Positions 1 through 64,000 of a DNA stretch of 64,000 bases are shown here, piece after piece. How positions within the stretch are numbered: the first letter of the stretch is position 1; each line of letters begins with the position of its first letter. The notes under the pieces are model-generated. The model saw only the letters and a list, made by a program, of their open reading frames with translations. It was not told the DNA's origin and did no database searches. The DNA is taken from NCBI GenBank assembly GCA_017408885.1, contig JAFQTT010000003.1:62001-126000 (forward strand), written 5' to 3'. This DNA is from Methanocorpusculum sp. (GTDB lineage Archaea > Halobacteriota > Methanomicrobia > Methanomicrobiales > Methanocorpusculaceae). Position numbers and translations under genes: made by a program.

Positions 1-498
1 TGTCTGGTTAAACGTAACAACAGTCTTTTCCGCATCCTCTTTGATGATGCCTCCGGAAGACACAGTTCCAAGAATCTTGTTGCCTGTCGTGTACGGCTTT
101 GGAAGCGTGACTGTTACATCAAAGAACTCCGGAAACTTTGCGTAAACAAAACCTGCAGAGATTGGAACTTCGTACGTTAAGGTATAGTTCCCTTCGGGAA
201 AAGTCAGTGTCCCTTTCGTATTCTTCGGCTCAACAACAGTTCCGTCTTCAGAGATTAATGTCAGACTGCCCACTGTTTCAAGAGCTGCATCCTCGCCTAA
301 AATACCCGGAGTTACCAGGAGGTATGAAGAACCGGAGAAACGGGCTTCGGCAAATAATACCGAGCCGTTTTCCGAGACGGTAAAGTCTGCGGTGTTGGCA
401 GCCGCCGGGACTGCCAGCATGAGAAGTACTATCAGCAGACTTACAGCACAGAGAGAAGTGCTTCGATGGTTGGATCGATCTCGATTGGGGCTGCGCAT
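1..498 (-). CDS. Secreted or membrane-anchored protein of unknown function, C-terminus outside the window
   Basis: The minus strand is open from an ATG at 498 to the left edge (166 codons, no stop), so the C-terminal part is missing. The N-terminus is a classical Sec signal: a basic stretch with several Arg and Ser residues, a hydrophobic core (VSLLIVLLMLAVP) and an AAA cleavage region near residue 34. The rest is rich in beta-forming residues and resembles an extracellular domain. The chosen start lies inside the 3' end of the threonine synthase gene, giving an overlap of 58 bases in a different frame; it is preferred because it supplies the basic n-region. An internal ATG at residue 27 would leave a poor signal. 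No family is recognised. The overlap suggests co-transcription with thrC. Confidence 0.6.
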   Translation of the reverse strand, partial: MRSPNRDRSNHRSTSLCAVSLLIVLLMLAVPAAANTADFTVSENGSVLFAEARFSGSSYLLVTPGILGEDAALETVGSLTLISEDGTVVEPKNTKGTLTFPEGNYTLTYEVPISAGFVYAKFPEFFDVTVTLPKPYTTGNKILGTVSSGGIIKEDAEKTVVTFNQT

Positions 499-1640
499 TG
501 CTTGATAACGGTTTCTGGGTCTTTTAAGAGGTGACCGGTTACAACACAGACAATCTTTTCGTCTGCATCGAGAAGTCCCTGTTCTGCCATCTTCTTGATA
601 CCTGCAACGGATGCTGCAGATGCAGGCTCGACTCCAATACCCTCAAGGCGTGCTAAGTCGCGCTGCATTGCAAGAATCTCTGCGTCAGTTACGAACTCTG
701 CAGTACCGTTGGTGTCACGGATTGCACGAAGTGCCTTTTCTGCGTTGACCGGTGCTCCGATACGGATTGCGGATGCAACAGTCTCCGGGTTCTTCTCGAC
801 AACAACTTCCGGCAGGTTGCCCTTGATTGCGTTTACAACAGGCATTGCTCCTTCTGCCTGGATTGCGGTCATCTTTGGAAGAGTGTCGATGAAGCCGATC
901 TCTTTCCACTCGGTCAGACCCTTGTAGACTGCAGAGATGTTTCCTGCGTTTCCAACCGGAAGAACGAAGCGGTCCGGAACACAGCCAAGCTGATCAACTG
1001 CTTCGAAACCGATGGTCTTCTGACCTTCAAGTCTGTACGGGTTGATAGAGTTTAAGAGGTAGATGCCGTGGGAGACACAAAGCTCGTGAACCATCTCTAA
1101 TGCGCGGTCGAAGTTTCCGCGAATGGAGATGACTTTTGCTCCGTGCATGAGTGCCTGTGCAACTTTTCCAAGAGCGACGTGGCCTGCCGGAAGAAGGACA
1201 ACGCCCGGCATTCCAGCCTTTGCGGCATACACAGCCATGGATGCAGAGGTGTTTCCGGTGGATGCGCAGGCAACGATGTTTTTGCCAAGCTGCTTTGCCA
1301 TGGAGACACCAAGAGTCATTCCTCTGTCCTTGAAGGAGCCGGAAGGGTTCATACCTTCGTGCTTGACGTAGAGGTTCTTTAATCCAAGCTCCTCACCAAG
1401 GCGCTTTGCGTGGTAGAGCGGAGTGCCTCCTTCCTGTAAGGTTACAGGCTCAATCTTGACCGGCAGGAATTCCTTGTATCTCCATACACCAATCTTTCTG
1501 CTCTGCAGTTCCTCGCGGGTTACAGTGATTTTGTCGAGGTCGTATTTTACTGCGAGCAGGTGTCCGCATTTTTCACAGTTATACACAATTGCGTCGGGGG
1601 AGTACTCCGCACCGCAGTGTACACAGACGAGTTTATACAT
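441..1640 (-). CDS. thrC: Threonine synthase
   Basis: PLP enzyme that converts O-phosphohomoserine to threonine, the last step of the pathway opened by the aspartate kinase at 39577. The 399 residues start with a zinc ribbon (C6, C9, C22, C25), as in archaeal and many bacterial ThrC proteins. The PLP lysine lies in NPSGSFKDRGM (about K104), and the phosphate-binding glycine loop is LPVGNAGNIS near residue 230. Length and motif order are normal for the family. The start at 1640 places the zinc ribbon directly at the N-terminus. The next gene downstream overlaps its last codons. The function call is secure; cysteate synthase is a relative, but the zinc ribbon and overall motifs fit ThrC better. 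Confidence 0.93.
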   Translation of the reverse strand: MYKLVCVHCGAEYSPDAIVYNCEKCGHLLAVKYDLDKITVTREELQSRKIGVWRYKEFLPVKIEPVTLQEGGTPLYHAKRLGEELGLKNLYVKHEGMNPSGSFKDRGMTLGVSMAKQLGKNIVACASTGNTSASMAVYAAKAGMPGVVLLPAGHVALGKVAQALMHGAKVISIRGNFDRALEMVHELCVSHGIYLLNSINPYRLEGQKTIGFEAVDQLGCVPDRFVLPVGNAGNISAVYKGLTEWKEIGFIDTLPKMTAIQAEGAMPVVNAIKGNLPEVVVEKNPETVASAIRIGAPVNAEKALRAIRDTNGTAEFVTDAEILAMQRDLARLEGIGVEPASAASVAGIKKMAEQGLLDADEKIVCVVTGHLLKDPETVIKQCAAPIEIDPTIEALLSVL

Positions 1641-1725
1641 GCCTATGTATTGGCGTGCTTACATTAGAAGGGTTTCGCTCAGGAGAGGGGTGAAGAAGCA
1701 GGTTGAAAAAATGGAGGGTGTTATC

Positions 1726-2490
1726 TCAGCTCAGATCACGGTTCTGTTTCTTTGCCGGAACACCGGATGCTGGAAGGAAAATAATCCAGAGGATGAGCGC
1801 AGCAAGGATTCCAACGAATGCCGGAAGGCTGAGGATAAAGGATGCCGCGCAGAGGATTACCGCGGCGATCAGAAGAATGACAGTGTACACACGCGGGCGT
1901 ACATCGGTTCCGTCTCCAAGGATTTTCCCGCGGAGTCTGCGGAAGGAGAATGGATAGAAGTAGTGGATGCCTGCGATATCACAGGTGTCTTCGACTAAGT
2001 GCATGAAGCATCCGAAGAGGAAGGAGCCGCCGAAGAGGAAGATAAGCGGGTTGTTTGCGAGGAATGCGAGTCCCGGGATGAAGGAGAGAGCAAAGCAGAC
2101 AAGCCAGATGTAGAACGTGAGAAGAGCGGACATGCAGAGGATGCCGATTGGCGAGTGCGGAAGCTCGCGGTGTCCCTGCTTTGCGTAAATCTTGTCGCCG
2201 AAGATCAGGTGGAAGACGAAGCGCACCGGTTTGTAGCAGAGGATGTTAATGGTATGCCCGAAGACAGGGGTTAAGAAGAACTTCTTCCCCTTCGCTCCGG
2301 GAATTTCTGCGTGGAAGATGGCAGAGCCTTTTCCCATGTCAACATCGGGAGTGATGGAGCCAAGAAATGCGCCAAGCAGGAAGAGGACTGCCCCAAGAAT
2401 AGCCGTCGGGGTAGTAAGCGTTGGGATTGTTGGGGCAAGGATGAGGATAGCTGTTGCCAGCGTAAGGATGATGTGGGTTACTCCTTTCAT
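1726..2490 (-). CDS. DUF457/YdjM-type membrane-bound metal-dependent hydrolase
   Basis: Predicted integral membrane protein of about 254 residues with five or so hydrophobic segments. It carries the two blocks typical of the YdjM/DUF457 family: GSITPDVDMGKG near residue 50 and HRELPHSPIG near residue 108, whose His and Asp residues are thought to bind metal. The open frame continues further upstream, but the start at 2490 (MKGVTHIILT) is preferred because that is the usual beginning of the family and because a TATA-like box sits about 25 bases before it. The physiological substrate is unknown. It is divergently transcribed from the mntA-hepT pair. Confidence 0.75.
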   Translation of the reverse strand: MKGVTHIILTLATAILILAPTIPTLTTPTAILGAVLFLLGAFLGSITPDVDMGKGSAIFHAEIPGAKGKKFFLTPVFGHTINILCYKPVRFVFHLIFGDKIYAKQGHRELPHSPIGILCMSALLTFYIWLVCFALSFIPGLAFLANNPLIFLFGGSFLFGCFMHLVEDTCDIAGIHYFYPFSFRRLRGKILGDGTDVRPRVYTVILLIAAVILCAASFILSLPAFVGILAALILWIIFLPASGVPAKKQNRDLS

Positions 2491-2511
2491 GGAAGTATGT
2501 TGGTTCGGATA

Positions 2512-2523
2512 AGGTATATATGG
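2512..2523 (-). promoter_or_regulatory. TATA-like promoter of the DUF457 gene
   Basis: Read on the minus strand this is CCATATATACCTT, an archaeal TATA box about 25 bases before the ATG at 2490, as expected for a leaderless or nearly leaderless transcript. It supports the short start of the DUF457 gene. Confidence 0.45.
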
Positions 2524-2572
2524 ATGGGAAACTCTGATAATACCTGAGGACAAATAGACTGTACAATAATAA

Positions 2573-2899
2573 ATGGCAGCGTATGTGAGCATCAAGGAAG
2601 AGGTCTTGAGGAAACTTTCCGAGAACCTTGCGGAGATTCAGGAGCGGTTCGGTATTGAGACGCTTGGAATTTTCGGTTCGGTATCCCGCGGCGAGGATAC
2701 TGAAGCGAGTGATGTTGATGTACTCTACCGTTTCAGAGAAGGAAGGGGTGGGATGCATGACCTTGTCGGGCTCTATGAATATTTAAAAGAGCTCTTTGGA
2801 CGTGAGGTAGATGTGATTTCCTTTGACTATATCTCACCGCTAATTGAAGCAAAAGTGAGAGCAGACTCAATTGTTATAAACAGCGGAGTTCCGGCATGA
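2573..2899 (+). CDS. mntA: MntA-type nucleotidyltransferase antitoxin
   Basis: Minimal nucleotidyltransferase of 108 residues. The family motif GSVSRGEDTEASDVDVL lies at residues 35-51, with the paired catalytic aspartates D47 and D49. MntA proteins neutralise the partner HepT by adding AMP to a tyrosine next to the HEPN active site; that mechanism is family knowledge. The gene overlaps the next by the tetranucleotide ATGA, the usual layout of this toxin-antitoxin type. It starts 82 bases from the divergent DUF457 gene, so the promoter region is shared. Confidence 0.85.
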   Translation: MAAYVSIKEEVLRKLSENLAEIQERFGIETLGIFGSVSRGEDTEASDVDVLYRFREGRGGMHDLVGLYEYLKELFGREVDVISFDYISPLIEAKVRADSIVINSGVPA

Positions 2900-3231
2900 G
2901 CCTTGATGATGCCGCACTAATAGAGCACATCCTTGAGCAATGCAGACGAATATGCAGGCTGACTGAAAAGATATCTTTCGAGGAGTTCCTGGAGGAGCCG
3001 ATTTATCAGGATGCACTGACAAGGGAGTTGGAGATTATCGGTGAAGCGGCAGGAAATCTCTCGGCAGAATTCTGCGATATGTATCCGCAGATTCCTGTAT
3101 CAGTAATGCGCGGACTGCGAAATATTCTTGCCCACCAATACTTCGCAGTGGATTTAAAGACAGTTTGGACAATAGCACAGAATGATGTTCCATCTCTGCT
3201 GAAAACTATTGAAGAGTTCACTCTGAAGTAA
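2896..3231 (+). CDS. hepT: HepT-type HEPN ribonuclease toxin
   Basis: All-alpha HEPN protein of 111 residues. The RX4HXY motif is intact as RNILAHQY (R75, H80, Y82): Arg and His form the RNase site, and Tyr is the residue that MntA modifies in characterised pairs. The LTRELEIIGEAAGNLS segment near residues 41-56 is also typical of the family. The start overlaps the mntA stop, so the two are translationally coupled. The pair is complete and probably functional; such pairs act in plasmid or element stabilisation and in phage defence. Confidence 0.87.
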   Translation: MSLDDAALIEHILEQCRRICRLTEKISFEEFLEEPIYQDALTRELEIIGEAAGNLSAEFCDMYPQIPVSVMRGLRNILAHQYFAVDLKTVWTIAQNDVPSLLKTIEEFTLK

Positions 3232-3240
3232 AACTCTGTC

Positions 3241-4713
3241 TTACAGCCACTTCGGCCAGGGAAGACCAAAGGTTGTGACCATTCCGGCGATTTCATCGCG
3301 GATACCTCTATCGATTTTGAAGAGGAGGAAGAAGTAGATTCCTGCCCCAATCACAACCGGAATCAGCGTGAGGATGACATTGTCGAGTGGAACGAACTGT
3401 TTGTAGATGAAGACAAAAATCCCCATGACTGCAGCTGAGAGTACGATGTGGAAGATTGGACGCTTCTCGATTTTGACGGTGATGTAGCGTTTGAGGAAGT
3501 GTGCGATTAAGACCGCATTTATGCTGTAGCTGATGAGCGTCGCGACGGCTGCGCCGTTGATGCCGAGGATGGGGATTAAGAGGCAGTTTAGGATGATGTT
3601 GATGACAGCAGCGGTTGCTGTTGCGTAGAAGGACTGGCGGGCGTGGTCGGATGCAGTGAGGGCAACACCAAGCAGGGTTATGAAGACAGAAATTATCTGA
3701 ACGAGGAGGAGGATAGTACACGCAGCAGCCCCTGCGGCAAAGTCTGCTCCGTAGAAGTAGTAGAGGAGTTTGTCTGCGAGAAGAAGTCCACCGGTAAACA
3801 CAGGGACAGCAAGGATTAGGGAGAAGGTAATGCCGCGGGAAACCGGCGGAGCAATTTTCTCCCACTGGTTGTTTGCGCTCCAGTTGCTAATTTTCGGAGT
3901 GAGGGTTGAATAAATTGCGGTGGTGATAAATGTCGCAGCAGTGGTAAACTGGAATGCGACACGGTAAATACCAACATCCCCGTTTGTCAGGAAGTAGCCG
4001 ATGAAGATGGTGTCCGCATAGGCGAAGACGGTAGAGCCGGTACTGATGAGGAAAATCCAGAAGCCGTAGACGAAGAGAGATTTGACATGGCGGAAGCCGA
4101 ATTTTGCGGGGCGGAAGGTGAAGTATTTGATGCAGAGAATACCGGAGAGGATGATGCCGACGATGTAGCCTCCGATAAGTCCATAAACGGTGAAGCCGAG
4201 AAGGACGGTGATGATTTGGATTACAATGCGGGCAAGTTCGGAGAGGCCGAAACCTACGTTGTAGATGCCAACATGTCCCAACCCCATCACTCCGCGCGTA
4301 ATCGTCTGACCGAAAAATGCGAAGATGAGTGCGATGACAATCCAGAAAACAAGCTCATACTCTTTGAGATCTACAAAGAAGGGACTGATGGTGATAAGAA
4401 TGAGTGTAGAGACGATGGTGAGAATTCCGCGAAGACAGGCATATGCTGTCAGATAGGCATTCAGTTCAGCTCCTTCCGAGATACGCTTGACCGCTGCCTG
4501 ACCGAATCCGCCGTCTCCTATCATATTGAAGATGCCGAAGTATGCAACGAAGAGATAGTAAACTCCCATTAGGTCTTTTCCAAGCACGTGGGAAAAGAGC
4601 ATTGTGGAGAGAAAACCGATTCCGGTTATGGCAAGAGTAAAGATGAGCGAGAGTGTGCTCTGACGCTGAATTGCCGGAAGACGCATGAATCGGGAGACGA
4701 AGGGGATGTTCAT
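3241..4713 (-). CDS. Polysaccharide flippase of the MOP/Wzx superfamily
   Basis: Integral membrane protein of 490 residues with about 12-14 hydrophobic segments and the N-terminal pattern of polysaccharide biosynthesis proteins (RQSTLSLIFTLAITGIGF, then YYLFVAYFGIFNMIGDGGFG). Members move lipid-linked glycan units across the cytoplasmic membrane, here probably for an S-layer glycan or another envelope polymer. It lies next to the polyol-phosphate and glycosyltransferase genes at 5158-9008, which supports a role in envelope polymer assembly. The substrate cannot be read from the sequence. Confidence 0.85.
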   Translation of the reverse strand: MNIPFVSRFMRLPAIQRQSTLSLIFTLAITGIGFLSTMLFSHVLGKDLMGVYYLFVAYFGIFNMIGDGGFGQAAVKRISEGAELNAYLTAYACLRGILTIVSTLILITISPFFVDLKEYELVFWIVIALIFAFFGQTITRGVMGLGHVGIYNVGFGLSELARIVIQIITVLLGFTVYGLIGGYIVGIILSGILCIKYFTFRPAKFGFRHVKSLFVYGFWIFLISTGSTVFAYADTIFIGYFLTNGDVGIYRVAFQFTTAATFITTAIYSTLTPKISNWSANNQWEKIAPPVSRGITFSLILAVPVFTGGLLLADKLLYYFYGADFAAGAAACTILLLVQIISVFITLLGVALTASDHARQSFYATATAAVINIILNCLLIPILGINGAAVATLISYSINAVLIAHFLKRYITVKIEKRPIFHIVLSAAVMGIFVFIYKQFVPLDNVILTLIPVVIGAGIYFFLLFKIDRGIRDEIAGMVTTFGLPWPKWL

Positions 4714-4833
4714 GGAGATTTGTTATGTGTTGATTTTGCAGTTGGGATACTCGTTTTTGACGTCAAGTTTGTAGGGATGGACTGCAAATATTACACTTAT
4801 GTGTTGGTGAGGGGAGGTTATGAAGATTGTTAG

Positions 4834-5157
4834 AGCAATAACAAACAGGTTCATTATTTATTTGAACTCATAAATAGAATATACATATAGACAGGTTTGT
4901 AAGTCTTATGTTTGAACAGATTAAGCAGATGGCTGTTTGATTATGAAGAATGGTGGAATTGGCATCACAGTCTTTACCCAACAGAATGGGAGAGAATCCA
5001 GTATGACAATACAGTGAACCGTATTATGACTGGAGGAACAATTAACTTTTATCTTATTATTCCAAATTGAATCATAACATTGAGAGATAAAATACCAAAA
5101 ACATATTTAGACAAATTCCCATATCAATATCATCAGGAGATAGAGTGAAGTAGATTT
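4834..5157. other. AT-rich spacer with a possible gene remnant
   Basis: No gene with a proper start is seen. On the plus strand, about 4900-5070 holds a short open frame without an ATG, ending in a TGA at 5068-5070. Its translation is rich in Trp, Tyr and His (FDYEEWWNWHHSLYP) and looks protein-like, so it may be the tail of a decayed gene. The rest is AT-rich and presumably carries promoters for the flippase (leftward) and the cytidylyltransferase fusion (rightward). Confidence 0.3.
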
Positions 5158-6540
5158 ATGTCCCCGCAAAATATCGCAGTAATCCTTGCCGGAGGAGTTG
5201 GAAGTCGTCTTGGCGAAAGCAGACCAAAACAGCTCCTCAAAGTTGCCGGAAAAACCGTGATTGAACACACGGTTGACATATTTGAAAAAGCAGAAGCTAT
5301 CCATGAAATCGCCATAGTAGCCCATCCGGATATTCACCGCGACATTGAAAAATTTATTCTCCAGAACCACTGGACAAAAGTCAGGAAGGTTCTCTCAGGC
5401 GGAAGTGAACGATATGAATCAAGCCTCTCAGCAATCGAAGCATATTCTGATATGTCTGGAGATACCAATCTCATCTTCCATGATGCTGTACGTCCATTGG
5501 TAACTTCACGCATAATCAACGATACAGTCGAAGCTCTGAACAAATATGATGCGGTTGATGTAGCCATCCCGTCAGCCGACACCATCATCCAAATTGAACC
5601 AGACGGTAAAACCATATCCGCAATCCCGGACAGAAGATATCTTTACCGCGGACAAACACCGCAGGGTTTCAAACTGAGCACTATAAAAGAGGCATACGCA
5701 CTTGCACTGAAAGATTCAGCATTCCGAGCAACTGACGACTGCGGTGTTGTGGCAAAATATCTGCCGGATGTAAAAATAGGGGTTGTCCGTGGAGAAGAGA
5801 AAAATATCAAACTCACCTATCCAGAAGATGTGTATCTTCTTGATAAATTATTCCAGATAAACTCGATAAACATAAAATCAAATTTTGATTTCCAGTCTCT
5901 TGCAGGGAAGTGTATAGTGGTCTTTGGCGGAAATTCCGGCATTGGAGCATCCATGATTGAAATTGCGAAAGCACACGGTGCAAAGTGTTATGCAGTTTCC
6001 CGCAGTCATTTCGGAGTTGATGTAAGTGATAGAAATCAGGTTGATAAGTGCTTAAAATCCATCGCGGAAAAATGCGGTGGAATTGATTATGTGGTAAACT
6101 CGGCAGCAATCCTGAAAAAAGAAACCTTAGTGGGAATGGATGATGCGATTGTCCACCAGATAGTGGATACAAACTATTTCGGAGTGGTGAATGTGGCAAT
6201 GTCTTCTTACCCTTACCTGAAAGAAAGTAAAGGAAAACTTCTCTTCTTTACATCGAGTTCTTACACACGCGGACGGGCATTCTACAGTCTCTACTCATCA
6301 ACAAAAGCCGCAGTTGTGAATTTTGTCCAGGCAATTGCTGAAGAGTGGGAAGGAGACGGAATTTCAGTTAACTGTATCAATCCGGAAAGGACGAGCACCC
6401 CCATGCGGATAAGCAATTTTGGGGTTGAAGAGCCGTCAACACTTCTCTCTGCTGAGAATGTGGCAAAGGCAGCTCTTGGAACGCTGTTGTCTGATATTAC
6501 TGGACAGGTTGTGGATGTGAAGGTGAAGGATTTTCAGTGA
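5158..6540 (+). CDS. Bifunctional IspD/TarI-type cytidylyltransferase and short-chain dehydrogenase
   Basis: Fusion protein of 460 residues. Residues 1-230 are an IspD/TarI-type cytidylyltransferase: AGGVGSRLGESRPKQLL near the N-terminus, FHDAVRPLV, RGQTPQGFK and ATDDCGVV. Residues 245-460 are a short-chain dehydrogenase with GGNSGIGAS as dinucleotide loop, a Ser-rich SSSY catalytic strand and YSSTK as the Tyr-Lys pair. This architecture is that of bifunctional CDP-ribitol synthases such as Bcs1, in which the reductase makes ribitol 5-phosphate from ribulose 5-phosphate and the transferase activates it with CTP. The next gene encodes a matching transferase, so an activated polyol is the likely product. 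A plain MEP-pathway IspD is unlikely, because archaea use mevalonate (hmgA is at 46464). Confidence 0.83.
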   Translation: MSPQNIAVILAGGVGSRLGESRPKQLLKVAGKTVIEHTVDIFEKAEAIHEIAIVAHPDIHRDIEKFILQNHWTKVRKVLSGGSERYESSLSAIEAYSDMSGDTNLIFHDAVRPLVTSRIINDTVEALNKYDAVDVAIPSADTIIQIEPDGKTISAIPDRRYLYRGQTPQGFKLSTIKEAYALALKDSAFRATDDCGVVAKYLPDVKIGVVRGEEKNIKLTYPEDVYLLDKLFQINSINIKSNFDFQSLAGKCIVVFGGNSGIGASMIEIAKAHGAKCYAVSRSHFGVDVSDRNQVDKCLKSIAEKCGGIDYVVNSAAILKKETLVGMDDAIVHQIVDTNYFGVVNVAMSSYPYLKESKGKLLFFTSSSYTRGRAFYSLYSSTKAAVVNFVQAIAEEWEGDGISVNCINPERTSTPMRISNFGVEEPSTLLSAENVAKAALGTLLSDITGQVVDVKVKDFQ

Positions 6541-6547
6541 GGTAGAA

Positions 6548-7783
6548 CTAACTCATCTGACTTAAAATCCAGTCAACCACTTTCTTTGCCGCATCTCCTT
6601 TTTCAAACGAACCATATTTTTCATAGAACTCTGCCAAGTTTTTCTGATACATCACATCATCAAATGATTCAATTCCTCCCATCAATTCTTCATTTGACTT
6701 GTACAATGGGAAGGGAAGTTCAGAGAGCTGAATATAGAATCCTCTGTCATCAGAGGCATAGGTTTCCACATCCGGAGCATACAGGAAACACGGACGCTTT
6801 GTTAATCCAAAATCAAACATGCAGGAGGAGTAATCCGTTACAAGTACGTCTGCAACTGCAAGTAATTCCTGCATATCCGGATACGAGGAGACATCGAACA
6901 CTCTTATGTTATCGCAAAGAAAGGATGTGTCAACGGATTTTATGATATTCGGGTGAAGACGGAGAAGAACTATCCATTCATCCCCAAACCTTTTAGAGCT
7001 ACTATCCTGCCATTTTATGAATTCTGGATTGGAATCAGAATAGAGCAAATCCTTTCGGAATGTGGGGGCATAGAGTAATATCTTTTTGTTTTCTGGAAGA
7101 CGGAGGTAATGAAGGAGTGTTGAATAAACTGTATCTTTAGTAGACGATAATCTATCAGGAACGACTAATAGGTCATTTCTAGGATAACCTGCCTCCAATA
7201 TTCTACCGGAATATCTGAATGCAGAACGATAAACTTTGCTTTGAATCTCTGAACCAGAGACAAAAATATCTGCCATCTTAGAATCATTTTTACTAGCGCG
7301 TACATACCACTTTGGAGAGTCAGGAACATCTGCCTCTACTTTTTTCATGGCAAAACCACCATGCCATGTCTGAATGTATTTTTGTCCCTTTCTTTTTCGG
7401 ACATAATCATCCATTCGCACATCATTTATCCAGACACTGGATGTAGCGAGTTCATAGAGAGTTTTAATGGAATATTTTGGGACAAAACGAACCGAAGGTG
7501 GGAAAGTCTCAGGTTTATGTTCATCTAAATAAACCATCCAGACAATATCTGCATCGATATTACGAGATAATATTTCCTCACAGAGATATTTTGGATTGTC
7601 ACTATATCCTTTTCCATTAAAATGTATTACAAAGAATTTATTCATATTAACAGGGAATATCCAGAATAAACGGAATAATAATGAACCCAATGTTCCTGCA
7701 ATTGTATGAACAAAATCCCTAATCAATGGATTTGACCGAATATAAACAAATAAATTTTCTATCATATGTACCACCCGGAACAT
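6548..7783 (-). CDS. CDP-glycerol/CDP-ribitol glycerophosphotransferase family protein (TagF/TarL-like)
   Basis: Protein of 411 residues with the hallmarks of teichoic-acid polymerases of the CDP-glycerol glycerophosphotransferase family: YIQTWHGGFAMKK near residue 135 and VADVLVTDYSSCMFDFGL near residue 325, followed by FLYAPD. The family transfers polyol phosphate from CDP-glycerol or CDP-ribitol to a lipid-linked or growing acceptor. The N-terminal 40 residues are hydrophobic and may contact the membrane. It converges on the cytidylyltransferase/dehydrogenase fusion, which would supply its donor. Whether it adds one unit or makes a polymer cannot be decided from the sequence. Confidence 0.83.
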   Translation of the reverse strand: MFRVVHMIENLFVYIRSNPLIRDFVHTIAGTLGSLLFRLFWIFPVNMNKFFVIHFNGKGYSDNPKYLCEEILSRNIDADIVWMVYLDEHKPETFPPSVRFVPKYSIKTLYELATSSVWINDVRMDDYVRKRKGQKYIQTWHGGFAMKKVEADVPDSPKWYVRASKNDSKMADIFVSGSEIQSKVYRSAFRYSGRILEAGYPRNDLLVVPDRLSSTKDTVYSTLLHYLRLPENKKILLYAPTFRKDLLYSDSNPEFIKWQDSSSKRFGDEWIVLLRLHPNIIKSVDTSFLCDNIRVFDVSSYPDMQELLAVADVLVTDYSSCMFDFGLTKRPCFLYAPDVETYASDDRGFYIQLSELPFPLYKSNEELMGGIESFDDVMYQKNLAEFYEKYGSFEKGDAAKKVVDWILSQMS

Positions 7784-8027
7784 AAAATGACCTACTGTTA
7801 TTTTAGTTATTCTTGGTAATAAACTAAGTATAATTAATGATTATTTACTCTATCATCATAGACATTTATATATATTAAAATAATAACATAAATTAAAAGA
7901 TATTATAAGCATAATAAAATAGAACTATTACTACACTCGCATCAGTTGAGGCAGAACCAACTATTTTACTACTATCATTAAATGAAGGTAAGATAATAAT
8001 ATTATAATATATTTCAAATAGCAAATC

Positions 8028-9008
8028 ATGAACTCAAACATTATATCAATAATCATCCCCCTTTACAACAAATCCACATACATAGCCAGAGCTTTAGACT
8101 CAGTTCTCACACAAACATATCAGGATTATGAGATTCTCGTAATTAATGACGGATCCACCGACGGGAGTGAAAATATTGTAAAATCCTATCTCAAAGAAAA
8201 TCCAAAGAAAATAACACTCATTAATCAGGAAAACCAGGGAGTCTCGATAGCAAGGAATACTGGGATAAAACACGCACAAGGAGAACTTATTGCATTTCTT
8301 GACGCAGATGATGAGTGGCAACCCGAATACTTAGAAACCATTATTTCTCTCAGAGAAAAATATCCTGCTGCAGGGATCTATGCAACAGCCTATTATCAAA
8401 TGGATGAGACATCAGGAAAAAAGAACCTGATTCAACATAAAATCACAAACAAGCCCTCACAGACACTATTCTCATCATATTTTAGAGCAATCTCGTTGGG
8501 CCCCCATCCAATAATGACATCAGGGATTGTAATTCCAAAACAAATCCTTGATAAATTTGGAGGATTCGAATCAGGAATGCCGCTCGGAGAAGATTTACTA
8601 CTCTGGGCAAAGATCGCCTTATATTATCCTGTAGCCTACTGTGGAGAACCTCTTGCAACTTGTTGGATAAACACAAATAATAATCACAAAATAACTGCAA
8701 AGAAAAAAACATCTGAGAAAATCCCATTTCAAGAATATCTCTCTGCTCAAAACTCTGAGGATGAACCATTCTTCGAATCGGATGACAACATTCAACTTTA
8801 TCTTTCGTATTTGCGTGTAATTCAAGCACAGGAATACGCATTTTCAGGAGATCAGAAGAAGGCATTGAAAGCTCTGATTACAGCAAAACACCCTAAAATT
8901 CTACCTAAGAAAATAGGATGTCTATTATATATTATTCTTCCAATGCGAGTATTTAGAATCCTATTAAAGATAACAGGTAAATTTACAAAAATCGGGCAAA
9001 CTCTTTGA
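8028..9008 (+). CDS. Family 2 glycosyltransferase
   Basis: GT-A fold glycosyltransferase of 326 residues. The N-terminus SIIIPLYNKSTYIARALDSVLTQ, then INDGSTDGS and the metal-binding FLDADDEW near residue 95, are diagnostic of family GT2. A second block, GMPLGEDLLLWAKIA near residue 185, matches the ED motif of inverting transferases. The last 30 residues are basic and hydrophobic. The upstream 240 bases are very AT-rich, as is the gene itself relative to its neighbours, which is common for envelope-polymer genes that move horizontally. The sugar specificity is unknown. Confidence 0.88.
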   Translation: MNSNIISIIIPLYNKSTYIARALDSVLTQTYQDYEILVINDGSTDGSENIVKSYLKENPKKITLINQENQGVSIARNTGIKHAQGELIAFLDADDEWQPEYLETIISLREKYPAAGIYATAYYQMDETSGKKNLIQHKITNKPSQTLFSSYFRAISLGPHPIMTSGIVIPKQILDKFGGFESGMPLGEDLLLWAKIALYYPVAYCGEPLATCWINTNNNHKITAKKKTSEKIPFQEYLSAQNSEDEPFFESDDNIQLYLSYLRVIQAQEYAFSGDQKKALKALITAKHPKILPKKIGCLLYIILPMRVFRILLKITGKFTKIGQTL

Positions 9009-9030
9009 AGATGAGAGGTTAAATAGATAG

Positions 9031-9780
9031 TTAACCCAACCCCCACCTCTCCCTCATCTCATCAACCCCACTAACAACCTCCGAAACATCAAACACCCAC
9101 TCCAATCCACCCTCAAACACCCCGGCATCCTCAATCACGCGCCCCTCAAAATCGCACACCAGACTCCGTCCAGGATAATCTACCCCACAAACCGAATCAT
9201 ACCCAATACAATTACACCCAATCACATAGCCCCTATTCTCCAAAGCGCGGGCACGAAGCAGGAGTTCCCAGTCAGCAACGCGAGCTGCAGGCCAGGCTGC
9301 CTGCACAATAACACAGTGTGCACCCAACCGCAGATACTCGCGGAAAACTTCAGGGAACCGCAGATCAAAACAGATGGCACATCCAAACTTCATCCCGCCG
9401 TACTCAAAACAGACAGCATCACTCCCCGAAGAAAACGCACCATCCTCTCCACCAGGTGTGAACAGATGCATCTTCGCATACTCTGCAAGTACCTCTCCTT
9501 CCGGAGATACAACCAGCATCACATTCTGCGGCTTGGCATCATCTCCAGGGCGCTGATAGGAACCGACAATACAGGTCTGATACTCCTTCGCCAGAGAAAT
9601 CCAACGGGCCTTCACGCATTCTGCATCCGCAGCAGAAGCAGCTGGACGCCAACCGGTTGCATACTGCTCGGAGAATATAACCATATCCGCATCAGCTGAT
9701 GCAAGATACTCCGCAGCTCGTGCAAAAGCAGTATCAACATCCTCATACACCTGACTAATCTGGGCACAGCAGATTCGCAT
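9031..9780 (-). CDS. Nitrilase-superfamily carbon-nitrogen hydrolase
   Basis: Amidase of 249 residues with a complete Glu-Lys-Cys triad: E38 in MVIFSEQY, K103 in YAKMHLFTPGGE, and C137 in CAICFDLRFPE. The block order and length match omega-amidase or NIT2-like members, which hydrolyse small amides such as alpha-ketoglutaramate. The actual substrate is not visible. The gene converges on the GT2 gene and is read on its own, with a short TATA-containing gap upstream. Confidence 0.85.
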   Translation of the reverse strand: MRICCAQISQVYEDVDTAFARAAEYLASADADMVIFSEQYATGWRPAASAADAECVKARWISLAKEYQTCIVGSYQRPGDDAKPQNVMLVVSPEGEVLAEYAKMHLFTPGGEDGAFSSGSDAVCFEYGGMKFGCAICFDLRFPEVFREYLRLGAHCVIVQAAWPAARVADWELLLRARALENRGYVIGCNCIGYDSVCGVDYPGRSLVCDFEGRVIEDAGVFEGGLEWVFDVSEVVSGVDEMRERWGLG

Positions 9781-9863
9781 ACTCTTATTCTGTGCGGTTT
9801 ATGGATAAATAAGTGAGGATATCAATCAAGTTCTAAAAAAGTTTTAATCCAACAAAAGAAGGA

Positions 9864-10145
9864 TTATTCCTTCTTGATATGGAGTTTTTCTGCAGCCTTG
9901 CAGGAAGCCTTCTCTGCGATTACTTTGGACTTGTTGGAAACTGCACCAATCCAGACAGTGAAGAGAACTGCAAGAACAGTTACAAAGACAGCGTATCCGA
10001 GCATTGCCGGAATAGTGCTCTGTTCTCCGAAAATCTCTGCAAAAATTGCCTGGATTGCACCGTTCCATGCAAGAGCGGCAACAAGACCGAAAGCTGCAGT
10101 GATTAATGCTGCAAGCTTGTCAATAACATCTACTGAAAGTGCCAT
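9864..10145 (-). CDS. Small DUF5654-type membrane protein
   Basis: 93-residue protein with two membrane segments (about residues 12-34 and 48-72) joined by a short polar loop, ending in a Lys-rich cytoplasmic tail. The opening (VDKLAALITAAFGLVAALAWN-like) resembles the DUF5654 family found in archaea; I recall the family but not a function. It is flanked by the nitrilase gene and the amino-acid ABC operon, with an A/T-rich promoter at about 10150-10190. Confidence 0.6.
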   Translation of the reverse strand: MALSVDVIDKLAALITAAFGLVAALAWNGAIQAIFAEIFGEQSTIPAMLGYAVFVTVLAVLFTVWIGAVSNKSKVIAEKASCKAAEKLHIKKE

Positions 10146-10204
10146 ATTGATACATTAGCGAAGAAACTATTTAAATATAAACGGCTGGATGCAAAAAAAG
10201 AGAG

Positions 10205-10903
10205 TTATTCCTGTTTAGAACCAGAAACTCCGGGGATTGCAAGTTTCTTCTCAAGCTTACCCAGGGCAATGGTCGCGAAGGAGACCAGAATCAGGTAGAA
10301 GATACCAACAGCCGCGAAAGCTTCGAAGTATGCAAAGTACTTTGTTGCAATAATTTTTGCAGCTCCGGTCATCTCGATAACAGTCACCACATATGCAAGG
10401 GATGAGTACTTGATGAGGTAAATGAACTCATTGGAAACACCAGGAAGAGCTCTGCGGAATGCCTGCGGGATTACCACATGAAGAATTGCCTGAATCTTAG
10501 TCATACCAAGAGAACGTGCAGCAAGCATCTGTCCTCCCTTAATCGACTGAAGACCCCCTCTTAAGTACTCGGAGTTGTATGCCGAGTTACACAAAATGAA
10601 ACCGAACAGTGCCGATAGATAAGAACCAAGCACGATACCAATTGAAGGCAAACCAAAGTACAGCAGGAACAGTAAAACCAGAAGCGGACATCCTCTAAAG
10701 AAGATAACATAGAGCTTAGCTAAAGCCTGAAGCGGCTTTGGACCGTAGACACGACATACTGCAATCAGGAAACCTAAGAGGAAACCAAACGGAGCTGTTA
10801 ATGCCACAAGCTGGAGTGTCACCCAAAGGCCGTCAACTAATGCCGGAAGCAGAATGTCTGTCCAGAATGGAATCTGATCGATGATGTACTGTACAATATC
10901 CAT
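10205..10903 (-). CDS. Amino-acid ABC transporter permease (HisM/GlnP type)
   Basis: 232-residue permease with about five membrane segments and the pair of family signatures: a polar-amino-acid type N-terminus (GLWVTLQLVALTAPFGFLLGF) and the EAA loop SLGMTKIQAILHVVIPQAFRRALPG near residues 130-155, which contacts the ATPase. It is the last gene of a three-gene operon; the ATPase gene ends one base before its start. A homologous permease is the first gene, so the channel is probably a heterodimer of the two. A run of seven A residues at 10194-10200 gives a T-run terminator on the minus strand. Confidence 0.88.
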   Translation of the reverse strand: MDIVQYIIDQIPFWTDILLPALVDGLWVTLQLVALTAPFGFLLGFLIAVCRVYGPKPLQALAKLYVIFFRGCPLLVLLFLLYFGLPSIGIVLGSYLSALFGFILCNSAYNSEYLRGGLQSIKGGQMLAARSLGMTKIQAILHVVIPQAFRRALPGVSNEFIYLIKYSSLAYVVTVIEMTGAAKIIATKYFAYFEAFAAVGIFYLILVSFATIALGKLEKKLAIPGVSGSKQE

Positions 10904-10904
10904 G

Positions 10905-11645
10905 TTACTCTTCGCTGTATGCGCCCATGAAAGCTCTCATGCGTTCAAAGGACGGGCTGGTCGGGATATCTTCCGGCTTTCCGCGCTCGATAATCTCTCC
11001 CTTTTCCATTAAGAGAATTTCCGATGCAAAAGAAGTTGCAAACTTCATCTCGTGCGTTACAACAAGACAAGTCATACCCTGTGCAGCAAGCTTTCTCATA
11101 ACCTCCATTACTTCACGCTTGAGTTCAGGATCAAGTGCAGATGTAGGCTCATCGAAAAGCATAACCTCAGGATCCATTGCTAAAGCGCGGGCGATGGATA
11201 CACGCTGAGCCTGACCTCCTGAAAGCTGTGCCGGATAGTGGTCTGCCCAATCCAACATCCCAACACGTTCAAGTTCAAAGAGTGCCTTTTCCCGAGCCTC
11301 CTTCTTGCCCATCTTCTTGACCTTGAGAAGAGCAAGCTCGACGTTTCTGACTGCTGTTAAGTGGTCAAAGAGATTGAAGTTCTGGAAGACCATTCCCATC
11401 TTCTGGCGGTACTCGTTGATTTTTCTTCCAGAGTTTGTGACCTCTTCTCCGTTTAAGTAAACAGAACCTCCGTCAGGCTCGGTTAAAAGATTGATACAGC
11501 GAAGAAGAGTAGACTTTCCAGTTCCCGACGGGCCGATGAAGACCTTCTTCTCTCCAGGATAAACATCAAAGGATACGCCTTTTAAGACCTCGAGGTCTCC
11601 GTAGGTCTTGGTCAGATTTTCAACGCGGAGAATCGGTTCGGTCAT
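10905..11645 (-). CDS. Amino-acid ABC transporter ATP-binding protein (GlnQ/HisP type)
   Basis: 246-residue ABC ATPase with Walker A GPSGTGKST (residues 38-46), signature LSGGQAQRV (141-149), Walker B VMLFDEP (about 161) and the H-loop VVTHEM. Sequence character fits the polar amino-acid uptake family. Its start overlaps the stop of the upstream permease gene by four bases, indicating translational coupling. It energises the two permeases on either side. No solute-binding protein is encoded nearby. Confidence 0.92.
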   Translation of the reverse strand: MTEPILRVENLTKTYGDLEVLKGVSFDVYPGEKKVFIGPSGTGKSTLLRCINLLTEPDGGSVYLNGEEVTNSGRKINEYRQKMGMVFQNFNLFDHLTAVRNVELALLKVKKMGKKEAREKALFELERVGMLDWADHYPAQLSGGQAQRVSIARALAMDPEVMLFDEPTSALDPELKREVMEVMRKLAAQGMTCLVVTHEMKFATSFASEILLMEKGEIIERGKPEDIPTSPSFERMRAFMGAYSEE

Positions 11646-12322
11646 GCCTCGCCTCCTTCAGGACCAAGTCCCGGGATGTGGGTCTTCTTTTCAATAAACT
11701 GGATTAACATCATACCACCGTAGTTGAGCAGGATAAACATAATTGCGCAGGACATGTAAAGGAGCATTGGTTCTCCGGTTCTTGAGATAACCTGCGCAGT
11801 TCTGGTTAAGAGTTCAGCAACACCGATAACGTATGCTACTGATGAGTCGGTTAATAAAACCGGATATTCATTTGACCAGCCCGGAAGTGAGAGGCGCAGA
11901 GTCTGCGGAAGAATGATAGAGCGGATTGCCTGCCACTTGGTCATTCCAAGAGAACGGGCGGCAAGCATCTGTCCTGAGGCAATCGACTCAATTGCTCCGC
12001 GGAAAATCTGCGACTGATATGCAGCACTTCGCATTCCAAGAACAGTTACAGCTACAAAGAATGCCGGGACGTCAAGCCCCATGAACGGGAATAGGGCAAA
12101 GTAGAACAGGAATAAGAGGACAATATTTGGAAGGCCGCGGAAGAACCAGACATAAACCCCAACGAGTTTCTTGATTACCTTCGGACCGTAAACCTGCCCC
12201 ATGGTTAATACAATTCCGCAGACGAAGCCGATAAAAAGAGACAGAGCTACTAAAAGAAGGGTTACAAGTACACCTTCGAGCAGATAGCCTGCCGAGTTTG
12301 TCAATGCGGAAATATCAATCAT
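11642..12322 (-). CDS. Amino-acid ABC transporter permease, first gene of the operon
   Basis: 226-residue permease paralogous to the one at 10205, with five predicted membrane segments and the EAA loop SLGMTKWQAIRSIILPQTLRLSLPG near residues 128-152. The start at 12322 is the first ATG after the promoter region. Substrate cannot be inferred beyond polar amino acids. The operon order permease-ATPase-permease without a binding protein means a partner must be encoded elsewhere or be missing. Confidence 0.87.
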   Translation of the reverse strand: MIDISALTNSAGYLLEGVLVTLLLVALSLFIGFVCGIVLTMGQVYGPKVIKKLVGVYVWFFRGLPNIVLLFLFYFALFPFMGLDVPAFFVAVTVLGMRSAAYQSQIFRGAIESIASGQMLAARSLGMTKWQAIRSIILPQTLRLSLPGWSNEYPVLLTDSSVAYVIGVAELLTRTAQVISRTGEPMLLYMSCAIMFILLNYGGMMLIQFIEKKTHIPGLGPEGGEA

Positions 12323-12383
12323 GAGGAAAATCCTGTAGTTCTGCCAATACTATTCGCAGTCATAGGACAAAAAAGTGTGTGGA

Positions 12384-15300
12384 TTAAACTGCTTTCCACA
12401 CGCCGTTTTCTTCTGCAATAAGTCCTGATGCAGAAGCGGCAGCAATTCCTGCCTCAACGCGCTGTTTTACCTGAGATGTGGCCTTGAATCCAAGAGATGC
12501 AGCAGTCTGTTTTACCAGATCAGACATAGGTGTTGAAAACTGTTTTTCAAGGACGATTCTTGCGGCAAGTCCTATTTCCTCTAAGGAAACGTCTGCAATT
12601 GACCACTTGCCTGCACGCTCACGGGCTGAAAATTCGCCGCCTGTAAGTGAGTAGAATTTTTCAGCATCGCGCGTCAGTGTTCCTTCAGCAACAGAAGCCT
12701 CAGCAAGGTTTGCAATACGCTCCTTGATTGCCGCAGTCATTCTTGGAACAGAACCAAGTTCTTTGACGCGGGCGATTAAGAGTGCTTCAGAAATCGGACC
12801 TTCGGCTTTTACAATCTCAACAAGGGCAGTCTGAAGTATGGAATCCTGAACCGATGCAAACTGGTTGTAGCTTTGAAGAACACAACTGTCACAGCAGACA
12901 TACGGCACGAAGCATTTTCCAGATGAAACAGACTCAGCAGGGACTGATACTTCCTCAGGTTCCTCAGAGACATCAATCTCTTCTGACTCTTCAGCCTCTT
13001 CTTCGAAGACAGGAATTTCCGGTTCAACCGATAACTTAAGCGGTTCTTTCTTTGCGGCTTCCTCGAGGAAGTCCAGAAGCACTTTGGTGCAGGATGCAGG
13101 ATGCTGGAACCATTCCGGAGACCAGATGCGAATCAGATTCCATCCAAGCCCTTCTAAGACCTGACCGCGGAGGCGGTCACGGTCGCGGGCATCTGAAGCA
13201 GACCAGTAGAACGGACCGTCGCATAGAATTCCAGCCATGTAGACACCTCCCATTTCCGGATGGAGAACAGCCAGGTCAATCCTGAATCCTGCGCATCCAA
13301 CATTTCGGGCGACAGAGTATCCTTTGTCCTCTAACATGCGTGCGACCGTTTCAGGGAAAAGGTCAGCAACATCAGGGCTTATGTCCTCGCCAGAAGCAAG
13401 CGGGGCAGCGTTTCTTGTCTCGGCATATGTCAGGAATGCTGAAAGTGCTGCAACTCCATCAGGTGTGTCAGAGTCAACAGGTAAGTCATAGCCTCTGAAG
13501 TTTGCAAAGACAACACATCTCTCGCGGGCACGTGTGATTAAAACATTCAGACGTCTCTCGCCTCCGGTCTGATTCAGCGGACCGAAGTTTTTCGAGAGAC
13601 GGTGATTCTCATCAAATCCATATCCGATTGAGATAAGCATCGTATCACGCTCATCACCCTGAACGGTTTCTAAGTTCTTGACAAAGAAGTGCTCTCCGTT
13701 TTCTGGACGCATGAGTGCTTCAACATCCGGATTGTCGCGGAGAAGAAGATCTACTTCTCTTCTGATAAGCTCCTGCTGACGGGTGGAGAAGGTTGCAACT
13801 CCCAAAGTCTTCTTAGGGAATCTACAGTAGTAGTCAATAACTGCTTCTGCAACCGCTTTGGCTTCACCACGGTTTACTCCTGCTTTTCCGCGCTCGTAAA
13901 CTGAATCCTCAACATGGACAAACGAAAGACCAACATCGTCTGTGTCATGCATCGGAGACGGGAATACCTGAAGTGTTCCGTCATAGAACTCCGCGTTGGA
14001 GACGGCAATCAGAGATTCATGTCTTGAGCGGTAGTGCCAGCGGAGCCGTTTGGTGACAAACGACTGCTTGCAGACATGGAGCAGGCTTTCCATATCAGTG
14101 ATACCAGCAGTACTTTCCTCTTCTTCATCACTTTCTTCTCCTCCAATCTGGTCGAAGAAAGTGGTCGGCGGAAGCTGACGGGAATCTCCCATAACAACCA
14201 ACTGCCGTCCGCGCATCAGTGCCCCCAAGGCGTCTTCCGGTTTGACCTGACTTGCCTCGTCGAAGATGATGATGTCAAACATCACAGAACGCGGATCCAG
14301 ATACTGCGCAATGGATAAGGGGCTCATCATAAAGCACGGCTTAATTTTCTGGATAAGGGAGCCGGACTTGGTCATCAGAGAGCGAATCGACATGTGACCG
14401 CGCTTTCTGTTGAACTCACCGGTTAAAACTCCCATTTCAGACTCGCGGGAAGCGCCGGTGAAGAGTTCCGGAATATTTCCATCCAGAATCTGCACGAGAC
14501 GTTTTGCGTTGGAGGATACCATCTGCAAATCGAACTCCCTGAATGCCGCGATTTTCTGTTCATGCGGCATCTGAGAGAAGTGGGCAAGGATTGGACGCTG
14601 CTGGTATGCCTCTTTGAGGAGTGCATCGGCATAGCCGGTTAAGAATGCCGGAATCAGCGCATCATGATCAATCTTGTCCGTCATGATGAGCGGAAGAATC
14701 TGAGCTGCCGCAGTTCCGGCACAAACTTCAGCATAGGAGAGGAACTTGCTCCATTCCTCAAGACGGTCAATCTCAGTAATCCAGACATCAGCCGTGCGTC
14801 TCATCTGGGAGAAAGTGATATCCTCTGATACCTCATAGATTCCAAGTCTTTCGAAGAGGAGAGCTGACTCTTCACTGTGTGCCTTTGCCGCTGCCTCGAG
14901 TTCTGCGAAAAGACCAGCCATAACATCTGGCCCAAGCGTTCCGTCGGCGATATGCATGACTGTCTGCTCAGTGATTAAGCCCTCGGCAATCATGGTACGG
15001 ATTGCCAATACCCAGTTGCGATACTCAAAGAGAACAGAAGCATCTGTATCCTCTCCATCCCAAACCGGTTCAAAAAGTGAGCGGTAGCTCCGCTCCTCAG
15101 ACAGCCAGCCGTCTCTGTCTGTCAGATAGTTTCTTGCCTCTTTCAAATCGGAAAGAATCACAGCATCTGTAGGAAGAGATCCGCCATAGTAACTGCGCAG
15201 CTCTTCTTTGAGGCGCTTGAAGTCTCCGGAGAAAAGTTTGCTTATCACGTTCTTTTCCGAGTACTTCATGAACTCGGAGTAGAGGCGTGCAGGGTTTCTG

Positions 15301-17087
15301 TCGAAAATCTCAGGAGTGAAGATACCAAGCAGTTTCCGGCGGGTTTCGGAGAGCTTTTTCATGCGGGAAATCAGCCTGTCAACCGCTTCCGTGTTGTCCC
15401 ACAAGCGGTTGGATAAAATCTCAGGGGTTGCAGTGAACTCTGAAGTAAGCGAGCGGCAGATTTCCATCATAAGCGGGATATCAGTTTCGCTGTGCGGAAG
15501 CGGAATACCTGCAACATCAGATACTGCACGCATCGCACATACCAGCTGTTCAACTCCGTCACGGTAAGCCACAGTCAGGTCATGAATCTCGTCACGGTCT
15601 GACGGAAGAATCATGCCCGGTCTTGTCTCTGCCCATGGATGGGATGATAAAGTTTCTCCGTCTTTCAGGATTGACGGAAGGTATGACTCGATGTCTGCCA
15701 ATGCAGATACTGCTGCCTGATAGTCCTCAGGCGTGATTGCTGAGGCATTTTCAACTGCCACCTTCGGCAGGCGGTAGTTCTGTCTGCCAGGACTGCTCTC
15801 AAACTCGTAGCGGTACTGCTCGCGGATTCCAAAAAGGTCATACGGAGAGAAGCCGCATGCACCAATCGGCTCACGCAGCTCACTGCAGTATCCGGAAAGC
15901 TCGGTCTTTAAGGCATCGATTTTTGTAGTATCACAGACCTCTGCTGCAGGGGATGTCGGATGCTGAATGCAGCGCTCAAGCTCTCTGATGAACTCAACCT
16001 TTTTTGCGGTCTGGCTGTGAAGCTCTAAGCAGAATCTGGATAGTCCTGCGCCGTCAAGTCTGCGTTTTACAACCTCTAATGCCGCCATCTTTTCGCTTAC
16101 GAAAAGAACAGTCTTTCCTGCCGCAAGCATCTCGGCAATCATATTTGCAATGGTCTGGCTTTTTCCAGTACCCGGAGGTCCTTCGACCACCAGGTTTTTG
16201 CCAGCCTTTGCCTCGCGGATTACAGCAAGCTGCGAGGAATCAGCATCAACGATGTTGAAGCATTCACCAGTTTGCGGCAGGTCAGCAGTTTCTGCCGGAG
16301 CTTCTGTTGGGTTGAAGATGGAGTCAATTAACGGATTCTCTTCGATTGAAAAGTCCTCTCCCCAGCTTGCAGGGTCGAGGTCTTTGAACATGACATACTT
16401 CTTGAAGCTGAAGAGGTCAAGCACAATCTCAGGACAGAGCGTCCAGCCTTTTGATTTGATGGTTTCTTCGACCGCGTCAAAGAATGCACCAACTTCAGCC
16501 GCAGTATCAGGGTGTCCAAGGTCTGGAAGTTCTATGCCCTGCTCGGCAAATTTGGCAGACAGTGAAAGAGAGACAACAGGATCTTCGCCTGTCCAGCGCA
16601 GGGTGTAGTTTTCTTTGATTTTCTGACGTTCAAGGTCAACAGGCAGTAAGAGAAGCGGAGCTTTCAATTGCTTGGAGGACTCGTTTTCTGTCCACTGAAC
16701 AAAACCAAGTGCCAGGTAGAGTGTTGGGTATCCCTGCTCTTCGAATACGGTGCGGCTTTTGTTCTGGAGACTGTAGAGTTTCTTTCGAAGCTCAATATCG
16801 GTATATGGGGTGGCCAGAGTGGAGTCTGTATTCTTTGAGCTTTTCGAGAAGATTGGATATTTCCAGATATTTTTCTCTTCGGGAGCAGACGAAGTGTCCT
16901 TTTCTCCCGGGTGGAACTTCATGCCTTTCTCATCCAGGATGAGTGTGTTATATATCCCGGCCAGGTTGGATTCGATAATCTCTATTGACCTCGCGGCAGA
17001 GGGTTTGTAGTTTAGGAGATTGTTTCGAAGTGTCAGGTCGAGCAGGCGGTTTCGCAGTTCCTCCAAATCTGATGTGCCTGTTGTCAT
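12384..17087 (-). CDS. Giant DUF4011-type superfamily 1 helicase with C-terminal nuclease-like and DUF3320-like domains
   Basis: 1567-residue protein. The N-terminal 250 residues look like DUF4011 (LRNRLLDLTLRNNLLNY at 11-27). A Upf1-like SF1 helicase follows: Walker A GPPGTGKS at 303-310, a long helical insert to about residue 900, then the DEAS Walker B (IIFDEASQVKPEDA), GDSRQLPPT and a motif V/VI block ending LNVLITRARERCVVF. Near residue 1260 lies a Vsr/MTES_1575-like endonuclease fold (FRIDLAVLHP, then LRGQVLEGLGWNLIRIWSPEW). The C-terminus resembles DUF3320. Similar DUF4011-helicase-nuclease proteins (Hhe, as I recall it) have been reported as single-gene antiphage systems; defence is inference here. 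It is monocistronic. Confidence 0.8.
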   Translation of the reverse strand: MTTGTSDLEELRNRLLDLTLRNNLLNYKPSAARSIEIIESNLAGIYNTLILDEKGMKFHPGEKDTSSAPEEKNIWKYPIFSKSSKNTDSTLATPYTDIELRKKLYSLQNKSRTVFEEQGYPTLYLALGFVQWTENESSKQLKAPLLLLPVDLERQKIKENYTLRWTGEDPVVSLSLSAKFAEQGIELPDLGHPDTAAEVGAFFDAVEETIKSKGWTLCPEIVLDLFSFKKYVMFKDLDPASWGEDFSIEENPLIDSIFNPTEAPAETADLPQTGECFNIVDADSSQLAVIREAKAGKNLVVEGPPGTGKSQTIANMIAEMLAAGKTVLFVSEKMAALEVVKRRLDGAGLSRFCLELHSQTAKKVEFIRELERCIQHPTSPAAEVCDTTKIDALKTELSGYCSELREPIGACGFSPYDLFGIREQYRYEFESSPGRQNYRLPKVAVENASAITPEDYQAAVSALADIESYLPSILKDGETLSSHPWAETRPGMILPSDRDEIHDLTVAYRDGVEQLVCAMRAVSDVAGIPLPHSETDIPLMMEICRSLTSEFTATPEILSNRLWDNTEAVDRLISRMKKLSETRRKLLGIFTPEIFDRNPARLYSEFMKYSEKNVISKLFSGDFKRLKEELRSYYGGSLPTDAVILSDLKEARNYLTDRDGWLSEERSYRSLFEPVWDGEDTDASVLFEYRNWVLAIRTMIAEGLITEQTVMHIADGTLGPDVMAGLFAELEAAAKAHSEESALLFERLGIYEVSEDITFSQMRRTADVWITEIDRLEEWSKFLSYAEVCAGTAAAQILPLIMTDKIDHDALIPAFLTGYADALLKEAYQQRPILAHFSQMPHEQKIAAFREFDLQMVSSNAKRLVQILDGNIPELFTGASRESEMGVLTGEFNRKRGHMSIRSLMTKSGSLIQKIKPCFMMSPLSIAQYLDPRSVMFDIIIFDEASQVKPEDALGALMRGRQLVVMGDSRQLPPTTFFDQIGGEESDEEEESTAGITDMESLLHVCKQSFVTKRLRWHYRSRHESLIAVSNAEFYDGTLQVFPSPMHDTDDVGLSFVHVEDSVYERGKAGVNRGEAKAVAEAVIDYYCRFPKKTLGVATFSTRQQELIRREVDLLLRDNPDVEALMRPENGEHFFVKNLETVQGDERDTMLISIGYGFDENHRLSKNFGPLNQTGGERRLNVLITRARERCVVFANFRGYDLPVDSDTPDGVAALSAFLTYAETRNAAPLASGEDISPDVADLFPETVARMLEDKGYSVARNVGCAGFRIDLAVLHPEMGGVYMAGILCDGPFYWSASDARDRDRLRGQVLEGLGWNLIRIWSPEWFQHPASCTKVLLDFLEEAAKKEPLKLSVEPEIPVFEEEAEESEEIDVSEEPEEVSVPAESVSSGKCFVPYVCCDSCVLQSYNQFASVQDSILQTALVEIVKAEGPISEALLIARVKELGSVPRMTAAIKERIANLAEASVAEGTLTRDAEKFYSLTGGEFSARERAGKWSIADVSLEEIGLAARIVLEKQFSTPMSDLVKQTAASLGFKATSQVKQRVEAGIAAASASGLIAEENGVWKAV

Positions 17088-17184
17088 TGTGTACTATATG
17101 GGTGGGGATAGCATTAGTTCTTTTTGGCTGTACTATGCAACCCCATCACTGCGTTTATCCCTCCTCCCCGCCAATATATACCAC

Positions 17185-18423
17185 ATGAAGTTTTCACGGG
17201 AAATCGAACTTCGCGGTCACATCGTTGACTCAGGAATCTTAGCCAAAGTAATGGACTTAGTCGTTGAATACAACGGCGACTTCGATACCGAAGAATTCAG
17301 CCTCGGCAGACAGAAAACCGACCCGAGTTACGCAAAGATGAAAATCGGAGCTGAAACCGAAGAACAGCTCAGTCAGCTCATCAGCGAACTCAGACGTGTT
17401 GGAGCACTCGTTATCGGAGAAGAAGAAGTATCAGTTGCAACAGTTACCAGAGCAAAAGTAGCTCCCGAAGGATTCTACTCAACAACCAACCACCCAACCC
17501 ACATCCACTTCAACGACACCTGGATTCCCGTTGAAAACATGAAGATGGATGCCTTAATCGTAGTCGACAAAAAGAATATGAAAGCCAAATGTCTCGTGCA
17601 GGGAAAACTCATGCCCGGAGACACCGTTGTCGTCGGCGAAGAAGGTGTCCGCGTTGATTTCCCCGAACGCCCGCGTGAGATGGGTGTATTCGAGTTTATG
17701 GGAGGGGACGTCTCGTCTGAACGTCCAAGTCTGACGCTCATTCGCAGAGCTGCAGCCGAAATTCTTCAGATGAAGAAGAACGGCAAAAAGGTCGCCTTAG
17801 TCGGAGGGCCTGCCATCATCCACAGCGGAGCATCTGATGCTGTTGCCGCTATGATTCGCGAAGGATACATCGACCTCCTCTTTGCCGGAAATGCGCTTGC
17901 AGTCCACGATTTAGAGCACAACATCTTCGGAACATCTCTCGGCATGAATCTCAAAACCGGAGAGCTCATGACCGGCGGTCACCGTCATCACCTCTATACC
18001 ATCAATAAAATCATGGAGGCAGGCTCAATTTATGCAGCCGTACAGTCAGGCCTTGTCACCGGAGGTATCATGTATGAGTGTATCAAAAACGATGTGCCGT
18101 TTGTTCTGGCAGGCTCAATCAGAGATGACGGACCGCTTCCAGATGTCATCCAGAACACAATTCAGGCTCAGGACGAGATGAGAAAGTACATCGTCGACCC
18201 GGACCTTGGAATGATGCTCATGGTAGCAACGCTTCTCCACTCAATTGCTGTCGGAAACCTCCTGCCATCTCATGTCAAAACCATTTGCGTTGACATCAAT
18301 CCGGCATCGGTTACCAAACTCATGGACAGAGGAACCTCGCAGGCCATCGGAATGGTAAGCGATGCAGGAATATTCCTGCCGAGCCTCCTTGAAGCACTCC
18401 ACGAGCTGGAAGCGGAGGAGTAA
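17185..18423 (+). CDS. TIGR00300/LOR-SDH-type protein, probable archaeal ornithine cyclodeaminase
   Basis: 412-residue protein that begins MKFSREIELRGHIVDSG, typical of the archaeal TIGR00300 family (LOR/SDH conserved region). The N-terminal half is an ACT-like/AgrE-type region; the C-terminal half contains a Rossmann-like segment (VALVGGPAIIHSGASDAV near residue 195) and NALAVHDLEHNIFGTSLG. Archaeal members have been described as ornithine cyclodeaminases making proline; that is recalled family knowledge. The frame is open further upstream, but the ATG at 17185 gives the family N-terminus. Its stop overlaps the start of the aldo/keto reductase gene (TAATG). Confidence 0.78.
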   Translation: MKFSREIELRGHIVDSGILAKVMDLVVEYNGDFDTEEFSLGRQKTDPSYAKMKIGAETEEQLSQLISELRRVGALVIGEEEVSVATVTRAKVAPEGFYSTTNHPTHIHFNDTWIPVENMKMDALIVVDKKNMKAKCLVQGKLMPGDTVVVGEEGVRVDFPERPREMGVFEFMGGDVSSERPSLTLIRRAAAEILQMKKNGKKVALVGGPAIIHSGASDAVAAMIREGYIDLLFAGNALAVHDLEHNIFGTSLGMNLKTGELMTGGHRHHLYTINKIMEAGSIYAAVQSGLVTGGIMYECIKNDVPFVLAGSIRDDGPLPDVIQNTIQAQDEMRKYIVDPDLGMMLMVATLLHSIAVGNLLPSHVKTICVDINPASVTKLMDRGTSQAIGMVSDAGIFLPSLLEALHELEAEE

Positions 18424-19544
18424 TGCTTTACCGCCCCTTCAAGGACCTGAATCTCTCGACACTCGGATTCGGGGCAATGAGGCTTCCGGTTCTAAACGGA
18501 AACGAAGCAGACATTGATGAAAAGGAAACTGCCCGCATGGTAGAGTATGCCATGAGAGCAGGTATCAACTATTTTGATACAGCATGGGGTTACCACAGCG
18601 AAAACTCCGAAACTGTAATGGGAAAAATCCTGAAAAACTATCCAAGAGACAGCTTCTATCTCGCAACAAAGTTTCCGGGATATGATGTCAAAAACCTTGA
18701 GCGTATGGAAGAAATTTTCTCCCGTCAGATGGAGAAGCTTCAAACGGATTACTTTGATTTCTATCTTGTCCACAACGTCTGCGAGGTAAACATCGAATAC
18801 TACCTAAAGCCTGACCTCGTAGACTTCCTGCTGAAGAAAAAATCTGAAGGAAAAATCCGTCATCTTGGATTTTCAATTCACGGAGATTTAAGCATCATGC
18901 AGCGCTTCCTTGAAGCGTTTGGGGATGTTATGGAGTTCTGCCAGATTCAGCTCAACTGGTTCGACTGGGATTTCCAGGATGCAAAATCAAAAGTAGCTCT
19001 GCTTCGAAAGTACAACATCCCATTCCTTGTTATGGAACCGCTTCGGGGCGGAAAACTTGCCTCTCTCCCTGCCGAAGCAGAGAGCAAACTGAAAGCTCTT
19101 CGATTGGATGAAACAATTCCCGCATGGTCATTCCGCTACCTGCAGGGATTCGATGATGTAATGGTAATTCTCTCAGGAATGTCTGATATGCAGCAGCTTG
19201 AAGCAAACTGCAAAACGTTTGAGACATTTGCTCCAACCACGCCGACAGAAAATGCTGTACTCTACGAGATTGCAGAGAGCCTCAACACAGGTGTGCCTTG
19301 CACGGCATGCCGGTACTGCACAAAATCCTGTCCGGCAGAACTTGATATCCCGCGGCTGCTCTACCTCTACAACGAGTTCAAATTCACAGACGGCGGTTTT
19401 ATTGCAAAGCTTGCCATCTCGGCAATGGCTGAGGATAAACAGCCGTCTGCCTGTATTGCCTGCGGAAAATGTGCAGAGCTTTGCCCGCAGATGATTGCTG
19501 TCCCTGATGTCTTAGAAGAGTTTTCAGAAAAACTCAAAGAATAA
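18423..19544 (+). CDS. Aldo/keto reductase fused to a two-cluster ferredoxin domain
   Basis: 373 residues. The first 280 form an aldo/keto reductase barrel with the catalytic Asp and Tyr in YFDTAWGYHSE, Lys in LATKFPG and His in YLVHNVC. The C-terminal 80 residues hold two 4Fe-4S motifs, CTACRYCTKSCP and CIACGKCAELCP. Such fusions are common in anaerobes and imply electron transfer through the clusters rather than, or in addition to, NAD(P)H. It is translationally coupled to the upstream ornithine-cyclodeaminase-type gene and followed after 2 bases by a CDF transporter gene, so the three are probably one operon. Substrate unknown. Confidence 0.88.
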   Translation: MLYRPFKDLNLSTLGFGAMRLPVLNGNEADIDEKETARMVEYAMRAGINYFDTAWGYHSENSETVMGKILKNYPRDSFYLATKFPGYDVKNLERMEEIFSRQMEKLQTDYFDFYLVHNVCEVNIEYYLKPDLVDFLLKKKSEGKIRHLGFSIHGDLSIMQRFLEAFGDVMEFCQIQLNWFDWDFQDAKSKVALLRKYNIPFLVMEPLRGGKLASLPAEAESKLKALRLDETIPAWSFRYLQGFDDVMVILSGMSDMQQLEANCKTFETFAPTTPTENAVLYEIAESLNTGVPCTACRYCTKSCPAELDIPRLLYLYNEFKFTDGGFIAKLAISAMAEDKQPSACIACGKCAELCPQMIAVPDVLEEFSEKLKE

Positions 19545-19546
19545 AG

Positions 19547-20482
19547 ATGTCAGAGAAAAACCATGCCCAAAAAAAGAAAAATGCCGCAAGGCTTTCTATC
19601 TGCTCAAACGCATTTCTGACGGTTTCAAAAATCGTCACAGGCATTTTAACAGGCTCGGTCAGTATCATCTCGGAAGGCATTCACTCCGGAATGGACTTGC
19701 TTGCATCCTTTATCGCATACTTCTCGGTAAAGAAGTCGGCAGTCCCGCCTGACAAAGACCATGCATTCGGACATGGAAAGTATGAAGACGCATCCGGCCT
19801 TATCGAGGCACTCTTAATCGTTCTTGCCGCAGGTATCATTATCTGGGAAGCAGTCTCCAAACTCATTCGAGGTGGAGAAGAAATCTCAGTTGACCTTCTC
19901 TACATTGGTATGGCAGTGATGGGAGTATCTGCTGTCATGAACTTCATCGTCTCACAGAACTTAATGCGGGTTGCAAAAGAGACAGATTCAATCGCACTCG
20001 AATCAGATGCATGGCATCTGAGAACTGATGTCCTGACATCCGCCGGAGTATTCGCAGGACTTCTCATCATCCAGATTACTAATCTTACATGGATTGATTC
20101 AGTAATCGCAGTAATTGTTGCTCTCTTTATTTTAAAGGAAGCATACTCCCTTATCCGCAGGTCATTTTCAGATTTGATGGATGAAAGTCTCAGTTCAGAA
20201 GAGATTTCAAAAATCGAAGAGATTATTGCCCGACATGAATCAGAGTACACGAACTATCACGGATTGAAAACCAGAAAAGCAGGCCCGGATAAGTTTGCTG
20301 AGTTCCATTTAATGATGCCACGGGAAACTGCATTTACTGTTGCTCACGATTTAGTTGCACACATCAGAGAGGAGATAAGTTCAGAGATTCCACGTATTAC
20401 TATTCTTATCCACTTAGACCCATGTGATGGACGATGCGGGAATAGCAGTGAGTGTACATTTGTGTGTAAGTATCGTGATTAA
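19547..20482 (+). CDS. Cation diffusion facilitator (CDF) metal transporter
   Basis: 311-residue CDF protein with six membrane segments in the first 210 residues. The transport site pairs are seen in segment 2 (EGIHSGMDLLAS) and segment 5 (SDAWHLRTDVLTSAG), and a cytoplasmic ferredoxin-like domain with His residues follows. The unusual Cys-rich C-terminal end (CDGRCGNSSECTFVC) suggests an extra metal-binding site. CDF proteins export Zn, Mn, Fe or similar divalent ions in exchange for protons; the His/Asp pattern with two Asp-containing motifs does not settle the metal. It is the third gene of a likely operon starting at 17185. Confidence 0.88.
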   Translation: MSEKNHAQKKKNAARLSICSNAFLTVSKIVTGILTGSVSIISEGIHSGMDLLASFIAYFSVKKSAVPPDKDHAFGHGKYEDASGLIEALLIVLAAGIIIWEAVSKLIRGGEEISVDLLYIGMAVMGVSAVMNFIVSQNLMRVAKETDSIALESDAWHLRTDVLTSAGVFAGLLIIQITNLTWIDSVIAVIVALFILKEAYSLIRRSFSDLMDESLSSEEISKIEEIIARHESEYTNYHGLKTRKAGPDKFAEFHLMMPRETAFTVAHDLVAHIREEISSEIPRITILIHLDPCDGRCGNSSECTFVCKYRD

Positions 20483-20504
20483 TTTCCAAAAGTTATAGAG
20501 GATA

Positions 20505-21128
20505 TCAAAATAAAATCCCAAACACAAAAATCCCAGCGGCAAATACAAGCCGCAGAACATCTGCTTTTTCTGCGTAAAACACAGGCTTGCATGTCCCGCC
20601 TTTTACATATCCGCGTCTTGCAAGAAGTTTTGATGAAAGCTTCATTCTGCGAATGGAAAGGGCTGTTACACCAAAGGCAAGCGGAAGAATTGTCTTTGGA
20701 CCTAACCTTTTATTTTTCTGTGACAGTGCAGCACGATATCCTTTTGCATCATGGAATACATGGGATATCTGCATCATAAAGATTTCACAGGCAAGACCTA
20801 AATCAAAACCGTGTTTTCCAAACAGCCAGACAAAGAGGTGTTGAAACTCCCCTGGAGAACAGCTCCTGCCAAACCAGAATGCAAGAAGCAGAAGGACAAC
20901 AGTTTTCACGCCGTAGATTAATGCGGATGCATCAGATGATAAGAGTAGAATTACTGTTGGAAAAGCTGAGATAAGAACAGCAGCTAAAACTTCCCGAATC
21001 ATTAAGCGTAGTGACTGCTTTGAAAAAATCAGCCACCAAATAAATCCAAGTAGAGCTGTTTGGGGTAAGAAAAATACCGAAACTGAAAGAATCAGGAGAG
21101 TTATAACCCGAAGTCTTACATCCGACAT
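20505..21128 (-). CDS. ecfT: ECF transporter transmembrane component EcfT
   Basis: 207-residue membrane protein with about five hydrophobic segments and the EcfT coupling motif ARRGYVKGG near residue 180, the Ala-Arg-Gly type element that contacts the ATPases. A related loop (SLRLMIREVLAA) lies earlier. It is the last gene of the bioY-ecfA-ecfA-ecfT operon; the start overlaps the preceding ATPase gene by 13 bases. Together with BioY and the two ATPases it should form a biotin importer. Confidence 0.8.
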   Translation of the reverse strand: MSDVRLRVITLLILSVSVFFLPQTALLGFIWWLIFSKQSLRLMIREVLAAVLISAFPTVILLLSSDASALIYGVKTVVLLLLAFWFGRSCSPGEFQHLFVWLFGKHGFDLGLACEIFMMQISHVFHDAKGYRAALSQKNKRLGPKTILPLAFGVTALSIRRMKLSSKLLARRGYVKGGTCKPVFYAEKADVLRLVFAAGIFVFGILF

Positions 21129-21607
21129 AATCTGCCCTCCCTGATTTCCCAGAAAAATGCATCAAGATTCGGCATCTCATGAGTAAAAAGAATGGTAACA
21201 CCAGTCCTTGCCCTAAGAAGTTCAGTCAAAATCTCTTTTGCATCCAAATCAAGAGATGAATACGGCTCATCAAGTATGAGACAGTCAGCATCAGCTGATA
21301 ATATGCATGATAGAAGAAGCCGTTTCAGCTCCCCTCTTGAAAGAGTGTATGGATCGCGTGATATCTCTGGTTTTCCAAGAACTCTAAACGCGGGTTCATC
21401 TCCTGAGACATTCCATGAAGCAATCTCTTTTCCGACAGTATCTTCTGTCAGATGATATTCGATCTCCTGAAGCAGAAGAATCCTTCGTTTTCCTGAAAAT
21501 TCAGCATCCTCTAAAAGACGTCTGGCAAAAGTTGATTTGCCGGAACCAACGCGGCCTTTTATGATGTGGATTCCCTCATCAAAGGTTATGCCGTCTAATG
21601 AAATCAC
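21116..21607 (-). CDS. Short ABC ATPase of the BioY ECF transporter
   Basis: 163-residue ABC ATPase, much shorter than the 270 or so residues of classical EcfA proteins. Walker A is GRVGSGKST (residues 18-26), the signature is LSRGELKRL and Walker B is CLILDEP, with a final His in FTHEMP. All catalytic elements remain, so it is a compact but intact ATPase, without the extended C-terminal part. It overlaps both neighbours by a few bases. It pairs with the ATPase at 21604. Confidence 0.83.
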   Translation of the reverse strand: MISLDGITFDEGIHIIKGRVGSGKSTFARRLLEDAEFSGKRRILLLQEIEYHLTEDTVGKEIASWNVSGDEPAFRVLGKPEISRDPYTLSRGELKRLLLSCILSADADCLILDEPYSSLDLDAKEILTELLRARTGVTILFTHEMPNLDAFFWEIREGRLCRM

Positions 21608-22170
21608 AGAACCACCTCGAAGCCTTCTGCAAATTTTCTGTGGGACCCCCAGAGAATATGCGGGATGTTCATCTCTAAAAGGGAGTTTAGAAGTTCAAAA
21701 GCTGTCTGCTCATCCAGATGAGAGTCAGGCTCATCAAGTACGATGAGCTTTGGGCATCCTGCTGAGGCAGAGGCTGCGGCAGTCAGGACCTTTTCTCCTC
21801 CGGACAATGTTCTGCAGTCTCTATGAAGCAGATGGGATATGCCAAAAATATCTGCGGTCTCTTTTGTTTCGCGCAGAATATCTGCCTCAGGAAGTCCTGC
21901 AAAACGAAGCGATGAGGAAATCTCATCAGAGACTTTTGCGAATAGAAGACTTCTGGATGGAAATTCGCTAACGTATCCCGCATGAATCTCTCTTGGAGAT
22001 TTGCCATCTATAAGGATACTGCCTTTGTCCGGCAGACGAAGACCTGATGCGATTTCAAGAAGGGTTGTTTTTCCAGCACCATTTTTGCCCCGAACAAATG
22101 TCAGACCATCAGGTATCACAAGGGATTCGATGTAGAGGTTTCGGCAGTGGAGATTTATTATCTCAATCAT
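21604..22170 (-). CDS. Second short ABC ATPase of the BioY ECF transporter
   Basis: 188-residue ABC ATPase with Walker A GKNGAGKTT (28-36), signature LSGGEKVLT and Walker B LIVLDEPDSHLDE. The position of the switch histidine is occupied by ILWGSHRKF. Like its neighbour it lacks the C-terminal extension of EcfA. The overlap with bioY is eight bases and with the next ATPase four, so the operon is tightly coupled. Confidence 0.83.
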   Translation of the reverse strand: MIEIINLHCRNLYIESLVIPDGLTFVRGKNGAGKTTLLEIASGLRLPDKGSILIDGKSPREIHAGYVSEFPSRSLLFAKVSDEISSSLRFAGLPEADILRETKETADIFGISHLLHRDCRTLSGGEKVLTAAASASAGCPKLIVLDEPDSHLDEQTAFELLNSLLEMNIPHILWGSHRKFAEGFEVVL

Positions 22171-22678
22171 GCATAATCCTCAAAAGTCTTTTTGATGCGG
22201 CAACGGCTGCCGCACCTTTTAAGATGTCTCCTGGGATATACGGCAGAACACATGCAGTAAATGCCGAAGCAAAAGAAGCGTCTGCTGTTATCATGAACCA
22301 TACCATTCCACATATATCTATGATAAGGATTGCAGAAATTACTGCTGCGAAGTACATTCTTCTTCCGAAAAGAAATCCTGCAATCAGTGCAGCAGGTATA
22401 AATCCCAAAATAAAACCGCCCGTTGGACCAAAGAGAACTCCAATTCCTGCCGCACCGTTGTGGAAAACAGGAAGTCCTAAAAGTCCAGCTGCAGCGTAGA
22501 ACAGAACAGGAAGAACAGAGCGTTCCTTCATGAAGGCCGCTGCAAGAATTACAAAGAGCGTCTGGAGAGTGAATGGAACTGCAAAAAGCGGGATGGAAAG
22601 CCATCCTCCAACTGTAATCAGCGCTGCAAATACTGCCGTACTGATTATAGTTTCAGCCCGTTTTTCATCCCCGTACAT
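22163..22678 (-). CDS. bioY: Biotin ECF transporter substrate-binding subunit BioY
   Basis: 171-residue membrane protein with six hydrophobic segments and the BioY features: a GxxxSIPLFAVPFTLQT-like N-terminus, the LLGLPVFHNGAAGIGVLFGPTGGFILGF block near residues 65-95 that forms the biotin pocket, and a YIPGDILKG end. It captures biotin outside the cell and is coupled to EcfT and the two ATPases encoded downstream. The operon promoter is probably the AT-rich stretch just upstream (22680-22700). No biotin synthesis gene is seen in the window, which fits uptake as the source of the vitamin. Confidence 0.9.
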   Translation of the reverse strand: MYGDEKRAETIISTAVFAALITVGGWLSIPLFAVPFTLQTLFVILAAAFMKERSVLPVLFYAAAGLLGLPVFHNGAAGIGVLFGPTGGFILGFIPAALIAGFLFGRRMYFAAVISAILIIDICGMVWFMITADASFASAFTACVLPYIPGDILKGAAAVAASKRLLRIMHD

Positions 22679-22709
22679 TACTTATGTATATTGTCTGCAT
22701 CATATTTAT

Positions 22710-23486
22710 TCAAAATAGGGAAAGTATCCACTCAAATACCCCCATCATGTGAAGAGAGATGCCCATCATTAAAACAGCAAAGAATCTTCTAAGCCATACA
22801 TCAGATACTTTAAGCCTTGCAGAAACTGCAGCAGCCGGAACTGCTGTTAATACCAGAATCACCCACATGAGCAGGTCGAAGTAGCCGTTTAACAAATACG
22901 AACCAATACCGCCTATAGTGATGAATACGATTGCCGCAGCAGATGTTGCGGCTGCTTTTTTCATCGGAAACTTTCCAAGCATTGTCATCAGCGGCACCAG
23001 AATAGTTCCGCCTCCAACACCAAGAAGCCCGGAGAAGAATCCAGCAAATCCACCGATTCCAACAGCCAGCGGAGCTTTCATGCGGGAACCCTCTCCGCAC
23101 GGAAGCTGAGTTACAAGCCTTATAGCTCCTGCAATAAGGATTAATGCAAAAAGCACTGTCAGGAGTTTTACAGGTAGAACTGTTGCTACATTACCTCCGA
23201 TAAATCCGGTGACAACCCCTGCCCCTCCCATAATTACTGCATCACGCCAAACCACATTTCCCTGCTTTGTGTGCGACAATGCTCCAGTTAAAACGGTCGG
23301 CAGTGCCGCGGCTAAGCTTGTTCCAAACGCTGTAAGAAGTGCGATATCCTCAGGGACTCCTGATGCCTGAAGTACGAAAAACATTGCAGGTGCAAAGATA
23401 AAACCTCCGCCGACACCAAGCAGTCCTGACATGAATCCTGCAAAAAGTCCGACAGCGATTAAAAATAAAATGAAGATGAGTTCCAT
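22710..23486 (-). CDS. TauE/SafE-family anion permease
   Basis: 258-residue membrane protein with eight segments and two copies of the GxxxGFxSGLLGVGGG signature (near residues 12-30 and 145-165), the mark of the TauE/SafE family. Members export or import sulfite, sulfoacetate or other sulfur-containing or organic anions. The start shares a base with the stop of the radical SAM gene (TAATG), so it is the fourth gene of the operon that begins at 25952. Company with SepCysS, which needs a sulfur donor, makes a sulfur compound a reasonable but unproven substrate. Confidence 0.87.
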   Translation of the reverse strand: MELIFILFLIAVGLFAGFMSGLLGVGGGFIFAPAMFFVLQASGVPEDIALLTAFGTSLAAALPTVLTGALSHTKQGNVVWRDAVIMGGAGVVTGFIGGNVATVLPVKLLTVLFALILIAGAIRLVTQLPCGEGSRMKAPLAVGIGGFAGFFSGLLGVGGGTILVPLMTMLGKFPMKKAAATSAAAIVFITIGGIGSYLLNGYFDLLMWVILVLTAVPAAAVSARLKVSDVWLRRFFAVLMMGISLHMMGVFEWILSLF

Positions 23487-24592
23487 TACGGGATAATCTC
23501 ACAACCGTTGTATCTCGTGTGTGCAAAACTTTCAAGCGACAGAACACCAGAGTCAATCAGTTTTTCAATCTGCGGAATCACTGCTTCGAGGGATTCTTTC
23601 AGATTCCGTACGGTGTCGCAGACAAGTGCGTACTCCTCACCCCATGGGCGGACAATGTTTGAGTACAGACATCGTCCTCCGCAGAAATCATAGATGTCGC
23701 AGGAAAGACACGGCTCGCCAATTGGAATCTCCGGAAGTGATGTAGGGTCAGCATCGCGGATATGTCCTGCATAATAGTCTGCCATTCCAACCATAATCGG
23801 ACACGGAGCGATAAAGCCGTTGGTCATGATGCTATAGTTGACGTATCCCGAACCGCAGCGAAGCTTCGTCTTCTGTCCTGTTAACAGGTCTTCGGTTGTT
23901 GAAAGGAACGGATACCACTTCGGCACAGTACCGGAAGCCATACGGGAAACCCACTCTTCTGCAAGACGGAGGATTCCTGCATTATAACCGTTCTTCCACT
24001 CGGCAAAGCGTCTGCGGGACAAATCCCCTGTGAAGTCCGCATCCATCTGCCAATGAATCGAGCTGAAAAGATTCGTGTCTGCAAGATGTGTTACAGCAGA
24101 GAAAATCTCAGTATCCTCAGCGATTGTCATGCGGGCAATGAGTTCTCCGGAAAATCCATCCTCACGGATTTTGCGGGCGGCATTGGTAACTGTCTCATAT
24201 ATGCCTGCTCCGCGGTGACCGTCAGTGAGAACTGCATCCCCATCGATAGAGATGAGAATTGTTTCTAAACGGTTTATGTACTCGCTTCCAAGCTCTAAGA
24301 GTTTAGTTCCGTTGGTTTGAAGCATGAAACGTTTTACAGGAGCTTCATCCATGACCTGCCTTACAAACGGGATATTTAAGAGAGGTTCTCCACCAATAAA
24401 GGTCAGAACTGCATCCTCATCTTTTGCGAGGAAATCATACAGTTCTGCTTTACCGCAGGAGAAGTTCTCAGTGATGGTCTCATCGATGGTTCCGGGAGAG
24501 CCTGCCGGCTCATCCTCTTCGTCGAACATCTTAGCCCTGCAGTACGAACAGCAGAGATTGCAGTCGTCTGTTACCATCAGGTGGTAGAACAT
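23486..24592 (-). CDS. Radical SAM enzyme with SPASM-like C-terminus, putative peptide-modifying (AF1420/TIGR04084-like)
   Basis: 368 residues. The cluster motif CNLCCSYC (CX3CX2C) lies near residue 11, followed by FIGGEPLL and a barrel. A second Cys-rich region, CLSCDIYDFCGGRC near residues 295-310, with C-terminal CX-type residues, is SPASM-like and would bind auxiliary clusters. The overall look matches the archaeal family annotated as putative peptide-modifying radical SAM enzyme (AF1420 family). No precursor peptide is evident next to it. It lies two bases after pscS and is coupled to the TauE gene, so it belongs to a four-gene operon. The substrate is unknown. Confidence 0.78.
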   Translation of the reverse strand: MFYHLMVTDDCNLCCSYCRAKMFDEEDEPAGSPGTIDETITENFSCGKAELYDFLAKDEDAVLTFIGGEPLLNIPFVRQVMDEAPVKRFMLQTNGTKLLELGSEYINRLETILISIDGDAVLTDGHRGAGIYETVTNAARKIREDGFSGELIARMTIAEDTEIFSAVTHLADTNLFSSIHWQMDADFTGDLSRRRFAEWKNGYNAGILRLAEEWVSRMASGTVPKWYPFLSTTEDLLTGQKTKLRCGSGYVNYSIMTNGFIAPCPIMVGMADYYAGHIRDADPTSLPEIPIGEPCLSCDIYDFCGGRCLYSNIVRPWGEEYALVCDTVRNLKESLEAVIPQIEKLIDSGVLSLESFAHTRYNGCEIIP

Positions 24593-24594
24593 AT

Positions 24595-25776
24595 TTACTG
24601 GATATTGAGGCCGTTGGTCTCGGCGATTTCGAGATAGGTCTCTGCTACGTACTCTGCCTGCTTTCTGGTCATGCCGTATGTGTTAATCTTCCAGACTTTG
24701 GTTGCTCCCGGAATAATTCCGGTAATACCTTTCTTGGATAAAGCAGAAGAGAGGAAGAAGCCGCGTTTCTTGTGAGTCTGAGCAACAACATCGAATGAAC
24801 CAGTGGTATCTAAGCGGGTTAAGGTGTGCTGTCTTGGAGTCTCTGAGAGAATCTTGGTTCCCTCGATTGATGCAAGAGCATCGATCACAATTCTGCTGTT
24901 TGCAAGTTCTTCATCGAAGTGATTGACTCTTTCCTTGACAGTCGGGAAGGATGCAAGCATTCCAACAATTGGGGCACCCATTAAGGAACATCCAAGAATT
25001 CCAACCTCCTTGATTCCAAATCTGCGTCCTGTTAAATCTCCTTCCATCTGGGTTGTACGGAAGACTTCATCTGCACGCTCTTCAGTTGCAGCAAGAATTC
25101 CAGACGGTGCAGGGGCTGCCATACTCTTATGTCCGGAGCCGATAATGAAGTCAACGCCTAAGTCTTTTCCGTTGACAGGCATGATACCAACAGTGTAGAC
25201 ACCATTGTAGAGAACCGGAATGTCATACTGATGTGCAACTTTGGCGATTCCTTTTACATCATGCATGTTTCCATACTGATAGTCAACATGATCGATGTAG
25301 AGAAGCTTTGGCGGTCTGCCGAACTCAGTGATTACATCCTCGATTCTCTCTGCGGCTGCTTCTGCTGTAATGTGGTTGTCCTCGGTCTTTGGAATCTCAC
25401 GGACAATGCCCTGCTGGATTTCAACAGAGAGATAAGAGGTGTAGTGTGCGAGAGCTCCGATTAAGACAGGATCGCCTTTTTCAACATAGGTTCCTGCAAC
25501 CTGCTGGAATCCGCGGCGTGCTCCAGGAACAGTTCTTGCCTGAGCCATTCCAAGCCATTCTGCAACATCAACATGGAAGTCCTTTAACGGAGGCTGTTCG
25601 ATGTAGTCAAGTCTAAACGGCTTTCTGCATGCATCACAGACAGAGTAACCGTCTCCCCATGAAATCATGGCCTTCATGGCTTCCGGAGTTAAGCGGCCGC
25701 CAACCTGAATCGGATCAAGGTTGATTGCAGTTTCATCCCGCATGCGGGCATCGACATTGCAGGCTCCGCACTTCAT
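24595..25776 (-). CDS. pscS: O-phospho-L-seryl-tRNA:Cys-tRNA synthase (SepCysS)
   Basis: PLP enzyme of 393 residues that converts Sep-tRNA(Cys) to Cys-tRNA(Cys), the indirect cysteine route of methanogens. The N-terminus carries the paired cysteines of the family (CGAC, then CDAC) and the INLDPIQVGGRL block; the PLP lysine is in IGSGHKSMAAPAPSG near residue 235. The early Cys residues are thought to hold a persulfide or Fe-S cluster for sulfur transfer. The start overlaps the stop of a 59-codon ORF (ATGA), implying coupled translation. SepRS is not in the window. This gene is a strong marker for a methanogen. Confidence 0.93.
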   Translation of the reverse strand: MKCGACNVDARMRDETAINLDPIQVGGRLTPEAMKAMISWGDGYSVCDACRKPFRLDYIEQPPLKDFHVDVAEWLGMAQARTVPGARRGFQQVAGTYVEKGDPVLIGALAHYTSYLSVEIQQGIVREIPKTEDNHITAEAAAERIEDVITEFGRPPKLLYIDHVDYQYGNMHDVKGIAKVAHQYDIPVLYNGVYTVGIMPVNGKDLGVDFIIGSGHKSMAAPAPSGILAATEERADEVFRTTQMEGDLTGRRFGIKEVGILGCSLMGAPIVGMLASFPTVKERVNHFDEELANSRIVIDALASIEGTKILSETPRQHTLTRLDTTGSFDVVAQTHKKRGFFLSSALSKKGITGIIPGATKVWKINTYGMTRKQAEYVAETYLEIAETNGLNIQ

Positions 25777-25952
25777 AAGAGTTCCTCCCGAAGAATTGCG
25801 ATCTGTTTTTCTACAGATGCGAGGGCCTTTTCAGCTTTCTTTTTCTGGTCGTCGTCTAACTGATGGGACGGCGCGGTGATTCTGAGTATTGAACGAATAT
25901 CTGTTAGGGCAAAGAGACCCTGAAATACGGCGTCTGCGGCACGCTGAGACAT
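25773..25952 (-). CDS. 59-residue conserved-looking protein coupled to pscS
   Basis: A short ORF of 59 codons that starts with ATG at 25952 and stops in TGA overlapping the pscS start. The product begins MSQRAADAVFQGLFALTDIR and is strongly charged: after a short hydrophobic first third it has an Asp/Lys-rich helix (QLDDDQKKKAEKALASVEKQ), predicted to be a coiled coil. Codon use matches the neighbours and the operon geometry (tight overlap, shared promoter with a TATA stretch at about 25955-25990) argues that it is real. I do not recognise a family. A partner or scaffold role in tRNA-dependent cysteine synthesis is inference from position only. Confidence 0.65.
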   Translation of the reverse strand: MSQRAADAVFQGLFALTDIRSILRITAPSHQLDDDQKKKAEKALASVEKQIAILREELL

Positions 25953-26008
25953 ATCTTATATGTCTACTGCAAAAAAGAAGAATATATTGGTTAGGCTCTA
26001 TTCCAGGA

Positions 26009-27028
26009 TTATAAAATAATCTCGATATCGAGCTGTTCTGCAAGTTCTTTGTATCTGTTTCTGATGGTAACTTCAGTTACACCTGCGACGTCTGCAACTT
26101 CACGCTGGGTTCTTCTCTCACCGGAAAGGATTGAAGAGATGTAGATTGCAGCAGCAGCAACTCCGGTTGGACCTCTTCCGGAGGTCAGTTCGCGTTCTCC
26201 TGCCTGCTTTAAAATTTCCATTGCACGGGACTGAACCTCTCCTTTGAGTCCAAGACCGGAACAGAATCTTGGAACATAGTCACCAGGAGATGTCGGCAGA
26301 AGCTTTAATCCAAGCTCACGGGAGATGAAACGGTATGTTCTTCCAATCTCTTTTCTTGTGACACGGGATACTTCTGCGATTTCATCAAGGGTTCTTGGAA
26401 CATTGCACTGACGGCATGCTGCATAGAGGGCAGCTGCGGCCACACCTTCAATACTTCTTCCGCGAATGAGGTTCTTGTCAACAGCATCACGGTAGACAAC
26501 TGCTGCGGTCTCTCTGACATTTCTTGGAAGACCGAGTGCAGATGCCATACGATCAAGTTCAGAGAGTGCGAATGCGAGGTTTCTTTCCGTTGCATTGGAA
26601 ACTCTGATACGGCGCTGCCACTTTCTTAAACGGTAGAGCTGAGCACGGTTCTTGGAGGAGATTGCACGACCATATGAGTCACGGTTTCTCCAGTCAATCA
26701 TTGTTGACAGACCTTTATCATGGATAGTAAAGGTCATCGGAGCTCCTACACGTGAACGCTTCATGCGCTGGTCGTGATCGAATGCACGCCACTCCGGTCC
26801 TCTGTCGATAAAGTCATCATCAAGGACAAGACCGCAGTTCTGACAGACAAGCTCTGCACGCTCATAGTCATGAACAAGCTGTTTGCTGCCGCATTCCGGA
26901 CAGACAGTAACAGCAGTGTTCTCTCCTGCCGGCTTTTCCTTCTCTTTCGGTGCCAGAGCGATGCCCTGGCGCTCCTTCATCTTTTCCCTCTGCTGCTTTA
27001 ACTGTCTCAGTTTTTCAATTTCTGTCAT
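26009..27028 (-). CDS. tfb: Transcription initiation factor IIB (TFB)
   Basis: 339-residue general transcription factor that bridges TBP-DNA and RNA polymerase. It has the N-terminal zinc ribbon (C43, C46, C62, C65), a B-reader segment RGPEWRAFD, and two cyclin repeats (about 150-235 and 245-330) ending in a helix-turn-helix with [12 protein letters not shown]. The first 40 residues are an unusually charged extension (many Lys, Gln and Arg). The start overlaps the gar1 stop by 14 bases, so the two are one operon. Confidence 0.95.
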
Positions 27029-27350
27029 GCTTCTTCAAATTCCTTTTCGGAAACGGAGACTGTTTCCGATTGCTGTTCTGCCTGCGGAAATTTTTCTTTC
27101 TCGGTTCGGGCTTTGATTCTGGAATTGCATATAAAATCGTGCCAGGTAAAACCTCTAATCCATCCTCACCACACAGAACAGTGACATACGGCTTCGCGAC
27201 ACTGCCGTAGAGGTCAACAATTTTACCAACAAGGCGGTTGGTCTCGTCTGCAACACTGATATACAGTGGGGGAAGCTGACCTGCGTCACACTCCGCGATG
27301 AGAAGACGCTTTCCGCGTTTGGCCACAACTTTCCCTGCAATCTTCGCCAT
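27015..27350 (-). CDS. gar1: H/ACA RNA-protein component Gar1
   Basis: 111-residue protein with the Gar1 beta-barrel: [16 protein letters not shown], then [30 protein letters not shown], the segment that binds Cbf5. A basic tail rich in Arg and Lys ends the protein, as in other archaeal Gar1. It helps place pseudouridine in rRNA through H/ACA guide RNPs. The start at 27350 (MAKIAGK) is preferred; an in-frame ATG seven codons upstream is possible. It is co-transcribed with tfb, an arrangement I know from other euryarchaea. Confidence 0.87.
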
Positions 27351-27379
27351 ACCAAACCTCAGTTGGAACAATCAATGTA

Positions 27380-27440
27380 AGTCGTTCTGCAGAACGCTGC
27401 GATTCGAATCAAATCGCAGAATATATATGCATATATTTAT
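27380..27440 (-). promoter_or_regulatory. gar1-tfb promoter and leader with two inverted repeats
   Basis: An AT-rich tract with ATATATATGCATATAT-type sequence at about 27421-27437 is a TATA candidate about 75 bases before gar1. Between it and the gene lie a perfect palindrome GTTCTGCAGAAC and a hairpin with arms CTGCGATT and AATCGCAG, both close to the expected transcription start. They could be an operator or a leader RNA structure. The sequence alone does not say which. Confidence 0.4.
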
Positions 27441-27486
27441 GATGTTGAAGTTCTATAAAAGCATTCCCCACAACGATAAAATAGAA

Positions 27487-28131
27487 TCAGAGGTTCAGGA
27501 TGTCTGAACCTGTTTTGGAAAGCACAGCTTTTGCTTCCTCTTCCGTCATACCTGCGCCTCTTGCCACAATATAGCGCGTATTCTCCGAGATGATGTCATC
27601 TGGAGAGTGAATATCAGACTGGATTACAAAGGATGCACCCGCGCGCCTTCCAAGGGACAGTACATGCCCATTTGTTCTGTTGTGCCCACCTCTAGAGGTG
27701 ATTTCAAGACTTACACTATTTTTTGCTGCAAGTTTTGCTTCTTCTTCAGTGATGAGACCAGGGTGGGCCAATATATCTACAGCATCCGATGAGAGGGCTG
27801 CAAAGTTTGTTCCTTCTGCCACAGGTTCTGCCGATGTTTGCCCATGTACAATTACTATATCTGCACCGAGAGATTTTGCAAGATTTGCAAGCTCATCAAT
27901 TTCCTCAGGCGGGACATGTGTTAACTCAACACCAGTATAGAGCGAGATTCCATAGAGCTCTGCAGAACGCTTTACACGATTTTGAGCTGAGATGAGCTCT
28001 TCGATATTTGAGAAGTCCGCATGGTCGGCAATTCCCATCTCAGTGTATCCGGTGTATGCCATTCGGCGGATGAGTTCAGATGGAATTAATTCACCGTCAG
28101 AGTATGTTGTGTGGCAGTGGAAATCGTACAT
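27487..28131 (-). CDS. rnp3: RNase P protein component 3 (Rpp30 family, PHP-like fold)
   Basis: 214-residue TIM-barrel protein opening MYDFHCHTTYSDGELIPSE, with GIADHADFSN, the STTGVELTHVPPEE-like block and a final IVQSDIHSPDD strand. The PHP-like metal motifs and the opening are those of the archaeal Rpp30, a protein subunit of RNase P that matures tRNA 5' ends. A histidinol-phosphatase-type PHP protein is an alternative, but the neighbours (SRP19, gar1, tfb) favour Rpp30. It follows srp19 by three bases in one operon. Confidence 0.8.
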   Translation of the reverse strand: MYDFHCHTTYSDGELIPSELIRRMAYTGYTEMGIADHADFSNIEELISAQNRVKRSAELYGISLYTGVELTHVPPEEIDELANLAKSLGADIVIVHGQTSAEPVAEGTNFAALSSDAVDILAHPGLITEEEAKLAAKNSVSLEITSRGGHNRTNGHVLSLGRRAGASFVIQSDIHSPDDIISENTRYIVARGAGMTEEEAKAVLSKTGSDILNL

Positions 28132-28134
28132 AAT

Positions 28135-28398
28135 TTAGAGTTTGGATGCGATTGTGTGAAGGAGCTCTTCCTTTGAGCCTGCATAGTCAACAACAAGTCT
28201 TCCTTCTTTTGCAAACCAGCGGGTCGGGTGTGATGCGGATGCGTCTTCTTCGGCAACGGAAAGTCCGGCTGCCTTTGCTGCACGTGATATGCGCGAGAGG
28301 TTCGGCTGGGACACCGCTTCGCTCTTGGAAACTCTGCGCCCTTCCTTTCTGGTTAAAGAAGCATCAAAATAACATGGATATACAGTGCGGAGTGCCAT
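28135..28398 (-). CDS. srp19: Signal recognition particle protein SRP19
   Basis: 87-residue basic protein that binds and organises the SRP RNA so that SRP54 can load. It has the family opening TVYPCYFDASLTRKEGRRVSK, the central SRISRAAKAAGLSVA helix and the RLVVDYAGSKEEL C-terminus. Length is typical of archaeal SRP19. The gene is directly upstream of rnp3, with an AT-rich promoter at 28400-28440. A second stem, the divergent hypB promoter, faces away. Confidence 0.92.
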   Translation of the reverse strand: MALRTVYPCYFDASLTRKEGRRVSKSEAVSQPNLSRISRAAKAAGLSVAEEDASASHPTRWFAKEGRLVVDYAGSKEELLHTIASKL

Positions 28399-28488
28399 AC
28401 TGAATAGTATTTTCGTTTGTAAGAAAATAAGTCTGCTGTCGTGTTACGGCAGATAAGGATTGGTAAGACTATTTTTCCATTTGGTATG

Positions 28489-28503
28489 AGTATCTATAAA
28501 CCC
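28489..28503 (+). promoter_or_regulatory. TATA-like promoter of hypB
   Basis: ATCTATAAACC is centred about 29 bases before the hypB ATG at 28525, the usual position for a leaderless archaeal transcript, and supports that start over the longer open frame. Confidence 0.45.
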
Positions 28504-28524
28504 TTTTGTAACCAATATATTCTC

Positions 28525-29172
28525 ATGCACCACATCGATGTTTCTATGGAAGCCGAAATATACGGGGCAAATAACCGCCTCGCCGAGCACAACGCAGAAC
28601 ACTTCAAAGAACATGGTGTCCGCGCGTTTGATCTTCTCGGCGCGATCGGCTCCGGTAAGACATCCTTAATTGAGCAGCTTGTCCCGGAACTTCAGAAGAG
28701 AGGTCTTGTAACAGCAGCAATCGCAGGAGATGTTTACGGTGATGATGACTTCCAGAGAATTGTCAAGACAGGGATTCAGGCATACAACGCAAACACAGGA
28801 AAGGAGTGCCACTTAGACGCGCATCTCGTCCACCACGCACTTGACCACATGAATTTAGACGGTGTAAATGTTGTATTCATCGAAAATGTCGGCAATATGG
28901 TCTGCCCGACAGACTTCAAGCTCGGAGCAGAGAAGCGCATTGTTGTAATCTCCACAACCGAAGGAGACGATGTCGTAAACAAGCACCCGATGATGTTTAG
29001 AGACTGTAACATCGCAGTCATTAACAAGGTCGATTTAGCAGAAGCAGTCGGATGCAACGTCGAAAGAATGATTGCAGACATTAAACGCTACAACCCTGAG
29101 ATGATTATCATCAAGACTGTGCTCAAGAAAGGCGAAGGTGTAGCAGAAGTTGCAGATGCCATTCTGGCATGA
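28525..29172 (+). CDS. hypB: Hydrogenase nickel-insertion GTPase HypB
   Basis: 215-residue P-loop GTPase that helps insert nickel into [NiFe] hydrogenases. Motifs in order: GAIGSGKTSL (Walker A), GDVYGDDDFQRI, DGVNVVFIENVGN (switch/Walker B), and NKVDLAE. HypB Cys/His metal sites are present in the LDAHLVHHAL segment. It is short of the His-rich N-terminal stretch found in bacterial HypB, normal for archaea. It stands alone here; HypA is not adjacent. Methanogens need it for F420-reducing and other hydrogenases. Confidence 0.9.
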   Translation: MHHIDVSMEAEIYGANNRLAEHNAEHFKEHGVRAFDLLGAIGSGKTSLIEQLVPELQKRGLVTAAIAGDVYGDDDFQRIVKTGIQAYNANTGKECHLDAHLVHHALDHMNLDGVNVVFIENVGNMVCPTDFKLGAEKRIVVISTTEGDDVVNKHPMMFRDCNIAVINKVDLAEAVGCNVERMIADIKRYNPEMIIIKTVLKKGEGVAEVADAILA

Positions 29173-29174
29173 GG

Positions 29175-29186
29175 TTTAATATACCT
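29175..29186 (+). promoter_or_regulatory. TATA-like promoter of the S8e gene
   Basis: TTTAATATACC lies directly after the hypB stop codon and about 100 bases before the S8e start, giving a leader of some 75 bases if transcription starts 25 bases downstream. Confidence 0.35.
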
Positions 29187-29282
29187 TAACATCCAATATG
29201 TAAAGGACTCTTTGAAAGACTGATGCGATGAGGCAACTCATTATCGTTAATCAGAGATATTAAAATTTAGGAGATATTCAAA

Positions 29283-29660
29283 ATGCTTTGGCAGGGAAAA
29301 TCCACCCGTAAATCCACCGGAGGCCGCTACCACGCAGCCCGTGGAAAGAGAAGAACCGAGATCGGAAGACCGGCAGCAGACACTGTCCTTGGAGAAAACA
29401 AGGTCAAGACCATCCGCACCACCGGAGGAAACACCAAGGTTCGCGCACTCCGCTGTGAGTTCGCAAACGTCAGCGACACCAAGACCGGAAAGGTCCAGAA
29501 GGTCAAGATTCTCTCCGTTGCAGAGAACGCAGCAAACCCGAACTACGTCCGCCGTAACCTCATGACCAAGGGCGCAGTTATTGCAACTGACCTCGGAAAG
29601 GCACGTATCGTCAGCAGACCAGGTCAGGACGGCGTTATCAACGCAGTTCTGATCGAATAA
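29283..29660 (+). CDS. rps8e: Ribosomal protein S8e
   Basis: 125-residue basic protein of the archaeal/eukaryal small ribosomal subunit, with the family opening WQGKSTRKSTGGRY and the C-terminal NYVRRNLMTKGAVI and ARIVSRPGQDGVINAVLIE blocks. An A/G-rich Shine-Dalgarno (GGAGATATT) precedes the ATG. The stop is followed by a T7 run at 29667, an archaeal terminator. Strong codon bias toward C-ending codons fits a highly expressed gene. Confidence 0.96.
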   Translation: MLWQGKSTRKSTGGRYHAARGKRRTEIGRPAADTVLGENKVKTIRTTGGNTKVRALRCEFANVSDTKTGKVQKVKILSVAENAANPNYVRRNLMTKGAVIATDLGKARIVSRPGQDGVINAVLIE

Positions 29661-29676
29661 ATATAATTTTTTTCTA
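29661..29676 (+). terminator. T-run terminator after S8e
   Basis: Seven consecutive T residues (29667-29673) lie just after the S8e stop with no strong hairpin, the usual archaeal terminator form. Confidence 0.5.
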
Positions 29677-29723
29677 CCCTTTACTGTAAGATTCATTTGC
29701 GTTGGCGTCAAATACTATTCATT

Positions 29724-30140
29724 ATGCGCCGCGTCTCCTATCAGTTCCCAAAGTCTTTTGACTGTTCTCTTCTTGTCCGCAAGCCGTTTTCGCTTTGTCT
29801 GGAGAAGATGGCTGCATTATCCTCCATGCAGGATAATTTCAGAACAGATACGGGCGCTGTGAAGCGGGAGATTCATCTTCAGATTGCCTGCAATCGGTTT
29901 GACTTTGAGATGGTGACTGCCGGAAGTCTTGCGGGAGTGAGCGAGGAGGCAGATTTTCTGCTGACAATATCTGACACCGTGCTTCGCTCAGACAGCCATA
30001 AACCAGACCCGACACAGAAGTTTATGGTAAAAATGCTCGACAGCGGAAACGCCACAGAAATTTATGTGTCGCACACCACCAACCCGCAGACGATTTCATC
30101 AAAGGAAGCGGCCGAATACATTTATCAGGTGATGAAATAA
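29724..30140 (+). CDS. Uncharacterised 138-residue protein
   Basis: No family recognised. The product starts MRRVSYQFPKSFDCSLLVRK and mixes short beta strands with charged loops; the central part (EIHLQIACNRFDFEMVTAGSLAG) and the end (SHTTNPQTISSKEAAEYIYQVMK) look like a folded globular protein. No signal peptide or membrane segment. An in-frame ATG nine codons upstream is possible, but the one chosen has a better spaced upstream region. The stop shares a base with the next gene (TAATG), so the two are one transcription unit between S8e and tRNA-Val. Confidence 0.7.
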   Translation: MRRVSYQFPKSFDCSLLVRKPFSLCLEKMAALSSMQDNFRTDTGAVKREIHLQIACNRFDFEMVTAGSLAGVSEEADFLLTISDTVLRSDSHKPDPTQKFMVKMLDSGNATEIYVSHTTNPQTISSKEAAEYIYQVMK

Positions 30141-30619
30141 TGGGAGAGTTAGAGATTACACTTGCAGCACCATTCATCCACATGCGCTCATCTGCACTGT
30201 CGCAGATGAAACTGGTGTTTTACTATACGCAGGATAAGAGATGGATGGGTTTGGATGATGCAAAGAAGCTGATATCAATCGGCCTCACAGCAGGAATTCT
30301 GACAAAGGATGAACATGGAGAGTTTGTGTTGACCGAATCTCTGCGCGGGGAAAAGATTCCGCTCGGCTTTAAGCCCACTGATGAAATATTTTCCGCGCCC
30401 TTGCCGGAGAAGAAGGATGTTTTAGACAGCCTGCTGGCAGAGATATCTGCGAAATCCGGCATTGAGACAAAGGTGCTTGTTGGAGAACTAAGCAATATTA
30501 GAGCACATTTCGACAATCTAATTGGAGATTACGCCGCAATTGCACTTCTTGCAAAGAAATACGGAGTCGATGTAGTACCGCACAGAGCAGAACTCATAGC
30601 TCAAATCGAGTCAAAGTAA
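30140..30619 (+). CDS. DUF2240-like archaeal protein
   Basis: 159-residue soluble protein. The sequence suggests a winged-helix-like N-terminal half (LDDAKKLISIGLTAGILTKDEHGEFVLTESLRGEKIPLGF) followed by a helical C-terminal half (DSLLAEISAKSG, then ALLAKKYGVDVV). It resembles the archaeal DUF2240 family, for which I know no function. It is translationally coupled to the previous gene. The wHTH-like part suggests nucleic-acid binding, but this is inference. Confidence 0.68.
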   Translation: MGELEITLAAPFIHMRSSALSQMKLVFYYTQDKRWMGLDDAKKLISIGLTAGILTKDEHGEFVLTESLRGEKIPLGFKPTDEIFSAPLPEKKDVLDSLLAEISAKSGIETKVLVGELSNIRAHFDNLIGDYAAIALLAKKYGVDVVPHRAELIAQIESK

Positions 30620-30623
30620 TTTG

Positions 30624-30637
30624 AAAAAGTATAAATA
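30624..30637 (+). promoter_or_regulatory. TATA promoter of tRNA-Val
   Basis: GAAAAAGTATAAATAC combines a purine-rich BRE and a TATA box about 55 bases before the tRNA, leaving a leader of roughly 30 bases that contains the palindrome CAGGCACAGTGCCTG (30666-30680). Confidence 0.5.
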
Positions 30638-30687
30638 CTCGTGAATCATATGTATTAGAGCACACAGGCACAGTGCCTGAGTTGCAG

Positions 30688-30761
30688 GGACTCGTGGTCT
30701 AGCAGGCTATGACGTCGCCTTGACATGGCGGAGGTCCTGAGTTCGAATCTCAGCGGGTCCA
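30688..30761 (+). tRNA. tRNA-Val (anticodon GAC)
   Basis: All four helices can be drawn: acceptor GGACTCG with CGGGTCC (one T-G pair), D arm with GTC/GAC, anticodon stem TCGCC/GGCGG around the loop TTGACAT giving anticodon GAC, and T arm CTGAG/CTCAG around TTCGAAT. The discriminator base is A. CCA is not encoded and no intron is present. Confidence 0.93.
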
Positions 30762-30800
30762 CTCCTTTTTCTGATTTTCTCAATTCCACTAAACACTATC

Positions 30801-31343
30801 ATGAACGTTCCAAACAATAAACGCAGACAAAACACCCTTCTCAAAATTCATACTGCATTTATTGACCTCTTAGAAACCCATGAGCTTGACGACATCAGTG
30901 TTACCGATATCTGCGGCAAAGCAGGAATCAACCGGACAACCTTCTACATGAACTTCCGCGACCTGCAGGATTTGGCAACTGCGGAGATGAACCGGCTGGA
31001 AGCTGAAACCATTGAAATTTTCGGCAACGAGATGCTGAACAGAAGCAGATCCGATTCAGTTCTTCTGTCCCTCTTTACCCACATTAAGGAAAATCAGCCG
31101 CAGTATAAAACATACTTTAAACTCGGACGAGACGGACGTTTGCCAATACCAAATGACGGAGCCGCAAAAGCAAGCAAATATCATAATGATACCTACGGAA
31201 AATACCACCAGGAATTTTTCCGGCATGGATTAAATGCCATAATCAAGCTCTGGGTAAACGGCGGCTGTCAGGAGACGCCGGAAGAGATGCTCAGCATTCT
31301 CCACGCTGAGTATCAGGAAAACATCATTGCGAAAGCTGCCTGA
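30801..31343 (+). CDS. TetR/AcrR-family transcriptional regulator
   Basis: 180 residues. The N-terminal 60 form a TetR helix-turn-helix: ELDDISVTDICGKAGINRTTFYMNFRDLQDLATAEM. The C-terminal part, including EEMLSILHAEY, is an all-helical ligand domain similar to that of small TetR proteins with DUF-type C-termini. It converges with the membrane operon at 31324-32850; the two coding regions overlap by 20 bases at their 3' ends. Regulation of that operon is likely but not shown; equivalent Firmicutes loci pair such a regulator with a small KIED-type protein. Confidence 0.85.
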   Translation: MNVPNNKRRQNTLLKIHTAFIDLLETHELDDISVTDICGKAGINRTTFYMNFRDLQDLATAEMNRLEAETIEIFGNEMLNRSRSDSVLLSLFTHIKENQPQYKTYFKLGRDGRLPIPNDGAAKASKYHNDTYGKYHQEFFRHGLNAIIKLWVNGGCQETPEEMLSILHAEYQENIIAKAA

Positions 31344-32247
31344 GCATCCGCGTTGTCCTGAGAATCATATACAGCGCCGTTACAATAATTACGATGCTGA
31401 TTCCGGCTCCCGTTGCCGCGATGAAAATATTCTGTGTGGAAAGCGGCATGTCCCCGCCGAACTGAGAAAGCATTGCTGTTTCCAAAATCAGCAGAGACAC
31501 AAGAGCCGCAGTCAGGTTAATCATCCGGGAGACGGATAAAACCGGACTCTTATATTTTCTAAACCTGATAAGCCCGGTAATCGATACGGCAAGAGCGGAG
31601 AATGTGTAGAGTGCAGCAACGTAAATGAGTAAACCCATATCGCCGAACTCATGCGGACGGTACAGCATCATCAGAACCAGTGCAGAGAGTACCAGATTTA
31701 CCGTCAGGAGAATGCCGGAGCAGAACCGCGCCCGTTTTAATTCGCGAAGAGGATTTTCTCTCTTCCGCTTCCAGAAAAGATTCTGGAACAGCAGAATCCT
31801 CAGGCAGGAGAGAACCGTATAATATCCGGCAAAAATTGCGAACCAGTTTGTCGAAAAGAAAACGGCAAGCAGAATGTTTACTCCGGCATACAGCACATCA
31901 AGTGCCAGAGAGCAGGCGAGATTAATCTGTGTTTTGAATACCGCATCAGTTACATACTGTCTGATGTAGGTATTCCCGTACACAATCTCTCTTACGCGGG
32001 AATGCCAGCGCGGGGAATTCCTCCAAACCGTAAGGGAGAGTATAAGAAGCGTATAGAACGAGAGCGTATAGACTGCGTATGCCGCAGGGGATGATTCCAT
32101 CCCGCGGGAGAATATCCGGAAAAGAGCTATGGCGCAGGCTATTGCTAATATGCCGATGAGCCATAGCGGCGGGAAGAGGAGTTTACTCCAGGGAATCTGT
32201 CTTGCGCTCATGTGTTCTCTGCCGGAGGCAGAGGTAAATTTATTCAA
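31324..32247 (-). CDS. Multi-spanning membrane protein of unknown function
   Basis: 307 residues with about eight hydrophobic segments, few charged residues outside basic loops, and no recognisable transporter signature. The C-terminal 13 residues (MILRTTRMLRQLS) are basic and lie in the cytoplasm by the positive-inside rule. The start at 32247 overlaps the stop of the upstream 124-residue gene by eight bases; an alternative ATG 12 codons in (MSARQIPW) is also plausible. It is the third gene of a small operon with two other membrane-associated proteins and faces a TetR gene. Function unknown. Confidence 0.7.
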   Translation of the reverse strand: MNKFTSASGREHMSARQIPWSKLLFPPLWLIGILAIACAIALFRIFSRGMESSPAAYAVYTLSFYTLLILSLTVWRNSPRWHSRVREIVYGNTYIRQYVTDAVFKTQINLACSLALDVLYAGVNILLAVFFSTNWFAIFAGYYTVLSCLRILLFQNLFWKRKRENPLRELKRARFCSGILLTVNLVLSALVLMMLYRPHEFGDMGLLIYVAALYTFSALAVSITGLIRFRKYKSPVLSVSRMINLTAALVSLLILETAMLSQFGGDMPLSTQNIFIAATGAGISIVIIVTALYMILRTTRMLRQLSQ

Positions 32248-32614
32248 GTTTTCCGCAGAACGGAATTAAGCAAAGCAATACAGTAATTCCTGCGACTGCC
32301 GCGACAATTCCCCAGATGAAGTATCCGGTAAACACCATGCAGAGGCACAATCCAAGCCCGAACAGAAGAGTGCCGACGATTCCAATCAGGATTGCAAAGA
32401 CTGTTTTTGCATTCAGTGCGACAACAGCGGATTTACCCTGCATTTTGCGTCTTACAACCAGCATCATGAGAAGAACAAGAATGCCGATGATGCCAAGCAC
32501 AATTCCTGCAGTTGGTGCGTTAAACTCAGGGACAAGACAGCAGCACATTCCAAACCCGAAGAGCAGAATGCCGATGATGCCAAGCAGGAGAGATACAAAG
32601 TTCAGCTTTTTCAT
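32240..32614 (-). CDS. Small four-helix membrane protein
   Basis: 124 residues made almost entirely of four hydrophobic segments arranged as two similar halves: NFVSLLLGIIGILLFGFGMCCCLVPEF and AKTVFAILIGIVGTLLFGLGLCLCMVF. The repeat suggests an internal duplication. Cys residues cluster after each GF/GL-G-(M/L)C motif. No known family. The gene overlaps both neighbours (four bases with the 79-codon gene upstream, eight downstream). Confidence 0.68.
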   Translation of the reverse strand: MKKLNFVSLLLGIIGILLFGFGMCCCLVPEFNAPTAGIVLGIIGILVLLMMLVVRRKMQGKSAVVALNAKTVFAILIGIVGTLLFGLGLCLCMVFTGYFIWGIVAAVAGITVLLCLIPFCGKLE

Positions 32615-32850
32615 CTGCGCCCCCTCCGCAGAAAATCCCTCGGCTCGGAAATCCGCTTTCTGGCATCATCAATGCTCTCACCGTATCCGCAGACAAAGTT
32701 CTGCAGAAATGCGTCTTCAATTTTCCTGTAACCGGAAACAGCTCCGGTCTCGATTTTTTTGTATCCGGAGACAACACCATTTTCGATGGCAAAGTAGCCG
32801 CCGACTACAGCATCTCGGATTTTATCGTTCTGTTTTTTCAGTGAAATCAT
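32611..32850 (-). CDS. 79-residue amphipathic protein with GYxxIE repeats, first gene of a TetR-linked operon
   Basis: Starts at the ATG at 32850 (MISLKKQNDKIRDAVVGG). Three imperfect repeats of the form V-x-G-Y-x-x-I-E (GGYFAIENGVV, SGYKKIETGAV, SGYRKIEDAFL) are followed by a charged tail (GESIDDARKRI). The pattern is that of small proteins in TetR-controlled membrane operons of Clostridia and some archaea; I recall no established function. The repeats would make an amphipathic helix able to lie on a membrane. A longer open frame upstream lacks a good start context. Confidence 0.6.
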   Translation of the reverse strand: MISLKKQNDKIRDAVVGGYFAIENGVVSGYKKIETGAVSGYRKIEDAFLQNFVCGYGESIDDARKRISEPRDFLRRGRR

Positions 32851-32978
32851 ATACTCACCATGATTAATTAAACAGATGTTGAGTTTTTGGATATAATATC
32901 TTTTGGGCTGTCGGAAGTGAATCTGCAAAAAATCAACACGTGTTGGAAATAAAATCCTGGAAAAGCGTTTGGCGCGCG

Positions 32979-32990
32979 AAAAAAAAAAAA
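32979..32990 (-). terminator. T12 terminator of the aminotransferase gene
   Basis: A run of 12 A residues on the plus strand gives T12 directly after the minus-strand stop codon at 32991, preceded by a GC-rich GCGCGC stretch; a strong archaeal terminator. Confidence 0.55.
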
Positions 32991-34124
32991 TTATGCAGAG
33001 AGAATCTCTGCTGCTGCCTCGAGACCGTCTCCTCCGAGCTTGAATCCTGCCTTCTTGAATGCAAGCTGAATCGTTGCGACGGTTGCGAGGATCTCCGGCG
33101 TGTCGATGATTCCCATATTTCCGACACGGAAAATCTTGCCCTTGAATCTGTCCTGGCCTCCGGCAAACTCGATTCCCATCTTCTTACAGAATCCGCGAAT
33201 CTGCGAGTCCTCGATTCCCTCCGGGTAGAAGAAACCGGTGACCGTGTTGGATGCTGCGTGCAGTGCGTCAACCTGCGGAACCGGTGAAAGTCCCCAGACC
33301 TTTCCTGCCTCGCGGACTGCTGCAGAAAGCTTTCTGTGGCGGGCGATTCTGTTCTCGATTCCTTCCTCTTCAATTAAGCGGCATGCCTCGCGCATAGCCA
33401 TAAAGAGCGGAACAGCCGGAGTGGTTGGAGTCTCCTTCGGAGATGCATCAGCGGACTTCTTTGCCTTCTTTAAGTCAAGGTAGAACGGTCTGTTCTCAGA
33501 GAGTCTTTCCCATGCCTTCTCGGAAACAGAAACAGCGGCAAGACCTGCTGGTGCTGCAAGACACTTCTGACTGCCGACGATAGCAACATCAACGCCCCAC
33601 TCGTCAGCCTTGACAACATCCCCCCCAATAGAAGTGATACCGTCGAGGATGAATAATGCATCGTGTTTCTTACAGAGCTTTCCAACCTCTTCTGCCGGAT
33701 TTAAGATAGCGGCAGAGGTCTCGTTGTGGACAAGGGTTACAACTTCGGCACCGTTTTCCAGAGACTCTGCGAGCGCCTCGAGATTAAGTGCATGACCCCA
33801 CTCAGACTCAATCATGGTGGTCTCGCCGTAAATCTGTGAGATTAAACCGAGACGCTCACCGAACTTACCGTTGACTAAGGATGCGACCTTCTTTCCCTTT
33901 GCAAAAGAGCCGATAGCTGCCTCCTGACCGGCAGTTCCGGAACCGGAGAGAACAAGAATCTCATTCTTTGTTCCAAAGACCGGCTGTAAGATGCGGACGA
34001 TATCAGAGTAGCAGTCCCCAAGCTGCTTGCTTCTGTGGTTAATTGCCTGATTCAGCATTGCACCGCGAACCGATTCTGCCATGGGTACAGGCCCCGGCAT
34101 CATGAGAAGTGTCTGATTATACAT
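32991..34124 (-). CDS. Class V aminotransferase, alanine-glyoxylate/serine-pyruvate type
   Basis: 377-residue PLP enzyme. The opening LLMMPGPVPMAESVRGAM, the LSGSGTAGQEAAIGS strand, LDGITSIGGDV and the PLP lysine region VGSQKCLAAPAGLAAVS (near residue 190) are characteristic. The family includes alanine-glyoxylate, serine-pyruvate and aspartate-type enzymes; in methanogens such proteins are usually annotated as alanine-glyoxylate aminotransferase. Substrate is not settled by the sequence. It is divergent from purE and both share a palindromic TATA region at 34139-34148. Confidence 0.85.
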   Translation of the reverse strand: MYNQTLLMMPGPVPMAESVRGAMLNQAINHRSKQLGDCYSDIVRILQPVFGTKNEILVLSGSGTAGQEAAIGSFAKGKKVASLVNGKFGERLGLISQIYGETTMIESEWGHALNLEALAESLENGAEVVTLVHNETSAAILNPAEEVGKLCKKHDALFILDGITSIGGDVVKADEWGVDVAIVGSQKCLAAPAGLAAVSVSEKAWERLSENRPFYLDLKKAKKSADASPKETPTTPAVPLFMAMREACRLIEEEGIENRIARHRKLSAAVREAGKVWGLSPVPQVDALHAASNTVTGFFYPEGIEDSQIRGFCKKMGIEFAGGQDRFKGKIFRVGNMGIIDTPEILATVATIQLAFKKAGFKLGGDGLEAAAEILSA

Positions 34125-34138
34125 ATGACTAGTCGTTT

Positions 34139-34148
34139 ACATATATGT
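34139..34148. promoter_or_regulatory. Palindromic TATA element shared by divergent genes
   Basis: ACATATATGT is its own reverse complement and sits about 15 bases before the aminotransferase start on one side and 27 bases before purE on the other, so one TATA site could serve both directions. Confidence 0.4.
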
Positions 34149-34174
34149 GAACCAACATAATTATAGTCATTCAT

Positions 34175-34564
34175 ATGACCGAAGTTGCAGTTATCGCAGG
34201 ATCCGCATCAGATCAGGCTATCATTGACAAGGCAGTATCAGCTCTTGAATCGTACAAAATTTCCTATGAAGTAAAAATCCTCTCCGCACATCGCGATGCA
34301 GAAGCACTAGACGAGTATGTAAAGGCATCCGATGCAGAGATTTTCATCTGCATTGCCGGAATGTCCGCAGCGCTTCCTGGCGTTGTTGCCGCAAGAACCA
34401 AGAAGCCGGTTATCGGCGTCCCGGTTTCCGGAAAGATTGCAGGAGGACTTGATGCACTGCTCTCTATCGCGCAGATGCCGAAAGGAGTACCGGTTGCCTG
34501 CATGGCTGTTGACGGCGGAGAGAATGCCGGACACTTCGCAGCCCGCATTTTAGGAAAGAACTAA
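34175..34564 (+). CDS. purE: Class II 5-(carboxyamino)imidazole ribonucleotide mutase-like PurE
   Basis: 129-residue PurE protein that handles the carboxylation step of purine synthesis (AIR to CAIR, or N5-CAIR to CAIR). The GSASD strand near residue 9, ILSAHRDAEAL with the catalytic His, AGMSAALPGVVAA and GVPVS are the family's motifs. The compact single-domain form fits archaeal PurE. The next gene starts three bases after its stop. PurM is encoded at 38579. Confidence 0.92.
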   Translation: MTEVAVIAGSASDQAIIDKAVSALESYKISYEVKILSAHRDAEALDEYVKASDAEIFICIAGMSAALPGVVAARTKKPVIGVPVSGKIAGGLDALLSIAQMPKGVPVACMAVDGGENAGHFAARILGKN

Positions 34565-34567
34565 TTA

Positions 34568-35098
34568 ATGACAGACAATTCCGCATCAGATGATGCCTAC
34601 TGGTTTTCCCGCGGGGAGAGCGAGCGCGATATGGGACATTTCCGTCAGGCTGAACTCTGCTTCCAGAAGGCAGTAGAACTCAACCCCTACAAAGCAATCT
34701 ATTATGCAGAGCTAGGGCTTGCCATGAGCGAGCAGGATAAAGCAGACGAGGCAATTCCATATCTGAGGAGAGCAGCAGAGCTCGACCCGCTGTGTGCTGC
34801 CATCTGGTGCGGAAAGGGCGTAGTGCATTTTAGGGCAGGCGACATAGAAGGCGCAATTTCCGCGTTCGACAGAGCAGTCCGCTTAAATTCAGATGCCGCC
34901 GACTACTGGATGAACTTAGGGCTTGCCTATGCAGCAGTCGAAGACTACAAAAAAGCTCTCTCTGCATTCGAGCGCGGAATCGAAATCACGCCCTGCGATG
35001 CGGATTTCTGGGCAAGAAAAGGACGCCTGTTAATGGTAATGGAGCAGGAAGAAAGAGCTGCCCACTGCTTTAAAAACGCAGAGATGTTCTCATCCTGA
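34568..35098 (+). CDS. Tetratricopeptide-repeat protein
   Basis: 176 residues consisting of four consecutive TPR units, recognisable by the spaced pattern A-L-x-Y-x-x-A-x-A: AELCFQKAVELNPY, AIPYLRRAAELDPL, AISAFDRAVRLNSD and ALSAFERGIEITPC, followed by an end helix. TPR superhelices bind partner proteins; no catalytic motif is seen. It follows purE by three bases and is likely co-transcribed. No partner can be inferred. Confidence 0.82.
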   Translation: MTDNSASDDAYWFSRGESERDMGHFRQAELCFQKAVELNPYKAIYYAELGLAMSEQDKADEAIPYLRRAAELDPLCAAIWCGKGVVHFRAGDIEGAISAFDRAVRLNSDAADYWMNLGLAYAAVEDYKKALSAFERGIEITPCDADFWARKGRLLMVMEQEERAAHCFKNAEMFSS

Positions 35099-35196
35099 TA
35101 TCAGATGAGAAAACACCCGCCCACACATTTTTACAACTTACGTCTTTGCATGACGCAGGCTATTTATTCGCTCAGAGACAATATACATGTGAGATT

Positions 35197-37464
35197 ATGG
35201 ACGAAACACCAAATATTCTCTGGCTTACTGAAATCCGCAACACTGACATTCCGTCTGTTGGCGGAAAAGGCGCATCCTTAGGTGAGATGACTCACGTTGG
35301 TCTGCCGGTCCCGCAGGCATTCGTTGTCACTGCACAGGCATTCCGCCGCTTCCTCCAGCTGACCAACTTAGAAGATGCAATCTTCTCCATCCTTGAGGCA
35401 ATTGATGTCGATGACAACGATGTCTTAAACGCAACCTCCGACAAAGTCAAGGTCATGGTTGAGACCGCAGACATGCCGGACGTCATCAGAAAGGAGATTG
35501 TCGAAGCATACCAGAAGATGGGAGGCGACACCGTTGTTGCAGTCCGTTCCTCTGCTACCGCAGAAGACTTACCGGATGCATCCTTTGCCGGACAGCAGGA
35601 CACCTACTTAAACATCTTAGGCGAAGAAGATGTCATTGACGCAGTTCAGCGCTGCTGGGCTTCCTTATACACTGCCCGTGCAATCTACTACCGCGCAAAG
35701 AACGGATTCGACGACCGCTCTGTCAATATCGCTGTTGTTGTCCAGCAGCTCGTCTTCTCCGAGAAGGCAGGAGTTATGTTCTCATCCCACCCAGTTTCCG
35801 GTGCAAAGACAGTTATCATCGAGGGATCCTGGGGACTTGGAGAGGCAATCGTTTCCGGAACCGTTTCCCCGGACAACTATGTCTATGACCGCCAGACTCA
35901 CAAGGTTGTAAACAAGACTGTCGCAATCAAATCCGTTGAGATTATCCCGGACGGAAACAAGGGAACCAAGGTCTCCGAAGTTCCGGCAGACCGCCAGACT
36001 GCACAGGTCTTATCTGATGAGGAAATCGCAGCACTTGCAGAGTTTGCTGTAAAGTCCGAAGAGCACTACGAGAACCCGCAGGATATGGAGTGGGGAATGG
36101 TCGGCGGCAAGATTTATATCTTACAGTCCAGACCGATTACCACCATCCAGAAGGGCAAGGGAGCAGCATCCGCATCCGCTGCAACTGATGCAAAGCACAT
36201 CCTTCAGGGATACGGAGCATCTCCTGGAATCGCAACTGGTAAGGTTGTTATCGTAAACGATGCCCGCGAGACCTCCAAGGTTCAGGAAGGCGACATTATG
36301 GTTTCCACCATGACCAACCCGGATATGGTTCCAGCCATGAAGAAGGTTGCCGGAATTATCACCGATGAGGGAGGAATGACCTGCCACGCAGCAATCGTTT
36401 CCCGTGAACTCGGCACCCCGGCTGTTGTCGGAACAAAGCAGGCAACCGCACTCCTCAAAGAGGGACAGATCGTCACAATCGACGGAGAAAAGGGTCTCAT
36501 CTACGATGGTGCAGTTTCTGCCGCAAAGGAAGAAAAGGCAGTTCAGGTCGTCGCAGCTGCAGCAGCTCCGATTATTACTGCAACCTCTGTGAAGGTCAAT
36601 GTCTCAATGCCGGAAGCAGCAGCCAGAGCAGCAGCCACCGGAGCAGATGGTGTCGGTCTCCTTCGTATCGAGCACTTAATCATTGGTCTCAACAAGACTC
36701 CGTCCTGGTACATCAAGAACAACAAGCAGGAAGAGTTCATCACCGAGCTTGAAGCAGGCATTAGAACTGTTCTCGATGCATTCCGCGGAAAGCCGGTCTG
36801 GGTTAGAACCATCGACTCCCCAACAGACGAGTTCTTAAACATGGAAGGCGGAGAAGACGAGCCGCACGAGCACAACCCGATGCTTGGATTCCGCGGTCTG
36901 CGCCGTGACTTAAGACAGAAGGAACAGTTCAGAATGCAGGCAGAAGCATTCAAGCGCCTTTGGGAAGCAGGATACGACAACCTCGGAATTATGTTCCCGT
37001 TAGTCCAGCACCCGCGCGAGTTCATTGCCGCAAAGGAAGCATTCCGCGAGTGGGGACTTCCGGTTGACGAGATGGACCTTGGTATCATGGTCGAGATTCC
37101 GGCATCCGCTGTCATCATTGACGAGTTCATCAAGGCAGGCATCAAGTTCTGTTCCTTTGGAACCAACGACTTAATCCAGTACACGCTTGCTGTTGACAGA
37201 AACAACGGCATCATCGGCGACATGTACGAACCGGAGCACCCGGCAGTCATGCGCCTTATTGCAAACTGTATCAAGCAGTGCCGCGAAGCAGATGTCGAGT
37301 GTTCCATCTGCGGTCAGGCAGGCTCCGACCCGAAGTTCGTCAAGTGGCTGGTCAAGCAGGGCATCACCAGTGTTTCGTCCAATATTGATGCCATCCCGAA
37401 GATCAGAGAGACTGTTGCAAAGACCGAGAAGCAGATGATTCTGTCTCTCGCCTTAAAGCAGTAA
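35197..37464 (+). CDS. ppsA: Phosphoenolpyruvate synthase
   Basis: 755-residue enzyme that makes PEP from pyruvate with ATP, giving AMP and phosphate; a key step in methanogen gluconeogenesis. Domains in order: nucleotide-binding N-terminus (SVGGKGASLGEM, VAVRSSATAEDLPDASFAGQQ), the mobile His domain with GGMTCHAAIVSRELGTPA near residue 400, and the C-terminal TIM-barrel with RTIDSPTDEF and the catalytic-Cys CSICGQAGSDP. The start at 35197 (MDETPNILW) gives the family N-terminus; the frame is open further upstream. A T8 run follows the stop. Confidence 0.95.
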   Translation: MDETPNILWLTEIRNTDIPSVGGKGASLGEMTHVGLPVPQAFVVTAQAFRRFLQLTNLEDAIFSILEAIDVDDNDVLNATSDKVKVMVETADMPDVIRKEIVEAYQKMGGDTVVAVRSSATAEDLPDASFAGQQDTYLNILGEEDVIDAVQRCWASLYTARAIYYRAKNGFDDRSVNIAVVVQQLVFSEKAGVMFSSHPVSGAKTVIIEGSWGLGEAIVSGTVSPDNYVYDRQTHKVVNKTVAIKSVEIIPDGNKGTKVSEVPADRQTAQVLSDEEIAALAEFAVKSEEHYENPQDMEWGMVGGKIYILQSRPITTIQKGKGAASASAATDAKHILQGYGASPGIATGKVVIVNDARETSKVQEGDIMVSTMTNPDMVPAMKKVAGIITDEGGMTCHAAIVSRELGTPAVVGTKQATALLKEGQIVTIDGEKGLIYDGAVSAAKEEKAVQVVAAAAAPIITATSVKVNVSMPEAAARAAATGADGVGLLRIEHLIIGLNKTPSWYIKNNKQEEFITELEAGIRTVLDAFRGKPVWVRTIDSPTDEFLNMEGGEDEPHEHNPMLGFRGLRRDLRQKEQFRMQAEAFKRLWEAGYDNLGIMFPLVQHPREFIAAKEAFREWGLPVDEMDLGIMVEIPASAVIIDEFIKAGIKFCSFGTNDLIQYTLAVDRNNGIIGDMYEPEHPAVMRLIANCIKQCREADVECSICGQAGSDPKFVKWLVKQGITSVSSNIDAIPKIRETVAKTEKQMILSLALKQ

Positions 37465-37478
37465 GCCCACCCTAATAA

Positions 37479-37492
37479 TTTCTTTTTTTTCA
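37479..37492 (+). terminator. T-run terminator after ppsA
   Basis: A T8 stretch (37483-37490) inside an AT-rich tract directly downstream of the ppsA stop. Confidence 0.5.
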
Positions 37493-37591
37493 GGTTTTCG
37501 TAGTGAATACTTTGCCTCCATAAAGGCAGTTCTTTCATCTCATGTGAGTGAGCGTATTTTCCACGAAGTCCAACAATAAACCCAATACAAT

Positions 37592-37599
37592 AAAAAAAA
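37592..37599 (-). terminator. T-run terminator of the DUF4013 gene
   Basis: Eight A residues on the plus strand give T8 in the minus-strand transcript shortly after the DUF4013 stop at 37610. Confidence 0.45.
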
Positions 37600-37609
37600 G
37601 TTAGTTGAT

Positions 37610-38506
37610 TTATTCAACTGCAGCTGAAACTTCTGCCGACTTTTCTAATGCTTCGCCAGATTCGTAGAGGTTGGCGAAGAACTTTGCCTGGAAGATCATA
37701 ATAAACGGCAGAGTAACAATTAAGAGAATACCGCCTGCAAACGGAATCATCATAAGAACAAGTTCCGCTGCGAAGATGATGAGACCAAACAGTATGATAT
37801 GTCCTAAGTAGCGCAGCCATCCAATGTTACTGATAATTGAGCAAAGTTTTCCAATCTGGAATGCGGCACCGAATCTTCCCTCCTTTGCATAGCGGATTCC
37901 GGCATTAACTGCAAGGATAGTGCTGACTACACAGAGGATTACTGGAAGAAGCAGACAGACAATGATGAAGTATGCATCATTCCAAATCGGACCGAGCACG
38001 ACAAGCTCTGAGATAATCATGTATGGAAGCAGGTAGATGACAGAAATTACCAGATAGACAATACCTTCCAAGAACATTCTTCCAAGATTCTTGAAGTTCA
38101 GCTCGCCCCCGCGGTAGACACGAAGGATAAATCCATTCTGGAAACATCCGGCGAGCAGGACAACCAGCGTACAGATAAGTGTGACTGCTAAAAATCCGCC
38201 GATTAAAAGACCTGAGAATAACACTTCGTTTCCGGTAGAGAAGAAAACCGGATCCATAGGAACGGGACCTATATCCACATAAGAGTCTGATACTGTTGTG
38301 ACCCCCACAACCTCAGTAAATCCAGACGCCGGAAGCGCCATGAACAGTCCAATGAAAAACGCAATCAGCGCAAAAACCATCGCAAAGGTTGCACCGTAAA
38401 TAATTGCGGACAGAATGATTAAGATAAACCATCCCGAGAATTTTTTGAACGCACCGTTTGTATAGGCAAACGATTTGTCCAGATTATCGCCAAATGAAAT
38501 AGCCAT
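37610..38506 (-). CDS. DUF4013-type membrane protein
   Basis: 298-residue protein with about six hydrophobic segments. The opening FGDNLDKSFAYTNGAFKKFSGWFILIILSAIIYGA is a good match to the start of DUF4013 proteins, and a paired helix region (INVAEVLVLGPIWNDAYF-like) follows. A loop of about 40 residues between segments 1 and 2 is likely extracellular. The family's function is not known. The gene has its own promoter (AT-rich 38507-38540) and terminator (T8). Confidence 0.72.
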   Translation of the reverse strand: MAISFGDNLDKSFAYTNGAFKKFSGWFILIILSAIIYGATFAMVFALIAFFIGLFMALPASGFTEVVGVTTVSDSYVDIGPVPMDPVFFSTGNEVLFSGLLIGGFLAVTLICTLVVLLAGCFQNGFILRVYRGGELNFKNLGRMFLEGIVYLVISVIYLLPYMIISELVVLGPIWNDAYFIIVCLLLPVILCVVSTILAVNAGIRYAKEGRFGAAFQIGKLCSIISNIGWLRYLGHIILFGLIIFAAELVLMMIPFAGGILLIVTLPFIMIFQAKFFANLYESGEALEKSAEVSAAVE

Positions 38507-38578
38507 GAAAAATAATTTGCAAACTATACTATATATACTTTCCAGAGAAGTATGTGGTTTTAAAATCGTGAAAAAAGA

Positions 38579-39574
38579 TTAGTTGATCTCCTGACCGCGC
38601 AGGAGAACTTTGTGCTCTTCGATTACATGACCAACAGCTTTTGCACCCGGAATTAACGAGATGAGTTTCTCTGCATTCTCCGGAGCTACAATAAATGCAA
38701 AACCCATGCCCATGTTGAAGGTGCGGTAGAGTTCATTCTCAGAGAGCTGACCTTTCTCTGCAATCCACTGGAGAATCTCCGGAACCTCAAGCGGGTCTTC
38801 GATGGAGAAACCAAGGTCAGAGATACGCAGGAAGTTTAACAGACCTCCGCCTGTTACGTGACACATTCCGTGAACCTCAACCTGACGGCAGACCTCTAAG
38901 ACCTCAGAGTAAATGCGGGTTGGAGTTAAGAGTGCTTCACCAACTGTTCTGCCGGATGGAAGAACAGTTGCGTAGCCTCCGTTCTCTTCAGCAACCTTTC
39001 GAGCTAATGTGTAACCGTTGGAGTGAACGCCAGTACTTGGGACACCAACGATAACATCACCTACAGCAACCTTTTCTCCGGTTACAACTGCATCACGGTT
39101 CTGAACACCAAGGCAAGTTCCTGCGAGGTCGAGACCATTGACCATTCCTTTCAGAGTTGCAGTCTCTCCGCCGACAATGTTTAAGTTTGCAAGGCGTGCG
39201 CCCTCATTTAAACCGACACCAATCTGAACCATCTGTTCTTTGTTGATGCCTTCTGTTGCGATGTAATCCACAAAGGCAATCGGCTCAATGTTCATGACAT
39301 ACATGTCATTCACATTCATTGCCATACAGTCAATACCAACGGTGGACCAATCCTGAAGGTCATCTGCAACACGCATCTTGGTTCCGACACCGTCGGTACA
39401 CATGGATAAAACCTTGTCTCCGAAATCGATTAAACCGGCAAAGTGTCCGACGCCGCCAAGCATACCGTGCTCTCCTGTACGCTTGTAGGAGAGCATGTTA
39501 ATCAGTGTCTTTACACCGTCTGCCTCTAAATCAATATCGACACCGGCTTCTTTGTAGGAATATTTCTCAGTCAT
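38579..39574 (-). CDS. purM: Phosphoribosylformylglycinamidine cyclo-ligase PurM
   Basis: 331-residue ATP-dependent enzyme that closes the imidazole ring to give AIR in purine synthesis. It has the AIRS opening YKEAGVDIDLEADGVKTL, the GGVGHFAGLID loop, DGVGTKMRVA near residue 62, and VGGETATLKG. Length is normal. It starts two bases after the aspartate kinase stop, so the two genes form an operon although they belong to different pathways. Confidence 0.93.
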   Translation of the reverse strand: MTEKYSYKEAGVDIDLEADGVKTLINMLSYKRTGEHGMLGGVGHFAGLIDFGDKVLSMCTDGVGTKMRVADDLQDWSTVGIDCMAMNVNDMYVMNIEPIAFVDYIATEGINKEQMVQIGVGLNEGARLANLNIVGGETATLKGMVNGLDLAGTCLGVQNRDAVVTGEKVAVGDVIVGVPSTGVHSNGYTLARKVAEENGGYATVLPSGRTVGEALLTPTRIYSEVLEVCRQVEVHGMCHVTGGGLLNFLRISDLGFSIEDPLEVPEILQWIAEKGQLSENELYRTFNMGMGFAFIVAPENAEKLISLIPGAKAVGHVIEEHKVLLRGQEIN

Positions 39575-39576
39575 GT

Positions 39577-40971
39577 TTACTCACTCTCTTTGTCAAGGTG
39601 ATATTCTTCGTGGATTGCACGAACTGCTTTGATACCATCTTCTTCGTTTACCACAAAGGAGATGTTAAGTTCAGACGAACCCTGAGACAGCATCAGGACA
39701 TTGATGTGTTTTTCTCCAAGGCTTCTGAAGATGCGGGCAATGGTTCCCGGAGTTCCGCGCATTCCGGCACCGACAACGGAGACGACCTGCACGTTGGTCG
39801 TAAAGCTGTATCTTTTAATCAGACCGCGCTCACTGATGGCAGCCAATGCACGCTCTGCCTGATCCATCTGATCCTCAGTGATAATCATCGAGATGTTAAG
39901 TTCAGATGAACCCTGACTGATGAGCATCACATTAACACCTGCTTCTGCAAGTGCGGAGAAGATTTCTCCAGCAACACCAGGTCTGCCTGTGGTAAAACCG
40001 GAAACGGAAATCAGGCAGCTGTTCTTGATTAAGGAAACAGCCTTTACAATGCGTTCATCAGTGTGAGTCTGACGGCTGACGAGAGTTCCCGGGTGAGAGG
40101 CATTGAAGGTGTTTCTGACATAGACCGGAATGTCTTTTTCCATTGCCGGGATTAAGGCTCTGGAGTGGATGACCTTTGCACCGAAGTAGGACATCTCCAT
40201 CATTTCGATAAAGGAGATGGAATCGATGACACGGGCTTCCGAAATCATTCTCGGGTCGGTAGTCATCACACCATCAACATCAGTCCAGATGATAATCTCA
40301 TCAGCATCAACACCTGCACCAATGATAGCACCAGAGTAGTCGGAACCGCTTCTTCCAAGAGTGGTGACAGCTCCTTCTTTAGAGCAGCCGGCAAAACCCT
40401 GAATAACCGGGATTTCCTCACTTAAGCGTGAACCGATACGTTCTGCAATCCTTGCGTAACTCTCGTGGAGTGCAGTTGCGTTTCCGTGAACACCATCGGT
40501 TAAAATTCCTGCATCACAGCCGCTGATCTGGAAGGATGGAATACCCACCTGACGAAGTGCGGCAGAAACGATTGGTGCAGAGAGTTTCTCGCCAAAGGAG
40601 ATGATATAATCTCTTGAGCGCGGGGTAAGCTCACGGAGATTATGGACTGCAACTAAGATATTCTTCAGGCGGTCTAAGCGGATATCGATGTGTTTTGTAA
40701 CCTCCTCAATATAATCCGGAGCAACCGCTTCAAGGGTGGTGATATGACGGGTGCGTAAATCAGCCATGAAGTTATCGAGCACTTTCCTGTCAGTACAGGT
40801 TACAATGCGCTCAGCCTCTGCGATAATCTGATCAGTTACCCTGGTCATCGCAGAAACCACTACAGCTATCTCATTCCCCTTATCGTGTGATTCCTTAATA
40901 ATTGCAACAACCTTACGGATGGCATCAATGTCGCCGACGGATGTTCCACCAAACTTCATTACGACTCGCAT
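39577..40971 (-). CDS. Aspartate kinase
   Basis: 464-residue enzyme that phosphorylates aspartate, the entry to threonine, methionine and lysine. Opening motif VVMKFGGTSVGD, the catalytic region GFAGCSKEGAVTTLGRSGSDYSG, WTDVDGVMTTDPR, and two C-terminal ACT domains (each with SQGSSELNISM or SQGSSELNISF) for feedback control by end products. The start at 40971 (MRVVMKFGG) is chosen because AGGTG lies nine bases before it; an upstream in-frame ATG would add six residues. It forms an operon with purM. The threonine synthase at 441 is the last step of one branch. Confidence 0.93.
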   Translation of the reverse strand: MRVVMKFGGTSVGDIDAIRKVVAIIKESHDKGNEIAVVVSAMTRVTDQIIAEAERIVTCTDRKVLDNFMADLRTRHITTLEAVAPDYIEEVTKHIDIRLDRLKNILVAVHNLRELTPRSRDYIISFGEKLSAPIVSAALRQVGIPSFQISGCDAGILTDGVHGNATALHESYARIAERIGSRLSEEIPVIQGFAGCSKEGAVTTLGRSGSDYSGAIIGAGVDADEIIIWTDVDGVMTTDPRMISEARVIDSISFIEMMEMSYFGAKVIHSRALIPAMEKDIPVYVRNTFNASHPGTLVSRQTHTDERIVKAVSLIKNSCLISVSGFTTGRPGVAGEIFSALAEAGVNVMLISQGSSELNISMIITEDQMDQAERALAAISERGLIKRYSFTTNVQVVSVVGAGMRGTPGTIARIFRSLGEKHINVLMLSQGSSELNISFVVNEEDGIKAVRAIHEEYHLDKESE

Positions 40972-41087
40972 GTTATCTGCACCTGCCAATAATTATTGCT
41001 TAAAATATGGGATGTAGTATGAGATAAGACTAGCGCATAGTATGCCTCAAAGAAGCAGTGAAAAAGTATCTGTCAATACAAGAGATT

Positions 41088-41095
41088 AAAAAAAA
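41088..41095 (-). terminator. T-run terminator of the fprA-rubredoxin operon
   Basis: Eight A residues on the plus strand give T8 on the minus strand directly after the fprA stop at 41100. Confidence 0.45.
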
Positions 41096-41099
41096 TGGG

Positions 41100-42284
41100 T
41101 TAGAGGTCTTTGTGCTTTTCAGCGATGACGTCTGCGAGCTTGTTGATATCAACAATTGTCTCTTCGTCTGGAAGACCTTTAATGTAAACGGGCTCCAGAA
41201 TCTCAGCACCAACAGGAGTCAGCATTTCGGCGAGGTAGTTTACAGCGTTTGTACCCCAGCCGTAGGATCCCATGACACCAAGATACTTTGTTTTCGGACG
41301 CAGAGCGCGGACAAGATATGCCGCATTAACTGCAACCGGGTGAGGACCGAATAAAACGGTCGGCGTTGCGAGAATAATAGTTGCCGCATCGACAATTGCA
41401 CTTCCAAGAACTCCTGAATCAGTATCAAGCAGGTTGTACTGGTTTACAGGAACTCCTCTCTGGATTAAAGCATCGACAAGGAAGTTTGCCATCTGCTTTG
41501 TGCTTCCGTGCATTGAAACATATGCAACAACAACTTTGTTCTTCGGAGTCTCGCTTGACCAGTCTGCATAAAGATCGACAATCTTTGCCGGCATCTTCAA
41601 TACAGGACCGTGGGACGGAGCAATAATCTTTGGATCGATTGTTTTGACAAGCTCGAGATATTCGCGAACAGATGCTCTAAACGGCATCATAATTGCGGCA
41701 TAATATCTCTTTGCTGCTTCGAGATAATCCGGAAGATCATCGTTCTGGAAGAGAGTCTCGGATGCATAGTGGGTTCCAAGGAAGTCAGAAGTAAAGAGTA
41801 CTTTGTCTTCGACCACTTCTGCAAACATCGTGTCCGGCCAGTGTACCCACGGAGCAAGATAGAACTTCAGCGTCTTTCCACCTAAATCAATGGTGTCATC
41901 CTGTCCAACGATAATGAAACGGTCATCCATTTCATAGAGATTGTGCATCTCGACAAGGAGTCCCTTGCAGACCTCGTTGGTTACGACTTTTGCCATCGGG
42001 AACACATCAAGGAGAAGCGGAAGCATTCCTGAGTGATCCTGTTCTCCATGGAGACAGACGATATAGTCAAGCGAGTTCTGGTCAAGTCTCATGAGATTAG
42101 TGATGAACTCGGCCTCGTCATTCGGCTCTCCGGTATCAATTAACGCAACTTTTTCCGTTCCTCTTACAAGGTATGCATTGTAACTGCTTCCTCTCGGAGT
42201 CGGCATAATTGCATCGAAGTAGCGAAGATCCCAGTTAATCGTTCCGACAGCGTAGATATTCTCAACAATCTCACGAGCGGCCAT
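41100..42284 (-). CDS. fprA: FprA-type flavodiiron protein (F420H2 oxidase family)
   Basis: 394 residues: an N-terminal metallo-beta-lactamase-like domain with the diiron ligands in HGEQDHSG (H79, E81, D83, H84) and further His/Asp, then a C-terminal flavodoxin domain (VAYVSMHGSTKQMANF) that binds FMN. Methanogen members reduce O2 to water with electrons from F420H2, protecting the cell. The rubredoxin gene lies five bases upstream, in the same operon, and could pass electrons. A nitric-oxide reductase role is an alternative for the family. Confidence 0.9.
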   Translation of the reverse strand: MAAREIVENIYAVGTINWDLRYFDAIMPTPRGSSYNAYLVRGTEKVALIDTGEPNDEAEFITNLMRLDQNSLDYIVCLHGEQDHSGMLPLLLDVFPMAKVVTNEVCKGLLVEMHNLYEMDDRFIIVGQDDTIDLGGKTLKFYLAPWVHWPDTMFAEVVEDKVLFTSDFLGTHYASETLFQNDDLPDYLEAAKRYYAAIMMPFRASVREYLELVKTIDPKIIAPSHGPVLKMPAKIVDLYADWSSETPKNKVVVAYVSMHGSTKQMANFLVDALIQRGVPVNQYNLLDTDSGVLGSAIVDAATIILATPTVLFGPHPVAVNAAYLVRALRPKTKYLGVMGSYGWGTNAVNYLAEMLTPVGAEILEPVYIKGLPDEETIVDINKLADVIAEKHKDL

Positions 42285-42289
42285 CTAAA

Positions 42290-42445
42290 TTACACCTTTT
42301 TAAACTGGGCTTTTCCTGCAGCACAGACAGGGCATTTCCAGGTGTCCGGAAGGGCTTCAAACTCGGTTCCTGCCGGGTACATGATTCCTGCTCCCTTTTC
42401 AGGGTCGTATACATATCCACAGATTAAACAGCGGTATTTGTCCAT
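42290..42445 (-). CDS. Rubredoxin
   Basis: 51-residue iron protein with both knuckles intact: [10 protein letters not shown] near the N-terminus and CPVCAAGK near the end, giving an Fe(Cys)4 site, and the typical hydrophobic core residues (YRC, YVYD, PDTWKCP). The ATG at 42445 has good spacing from an upstream purine-rich stretch, and the stop lies five bases before the fprA start. It is the first gene of the operon and presumably an electron donor for the flavodiiron protein or another oxygen-defence enzyme. Confidence 0.93.
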
Positions 42446-42544
42446 TTTAAATCATTCCTTCCTTAAGATTTAAGGCATAGATATATTGTTCACTAAAGAA
42501 TAAGAACCTCACGGATGAGTCAGTCTAATACATAAGTCTGGAGA

Positions 42545-44257
42545 ATGATACCTGAAGAGATACTATTTTTACTTTCGCGGAGAACATACTTTACTAAGGT
42601 CAAAATGGGATATACAAGTCTTCGACGATACGGACAAATTGCCGACGTATTAGTGAAATACGGATTCGGATTCTACTTAAATGAGTTATTCCCCGGAGCT
42701 GCCATTTCCAGAACTGCAAAGAAGAATCAGGCAGAAGAATACAGTGAGTATTCTGCATATGCAAGATTCCGCATGGCTCTCGAAGATTTAGGGCCAACCT
42801 TTGTCAAATTCGGTCAGCTCATGAGTACCAGAACCGAACTGTTCTCTCAGGAGATGATTGCAGAGCTTTCCAAACTCCAGGACAGAGTAGGTGTAGTACC
42901 GTTCGATGAAGTAATCCCAACTCTTGACAACTATATTCCGGACTGGAGAGATCTCTTCACATCTATTGACCCGAAACCTCTTGCCGCAGCATCCATCTCG
43001 CAGGTTTATCGGGCAGTAACGCGTGACGGAACAGTTATTGCCCTCAAAGTTCAAAGACCGAAAATTTCAGAAAAAATTGAGCAGGACATAGGGCTTCTTC
43101 GCTCTATTGCAAAACTAATTGAAGAGAGAAAGCCAGAACTGCGTATATATAATCCGGTAGCCTTAGTCGAAGACTTTGGTGTACAGATTAAAAAAGAACT
43201 TGACTTTACAAGAGACGGTTCAAACGCAGAGCGTCTTGCCCGCAATATGAAAAACTCAGGCCTCCCGAGAATCAAAGTTCCAAAAATCTACTGGGAATAC
43301 TCGGGACGCGAACTTCTGGCCATGGAGTTTGTTTCCGGATTTAGAAGTGATGATGTGGAAACCATCAGAGCTCACGGAATCGACACAAAAGAGCTTGCAA
43401 ACTTAGGACTTAAAGCCTTCATGATTCAGATTTTCCAGGATGGATTCTATCATGGAGACCCGCATGCAGGAAATATTCAGGTCTCTCCAAAAGGAGACAT
43501 CGTCTTCCTTGACTTTGGAGTCTGCGGAGTTTTAATGAAGGATATGAGAAACAAGTTCATCTCTTTAATGCTTGCTCTCTTCTCTGCTGACACTGATTTA
43601 ACCCTTCGGTGTATCAAAAACTTAGGTGTAAAAATTCCACAGGAAGGGTACGAAGAGGTCAGAAGTGAACTCTATCTTGCCCTTCAGGACTTTAAAGAGA
43701 TGGGAAGCCGCATGAACTTCTCAACTCTCCTGGAAACAGTGCAGGAACTTTTCCAGACATACAACATCAGAATTCCGCAGAACATCATGCAGCTCTTAAA
43801 GGCACTGATGCTTGTCTCAAACATTGCATTCACTCTTGATCCAGAGCTGCAATTTGTTGATGAGGCGCAGCCGTTCTTAAAACAGATTTTATCTGACGAC
43901 ATAAAAAGCCCAGACAGCATGCAAAAACGTATGCTCGAAGCTAAGATGAAGTTCGAAGATCTGGCAAACGTTCCAAAGCAGTTAAGCGGAGTGCTTGAGA
44001 TGGCCTCAGAAGGAAAACTCAAAGTTGACATCGCCGCAAAGGAAGTTGGAAGACTTAGTGATACAATCAGCAGTTCAGTTGATAAACTTGTAATTGGGCT
44101 TATGATGGCATCAATTGTTATTGGTCTCTCCCTTGTTGTGATGAGTCAGAGTTTTACGATGGGCTTTATCCCAATTCTCGCCTACGTTGCCGCAGTCATA
44201 ATTATTATAGTAGTGTTCTGGACCATGCGCAGCCGTATGAGAAAAAACAGATACTAA
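42545..44257 (+). CDS. ABC1/UbiB-family atypical kinase
   Basis: 570-residue member of the UbiB/ADCK/ABC1 group of protein-kinase-like ATPases. Motifs: KFGQLMSTR (the KxGQ block that replaces the Gly-rich loop), AAASISQVYRA, the VALKVQRP lysine, YHGDPHAGN and FLDFGVCG. The C-terminal region has two membrane segments (about residues 525-565). Members support quinone or other isoprenoid lipid metabolism in bacteria and mitochondria; the role in a methanogen without ubiquinone is unknown. A start 20 codons downstream (MGYTSLRRYG) is possible. Confidence 0.87.
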   Translation: MIPEEILFLLSRRTYFTKVKMGYTSLRRYGQIADVLVKYGFGFYLNELFPGAAISRTAKKNQAEEYSEYSAYARFRMALEDLGPTFVKFGQLMSTRTELFSQEMIAELSKLQDRVGVVPFDEVIPTLDNYIPDWRDLFTSIDPKPLAAASISQVYRAVTRDGTVIALKVQRPKISEKIEQDIGLLRSIAKLIEERKPELRIYNPVALVEDFGVQIKKELDFTRDGSNAERLARNMKNSGLPRIKVPKIYWEYSGRELLAMEFVSGFRSDDVETIRAHGIDTKELANLGLKAFMIQIFQDGFYHGDPHAGNIQVSPKGDIVFLDFGVCGVLMKDMRNKFISLMLALFSADTDLTLRCIKNLGVKIPQEGYEEVRSELYLALQDFKEMGSRMNFSTLLETVQELFQTYNIRIPQNIMQLLKALMLVSNIAFTLDPELQFVDEAQPFLKQILSDDIKSPDSMQKRMLEAKMKFEDLANVPKQLSGVLEMASEGKLKVDIAAKEVGRLSDTISSSVDKLVIGLMMASIVIGLSLVVMSQSFTMGFIPILAYVAAVIIIIVVFWTMRSRMRKNRY

Positions 44258-44263
44258 AACCCC

Positions 44264-44269
44264 TTTTTT
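44264..44269 (+). terminator. T-run terminator after the UbiB-type gene
   Basis: CCCC followed by T6 seven bases after the stop codon. Weak but well placed. Confidence 0.35.
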
Positions 44270-44337
44270 GCACGAATTCCCATACTAGGCGGAACGGAAA
44301 AACGATTATTTCGTATAAATATGTTCCCTTACAGCAA

Positions 44338-44347
44338 GTATATAAGC
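44338..44347 (+). promoter_or_regulatory. TATA-like promoter of the radical SAM gene
   Basis: AGTATATAAGC about 50 bases before the ATG at 44391, the best TATA candidate in the gap. Confidence 0.4.
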
Positions 44348-44390
44348 AATCGCAACGAAAATTGTAGTATAGATTTGGAATACTGTAATT

Positions 44391-45770
44391 ATGTCCGATA
44401 TTACTATGAAACAGAGACTTCAGGCATTCGGAATTAAAAGAATTCTGAATTATCTTGATGCAGATCCGGACGAGAACATCCCAAAGGTTCTTGACTGGGT
44501 TGAGAAGTTCGATAAAGATAAGACATTAGTTAAAGACGGACCGCTTCCAACTGTTAAACGGGTTTTATCCGATAAAGAAGGTGTGTGGTACAAGTTTGTA
44601 CGCGACCTGTATTCAGATGTTGACGATGATGTCAGAAAGAAAGTTTTTGAGAATTTCATTGTAAACTCCGTCATCCTCGGACGCGAGAAGAAAATCCGTC
44701 TCCGTGAAGAGGAGGGATGCAATATACCATGGGCTATTTTGATGGATCCGACATCTGCCTGCAACTTAAAGTGTGTTGGATGCTGGGCTGCTGAGTATGG
44801 TCACCAGATGAAGCTTTCTTTAGAAGAGTGGGATTCTATTATCACTCAGGCAAAGGAGATGGGAACATACTTCTTCATTTACTCAGGAGGAGAGCCGCTT
44901 GTCAGAAAGAAAGACATCATCAAAATGTGCGAGAAGCACAGTGACTGTATCTTCTTATCATTCACAAACGGCACCTTAATCGATGAGGAGTTCGCTCAAG
45001 AGATGCTTCGTGTCGGAAACTTCATTCCGGCAATCAGTGTTGAAGGAGATGCCGAGGCCACCAACGGACGCCGCGGTGAGAATGTCTATGAACGTCTTAC
45101 AAAGGGAATGGAGATTTTAAAGCGCAATAAACTTCCATTTGGAATCTCCTGCTGTTACACAAGCAAAAATGTCGAAGCTATCGGAAATGATGCATTTATT
45201 GATGACATGATTTCCAAAGGAGCCAAGTTTGCATGGTTCTTTACCTATATGCCTGTTGGACGTGATGCAGTGCCGGAACTCATTGCAAAACCAGAACAGA
45301 GAGAACACATGTACCGCTTCGTAAGACACATCAGAGAGACCAGACCAATCTTTGCTCTCGACTTCTGGAATGACGGGGAGTATGTTAATGGATGTGTTGC
45401 AGGCGGAAGATTCTATCTTCACATCAATGCAAACGGAGACATTGAACCATGTGCTTTTATTCACTACTCCGACTCTAATATCAGAGAGAAAACACTCCTT
45501 GAAGCATACAAGTCCCCGCTGTTTATGCAGTATCATGCAAACCAGCCGTTCAATGAAAACCACCTCCGGCCGTGCCCATGTCTCGACAATCCGCACAAGT
45601 TAGTCGAGATGGTAGAAAAGTCAGGAGCAAAATCCACTGACGTTCAGGCACCAGAAGATGTTCACGATTTAGCCGCAAAGTGCAAGCCTGTATCCGAAGA
45701 ATGGGGCAAACACGCAGACGAGCTCTGGAAAGAGAATCGTGCGGCAAAAATGGCTTCGGCAGAAGAATAA
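44391..45770 (+). CDS. Radical SAM/SPASM-like protein of unknown substrate
   Basis: 459 residues. An N-terminal helical region of about 110 residues precedes the cluster motif CNLKCVGC (C124, C128, C131), followed by a barrel with FIYSGGEPLV and AISVEGD. The C-terminal part has the Cys-containing pattern CVAGGRFYLHINANGDIEPCAFIHY and CPCLDNP, similar to SPASM or twitch domains. The helical N-terminal extension is shared with a family of methanogen radical SAM proteins whose products are unknown. It has its own promoter and a T7 terminator. No partner gene points to its substrate. Confidence 0.8.
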   Translation: MSDITMKQRLQAFGIKRILNYLDADPDENIPKVLDWVEKFDKDKTLVKDGPLPTVKRVLSDKEGVWYKFVRDLYSDVDDDVRKKVFENFIVNSVILGREKKIRLREEEGCNIPWAILMDPTSACNLKCVGCWAAEYGHQMKLSLEEWDSIITQAKEMGTYFFIYSGGEPLVRKKDIIKMCEKHSDCIFLSFTNGTLIDEEFAQEMLRVGNFIPAISVEGDAEATNGRRGENVYERLTKGMEILKRNKLPFGISCCYTSKNVEAIGNDAFIDDMISKGAKFAWFFTYMPVGRDAVPELIAKPEQREHMYRFVRHIRETRPIFALDFWNDGEYVNGCVAGGRFYLHINANGDIEPCAFIHYSDSNIREKTLLEAYKSPLFMQYHANQPFNENHLRPCPCLDNPHKLVEMVEKSGAKSTDVQAPEDVHDLAAKCKPVSEEWGKHADELWKENRAAKMASAEE

Positions 45771-45790
45771 AAAATCACTCTTTTTTTACC
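45769..45790 (+). terminator. T-run terminator after the radical SAM gene
   Basis: T7 at 45781-45787 immediately after the stop and an A-rich stretch. Confidence 0.5.
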
Positions 45791-45829
45791 ATAAACTTAT
45801 ACCAGAAGCCGCCGTAATTTACCATACAC

Positions 45830-46330
45830 ATGAACGCAGTCGTTCTTTATATGTCAAAATACGGAAGCACGAAGCAGTATGCAGAGTGGATTGCAGAAGA
45901 GCTTGGTGCAGACATCTTTTCGGCAGACAGTTTCCCTCCTGAAAATTTTGCCTCATATGATACCATTATCTTTGGCGGACCCGTATTTGGCGGAGTGATT
46001 ATGGGAATCGCAAAAATCTCAGAAAACATGCATATCCTAAGAGAGAAGCGGCTGATTGTTTTTACTGTAGGTATAACTTCTCCTGATGCTGACAAGATTC
46101 TTGCAGACCTTCTGGAGAAGAACTTCAGTGATTCTATGATGAAGCATGCAGAGATGTTCCATTTTCAGGGAGCGCTTGAATACAAAAAACTGACAATGGG
46201 ACATAAAGTTCTGCTGAAGATGATTAACTCATCAATGAAAAACAAACTGGACTTACATCAGAATCACGTATCACGAGATACAATTATGCCGCTGATTGAA
46301 TCTGTAAGAGGTAAAACAGCGGAAGAGTAA
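45830..46330 (+). CDS. Flavodoxin-domain protein (HemG-like)
   Basis: 166-residue flavodoxin with the FMN phosphate loop YMSKYGSTKQYAEWIAEELG near residue 6, the IIFGGPVFGGVIMGI strand and a C-terminal helix. Short flavodoxins of this kind are related to HemG protoporphyrinogen oxidase but serve as general electron carriers in anaerobes. It sits alone between the radical SAM gene and hmgA, converging on the latter. Confidence 0.83.
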   Translation: MNAVVLYMSKYGSTKQYAEWIAEELGADIFSADSFPPENFASYDTIIFGGPVFGGVIMGIAKISENMHILREKRLIVFTVGITSPDADKILADLLEKNFSDSMMKHAEMFHFQGALEYKKLTMGHKVLLKMINSSMKNKLDLHQNHVSRDTIMPLIESVRGKTAEE

Positions 46331-46336
46331 TCTCTT

Positions 46337-46360
46337 TTATCCTCTTCCAAGCTCTTTATG
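46337..46360 (+). repeat. Duplicated copy of the hmgA 3' end (first copy)
   Basis: 24 bases identical to 46464-46487. Read on the minus strand it encodes the last seven residues of hmgA (HKELGRG) plus its stop. The two copies are 127 bases apart and enclose a 103-base insert with hairpins, so the arrangement resembles the duplicated end left by integration at a gene 3' end. Confidence 0.8.
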
Positions 46361-46463
46361 AGCGCCCATATCCCCGCGACGGGCGAGAGTGTGCTCGAGC
46401 CATGAGCACGGCTTGAAAAGACGTACGACGCCTATGGAGCATGCGGCTTCGCCTTAGCTCCAG
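46361..46463. repeat. Hairpin-rich insert between duplicated hmgA ends, one copy of a dispersed repeat
   Basis: The insert contains GTGCTCGAGCCATGAGCAC (stem GTGCTC/GAGCAC around GAGCCAT), then GGAGC...GCTCC enclosing GGCTTCGCC. The first hairpin is shared with the intergenic copies near 50893 and 57986. No ORF is seen. Confidence 0.6.
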
Positions 46464-46487
46464 TTATCCTCTTCCAAGCTCTTTATG
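46464..46487 (+). repeat. Duplicated copy of the hmgA 3' end (second copy, in the gene)
   Basis: The copy inside the intact gene, including stop codon and the codons for the C-terminal His-containing tail; see 46337-46360. Confidence 0.8.
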
Positions 46488-47657
46488 TGCTTTGCCCAAC
46501 TGTCCCGCAGCAAGGGCTGATAGAAGTGAGAGTTCTCCAGCTAAGACTGCTGATACCGCAATTTCTGCAAACTTCATTGCTTTTCCATCTCCTGCACAGT
46601 CAAGCATTCTAAGACATTCGTTCTGACATGCAACAGAAGTTCCGCCGCCGACAGTTCCGACCTGAAGTGATGGGAGAGTAACAGACACATAAACCCCGCC
46701 ATCGGCTGCCTCGGCAGTTGTGATGCAGTTACTTCCTTCAACTACATGTGCTGCATCCTGACCGCATGCAAGGAAAAGAGCTGCAACCACATTTGCCGCA
46801 TGAGCATTGAATCCAAGTGCACCGGCTCTTGCCGAACCCACCAGATTCTTTCTCATATTTACTTCGATTAATAGTTCGGCCTCTGTTTTCAGAACAGTGC
46901 GAATGAGTTCATCAGATAAGAAGACACCTGCTGAGACTGTTTTGCCTCTGCCCTCAACGGCATTTATTGCGGCTGGTTTTTTGTCGCAGCACATATTCCC
47001 GGATGAAGCAATAAGTAAAAGCCCTGTCGCCTCTTCGATTACTTTTGCCGCGGCCTCGGAGGCAATTGTTGCCATATTCATCCCCATAGCATCGCCGGTT
47101 TTATATGACATTCTGACATACACGCTTGTTCCGGCAGTATATGTGGAGATACCAACAAGCTTTCCGTGAGATGTTGTTTTTTCTGCGGCTTCTTTTATTG
47201 CTGAAAAATTCTCTTCAATCCAGCGCACAGAATCAGCAGCATGAGAAATATTTTTTGCGGCAAAGACAGGAGATCTTGTCATGGCATCTTTGAAGATGCG
47301 AACATCTGCCCCTCCTGCTTTTGAGATTGCACTGCATCCGCGGTTGATTGACGCAACAAGCGCTCCTTCGGTTGTTGCAAGCGGAATCCAGAATGAACCA
47401 TTCGCATACTCTCCGTTTACAACAAGAGGGCCTGCTGTACCAAGTGGAATCTGAACACAGCCAATCATATTTTCTATGTTTCTGGAAACCACTTTGGTGA
47501 TTGGGATTGTATATTTGCCAATCGAAGACAGGTCAGCACCCGTTGCCTCTTCTATGTATTCACGCCGGATTTTTACTGCCTCATCTGCTTCCATATATTT
47601 TTCCAGAGCATAGAGTTTCAGCTCACCGGTACGCAGTTTTTCCTGCGGATTATCCAT
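46464..47657 (-). CDS. hmgA: 3-hydroxy-3-methylglutaryl-CoA reductase
   Basis: 397-residue class I type HMG-CoA reductase, the committed step to mevalonate and archaeal isoprenoid lipids. Motifs: LATTEGALVASINRG with the catalytic Glu, SGNMCCDKKPAAIN with the catalytic Lys, GQDAAHV with the Asp, and the C-terminal His in LGKAHKELG. Length is normal. The 3' end is partly duplicated downstream (46337-46360). It converges on the flavodoxin gene. Confidence 0.94.
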   Translation of the reverse strand: MDNPQEKLRTGELKLYALEKYMEADEAVKIRREYIEEATGADLSSIGKYTIPITKVVSRNIENMIGCVQIPLGTAGPLVVNGEYANGSFWIPLATTEGALVASINRGCSAISKAGGADVRIFKDAMTRSPVFAAKNISHAADSVRWIEENFSAIKEAAEKTTSHGKLVGISTYTAGTSVYVRMSYKTGDAMGMNMATIASEAAAKVIEEATGLLLIASSGNMCCDKKPAAINAVEGRGKTVSAGVFLSDELIRTVLKTEAELLIEVNMRKNLVGSARAGALGFNAHAANVVAALFLACGQDAAHVVEGSNCITTAEAADGGVYVSVTLPSLQVGTVGGGTSVACQNECLRMLDCAGDGKAMKFAEIAVSAVLAGELSLLSALAAGQLGKAHKELGRG

Positions 47658-47704
47658 GGGAAACTATATGCGTGGAAATACTAAATAGCATTCGCCTTAG
47701 GTCA

Positions 47705-47755
47705 ATAATTTGTCACGATTCTACATTCGAATCTATCACGATTATACATGATGAG
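47705..47755 (+). promoter_or_regulatory. Direct repeats upstream of thiM, candidate operator
   Basis: Two copies of TCACGATTMTACAT (M = A or C) start about 23 bases apart near 47712 and 47735, with TCGAATCTA between them; they lie 30-70 bases before the thiM start. The spacing (about two helix turns) fits binding by a dimeric regulator. No TPP riboswitch motif is seen here. Confidence 0.4.
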
Positions 47756-47783
47756 CACATACAATTATTTTGGAATTAGAGAC

Positions 47784-48575
47784 ATGAAGAAGTATTCTCA
47801 TATTCTGGAATTGGTGAGGGGAGCAAACCCTCTTGTTCACCAGATTACGAACTACGTAACGGTAAATGACTGTGCCAACATGACTATCTGTTTTGGCGCG
47901 GCACCAGTTATGTCGCATGCGCCAAAAGATGTCATCGATCTTGATAATATAGCAAGCGCACTCGTCCTAAATATCGGGACACTTGACGAAAACCAGATTG
48001 AGGGAATGCTTGCAGCAGGAGAGACAGCTGCGAAAAGAAACATACCAATTATCCTCGACCCGGTAGGGGCTGGAGCAACTCCATACCGCACACAAACCGC
48101 AGAGAGGTTTATAGACGAACTGCCGATTACTGTGGTGAAAGGAAATGCTGGTGAGATTGGTGTGCTCGCAGGCGTTGCCGCAGAGGTTCGCGGAGTTGAC
48201 TCAGCAGGAATCGAAGGAGATGCAAAGGATGCAGCACGCAGTCTCGCACGCGAATGCGGAGTTACTGTTGTTATGAGCGGAGCAGAGGACATCATCACAG
48301 ACGGCATTCGAACTCTTGGCGTGAAAAACGGAGTGCCGTTGATGGGAAGTATTTCCGGCACAGGATGTATGGCAAACCCATGTGTTGCCGCTGCGTGCTG
48401 TGTTGCAGATACTGTTGATGCATGTGCTACTGCGATGTCTGCTCTTGGAATCGCCGGAGAAAAAGCAGCCGCGATGTGCGCAGGGCCAGGCAGTTTCAAG
48501 CCTGCATTCTTCGATGCTGTTTACAATTTGACTGCCGAAGAGTTCGAAGCATCGGCAAAAATTATTGAATACTGA
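47784..48575 (+). CDS. thiM: Hydroxyethylthiazole kinase
   Basis: 263-residue enzyme that phosphorylates the thiazole moiety for thiamine synthesis or salvage. Motifs: NPLVHQITNYVTVNDCANMT near residue 15, PIILDPVGAGATPYRT, and the GSISGTGCMANPCVAA anion loop near residue 195, the kinase catalytic region. The start at 47784 (MKKYSHIL) is preferred to one 12 codons upstream. First gene of the thiM-thiE-trm5 operon; thiE follows after one base. Confidence 0.93.
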   Translation: MKKYSHILELVRGANPLVHQITNYVTVNDCANMTICFGAAPVMSHAPKDVIDLDNIASALVLNIGTLDENQIEGMLAAGETAAKRNIPIILDPVGAGATPYRTQTAERFIDELPITVVKGNAGEIGVLAGVAAEVRGVDSAGIEGDAKDAARSLARECGVTVVMSGAEDIITDGIRTLGVKNGVPLMGSISGTGCMANPCVAAACCVADTVDACATAMSALGIAGEKAAAMCAGPGSFKPAFFDAVYNLTAEEFEASAKIIEY

Positions 48576-48576
48576 T

Positions 48577-49206
48577 ATGAAGTACGATTTGTATGTGGTA
48601 ACAGATGAGGGGCTTTCACGCGGAAAAACACACGTGGAAATAGCCCGCGAAGCTGTTGCAGGCGGAGCTGATGTGATTCAGCTCCGCGATAAAAATATGG
48701 ATTCCGCATCTTTGTATGCAGCAGCATGTGAGATTTCCAAAATCTGCAAAGACAAGGCTCTGTTTTTTGTAAATGACCGCCTCGATATCGCGCTTGCCGC
48801 AGGCGCAGACGGAGTGCATGTAGGTCAGAGTGATTTGCCGGCAGGAGTTGTCAGGAGGATTGTCCCAAAGGATTTCTTAATCGGAGTTTCTGTCGGTTCA
48901 GTTGAGGAAGCAGAAAAAGCAGTTGCGGACGGAGCAGATTATGTGGCAGTAAGTCCTGTGTTTTCCACTACATCTAAAAGTGATGCAGGAGATGGACACG
49001 GATTGGAAATTGCACAGGCAATCTGCGAAGCGGTTTCTGTTCCAGTTGTTGGAATCGGAGGCCTGAACAAAGAAAATATTGCAGAAGTTATCAAAGCAGG
49101 CATTGACGGAATTGCAGTGATATCTGCTGTAGTCTCTCAGGAAGATATATCCGCTTCTGCGGCAGAATTATCTGCTATAATTGCGGAGGCTAAAAGAAGC
49201 GTATGA
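48577..49206 (+). CDS. thiE: Thiamine-phosphate synthase
   Basis: 209-residue TIM-barrel enzyme that joins hydroxymethylpyrimidine pyrophosphate and thiazole phosphate. Motifs: MKYDLYVVTDEGL, VIQLRDKNMDSASLY, FFVNDRLDIALAAGADGVHVGQSDLP and PVVGIGGLN. The stop overlaps the trm5 start by four bases. Together with thiM the cell can salvage thiazole; the remaining thiamine genes are elsewhere. Confidence 0.93.
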   Translation: MKYDLYVVTDEGLSRGKTHVEIAREAVAGGADVIQLRDKNMDSASLYAAACEISKICKDKALFFVNDRLDIALAAGADGVHVGQSDLPAGVVRRIVPKDFLIGVSVGSVEEAEKAVADGADYVAVSPVFSTTSKSDAGDGHGLEIAQAICEAVSVPVVGIGGLNKENIAEVIKAGIDGIAVISAVVSQEDISASAAELSAIIAEAKRSV

Positions 49207-50129
49207 GTGAAGAGGTAATACAGTGGTGTATCCGCGTCCCAATCCAGGAGGGAGAAGCGATGCGCCGGCAGATGATATCAGACGGAACAGCAGACAGGAC
49301 GCTTAGACCGCGTGCAGAGGATGGTTTTTTACTGATTCCAATCTGTGAAAAGCGTGACGGAGCTGTTCAGATGCCGTTTTCGGCAAGCCCGAAGAGAGAG
49401 GAGCTTCCGCGTCACGAGCAGGTCGGAGGTCTTGTTATCTTACAGGATGATGATGTCGAAGGAGCAAAGAAGATTCTGCAGAACAGACCAAATGTCCACA
49501 CAGCACTCTACGCAACATCTCCTGTTGAGGGTGAGTTTAGAACCCGTACATTCAAGGTTCTTGCAGGGCATGATACAACAGAGACGATGTATCATGAGTA
49601 CGGTAAGCGCATGATTGTTGATCTGACTGCTGCATACTTCTCGGCACGTCTGTCAAATGAGAGACAGCGTCTTCTCTCACAAATGCGTGAAGGTGAGAAG
49701 ATTCTTGATATGTTTGCAGGAGTTGGTCCTTTTGCTGTGATGCTCGGACCTAAAGCCTCGCTCATGGTTGCAAATGATTTAAACCCGTCTGCAGTTTATC
49801 TGATGCAGAGAAACCTTCGTTTAAACAAAATTAAAACAGTTGCAGCAACCGTTGGAAATGCGATGAATCTCCCAAATATGCTTTCTCCGCTGAAGTTTGA
49901 CCGCATTATTATGAATCTGCCGTTCGCTGCATACGAATTTCTGGAGGCAGCAGCAAAGCTTGCAGAAGAACGCTGCACGATTCATCTGTACTCGCTTGTT
50001 GAACGCGAAGGCGAACACAATGAGGATATCCTTCGTGCCTTCCCAGAAGCAAAGATTACAGAGAAGTTCATCCGCTCATATTCTCCAACAAGCTGGCATG
50101 CAGTGTATGATATCGAAGTCGGGTGCTGA
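49203..50129 (+). CDS. tRNA (guanine-37-N1)-methyltransferase Trm5-like
   Basis: 308-residue class I SAM methyltransferase. The N-terminal half carries the Trm5 insert with FKVLAGHDTTETMYHEYGKRM-type sequence near residues 115-140. The SAM domain begins ILDMFAGVGPFAVML (about residue 165), then VANDLNPSAVYLMQRNL and the catalytic NLPFAAYEFLEAA (NLPF replacing NPPY). It probably makes m1G37, which prevents frameshifting. Coupled to thiE by overlap. The next 900 bases belong to the accessory island. Confidence 0.87.
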   Translation: MSEEVIQWCIRVPIQEGEAMRRQMISDGTADRTLRPRAEDGFLLIPICEKRDGAVQMPFSASPKREELPRHEQVGGLVILQDDDVEGAKKILQNRPNVHTALYATSPVEGEFRTRTFKVLAGHDTTETMYHEYGKRMIVDLTAAYFSARLSNERQRLLSQMREGEKILDMFAGVGPFAVMLGPKASLMVANDLNPSAVYLMQRNLRLNKIKTVAATVGNAMNLPNMLSPLKFDRIIMNLPFAAYEFLEAAAKLAEERCTIHLYSLVEREGEHNEDILRAFPEAKITEKFIRSYSPTSWHAVYDIEVGC

Positions 50130-50136
50130 TTGATTA

Positions 50137-50304
50137 AGGACACGCGAATTCACGCGAATAGATAGATTAAGAATTACTGTAGTGTTGTCGCTTCAGAGCT
50201 AATCGCTCTTCAGCTGTTAAGCTGTGCTATCGCACAGCTTTCTGGTTTTTTTGGCAAAGTATTATCACATTTCAACGAGTATGTTTGAATCATAGTGAAT
50301 TGAA
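50137..50304. repeat. Left arm of the GxxExxY element: inverted iterons and two hairpins
   Basis: ACACGCGAAT-TC-ACGCGAATA at 50140-50160 is two tandem ACGCGAAT iterons. Then come GTCGCTTC near 50187, the hairpin AGAGC/GCTCT around TAATC, TCAGCTGTTA, and a 9-bp stem AAGCTGTGC/GCACAGCTT around the loop TATC near 50218-50239. The same order of motifs is found in reverse orientation at 50818-50980 and in both arms at 51684-51920. No ORF. Confidence 0.7.
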
Positions 50305-50817
50305 ATGACCGAGAATCCATGTTTTTCCTATTTCATTTCTGAGAATGATGACATTATTCTCTCAGATGAAGTATATCAGATAATGGGTGCTGCTTTCAAA
50401 GTCTACAATACTCTTGGATATGGTTTTCTGGAGGCAGTATATGAAGAGGCTCTTGGAATTGAACTTGGCAGACGAGGCATTCCTTTCCAAACACAAAAAC
50501 CTCTGTCAATATACTATGATGGTGAGAAATTAAAGAAGAATTATTTCGCAGATGTTGCTTGTTATGATAAAATCATTCTTGAACTCAAAATCAAACATGA
50601 AATTGATGGACATGACAGAACACAGATTGTTAATTATCTAAAAGCAACAGGTTGTGAAGTAGGGCTTGTAATTAATTTTGGGAATCCACGTTATCTTGAA
50701 TGGAAGAAGTATGTCTTCACCAACAAAAAATATCTCAAATCTCAGTCAGGATATTCATCAAATAACCTTACAGAAAATGAAATAGAGTATAACACCACAC
50801 AAATCATCATGCGATAG
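50305..50817 (+). CDS. GxxExxY/PDDEXK_3-type protein, element cargo or nuclease
   Basis: 170-residue protein. The G40-x-x-E43-x-x-Y46 signature that names the family lies in LGYGFLEAVYEEAL, and a PD-(D/E)xK core follows: FADVACYDKIILELK (D83, E93, K95). The family is predicted to have a restriction-endonuclease fold with no assigned biological role. Base composition is more AT-rich than the flanking thiamine and trpF genes. The gene is enclosed by 21-base inverted arms (50140-50160 and 50960-50980) and by hairpin modules, so it looks like the single cargo of a mobile or invertible unit. The C-terminal 30 residues are Ser/Asn-rich. Confidence 0.8.
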   Translation: MTENPCFSYFISENDDIILSDEVYQIMGAAFKVYNTLGYGFLEAVYEEALGIELGRRGIPFQTQKPLSIYYDGEKLKKNYFADVACYDKIILELKIKHEIDGHDRTQIVNYLKATGCEVGLVINFGNPRYLEWKKYVFTNKKYLKSQSGYSSNNLTENEIEYNTTQIIMR

Positions 50818-51024
50818 CATGATGCTAACAGTGCAGGAGCGATAGGCGAGAGGCGTGAGCAAGTCTATAAGACTTGCGATAGTTACTCGAGCCATGAGCA
50901 CGACCGAAGGGCGTGTGATAAGCGACGAAGCGACAGTACTTTCACAAATATAAATTTAATATTCGCGTAGATTCGCGTGTTTTTTGTAAGTTGAACGACC
51001 ATACTATTCATCGAGGACAATCTA
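50818..51024. repeat. Right arm of the GxxExxY element, with a copy of the dispersed hairpin repeat
   Basis: Contains the stem GCAAGTC/GACTTGC around a short loop (50859-50877), the repeat core CTCGAGCCATGAGCACG (about 50893-50910), CGACGAAGCGAC, and the terminal iterons TATTCGCGTAGATTCGCGTGT at 50960-50980, which match the left arm in inverse orientation with two differences. No ORF. Confidence 0.7.
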
Positions 51025-51663
51025 ATGAAGTGTAAAATCTGCGGGACAGGAACTATAAAAGATTTAGAGATAGCTGTAGCCGCAGGAGCTGATGCTGTAG
51101 GATTTATCGTAGGGACAACTCACAAATCCGAAGATTCCATATCACCCGCCGAGGCAAGAGAGATGATTCAATCTCTTCCGCCTTTTGTTTCCGGTGTTGT
51201 TGTAACTCATCTGACTGATGCTGATGATTTAGTTCGTATCGTTGAAGAGACAGGATGCAGTGTTTTGCAGATTCAGGATATGATTTCTGTTGAAACACTT
51301 GTTTTACTTCGAGAGAGGTTTTCGTATCTTTTCATAATCAAGGCAGTTCATGTCTTAGATGACTCTGCGATTTCTGTTGCAAAAGAGTTCGAGAGGTTTG
51401 CAGACGCAATTCTTTTAGACAGCAGGACTTCAGATAGATTAGGCGGGACAGGCATTACACATGACTGGTCAATTTCTGCGAAGGTTGTCGAAGCTGTCTC
51501 CAAGCCAGTTATTCTTGCAGGCGGTTTGAAGCCTGAGAATTTATTTGAGGCGATGTCTGTTGTAAAGCCTTATGCTGTGGATGTGCACTCAGGAGTGAAG
51601 AAAGATGGGGTGCGGGATTTGGAGCGGACGAGTGAGTTTGTAAGGATTGCGCATGGGTTTTGA
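51025..51663 (+). CDS. trpF: Phosphoribosylanthranilate isomerase
   Basis: 212-residue TIM-barrel enzyme of tryptophan synthesis that rearranges phosphoribosylanthranilate. The opening MKCKICGTGTIKDLEIAV has the catalytic Cys7 (KICG), and the active-site Asp is in AILLDSRTSDRLGGTGITHDW; PVILAGGLKPENL and AVDVHSGVKKDG end the barrel. No other trp gene is close, so trpF stands alone between two repeat elements and may have been separated from an ancestral operon by them. Confidence 0.92.
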   Translation: MKCKICGTGTIKDLEIAVAAGADAVGFIVGTTHKSEDSISPAEAREMIQSLPPFVSGVVVTHLTDADDLVRIVEETGCSVLQIQDMISVETLVLLRERFSYLFIIKAVHVLDDSAISVAKEFERFADAILLDSRTSDRLGGTGITHDWSISAKVVEAVSKPVILAGGLKPENLFEAMSVVKPYAVDVHSGVKKDGVRDLERTSEFVRIAHGF

Positions 51664-51671
51664 GTATACCT

Positions 51672-51930
51672 AACAACCTCAGAGAGCAACACGATAGTGT
51701 TGCGTAACAGCTGAGGTACGATAAGTACCGAAGCGACTTAGGATTTATGAATCTCTTCTATTTTGATTCGTGTAGATTCGCGTGTTTGTTATTCTCCTGG
51801 TGTTTTGTATGAAAGAACACGCGAATCTACGCGAATCAAAAGACTATCGTTTTTGTAAATCTCATGTCGAAAGCTTCGCTTATCGCTTGCTTTCTGCTAC
51901 GCAACACTATCGTGTTGCTTTGTAAAGTTC
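51672..51930. repeat. Gene-less inverted copy of the GxxExxY arms
   Basis: Left half: AGCAACACGATAGTGTTGC stem at about 51684, CGATAAGTACCGAAGCGAC, then iterons up to 51787. Right half: iterons from 51815, GCTTCGCTTATCG, then GCAACACTATCGTGTTGC near 51900. The two arms of about 27 bases (51761-51787 and 51815-51841) are near-perfect inverted repeats enclosing only 27 bases. The block equals the GxxExxY element without its gene. No ORF. Confidence 0.7.
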
Positions 51931-51950
51931 CTGAAAAATAGAGGTGGTTA
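51920..51950 (+). repeat. Left inverted repeat of the recombinase gene
   Basis: 31-base arm that includes the integrase stop codon. Its last 19 bases (51932-51950) match 52933-52951 in inverse orientation with one difference, and the rest of the arm also aligns with a few changes. Confidence 0.6.
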
Positions 51951-52889
51951 TGATATCCTCATTTCATCTTTTAGAATGCTGAGCTTCTTTTCCGCTTTTC
52001 TGTACTGTTTGAGTATCTGTTTTCTTGTATATCTCCTATATGAAACAGAGAGATATCCTTCATGCCCTGCAATTAATTCTGCAACATCTTTATTTGCGGC
52101 AAGAGTAAAGCGGCTGATGAACCATTTTCGTGTCATATGCCAATGCAGTCCACGATTTTGCCCATTAATCATCATTGAGTATCCAAGATTTTCCGATGCA
52201 TTTCGCATGATGCTTTGAGCACGACTGTATGATATAGTGAAGAGTTTTTCACTGTTGTCCATTCTGTGTTCAAGATATTCGATAAGCGAGTCCTGAGCTT
52301 CGGTTGTCAGGTAGGTTGTTCTAGACTTTTTTGTTTTGGTAATTTCTGCTCTGATATGTATTTCAGCACGTTCTTTATTCCAAATCACATCATCTCTGTT
52401 AAGCTGAAGGGCTTCACCAAGACGCATTCCAGATGCAAGCATTACAAGTAAGAGTGTTTGAATATCATCTGGAAAGTAGTAGTACAGTTCTCTGAATACT
52501 TTTCGTTTTAGTTCGATACCATTTTCAATTGGATCTGGTTTTGGGAGACGTGCATAGATACGCTGTAGTTCTCTTCGATTTATGGTGTGTCCATTATCTA
52601 TCAGCCACATTATTGTACAGCGAAGATAGAGGTTTGCTGTTGTAGGAGCATACTTTTTACTGAGCCATGATGCAAAAGTTCTGAGATCTTTTTTGGAGTC
52701 ATGCCTTCCGATTCTGATTTTTTGTAAGTATCGTTTCGCCAGTTTATTGACATCTGAGTACTCTCCAATCCGGTTAGTGTATGATACAAATTTGAGAAAA
52801 TGACTGACTGCTGTCAGGTAGTTGCTTTTTGTTTTTTCGTTTTGATAGTTGTCGAGAAATTCTGTGATTGGTTCATCTTTGGTTTTCAT
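51948..52889 (-). CDS. Tyrosine recombinase (XerC/D-like integrase)
   Basis: 313 residues. The N-terminal SAM-like core-binding region (about 1-110) is followed by the catalytic domain with R156 in SGMRLGEAL, H251-x-x-R254 in HWHMTRKW, H276 in IAGHEGYLS, and the nucleophile Y284 or Y287. K185-K188 probably supply the catalytic Lys. All classes of catalytic residue are therefore present. The gene is enclosed by inverted repeats 51920-51950 and 52933-52964, which would be natural crossover sites. It is AT-rich compared with core genes. Integrase of an element, an invertase, or a Xer homologue are all possible; the context favours a mobile function. Confidence 0.85.
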   Translation of the reverse strand: MKTKDEPITEFLDNYQNEKTKSNYLTAVSHFLKFVSYTNRIGEYSDVNKLAKRYLQKIRIGRHDSKKDLRTFASWLSKKYAPTTANLYLRCTIMWLIDNGHTINRRELQRIYARLPKPDPIENGIELKRKVFRELYYYFPDDIQTLLLVMLASGMRLGEALQLNRDDVIWNKERAEIHIRAEITKTKKSRTTYLTTEAQDSLIEYLEHRMDNSEKLFTISYSRAQSIMRNASENLGYSMMINGQNRGLHWHMTRKWFISRFTLAANKDVAELIAGHEGYLSVSYRRYTRKQILKQYRKAEKKLSILKDEMRIS

Positions 52890-52932
52890 TAACTGAATTC
52901 ACCAATGGATATTTCAGTAATGCGATAATTTC

Positions 52933-52964
52933 TAACAACCTCTATTTTTCAAAAAACTTCACAA
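52933..52964 (-). repeat. Right inverted repeat of the recombinase gene
   Basis: Inverse copy of the 51920-51950 arm, 44 bases upstream of the integrase start codon. The perfect core is AAAAATAGAGGT. Confidence 0.6.
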
Positions 52965-53116
52965 ATCAACACAGTCCACAATACCCAACACCAATAGCCC
53001 CATGATTCCATAGATAGGGATGAGGTACTGAATAGAAACAGAAAGAAAAGGACGGATAGATAACGCGCGATAAAAGAAATACGGAATATACAAGGAAAAG
53101 AATAGAGTAAATGCTT

Positions 53117-53170
53117 CAAAAAGGAGGTGATACCGGCTATAACGAACAGGTTACCATCCTGTTCAGCCGG
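53117..53170 (+). other. Shine-Dalgarno-like sequence followed by a bulged hairpin
   Basis: CAAAAAGGAGGTGATA at 53117-53132 is a perfect complement of the 16S rRNA tail and has an exact inverted copy at 57885-57900. It is followed by a bulged hairpin: outer stem CCGGCT/AGCCGG, inner stem GAACAGG/CCTGTTC. No start codon lies at Shine-Dalgarno distance. Read on the other strand it is a hairpin followed by an anti-Shine-Dalgarno (CACCTCC). Confidence 0.4.
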
Positions 53171-53228
53171 ATATCCTTCCAACACTGTTACAAGATATAC
53201 TTATGTTCTGTAAGTATATAGGAATTTC

Positions 53229-53237
53229 CCTCATAGC
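53229..53237 (+). repeat. Target site duplication, left
   Basis: CCTCATAGC, repeated exactly at 57750-57758 and directly flanking the transposon's terminal inverted repeat. Confidence 0.85.
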
Positions 53238-53337
53238 GGCTTTGCTCCTTTATTGAAAAACCCACAATAATTTAGTAGCAAGTTCTGTTTGAATTGGGAG
53301 CAGGATTTTTTACATTCTCGCGCAAAAAAGGAGCAAG

Positions 53338-54531
53338 TTATTCAAACTCAACAAACTCAGGTTCTAAACCTTGTGTGGCATTCAGCATTATCAACATGCG
53401 GATATTGTGACAGATGACTTTACAGTATAACTCGTTAGATTGGGTGCGGAACTTACGACTGCGGATAGTCTCTTGACCTGTAGCCTTCATCATATGAAAC
53501 ACAGTCTCAACGTTGGAACGCTTATGATAATGCTTCTTGAACTCTTCGGGATTCTCCAAAGCATAGTAGTACATCTTAGTCCATTCACCACTTCCACGCG
53601 CCGCCGGAGTGGATGACGTTTTGAAAGGAACAAAAAGCCGAATGCCGTAGTCTTTACACAGATTAAAGTTATCGCGTGCTAAATAGCCTTTGTCTGCGGA
53701 AACCTCAGTGACAGTAAATTGTTGGACGACTTCTTCTACCAACGGTTTGAACATCTTGTTATCATGCGTGTGTCCGTCCGTTACATAAGCGTTGGCTATG
53801 ACGTTGGTCTCAACTCCTACAATCGCGTGTAATTTTATCCACTCGTTAAATTTCTCGTACCCGTGTTTTTCTCCAAACCAATCGCTGTATGATGTTGTCC
53901 TAAATCCTGATGCGTCAATAGCCAACCGCGTTTCGGCGGCTATTGCAGGAGTAGCCGATATCTGAATAAGCACCCTAAGAATCTCGGATAGATTCTCATT
54001 ATCCATAAATCTCCAAATAACCGTAGGGGATGGCGCGGTGTCTATGTAACCATTATCATAGAGTTCTTGAATCACTCCTTGCGCACGCCGCCCTGACAAT
54101 CCGCGATAACTAAGAATGATTGCACATGTCAGCAGGTCTCGGTGTGGTATCGGTTTCCGCCCTGCTTTCTTCTCTCTCGGCGGTTCTTCCACTGTCGCCG
54201 CCAGACTTGATACATAGGCATTGAAGTAAGTGTATTCGTTATACTGTCCTTGATTGTAGGCTTTCCAATCCCGCTGATATGTTGGTTTCTTTGGTGTCTG
54301 TTCGCGTCTCGGTTTTGCCCTAATGTGCTTTGGTTTTCTACCCGGTAATACACGGTTTTGAACGGGTTTCTCTATCTGTTTGACCTCTTCTATGGGTTCG
54401 GATTTAATCTCTGTTTCTTTGACCGCAGGAGCGTTCTCATGCCGTTTTCTGCGGAGGATATATGGCTGTGTTGTGGAGCGGGATATTTCTCGCTGACTAA
54501 CTTTGCTTAACCGTAACCGCTCCTTATCCAT
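53338..54531 (-). CDS. DDE transposase A of the 4.5-kb element
   Basis: 397 residues. A basic N-terminal 125 residues with many Lys and Arg probably binds DNA. The catalytic domain has the full acidic triad: D206 in RLAIDASGF, D280 in EVSADKGY and E342 in NVETVFHMMK. Homologous along its length to transposase B (shared blocks AGRKPIP, DxSGF, NVExxF) but without the SWIM finger. The start at 54531 lies 44 bases after the 153-aa gene, and the three leftward genes form an operon. It is possibly active. The IS family could not be assigned with certainty. Confidence 0.85.
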   Translation of the reverse strand: MDKERLRLSKVSQREISRSTTQPYILRRKRHENAPAVKETEIKSEPIEEVKQIEKPVQNRVLPGRKPKHIRAKPRREQTPKKPTYQRDWKAYNQGQYNEYTYFNAYVSSLAATVEEPPREKKAGRKPIPHRDLLTCAIILSYRGLSGRRAQGVIQELYDNGYIDTAPSPTVIWRFMDNENLSEILRVLIQISATPAIAAETRLAIDASGFRTTSYSDWFGEKHGYEKFNEWIKLHAIVGVETNVIANAYVTDGHTHDNKMFKPLVEEVVQQFTVTEVSADKGYLARDNFNLCKDYGIRLFVPFKTSSTPAARGSGEWTKMYYYALENPEEFKKHYHKRSNVETVFHMMKATGQETIRSRKFRTQSNELYCKVICHNIRMLIMLNATQGLEPEFVEFE

Positions 54532-54574
54532 GATAGATAATATGGCGGCTTTGCATAAAAAAGGGTAAGAAGGT

Positions 54575-55036
54575 TTAGGAGTATTCCAACTCCAAAACCT
54601 GTTTGATGTTGTTGAACATCTTTACATCGTCATGACAGAGTAACGTGTAGCAGTTCTTATTGTGGTTTGCTTTGTCCCTACAAACACCTGTGTAAATTAA
54701 CTCATAGGTGAATATCTTCTTCACCTTCATATCACGGCTTCGACCAATATTGATGTCGTTGACATAGAGGTCAAGAAAGACCGATTCTTTACCGCACGCG
54801 GCATATATCGTTTTCAACAAAGAGCCGTTTGTAACCAAACTATTGTCAGACTTTCTTATCCATTGACTGCGTGTGTAGTGTGCAAACTCCTCCACGATTT
54901 CACCATCAGGTCGGATTAAAGTTAGGAAAGCATAGTGGGAACAGGTGAAATCCGAATGGATAAGCCGTGAATCGGTAAATTCGATTAAACGCGGGAGTTT
55001 TACAAACCCATAATTCCCGCGTTTAAACCTCCCCAT
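54575..55036 (-). CDS. 153-residue protein between the two transposases
   Basis: No family recognised. The product starts MGRFKRGNYGFVKLPRLIEF; a predicted beta-rich fold includes the patterns HYAFLTLIRPDGEIVEEFAHYTRSQW and VFLDLYVNDINIGRSRDMKVKKI, and the C-terminus has CCHD-like residues (YTLLCHDDVKMF). It has no Walker or zinc motif. The start shares a base with the stop of transposase B (TAATG), so it is made with it. An accessory factor for transposition or target choice is the natural guess, but nothing in the sequence proves it. Confidence 0.7.
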   Translation of the reverse strand: MGRFKRGNYGFVKLPRLIEFTDSRLIHSDFTCSHYAFLTLIRPDGEIVEEFAHYTRSQWIRKSDNSLVTNGSLLKTIYAACGKESVFLDLYVNDINIGRSRDMKVKKIFTYELIYTGVCRDKANHNKNCYTLLCHDDVKMFNNIKQVLELEYS

Positions 55037-56358
55037 TAGAAGTTCACCTCAATGTCGTCAATGAAGAAGGATTCTGCAAGAACAGTCAGATTGTAGGCTA
55101 AGATTTTGCAGAGAAGTTCGTTCTTCTGAGCAACTAAGGTCTTTGCCATTAACTTTTCACCCATCTTTGCCTTGATTGCTCCAAAGGTGGATTCTACGTT
55201 GTTTCTCTGTTCGTAATGTTCCATGTACTCGCGTGGGTTGTCTAAGAACTTCATGTACATCTGTCTCCAAAGACCACATCCCTTTGCAGAAGAGGTCATG
55301 TTCTTCTTGAAGAGAATGTACGGGGTGACACCTAACTCATCTGCCTTTGCATAGTTGTCTCGGCTTCCGTATGCCGCGTCTGCCATGACTTCAAGAACAT
55401 TGAAGTAACCGTTTGTACCGTCTAAGAGGTTCTTGAAGTTGTTGACATCAGAAGTTCCTTCTCCTTCTGCTTCGGTGATAACCACGTCAGCAACAACGTT
55501 GGTACGGTTGCCTGCGGAGATGTGGCACTTTAAGAAGGTGTGCTTACGGTTTGCCTTGATTTCGTCCTGCTTGCCTTTCTTGCTCTTCGGGACGTATGCT
55601 TTCCCGTGCTTGTTGTCGCACCACTCGCCAAACTGAGTGGTGGCAAAACCTGAGGAATCAATGGAGAAGGAAGTCTCAAGTTCCGCAAGCGGGAGGGCAG
55701 ACAGTCGAACAAGGTGGTGAAGAATCGGGGTGACATCTTCACGCACCATGAATTTGTTAACCGCATTGTAGTTCGGGGCGTATTCAAGCAGGTTCTGCTC
55801 GGATGCGTCTCTGAGAGCGGTGTGTGCTCTGCGGGAAGATTTCTTAGAGTAAACCTTCATCACGGAGCAGAATACAAGTTCCGAGAGCGGGATTGCCTTA
55901 CGTCCTGCCTTTCCTGCTTCTCTTGCAGGGGATTCAACGGTGTCACAAAGCTGTCTGAGGAAGATTTTGACTAACTCCTCCTCATTAACCTGTCCTAAGG
56001 TGTAACCCGTCCAATTTCTCTGAGTGTTCTTCTTCGGGGTTGCTGTGGTGATACTCTCGTTTAAGAACTCCTTGACTGCCATAATGTGCTTGCATTCCCA
56101 TCCTACTCCGTGTACAATGCAGTCCGGGCAGTTGCACGTGTATGCGTCTCCGTTTCTGCTTACGGTGTAGGTGCTGACACCCATTTGAGACTTTACGGCA
56201 AAGGTGTTCTTTGCCACCTTCTTGACTGCCTTCTTTCCCTTGAGAATTTCGTGTGCTCTCTCCATTCTGTTAGCACCTGCGAGGTTCGGGAAGTTTGGGT
56301 TAAGTTCGTATGGTTTAAAGAAATCTGCTGTGTAGTTGGTGGAAGCGGTCTCTGTCAT
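55036..56358 (-). CDS. SWIM-zinc-finger DDE transposase B of the 4.5-kb element
   Basis: 440 residues. The first 100 contain a SWIM zinc finger: C75-x-C77 in YTCNCPDC and C89-x-H91 in WECKH. The catalytic domain carries D234 in SIDSSGF, D327 in EVMADAAYGS and E389 in NVESTFGAIK. It is paralogous to transposase A. The SWIM finger may bind DNA or a partner. First gene of the leftward operon; its promoter lies in the 130-base AT-rich gap shared with the divergent DUF2080 pair. Confidence 0.87.
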   Translation of the reverse strand: MTETASTNYTADFFKPYELNPNFPNLAGANRMERAHEILKGKKAVKKVAKNTFAVKSQMGVSTYTVSRNGDAYTCNCPDCIVHGVGWECKHIMAVKEFLNESITTATPKKNTQRNWTGYTLGQVNEEELVKIFLRQLCDTVESPAREAGKAGRKAIPLSELVFCSVMKVYSKKSSRRAHTALRDASEQNLLEYAPNYNAVNKFMVREDVTPILHHLVRLSALPLAELETSFSIDSSGFATTQFGEWCDNKHGKAYVPKSKKGKQDEIKANRKHTFLKCHISAGNRTNVVADVVITEAEGEGTSDVNNFKNLLDGTNGYFNVLEVMADAAYGSRDNYAKADELGVTPYILFKKNMTSSAKGCGLWRQMYMKFLDNPREYMEHYEQRNNVESTFGAIKAKMGEKLMAKTLVAQKNELLCKILAYNLTVLAESFFIDDIEVNF

Positions 56359-56491
56359 TTTGCTTTCCTCTACTTAATATATTGGTCGTCTGAGTATTTA
56401 ATAATTGTGTTACATAGTAACAGCATTATAACAATTATATAACACAACAGAGATTATTTATGTTATAAAATAGATATATTGTAACGATATA
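56359..56491. promoter_or_regulatory. Divergent promoter region with an operator-like palindrome
   Basis: AT-rich spacer between transposase B (leftward) and the DUF2080 pair (rightward). It contains TGTTACATAGTAACA, a palindrome with 6-bp arms, and several TATA-like stretches. A DUF2080 protein or a transposase could bind it to control both directions. Confidence 0.45.
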
Positions 56492-56659
56492 ATGACTGTA
56501 CCAAAGATGAAAGTTGAGATGGATTCCTACGGAGTAGTAGATAAAGTAGTGAAACCGCTTACAAAGAGTTCCGGCAGGGTGTACGTTCCTGTAAGTTGGA
56601 TTGGAAAAAGAGTTAGAGTGGTCTTATTGGAAGAACCTGACGAGGACGAAGAAGAGTAA
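56492..56659 (+). CDS. DUF2080-type transposon-encoded small protein, copy 1
   Basis: 55-residue protein with an AbrB/SpoVT-like swapped-hairpin pattern: VVKPLTKSSGRVYVPVSWIGKRVRVVLLEEP, ending in an acidic tail (EPDEDEEE). The family (DUF2080, transposase-associated) is known to accompany archaeal transposons. It is paralogous to the next gene, sharing VYVP/VYLP, SW-x-GK-x-VRV and LLEE. The start codon follows an AT-rich promoter. A DNA-binding regulator of the element is the likely role by fold. Confidence 0.78.
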   Translation: MTVPKMKVEMDSYGVVDKVVKPLTKSSGRVYVPVSWIGKRVRVVLLEEPDEDEEE

Positions 56660-56808
56660 TGACTGAATTTAGCATTACTACTATAGGGTACGCACTTGAG
56701 GACAAAGTAGCAAAGAAAGTCGCCGAAAAAGCAACGCACGTCTATCTGCCTGCATCATGGGAAGGAAAAAAGGTAAGAGTGATTCTCTTAGAAGAATTAG
56801 ACGAGTAA
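56659..56808 (+). CDS. DUF2080-type transposon-encoded small protein, copy 2
   Basis: 49-residue paralogue of the upstream protein: VAEKATHVYLPASWEGKKVRVILLEELDE. Its start overlaps the previous stop (TAATG). The basic N-terminal half differs from copy 1, so the two may have distinct DNA targets or form a heterodimer. It converges on the tail-fibre-like gene, with only 22 bases between the stops. Confidence 0.72.
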   Translation: MTEFSITTIGYALEDKVAKKVAEKATHVYLPASWEGKKVRVILLEELDE

Positions 56809-56830
56809 CATTTCTGATATTTATATGAAA

Positions 56831-57367
56831 TTATGATTCGTATGTTAGTGTATAAGACCCAAGTCCAATATACATATCGTATTCATAACTTCCCGATTCA
56901 GTTCTATTTGCATGGAAAGTAAGTACCATAGTATCTTCTGGAATAGTTAATATTCCAGACGAACCTGTTACGCCTGTTTGAAAGACTAATGTATCCATTT
57001 TTCCTGTGGAATTGATTGAATAAATCGTAAAGTTATGATATTGGTCTGCTGAACAGCTCCAATATAATGTGCCATAAATTGTAGTATTTGTTGCCATCCC
57101 ATTGAAAAATGTAAAACTATTTGATGTGTATGTACCATATACTTTAACAGAAGATGTCGTGCGAGAATTGCCATCATCCACAATATGTACTTTTTTCCCC
57201 ATTTGTGCAGGAACTATACTTTCCAAAGATACAATACGTGTGTTAAAATTATTCATAGTAGTATCAATGGTTTCAAAATTCCCGTTGATTAGTGTTCCCC
57301 ATCCGTTTTCCCCTACGGTTGGCATATACAGTTGGTAGTTAGCAGTATACGTCCCCATACTCACCAC
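56831..57367 (-). CDS. Phage-tail-fibre-like protein carried by the transposon
   Basis: 178 residues. The N-terminus GTYTANYQLYMPTVGENGWGTLINGNFETIDTTMNNF has the pattern NYxLYxPxxGxNGWGxLxNxNFxTID that opens tail-fibre and receptor-binding proteins of phages. A short coiled-coil-like segment (MNNFNTRIVSLESIVPAQMG) follows, and the rest is beta-rich and Ser/Thr/Tyr-heavy, like a tail-fibre tip. No signal peptide. It is cargo of a transposon, not part of a phage module, which is odd. A C10 tract (57425-57434) lies upstream in its promoter region. Confidence 0.6.
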   Translation of the reverse strand: MVSMGTYTANYQLYMPTVGENGWGTLINGNFETIDTTMNNFNTRIVSLESIVPAQMGKKVHIVDDGNSRTTSSVKVYGTYTSNSFTFFNGMATNTTIYGTLYWSCSADQYHNFTIYSINSTGKMDTLVFQTGVTGSSGILTIPEDTMVLTFHANRTESGSYEYDMYIGLGSYTLTYES

Positions 57368-57424
57368 CGTAAACCGTGTTAAAAGAATTATTTTTCGACT
57401 CTAAGCTAAATTTAAGCGATTTTG

Positions 57425-57434
57425 CCCCCCCCCC
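57425..57434 (-). repeat. C10 homopolymer (G10 on the coding strand) upstream of the tail-fibre-like gene
   Basis: Ten C residues in otherwise AT-rich DNA, about 58-67 bases before the tail-fibre-like start. Such tracts slip during replication and could alter promoter spacing. Confidence 0.6.
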
Positions 57435-57485
57435 ACTTTGGAGATGGGCAAGGACTTTACCGTTCATACTTATTTATTTCTCGCT

Positions 57486-57749
57486 GTGAATATTTAAGCG
57501 GTTGCGTGTTAGTCGCGCGTTTTGTTAAAAACGAGTAAGATTTTGATTAAACGAGCAGTGCTGAAATAACGAGCAACACCTTCATTGTATAACTATTTGC
57601 ACCGTGAATATTTAACCGATAGCCCGCGAGTCGCGTTTTATTTGGCGGCGATTTAGGAGCAGGTTTGTAATGCTCGGTGTTGAAAAAGGAGCAGAAGTGG
57701 TTTTCACGAGGTTGATTTAGGAGCAAGATTTTGAAAAAGGAGCAAAGCC
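57486..57749. repeat. Right-end array of transposase sites
   Basis: Seven AACGAG or AGGAGCA-type motifs (near 57530, 57549, 57568, 57655, 57686, 57720 and 57739) and a diverged direct repeat that starts GTGAATATTTAA at 57486 and 57604, containing GTCGCG. Motif spacing is 18-85 bases, the kind of array seen at the ends of large transposons. Confidence 0.55.
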
Positions 57750-57758
57750 CCTCATAGC
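57750..57758 (+). repeat. Target site duplication, right
   Basis: CCTCATAGC, identical to 53229-53237. Confidence 0.85.
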
Positions 57759-58255
57759 AGAGGTGATAAAATAATAGAGGTATGACCCCCTATTATTTCT
57801 TTTTGAGCAGTTGATACAACAATCGAATCTCTTTAGATAAGAGATATAGAATTGTAACCACTGCCGACAGTGTCAGAAGGATATTATCACCTCCTTTTTG
57901 TTAGTCCAGTTGGTGAGACTGGCCATCTTATGATTCAATCTTCAAGTATATATACCCCTAACCGCGCAGTCGCCAGTCCTTCGGACTTGCTCATGGCTTG
58001 AGCCTTCAGTTCTCGCCTTTCACAGATTTGTTCTATCCATAATGAAAGTACTATCCATATCCGGTTAGGATATGACAAAGAATCTTAAACCTAAAAGGAA
58101 AATAGATTATTACCGGTGTCTTGATATCTGATGCCAATGTTTTAAAATCCAATAGGAGATAAATCTCCTATGATGTATCTGCTGTTTGCGGCAGCAGACC
58201 ACAATTAGGGTTCTCATGCCCAGAATTGATTGACGTATCTATGAATGAATTTGCA
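57759..58255. other. Island end: hairpin terminator, small-peptide candidate and dispersed repeat copy
   Basis: Just outside the transposon a hairpin (AATAATAG ... CTATTATT, T-rich on the minus strand) lies at about 57770-57800. A candidate hydrophobic peptide ORF (57793-57882) and an inverted copy of a Shine-Dalgarno-like sequence (57885-57900) follow. At about 57961-58020 lies one copy, in reverse orientation, of the dispersed repeat with core GCTCAAGCCATGAGC. The remaining 230 bases to 58255 show nothing recognisable. Confidence 0.5.
57793..57882 (-). CDS. Candidate 29-residue single-helix peptide without canonical start
   Basis: Behind a perfect Shine-Dalgarno (AAGGAGGTGAT, at about 57888-57898 on this strand), an open frame starts at ATC (7-base spacing) and encodes ILLTLSAVVTILYLLSKEIR then a Lys-rich end (LLKKK). 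One membrane helix plus a basic tail is the look of small holin-like or type I toxin peptides. A hairpin-T-run terminator follows. The missing ATG, GTG or TTG is a serious weakness: ATC starts are rare. Treat as a guess. Confidence 0.2.
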   Translation of the reverse strand: MLLTLSAVVTILYLLSKEIRLLYQLLKKK

Positions 58256-58771
58256 TCAGATATTGTCCAGCCGGAACAGAATTTTTCCAAAGGGTTCTGT
58301 TACCCCCATCCCTTCAAAACAGTTTTTGACTGCTCTTTCAAGAGGGTAATCACCTGATTCAGTGATAGTTCTAAATGACGGGACATTGTATTTCTTTGTC
58401 TGTTCTTCATCTTCGCATGAAACTGACAGCGAGACAAATACATCACTTTCACGCGGGATAACAATGATATACTGTTTTCCTAAAATGAGTGTCCCGCCGG
58501 CAACGGACGCATGAAACTTTTTCCCGTCCAGAACTTCATTTACGGATATCACAACTCTGCTTCCTGTGATAGTAAAGACAGAACTAACCTCTTCTTTTCC
58601 ATCAACAGTATATCCCAAGTCGCGGATTTCGTCATCAACATCGATGACGACCTCCGAGACCGAAAGAGACACAACAGTGCTCTGACCGGATGCCGCAGCT
58701 AACTGTGGCACGGCAAGAAGGAAGATAAGGCAGAGAAGTATGCCAATCCGAATCAGAGTTTTTTGTGTCAT
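58256..58771 (-). CDS. Exported protein with Sec signal peptide, unknown function
   Basis: 171 residues. The N-terminus (RIGILLCLIFLLAVPQLAAASG) is a Sec signal with AAA-S cleavage near residue 27. The mature part alternates short beta strands (VVSLSVSEVVIDVDDE, VFTITGSRVVIS, LILGKQYIIVIPRES) and contains one pair of Cys in the CEDEEQTKKY region and near the C-terminus. No family recognised. It is the last gene of the leftward surface operon; it follows the 58785 gene by 13 bases. Confidence 0.7.
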   Translation of the reverse strand: MTQKTLIRIGILLCLIFLLAVPQLAAASGQSTVVSLSVSEVVIDVDDEIRDLGYTVDGKEEVSSVFTITGSRVVISVNEVLDGKKFHASVAGGTLILGKQYIIVIPRESDVFVSLSVSCEDEEQTKKYNVPSFRTITESGDYPLERAVKNCFEGMGVTEPFGKILFRLDNI

Positions 58772-58784
58772 GGATTATAATTAA

Positions 58785-59357
58785 TTACCCATTATTTTGT
58801 TGAACATCATCAACCCTAATCATGAATGTCAGACTATCCTGATGAACTCCTGATTTAGTGGCATTGTCGATGAAGTTCTGAGTGGTTTCAAACCTAAGAG
58901 TTACATAGCCACCGATTTTTTTAAATCCAGTATAAATATTTTTTAAAACAGGATGTTCATCTCCTGCATTAACTGTTAAAACATCCGTATTGTTAGTAAC
59001 CTGAGTGGTAGTAGTAGATTCGGTCTTGTTAATGTAGTAACGAATCCAACTGCCGCTGTTATCCAGATAGTAGATATTATCATTAGTTATATAGTTACTT
59101 GATGTGAGGTTAACTACAAGCTTCTTACCCTGATTAATAAGAACATTGGTTGCATTTACCTGTCCTTCTGAGAAAAATTTAGAATTTGATTCTTCAAAAA
59201 TCACATCAGCAGGAATCTCAACAATGTAATTATCTGAAACTGAATAATTGACAGTCATCTGACCATCTGTTTTGAAACCAATACCACTCACAGCTCCCGC
59301 CATAGCAAACACCACAGCAAGAGTGATGAGAATCATCAATACATTTTTCATTTTCAT
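58785..59357 (-). CDS. Exported protein with an IPxxLxI-type C-terminal domain like that of the adhesin
   Basis: 190 residues. Sec signal: MKMKNVLMILITLAVVFAMAGAVSG, cleavage near residue 23. The start at 59357 is chosen because AAGGAG lies a dozen bases before it. The mature part contains the segment YIVEIPADVIFEESNSKFFSEGQVN, which resembles CIVIIPETLTINENGKGSAG in the C-terminal region of the adhesin at 60271 (shared pattern I-I/V-x-IP-x-x-hydrophobic-x-hydrophobic, then polar residues and Gly). Seven Asn-X-Ser/Thr sites and repeated Thr suggest N-glycosylation in archaea. No enzyme motif. Confidence 0.68.
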   Translation of the reverse strand: MKMKNVLMILITLAVVFAMAGAVSGIGFKTDGQMTVNYSVSDNYIVEIPADVIFEESNSKFFSEGQVNATNVLINQGKKLVVNLTSSNYITNDNIYYLDNSGSWIRYYINKTESTTTTQVTNNTDVLTVNAGDEHPVLKNIYTGFKKIGGYVTLRFETTQNFIDNATKSGVHQDSLTFMIRVDDVQQNNG

Positions 59358-59397
59358 TTTGTGTTTCTCCTTTCTCTTTTCACACATTTTTCTACAC

Positions 59398-60009
59398 TCA
59401 TCTTACAATGAGTGTTGTTCTCACATCTGCACTGTTGGAAGTAGGGGAATATGTAACCTGACTTTTATTTCCATAATCTACTTTTTCGATATCTTCGATA
59501 TCTTCACTAAACACAATGCGGTACGGCTGTACATGAATTAAAGCATCATACTCAGTATCTTTGGAGAGAGTACTATTGAGTTTGAGCGGCTGCGGCACAT
59601 AATTTCCAGGCAAAGTTAAGTTCGATACGTAGATTGATTCATACGCACCATTCTTTGGAATGAACAATTCAAACCTAAGTGCATACTTGCCTTTGTTAGC
59701 ATCCGGGTTATAGAATGGAACATACACCTTATCGGCAGAAATTGTAATCGTGCCCCATCCTGGAATTGCCACGCCCGGTTGAGACGTCTGATTAATCACA
59801 GGGGCAATATACTCTCCGGATTCCACATCCACATTCAGCCCTCCCCATCCTTGAGTACTTCCTCCGATGCCAAGCCAGTCAACAAAGGCATCAGCAAACT
59901 CGAACTTATCCGAGACCAGACCAAGAATGATAGTGCCGCCAAATGCCAAAGACAGAACCAAAGCTACTGCCAGAATGATTGTCAGAACTTGTCCTTTTGA
60001 AATTGCCAT
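59398..60009 (-). CDS. Membrane-anchored surface protein of unknown function
   Basis: 203 residues. The start at 60009 gives MAISKGQVLTIILAVALVLSLAFGGTIILG, a short basic lead and a 24-residue hydrophobic stretch without a clear cleavage site: either an uncleaved anchor or a prepilin-like signal. The exterior part is beta-rich (ITISADKVYVPFYN, KYALRFELFIPK) with several Asn-X-Ser/Thr sites. It sits between the adhesin and the 58785 protein in one leftward operon. A pilin or adhesin partner role is inference. Confidence 0.62.
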   Translation of the reverse strand: MAISKGQVLTIILAVALVLSLAFGGTIILGLVSDKFEFADAFVDWLGIGGSTQGWGGLNVDVESGEYIAPVINQTSQPGVAIPGWGTITISADKVYVPFYNPDANKGKYALRFELFIPKNGAYESIYVSNLTLPGNYVPQPLKLNSTLSKDTEYDALIHVQPYRIVFSEDIEDIEKVDYGNKSQVTYSPTSNSADVRTTLIVR

Positions 60010-60270
60010 TTTTAATTCCCAAATTTTTACGCTGTATGAATACAGCGTGATTTGTTCTCTGTGCTGTTCTTCTGCAGTGCTGAAGAAATCAGCACATAAT
60101 TTTCGGGAACAGAGCTGTTCTGCACCCATGTTAATCAGAATTCGATACGGGAAGTGAGTCCGGCTAACCCGGTCTCACTTCCGGGTAAAGATGAGACGCA
60201 GAATATACTTCTGCGGATTTTATTTTGTCATTCCATTTTACTATCATGATATTCTCCAATATTTCAACAA
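60010..60270. other. Intergenic segment with two strong hairpins
   Basis: The hairpin ACGCTGTAT/ATACAGCGT lies at about 60030-60049. A larger one with arms GGGAAGTGAG and CTCACTTCC, GGCC-rich inside, lies near 60150-60186. They sit between the adhesin stop and the next gene and could slow or terminate transcription, or process the transcript. No ORF. Confidence 0.5.
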
Positions 60271-63200
60271 TCAATAACTATCTGGATTATATGCCCTCAC
60301 AGAGTAAGAAATCTCGAATGTTAACTCATCAGAATACTCTCCTGAAAAACGTGCACTGTCTGTAGATGCCTCTGCAGTAAGAGTGACGTCGGCATGACTG
60401 CTGTAGGTAAAGTCTGTTACTTTCAAATTACTACTTGACAACGGAATTTCACCCGCAGACAACTTATAGTCAAAGTCAATACTATCATAACCCTGAAGAG
60501 ACAGTTTTCCATCAAAATTAGAGAGACTAACTGTGACTGAACCTATATTTGGGATATGTTCAAAGGTATCAACACCAATACCAGCGCTGCCTTTACCATT
60601 TTCGTTAATTGTCAGAGTTTCAGGAATTATAACAATACAGTGCGGATTTGGTTCAGCATTACCCCATATTGCATAATAATGAACCTCCGTACTTGCATCT
60701 TGTGTAAGCGGAACCTCACTACCTTCCGGCCAATATGATTCGCCGACCTTCCAGCCCTCATCATTAGTCCAACCAATCACAAATTTATCCTGAGGTTTAT
60801 TTTGAGTTGTTGTCCAAGCACTTTCAATCTTACTTTCATTCAGGATAAGATTACTTGCTGTAACAGAAGGATGATGCACTTTAATTATTTCAACAATTTC
60901 AGATTGTGCTAAAGTAGCCGTGTAGAAATAAATTGTACGAACATTTCCGCGTTTATCAATGTACTGTGAATTACCACCAATTACCGCAACACCGGTTCCA
61001 ATAGTTCCGCCATGAACAGTAATTGTTCCACCGGTCTGGTGAATCGTATTGCTATCCGAAGATTCTTCAGCAGTGTTGTCTGTTATATTTCCACAGTAGA
61101 GAGTTACTGTTCCATCAGAAACAGCAAGAGCGCCGCCATAAACACCTGCGCGATTATATTTTGTATCAGGGTGACTGTGAGTAGTATCCTTGCCTTTACA
61201 GCCATCTTTTCCGACTACAATATTTCCATTATTGACAAAGACAGCACCACCATTATTATCAGCAACATTGTATATGACAGCTCCACTGTACATGTCAAAG
61301 TTTCCGCCAGTCATATATACAGCACCGCCATATTTGGCATGTGAGTGCGAAAGTGTACCGGAATCCATATCAAAGTTTCCGCCGGTAAGATATGCCGCAC
61401 CTCCATAGTTGGTTGCGTTACAGTACTGAAGATATCCGGTTGTCATGTTGAAGTTTCCACCAGAGACATACACTCCACCACCATTATTAGTAGCGTTACA
61501 GTAGAGAAGTGAACCAGATTCCATCTTTGCAGAACCACTTGATACATAAATTGCCCCTCCATCCACTCCCTTACAACTCTCAATGAAACCATTGGCAATA
61601 GTAAAACTGTAACCGTCTGAACCACCGGCAGCCTGAACATACACAGCACCGCCGTTACTTGTTGCAGTACAATTCTGGATTCTACTATTGCTCATAGTAA
61701 ATGTTCCACCGGTAACAGAAACAGCACCTCCATTTGCGGCAGAACAACCAGCATCCTGAGCCCCTATAGTTCCACCGGACATGGTAAAACTTCCACCGGA
61801 AACAGAGACGGCACCGCCATTATCGGAGGCAGTACTGCTGTTGATAGTTCCGGAAAGCATGGAAGCAGAACCTCCTTCAACACAGACAGCACCGCCATTA
61901 CCGGATGCTTTACTGTTCAGAATTGCGGTACTGTCACTCATGGTGAAACTATCACCATCAGATGAAGTTACTTTTACATAAACACCGCCGCCATTAACAG
62001 TTGCATTACCGCCAATGATTTTGGAGGTACTGTTCATCAGGAAAGTACCGCCGGTAACAGAGACAGCACCGCCATATTGAGCTTTACATTCGCTGTCATA
62101 AGCTCCAATAGTTCCGCCGGACATGATGAAACCGCCATTAGAAATAGAGACAGCACCGCCATAACCATTCTCTGCATGAGAGTTCTTGATAACAGAATTA
62201 CCAATCATTGAAGCAGAACCGCCGGAAACAGAAACAGCACCACCGTTACCGGAGGATACAGTACAATTCTCGATGGAAGCAGAAGCACTCATGGTGAAAC
62301 TGTCCTCCTCAGAAGAAACGGTGATATTGACATACACAGCACCACCACCAGTGACAGCAGTGCAGTTCAGGATTTTACTACTGCTCATAGTAAATGTTCC
62401 ACCAGTAACAGATACACCGCCGCCGTTACCAACAGTCACATCATTATTAGTAGAATAAGCATGAGAACTCTTGATAACTGAACTACCGCTCATTGAAGCA
62501 GAACCGCCGGAAACAGAAACAGCACCGCCATTACCGGAGGATACAGTACAATTCTCGATGGAAGCAGAAGCACTCATGGTGAAACTGTCTTTGGTTGTAT
62601 CCCCATCAACATAGACATAAACACCACCACCATCTGTAACAGCAGTACAGTTCTGGATTTTACTGCCGCTCATAGTAAATGTTCCACCGGTAACAGAAAC
62701 ACCGCCGCCCCTTTCCGCAGAACAACCGTTAGAGGAAATTCCGCCAATTGTACCACCAGACATAAGGGCATTTCCACCCTCAACACAAACTGCCCCTCCA
62801 TTAACGGATGCTTTACTTTTCAGAATCTCAGCATACTCGCTCATGGTGAAACTGTTCCCATCAGAATAATCGGTGATATTGACATACACAGCACCACCAT
62901 TAACAGTTGCATTACCGCCAATGATTTTAGAGGTACTGTTCATCAGGAAAGTACCGCCGGTAACAGAGACAGCACCACCATATTGAGCTTTACATTCGCT
63001 GTCATCAGCCCCAATAGTTCCACCGCTCATGGCGAAACTTCCTCCGGAAACTGAGACCGCACCACCATCAGCAGAGGCAGTACTCTCCTTGATAGAACCG
63101 CCTTTCATTGATGCTTTACCATTCGCAACAGCTACCGCACCACCACTGCCTTCAGTTGCCGTTGCATTCTGAATCGTACCTCCGGACATGGTGAAACTAT

Positions 63201-64000
63201 CACCATCTGATACATCAGTCACAGCCACATAAACAGCCCCTCCTCCTTCTTCTGCAGAAACATCAGTGATGTTTCCACCAGAGATGGAAACAGTACCTCC
63301 GGACACGTAAATAGCTCCGCCGTTTGCAGTTGCAGAAGTGGAACTGATGTTTCCGCCGGACATAGCAAAACTGCCTCCGCTCACATAAATGGCACCGCCG
63401 TTTTCTGCGTGAGCGTTCTTGATTGTACCTCCTTCCATTGTAGCCGTACCAGTCTGAATCCAGACGGCTCCACCATCAGTCTTCTGGAAGTTATAGTCTG
63501 CGGAATTGGTGTTATCAATCACTCCATCAGTCATCTCAAAGGATGAACCATCACCCTCCATCATAACCTGTCCTATGATTGTTCCACCGGTAATATTAAC
63601 AGCAGCACTTCCTGTGGAGGTTTTTCCTTTTCCTCCTCCGATTGAACCCGTGAAAATCTGACCTCCAGAGATAGTAAGTATTGCTTTTCCACCAGCACCA
63701 TTACCTCCAGTCCCTCCTCCAATTGCTGCACCTGGTTGCACAGTTTTCTGATTACCACCGCTCATGTCAAACACAGTACCGCCGATACTGCAGGCAGTAA
63801 CAACAGTACCTCCTCCAGTGATGGTGATGTCTGCATCACCACCTTTATTCTTTGTGGAGCTTCCGCCGCCAATAGCTGTACCACCAATACTCTGAGCGTA
63901 AACAGTTCCACCACTGATTAGAACCGTTCCTTTACTGCCATATTGATTACAGGAACTTCCCCCTCCGATTGCAGCAGCTGGAATAAACTGAGCAGGACTA
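60271..64000 (-). CDS. Giant parallel beta-helix adhesin, N-terminus beyond the window
   Basis: At least 1243 codons are open and the frame continues past the right edge, so the start and any signal peptide are missing. The protein is built of some 35 repeats of about 25-30 residues, SGG-x-(F/A)-x-MSGG-x-I-xx-(C/S)-xA-xx-x-GGAVYV, which stack into a right-handed beta-helix. The final 280 residues differ: a linker (YWPEGSEVPLTQDASTEVHYYAIWG) and an IPxxLxI-type domain near the C-terminus. This is an extracellular filamentous surface protein, probably a cell-cell or surface adhesin. Codon use (many Thr, Gly, Ser) fits an exported protein. Repeats make the gene prone to recombination. Confidence 0.83.
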   Translation of the reverse strand, partial: SPAQFIPAAAIGGGSSCNQYGSKGTVLISGGTVYAQSIGGTAIGGGSSTKNKGGDADITITGGGTVVTACSIGGTVFDMSGGNQKTVQPGAAIGGGTGGNGAGGKAILTISGGQIFTGSIGGGKGKTSTGSAAVNITGGTIIGQVMMEGDGSSFEMTDGVIDNTNSADYNFQKTDGGAVWIQTGTATMEGGTIKNAHAENGGAIYVSGGSFAMSGGNISSTSATANGGAIYVSGGTVSISGGNITDVSAEEGGGAVYVAVTDVSDGDSFTMSGGTIQNATATEGSGGAVAVANGKASMKGGSIKESTASADGGAVSVSGGSFAMSGGTIGADDSECKAQYGGAVSVTGGTFLMNSTSKIIGGNATVNGGAVYVNITDYSDGNSFTMSEYAEILKSKASVNGGAVCVEGGNALMSGGTIGGISSNGCSAERGGGVSVTGGTFTMSGSKIQNCTAVTDGGGVYVYVDGDTTKDSFTMSASASIENCTVSSGNGGAVSVSGGSASMSGSSVIKSSHAYSTNNDVTVGNGGGVSVTGGTFTMSSSKILNCTAVTGGGAVYVNITVSSEEDSFTMSASASIENCTVSSGNGGAVSVSGGSASMIGNSVIKNSHAENGYGGAVSISNGGFIMSGGTIGAYDSECKAQYGGAVSVTGGTFLMNSTSKIIGGNATVNGGGVYVKVTSSDGDSFTMSDSTAILNSKASGNGGAVCVEGGSASMLSGTINSSTASDNGGAVSVSGGSFTMSGGTIGAQDAGCSAANGGAVSVTGGTFTMSNSRIQNCTATSNGGAVYVQAAGGSDGYSFTIANGFIESCKGVDGGAIYVSSGSAKMESGSLLYCNATNNGGGVYVSGGNFNMTTGYLQYCNATNYGGAAYLTGGNFDMDSGTLSHSHAKYGGAVYMTGGNFDMYSGAVIYNVADNNGGAVFVNNGNIVVGKDGCKGKDTTHSHPDTKYNRAGVYGGALAVSDGTVTLYCGNITDNTAEESSDSNTIHQTGGTITVHGGTIGTGVAVIGGNSQYIDKRGNVRTIYFYTATLAQSEIVEIIKVHHPSVTASNLILNESKIESAWTTTQNKPQDKFVIGWTNDEGWKVGESYWPEGSEVPLTQDASTEVHYYAIWGNAEPNPHCIVIIPETLTINENGKGSAGIGVDTFEHIPNIGSVTVSLSNFDGKLSLQGYDSIDFDYKLSAGEIPLSSSNLKVTDFTYSSHADVTLTAEASTDSARFSGEYSDELTFEISYSVRAYNPDSY

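Follow-up and report, generated by a model that had tools for sequence, protein, structure and literature searches.

We here describe a 4,512-bp transposon at positions 53238–57749 of a 64,000-nucleotide stretch of Methanocorpusculum DNA (the window), which is confirmed, at the level of sequence, as a real, exactly bounded mobile element of a gut methanogen. We read it as an IS903-type (IS5 family) DDE unit transposon with passenger genes in which two transposases have accumulated, most likely by merger, and we put the probability of this reading at about 0.58. Among the genomes searched, two transposases are found in the window element and in an almost identical counterpart that occupies the same site in another species, and in no others; the pair is known from one insertion site.

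The element begins and ends with the inverted repeat GGCTTTGCTCCTTT (53238–53251, plus strand, and 57736–57749, minus strand), identical over 14 bp between the two ends, and is bordered on either side by the target-site duplication CCTCATAGC (53229–53237 and 57750–57758). The exact terminal 14-mer occurs in two places in the element, both of them its ends, and with at most one mismatch the own genome, which holds a single DNA copy of the element, has just these two. Of 25 genomes examined in the genus, 14 have a one-mismatch match to the 14-mer and 10 have one to a reversed control pattern, hence a match of this kind is no evidence by itself. The insertion target is a dispersed host repeat, the two halves of which lie at 53117–53237 and 57759–57900 (outer limits approximate). 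Eleven stretches were retrieved, of which ten (L075–L084, from G000, G021, G020, G015 and G023, five genomes of the same genus) were picked from flank matches as likely uninterrupted and L085 was left out. These are other copies of the host repeat and not the orthologous site, which in G021 is occupied by the element. All ten align, at 71–83% identity, across the junction that results when the element is taken out and its flanks are joined, which provides independent support for the boundary. The first-pass annotation had claimed a complete 4.5-kb transposon with base-exact boundaries and an exact 9-bp target duplication and had proposed a comparison of empty sites; the claim is borne out by the sequence, and the comparison by repeat copies from five genomes that are continuous across the junction.

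Genes C, B and A follow one another in one direction, with D and E divergent. A (53338–54531, minus strand, 397 aa) and C (55036–56358, minus strand, 440 aa) are DDE transposases of the DDE_Tnp_1/IS5 type by family models; against the IS5_2 cut-off of 140 bits, A lies only just above (141.1 bits) and C below (103.8 bits). Their catalytic triads, D206-D280-E342 in A and D234-D327-E389 in C, are conserved without exception in eight relatives, and so is the Y-(2)-R-(3)-E-(6)-K (YREK) signature, which marks the IS903-type DDE transposases of the IS5 family. The two proteins align with 34% identity over 343 columns. Alignment with relatives reveals an N-terminal CxC..CxH motif of the SWIM zinc-finger type in C (residues 75–91; 56086–56136, minus strand) and none in A; PF04434 scores above cut-off in the relatives L170, L172, L173a and L174, and below it on C itself (11 versus 19.6 bits, E 0.32). 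In two trees A groups with L006 (support 98/95 and 96/92), and this pair next joins the G012 protein (95/88 and 90/83), with C apart; C joined the same-genus clade of A with weak support (80/67). A and C as one clade are weakly rejected (p-AU 0.044, with long branches involved), and a close sister relationship between them is unlikely. Between the window copy and the counterpart, three of eight changes in A (P 0.015) and one of six in C (P 0.002) are nonsynonymous. Both genes thus look to be under purifying selection, which speaks against C being a dead passenger.

The remaining genes are small. B (54575–55036, minus strand, 153 aa) is coupled to C, the stop codon of which overlaps its start as TAATG; it has no family above cut-off, a best PDB match at E 0.16 and a predicted model with a pLDDT of 49.5, and among the genomes searched it is known from the window element and its counterpart only. 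D (56492–56659, plus strand, 55 aa) and E (56659–56808, plus strand, 49 aa) are DUF2080 proteins, with NF033496 scores of 36.1 and 25.2 bits over a curated cut-off of 22; an AbrB-like fold for them is a guess at a predicted-model pLDDT of 58.5. F (56831–57367, minus strand, up to 178 aa, with a start likely nearer 57358 from comparison with the counterpart) is cargo, and its place is taken in the counterpart by a 249-aa protein whose N-terminus is similar. Two mutually homologous full-triad DDE proteins, a coupled 153-aa ORF, two DUF2080 proteins and cargo had all been predicted by the first-pass annotation, and all are found in the element.

The ends and the 9-bp duplication place the element with IS903 and not near Tn7. 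IS903B is given with ends GGCTTTGTTGAATAAATC and a 9-bp repeat (PMC10569121). Inverted repeats beginning GGCTTTG and a 9-bp target duplication are common to IS903 and the window element, and the window transposases, with their DDE_Tnp_1 domain and YREK signature, are comparable to that of IS903, which has both. However, IS903 is a one-gene element of approximately 1.1 kb, whereas the window element measures 4.5 kb and has, besides its two transposases, DUF2080 genes, cargo and repeated end motifs. A simple insertion sequence is small, encodes a single transposase and lacks passenger genes; an element of 4,512 bp with two transposases and further genes falls outside that definition. Tn7 is a multi-protein transposition system with several binding sites per end, and a Tn7-like transposon carries TnsA-, TnsB- and TnsC-type proteins and a target selector. 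The element's protein matches include no TnsA-, TnsC- or target-selector-type family and its transposases are of the DDE_Tnp_1/IS5 type; the link to Tn7-like machines that had been suggested was not borne out. A compound transposon, in which the cargo would lie between two complete insertion sequences, was also rejected: the element has a single left end and a single right end, its A and C genes are neighbours on the same side, and the genome has no second DNA copy.

The wider context comes from 15 relative loci, drawn for the most part from the stronger of 49 match rows; the weaker rows lie outside this set, as do G208, G234 and a further contig of G199. Nine of the 15 are complete elements of 4.2–6.7 kb, each flanked by an exact 9-bp duplication and encoding a single transposase; they come from eight genomes, all in the window's phylum. 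Eight of the nine have the SWIM-type finger motif and four carry restriction-modification-type genes. The search for inverted repeats and target duplications was empty at the other six (G230, G494, G436, G212, G218 and the second G272 locus), where contig ends may explain some of the failures. In shuffle controls the stricter finder (13 of 14 bases and an exact 9-mer) gave 0 of 1,000 and the laxer one 3 of 280; L173a, with 12 of 14 bases by our own count, passes the laxer finder only. L170, L173a/b, L175, L181, L182, L183 and L185 resemble the window element in having a homologous transposase, a 9-bp duplication, passenger genes and comparable ends (GGCTTTG or CGCTTTG), and the four examined for clusters of end motifs have them (L170 weakly, L173a/b and L175). 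Unlike the window element, the SWIM relatives have one transposase each and no 153-aa ORF was seen in them; their cargo also differs (restriction-modification, serpin, protease). The proposed test for joint occurrence of the two DDE proteins and the 153-aa ORF yielded one other copy, at the same site. L161 (G012, same genus; 4.7 kb) shares with the window element a DDE protein without the SWIM-type motif, a divergent DUF2080 gene, a 9-bp duplication and similar ends (GGCGTTGCACCTTT), but has one transposase and a mostly uncharacterised cargo, with a GIY-YIG match below cut-off. Three loci have several ends or elements together: at L173 two different family elements are neighbours and one 9-mer occurs three times, at L181 an 86-bp mini-element adjoins a full element, again with one 9-mer three times, and at L175 one left end is followed by three right-end copies. 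We read these arrangements as precedents for stacking of elements.

Such stacking would account for the two transposases. The ends would be recognised through the GGCTTTG inverted repeat and nearby copies of an inner motif, and insertion staggered by 9 bp, as expected from the family, would produce the duplication seen. The present ends are most likely served by A, since the proteins closest to it are lone transposases from the same genus, and one of these belongs to an element with very similar ends (TTGCACC for TTGCTCC). C, the coupled B and the divergent DUF2080 genes, likely small accessory or regulatory partners, would most likely be the core of a second related element, which fused with the first through insertion beside or within it and later lost its own ends; F would be exchangeable cargo. 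TGCTCC motifs lie in the left end (53243–53335; at 53243 on the plus strand and 53297 and 53330 on the minus strand) and in the right end (57656–57749, minus strand; 57656, 57688, 57720 and 57739). Across eight elements the density of such motifs is 23.4 per kb within the outermost 120 bp versus 3.56 per kb inside; in the window element their spacing differs between left and right and is less regular than in L175 or L157. A stray GGCTTTGC between A and B (54547–54554, plus strand) is a hint, and only that, of a relic inner left end. In the window it occurs there and at the two ends only, 31 of 300 shuffles of the element interior contain it somewhere, and the nine bases preceding it match the outer duplication at four of nine positions by eye. 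C-only elements with ends like GGCTTTGCATAAAAAAGGG, if found, would favour the relic. A possible inner, diverged right-end segment (57486–57580, minus strand) has TGCTCG motifs at 57552 and 57570, which the counterpart lacks, and a 78% repeat of 57604–57635. An inner right end and an inner target duplication were looked for inside the element and none is preserved, which counts against the merger as proven. For the same reason a completed nesting of one insertion sequence in another, the case that the first-pass annotation had named as refuting its reading, finds no support, although some such nesting may have taken place.

Alternatively, A and C, perhaps with B, could form one heteromeric transpososome, for example with one protein per end or with cutting and joining divided between them. 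Their place in one gene row with intact triads, the apparent purifying selection on both in two species and the unequal motif spacing agree with this, but each of the nine complete relatives encodes a single transposase, the inverted repeats do not differ from each other over 14 bp and the pair is known from one insertion site; we consider it unlikely. One transposase might instead have become a regulator, an end-binding repressor or a target selector, with the other moving the element. This would suit the conservation of both and the SWIM-type motif present in C and absent from A, yet both keep the full triad and YREK residues, which a pure regulator need not, and it seems quite unlikely. An old tandem duplication of the transposase gene in a single lineage of elements, with B in between and divergence afterwards, would explain the tandem, same-strand arrangement and the weak grouping of C with the clade that holds A. 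However, A is nearer to the lone transposases that other species have (L006, G012) than to C, whose SWIM-type motif it lacks, and such an origin is improbable.

The relatives form a group of archaeal cargo transposons that is seemingly little described. Open-licence papers, with ISfinder outside the scope, yielded neither a described family of this kind nor an element with the gene set of the window element, in keeping with the first-pass annotation, which knew of none. According to a 2019 survey of thaumarchaeal mobile elements, composite DNA transposons with diverse passenger genes were known from bacteria and had gone undetected in archaea (PMC6563490). The nine complete elements, the window element and its counterpart, all archaeal, have passenger genes within base-exact ends, and the restriction-modification-type genes in four of the nine suggest that these transposons may transfer defence genes between archaea. 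There is a small chance that both an undescribed DDE cargo family of methanogens and their kin (SWIM-finger IS903-type transposases, multi-site ends, often restriction-modification cargo, side-by-side or stacked members) and a heteromeric A/C machine are real; if so, the window element would be the first seen with two transposases of the SWIM-finger family working jointly. A member with two transposases makes cooperation versus merger directly testable.

At the limits used, no relatives of C were found on phage, plasmid and viral records, nor relatives of B or of the A1 profile on viral contigs. Two contig ends of G020 (C7 and C15) carry two copies of an end with 20 bp in common with the right end. 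By eye, the start of F resembles phage tail fibres; F itself has no PHROGs match up to 0.1, and the 249-aa variant has matches that include tail and head proteins, mostly on a coiled-coil-like stretch.

The element spans 53238–57749 (4,512 bp), has inverted ends GGCTTTGCTCCTTT and carries the 9-bp target duplication CCTCATAGC on both sides (53229–53237 and 57750–57758). DDE transposase A (397 aa) adjoins the left end and lies on the minus strand, as do the second DDE transposase C (440 aa) and the 153-aa ORF B, the start of which overlaps the stop of C as TAATG. D and E, two short genes for DUF2080 proteins, are on the plus strand, and the cargo gene F, on the minus strand, adjoins the right end. 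The element DNA is single-copy within its own genome, and its flanks are the two halves of one dispersed host repeat, many partial copies of which turned up when 25 genomes of the genus were searched with the flanks. Eleven repeat stretches were fetched, of which ten (L075–L084; two from the window's own genome, four from G021, two from G020 and one each from G015 and G023) were picked as likely uninterrupted and L085 was left out. All ten align across the element-free junction, and evidence from outside the window thus backs both the insertion boundary and its 9-bp duplication. Near-identical 360-bp element ends lie at two G020 contig ends (L158 and L159) and have their outer 20 bp in common with the right end of the window element.

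Both transposases match DDE_Tnp_1 (1.8e-22 and 7.7e-16), and against NCBIfam IS5_2 A passes narrowly (141.1 bits, cut-off 140) while C falls below (103.8). The catalytic triads and a Y-2-R-3-E-6-K signature are invariant in an alignment of A, C and eight relatives. PMC10569121 gives ends GGCTTTGTTGAATAAATC and a 9-bp repeat for IS903B, and TTAA instead for ISKpn26 of the IS5 type. Judged by ends, duplication and enzyme family, the window element thus belongs to the IS903 type, although it is no simple IS. The N-terminal SWIM-type motif CxC..CxH occurs in eight of the ten aligned proteins, being absent from A and from the G012 protein (L161), and also in the L173b transposase, which lies outside that alignment. 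The SWIM model scores above its cut-off for L170, L172, L173a and L174 and below it for C, L175 and L176, and is unreported for L165. SWIM-type fingers are also seen at the N-terminus of unrelated archaeal transposases, IS6-like by eye (L010 and L105).

Across the genomes covered, the transposase pair is rare. A search of 232 genomes of the class with a profile (A1) built from both A and C, the G012 protein and the copies from L034, the counterpart element in G021, gives hits at 1e-30 in four: two transposases each in the window's own genome and G021, at the same site, and one each in G012 and G023, the last at a contig end. A phylum search at 1e-25, in which no more than four candidates per genome were scored, hits 35 of 392 genomes; among the 49 matches listed, two transposases less than 10 kb apart occur, besides the window's genome, only in G199, where they sit in two separate adjacent elements. 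In G230 (C49), two neighbouring fragments have the look of a single disrupted gene. In a sample of 344 genomes B turned up once, in the window's own genome, G021 not being among the hits; it is also present in L034 and has no match in viral contigs.

Fifteen relative transposase loci from 13 genomes were drawn from the phylum-search matches. Nine of them, unlike the other six, yielded a complete element bounded by an exact 9-bp duplication: L161 (4,678 bp), L170 (4,163 bp), L173a (5,459 bp), L173b (5,126 bp, transposase split in two frames), L175 (5,905 bp), L181 (6,653 bp), L182 (5,497 bp), L183 (5,383 bp) and L185 (5,456 bp). All nine have a single transposase of this DDE kind. Their cargo includes an N6 methylase with HsdR_N and a separate specificity protein (L182, L183), single-chain methylases that include specificity-like parts (L173a, L181), EVE (L173a; below cut-off in L183), a serpin (L175) and a ClpP-like SDH-type protease (L170). 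A 1,587-bp element in G010 (L157) has matching ends and ACCGGCGAG on each side without a transposase of this kind. In eight elements (the window element, L034, L161, L170, L173a, L173b, L175 and L157) we counted copies of the inner seven bases of the inverted repeat, with one mismatch or fewer and the repeat itself excluded: the outermost 120 bp at the ends, 1,920 bp in total, contain 45 (23.4 per kb), against 122 in 34,226 bp of interior (3.56 per kb). Spacing is often about 20 bp (22, 42, 62 and 82 in L175; 38, 58 and 78 in L157); the window element has left sites at 38, 60 and 93 and right sites 32 bp apart, and L170, with few copies, fits the clustering poorly. With these putative binding sites the ends look less like those of a simple IS than like the multi-site ends of larger transposons.

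Several observations favour the view that the pair arose by merger. Two trees place A next to the G023 protein (L006), then beside the G012 protein, with C apart; forcing A and C together is rejected weakly (p-AU 0.044, long branches). Stacking is seen in relatives. At L173:2554–13147 two different elements stand side by side with TAACTCTTA present three times, and at L181:1054–7801 an 86-bp mini-element with one end type comes directly before an element that has the other, and CCGGATCGA occurs three times. Both arrangements suggest insertion exactly beside a resident element with reuse of the same target; the 9-mers differ between the two cases. L175 (886–6790), with a single left end and three right-end copies, looks as if cargo modules had been stacked; the copies sit at positions 1880, 4447 and 5905 of the element, and the last bases of the inner two are slightly altered. 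In the window element, an isolated GGCTTTGC (54547, lying 28 bp from the end of B) could be the remnant left end of a C-B unit, although such an 8-mer arises in 31 of 300 shuffles of the element interior. Part of the right end is repeated in diverged form at 57486–57580, which fits the merger picture. Taken together, we consider it somewhat probable (about 0.58) that two related elements merged into one, in which A would serve the present ends.

The counterpart L034, from Methanocorpusculum sp. RGIG1678 (G021, goat cecum), occupies the same site with the same duplication and differs by 8 bases in A, 1 in B and 6 in C. Identity in 300-bp steps is 98.7–100% over 52865–56464, then 93% over D; the right flank (57759–60200) is 95% identical, with a dS of 0.04 in a 171-aa ORF. 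In contrast to dS values of 0.019 for A and 0.018 for C, the neighbouring tyrosine integrase (51948–52889, beside the host repeat) has 0.38, and across 12.5 kb of core sequence the main aligned pieces are 79, 83 and 88% identical to G021. Recent exchange between the species of a larger segment including the element is thus more likely than transfer of the element alone, or else the region is otherwise held more alike than the surrounding genome. The similarity to G021 stops near the integrase 3' end (51965), so this block may have moved or been rearranged. Nonsynonymous changes make up 3 of 8 in A (P 0.015) and 1 of 6 in C (P 0.002). D (56492–56659) is 88.7% identical, with 19 of 168 bases differing (14 synonymous and 4 nonsynonymous codons), between neighbours of about 99% identity (E, 99.3%), and is perhaps a local exchange tract. 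The cargo region (56811–57581) has no high-identity alignment to L034:3574–4548; the L034 slot holds a 249-aa protein with an N-terminus similar to that of F, and only 57234–57526 is recognisably alike (72%).

Among 199 genomes of the order, 52 encode DUF2080, and the readable neighbours at 30 fetched loci include several unrelated transposase kinds, IS481-, IS66- and IS6-like by eye among the neighbours listed. The only paper found to name the family (PMC10440598) describes it as an antitoxin that was validated together with a nuclease toxin. Within the host repeat that served as target lies a very short, conserved reading frame for a hydrophobic peptide (57793–57885, minus strand; also L076–L084), present in 8 of the 11 inspected copies and ending ..SKEIRLLYQLLKKK in the window. 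Its sole Pfam match, DUF1378 (0.018), is below cut-off, and by analogy it recalls the small membrane peptides of type I systems. Facing GGAGGTGATA sites accompany the frame, and a strong hairpin is predicted in the repeat, as folded without a shuffle control.
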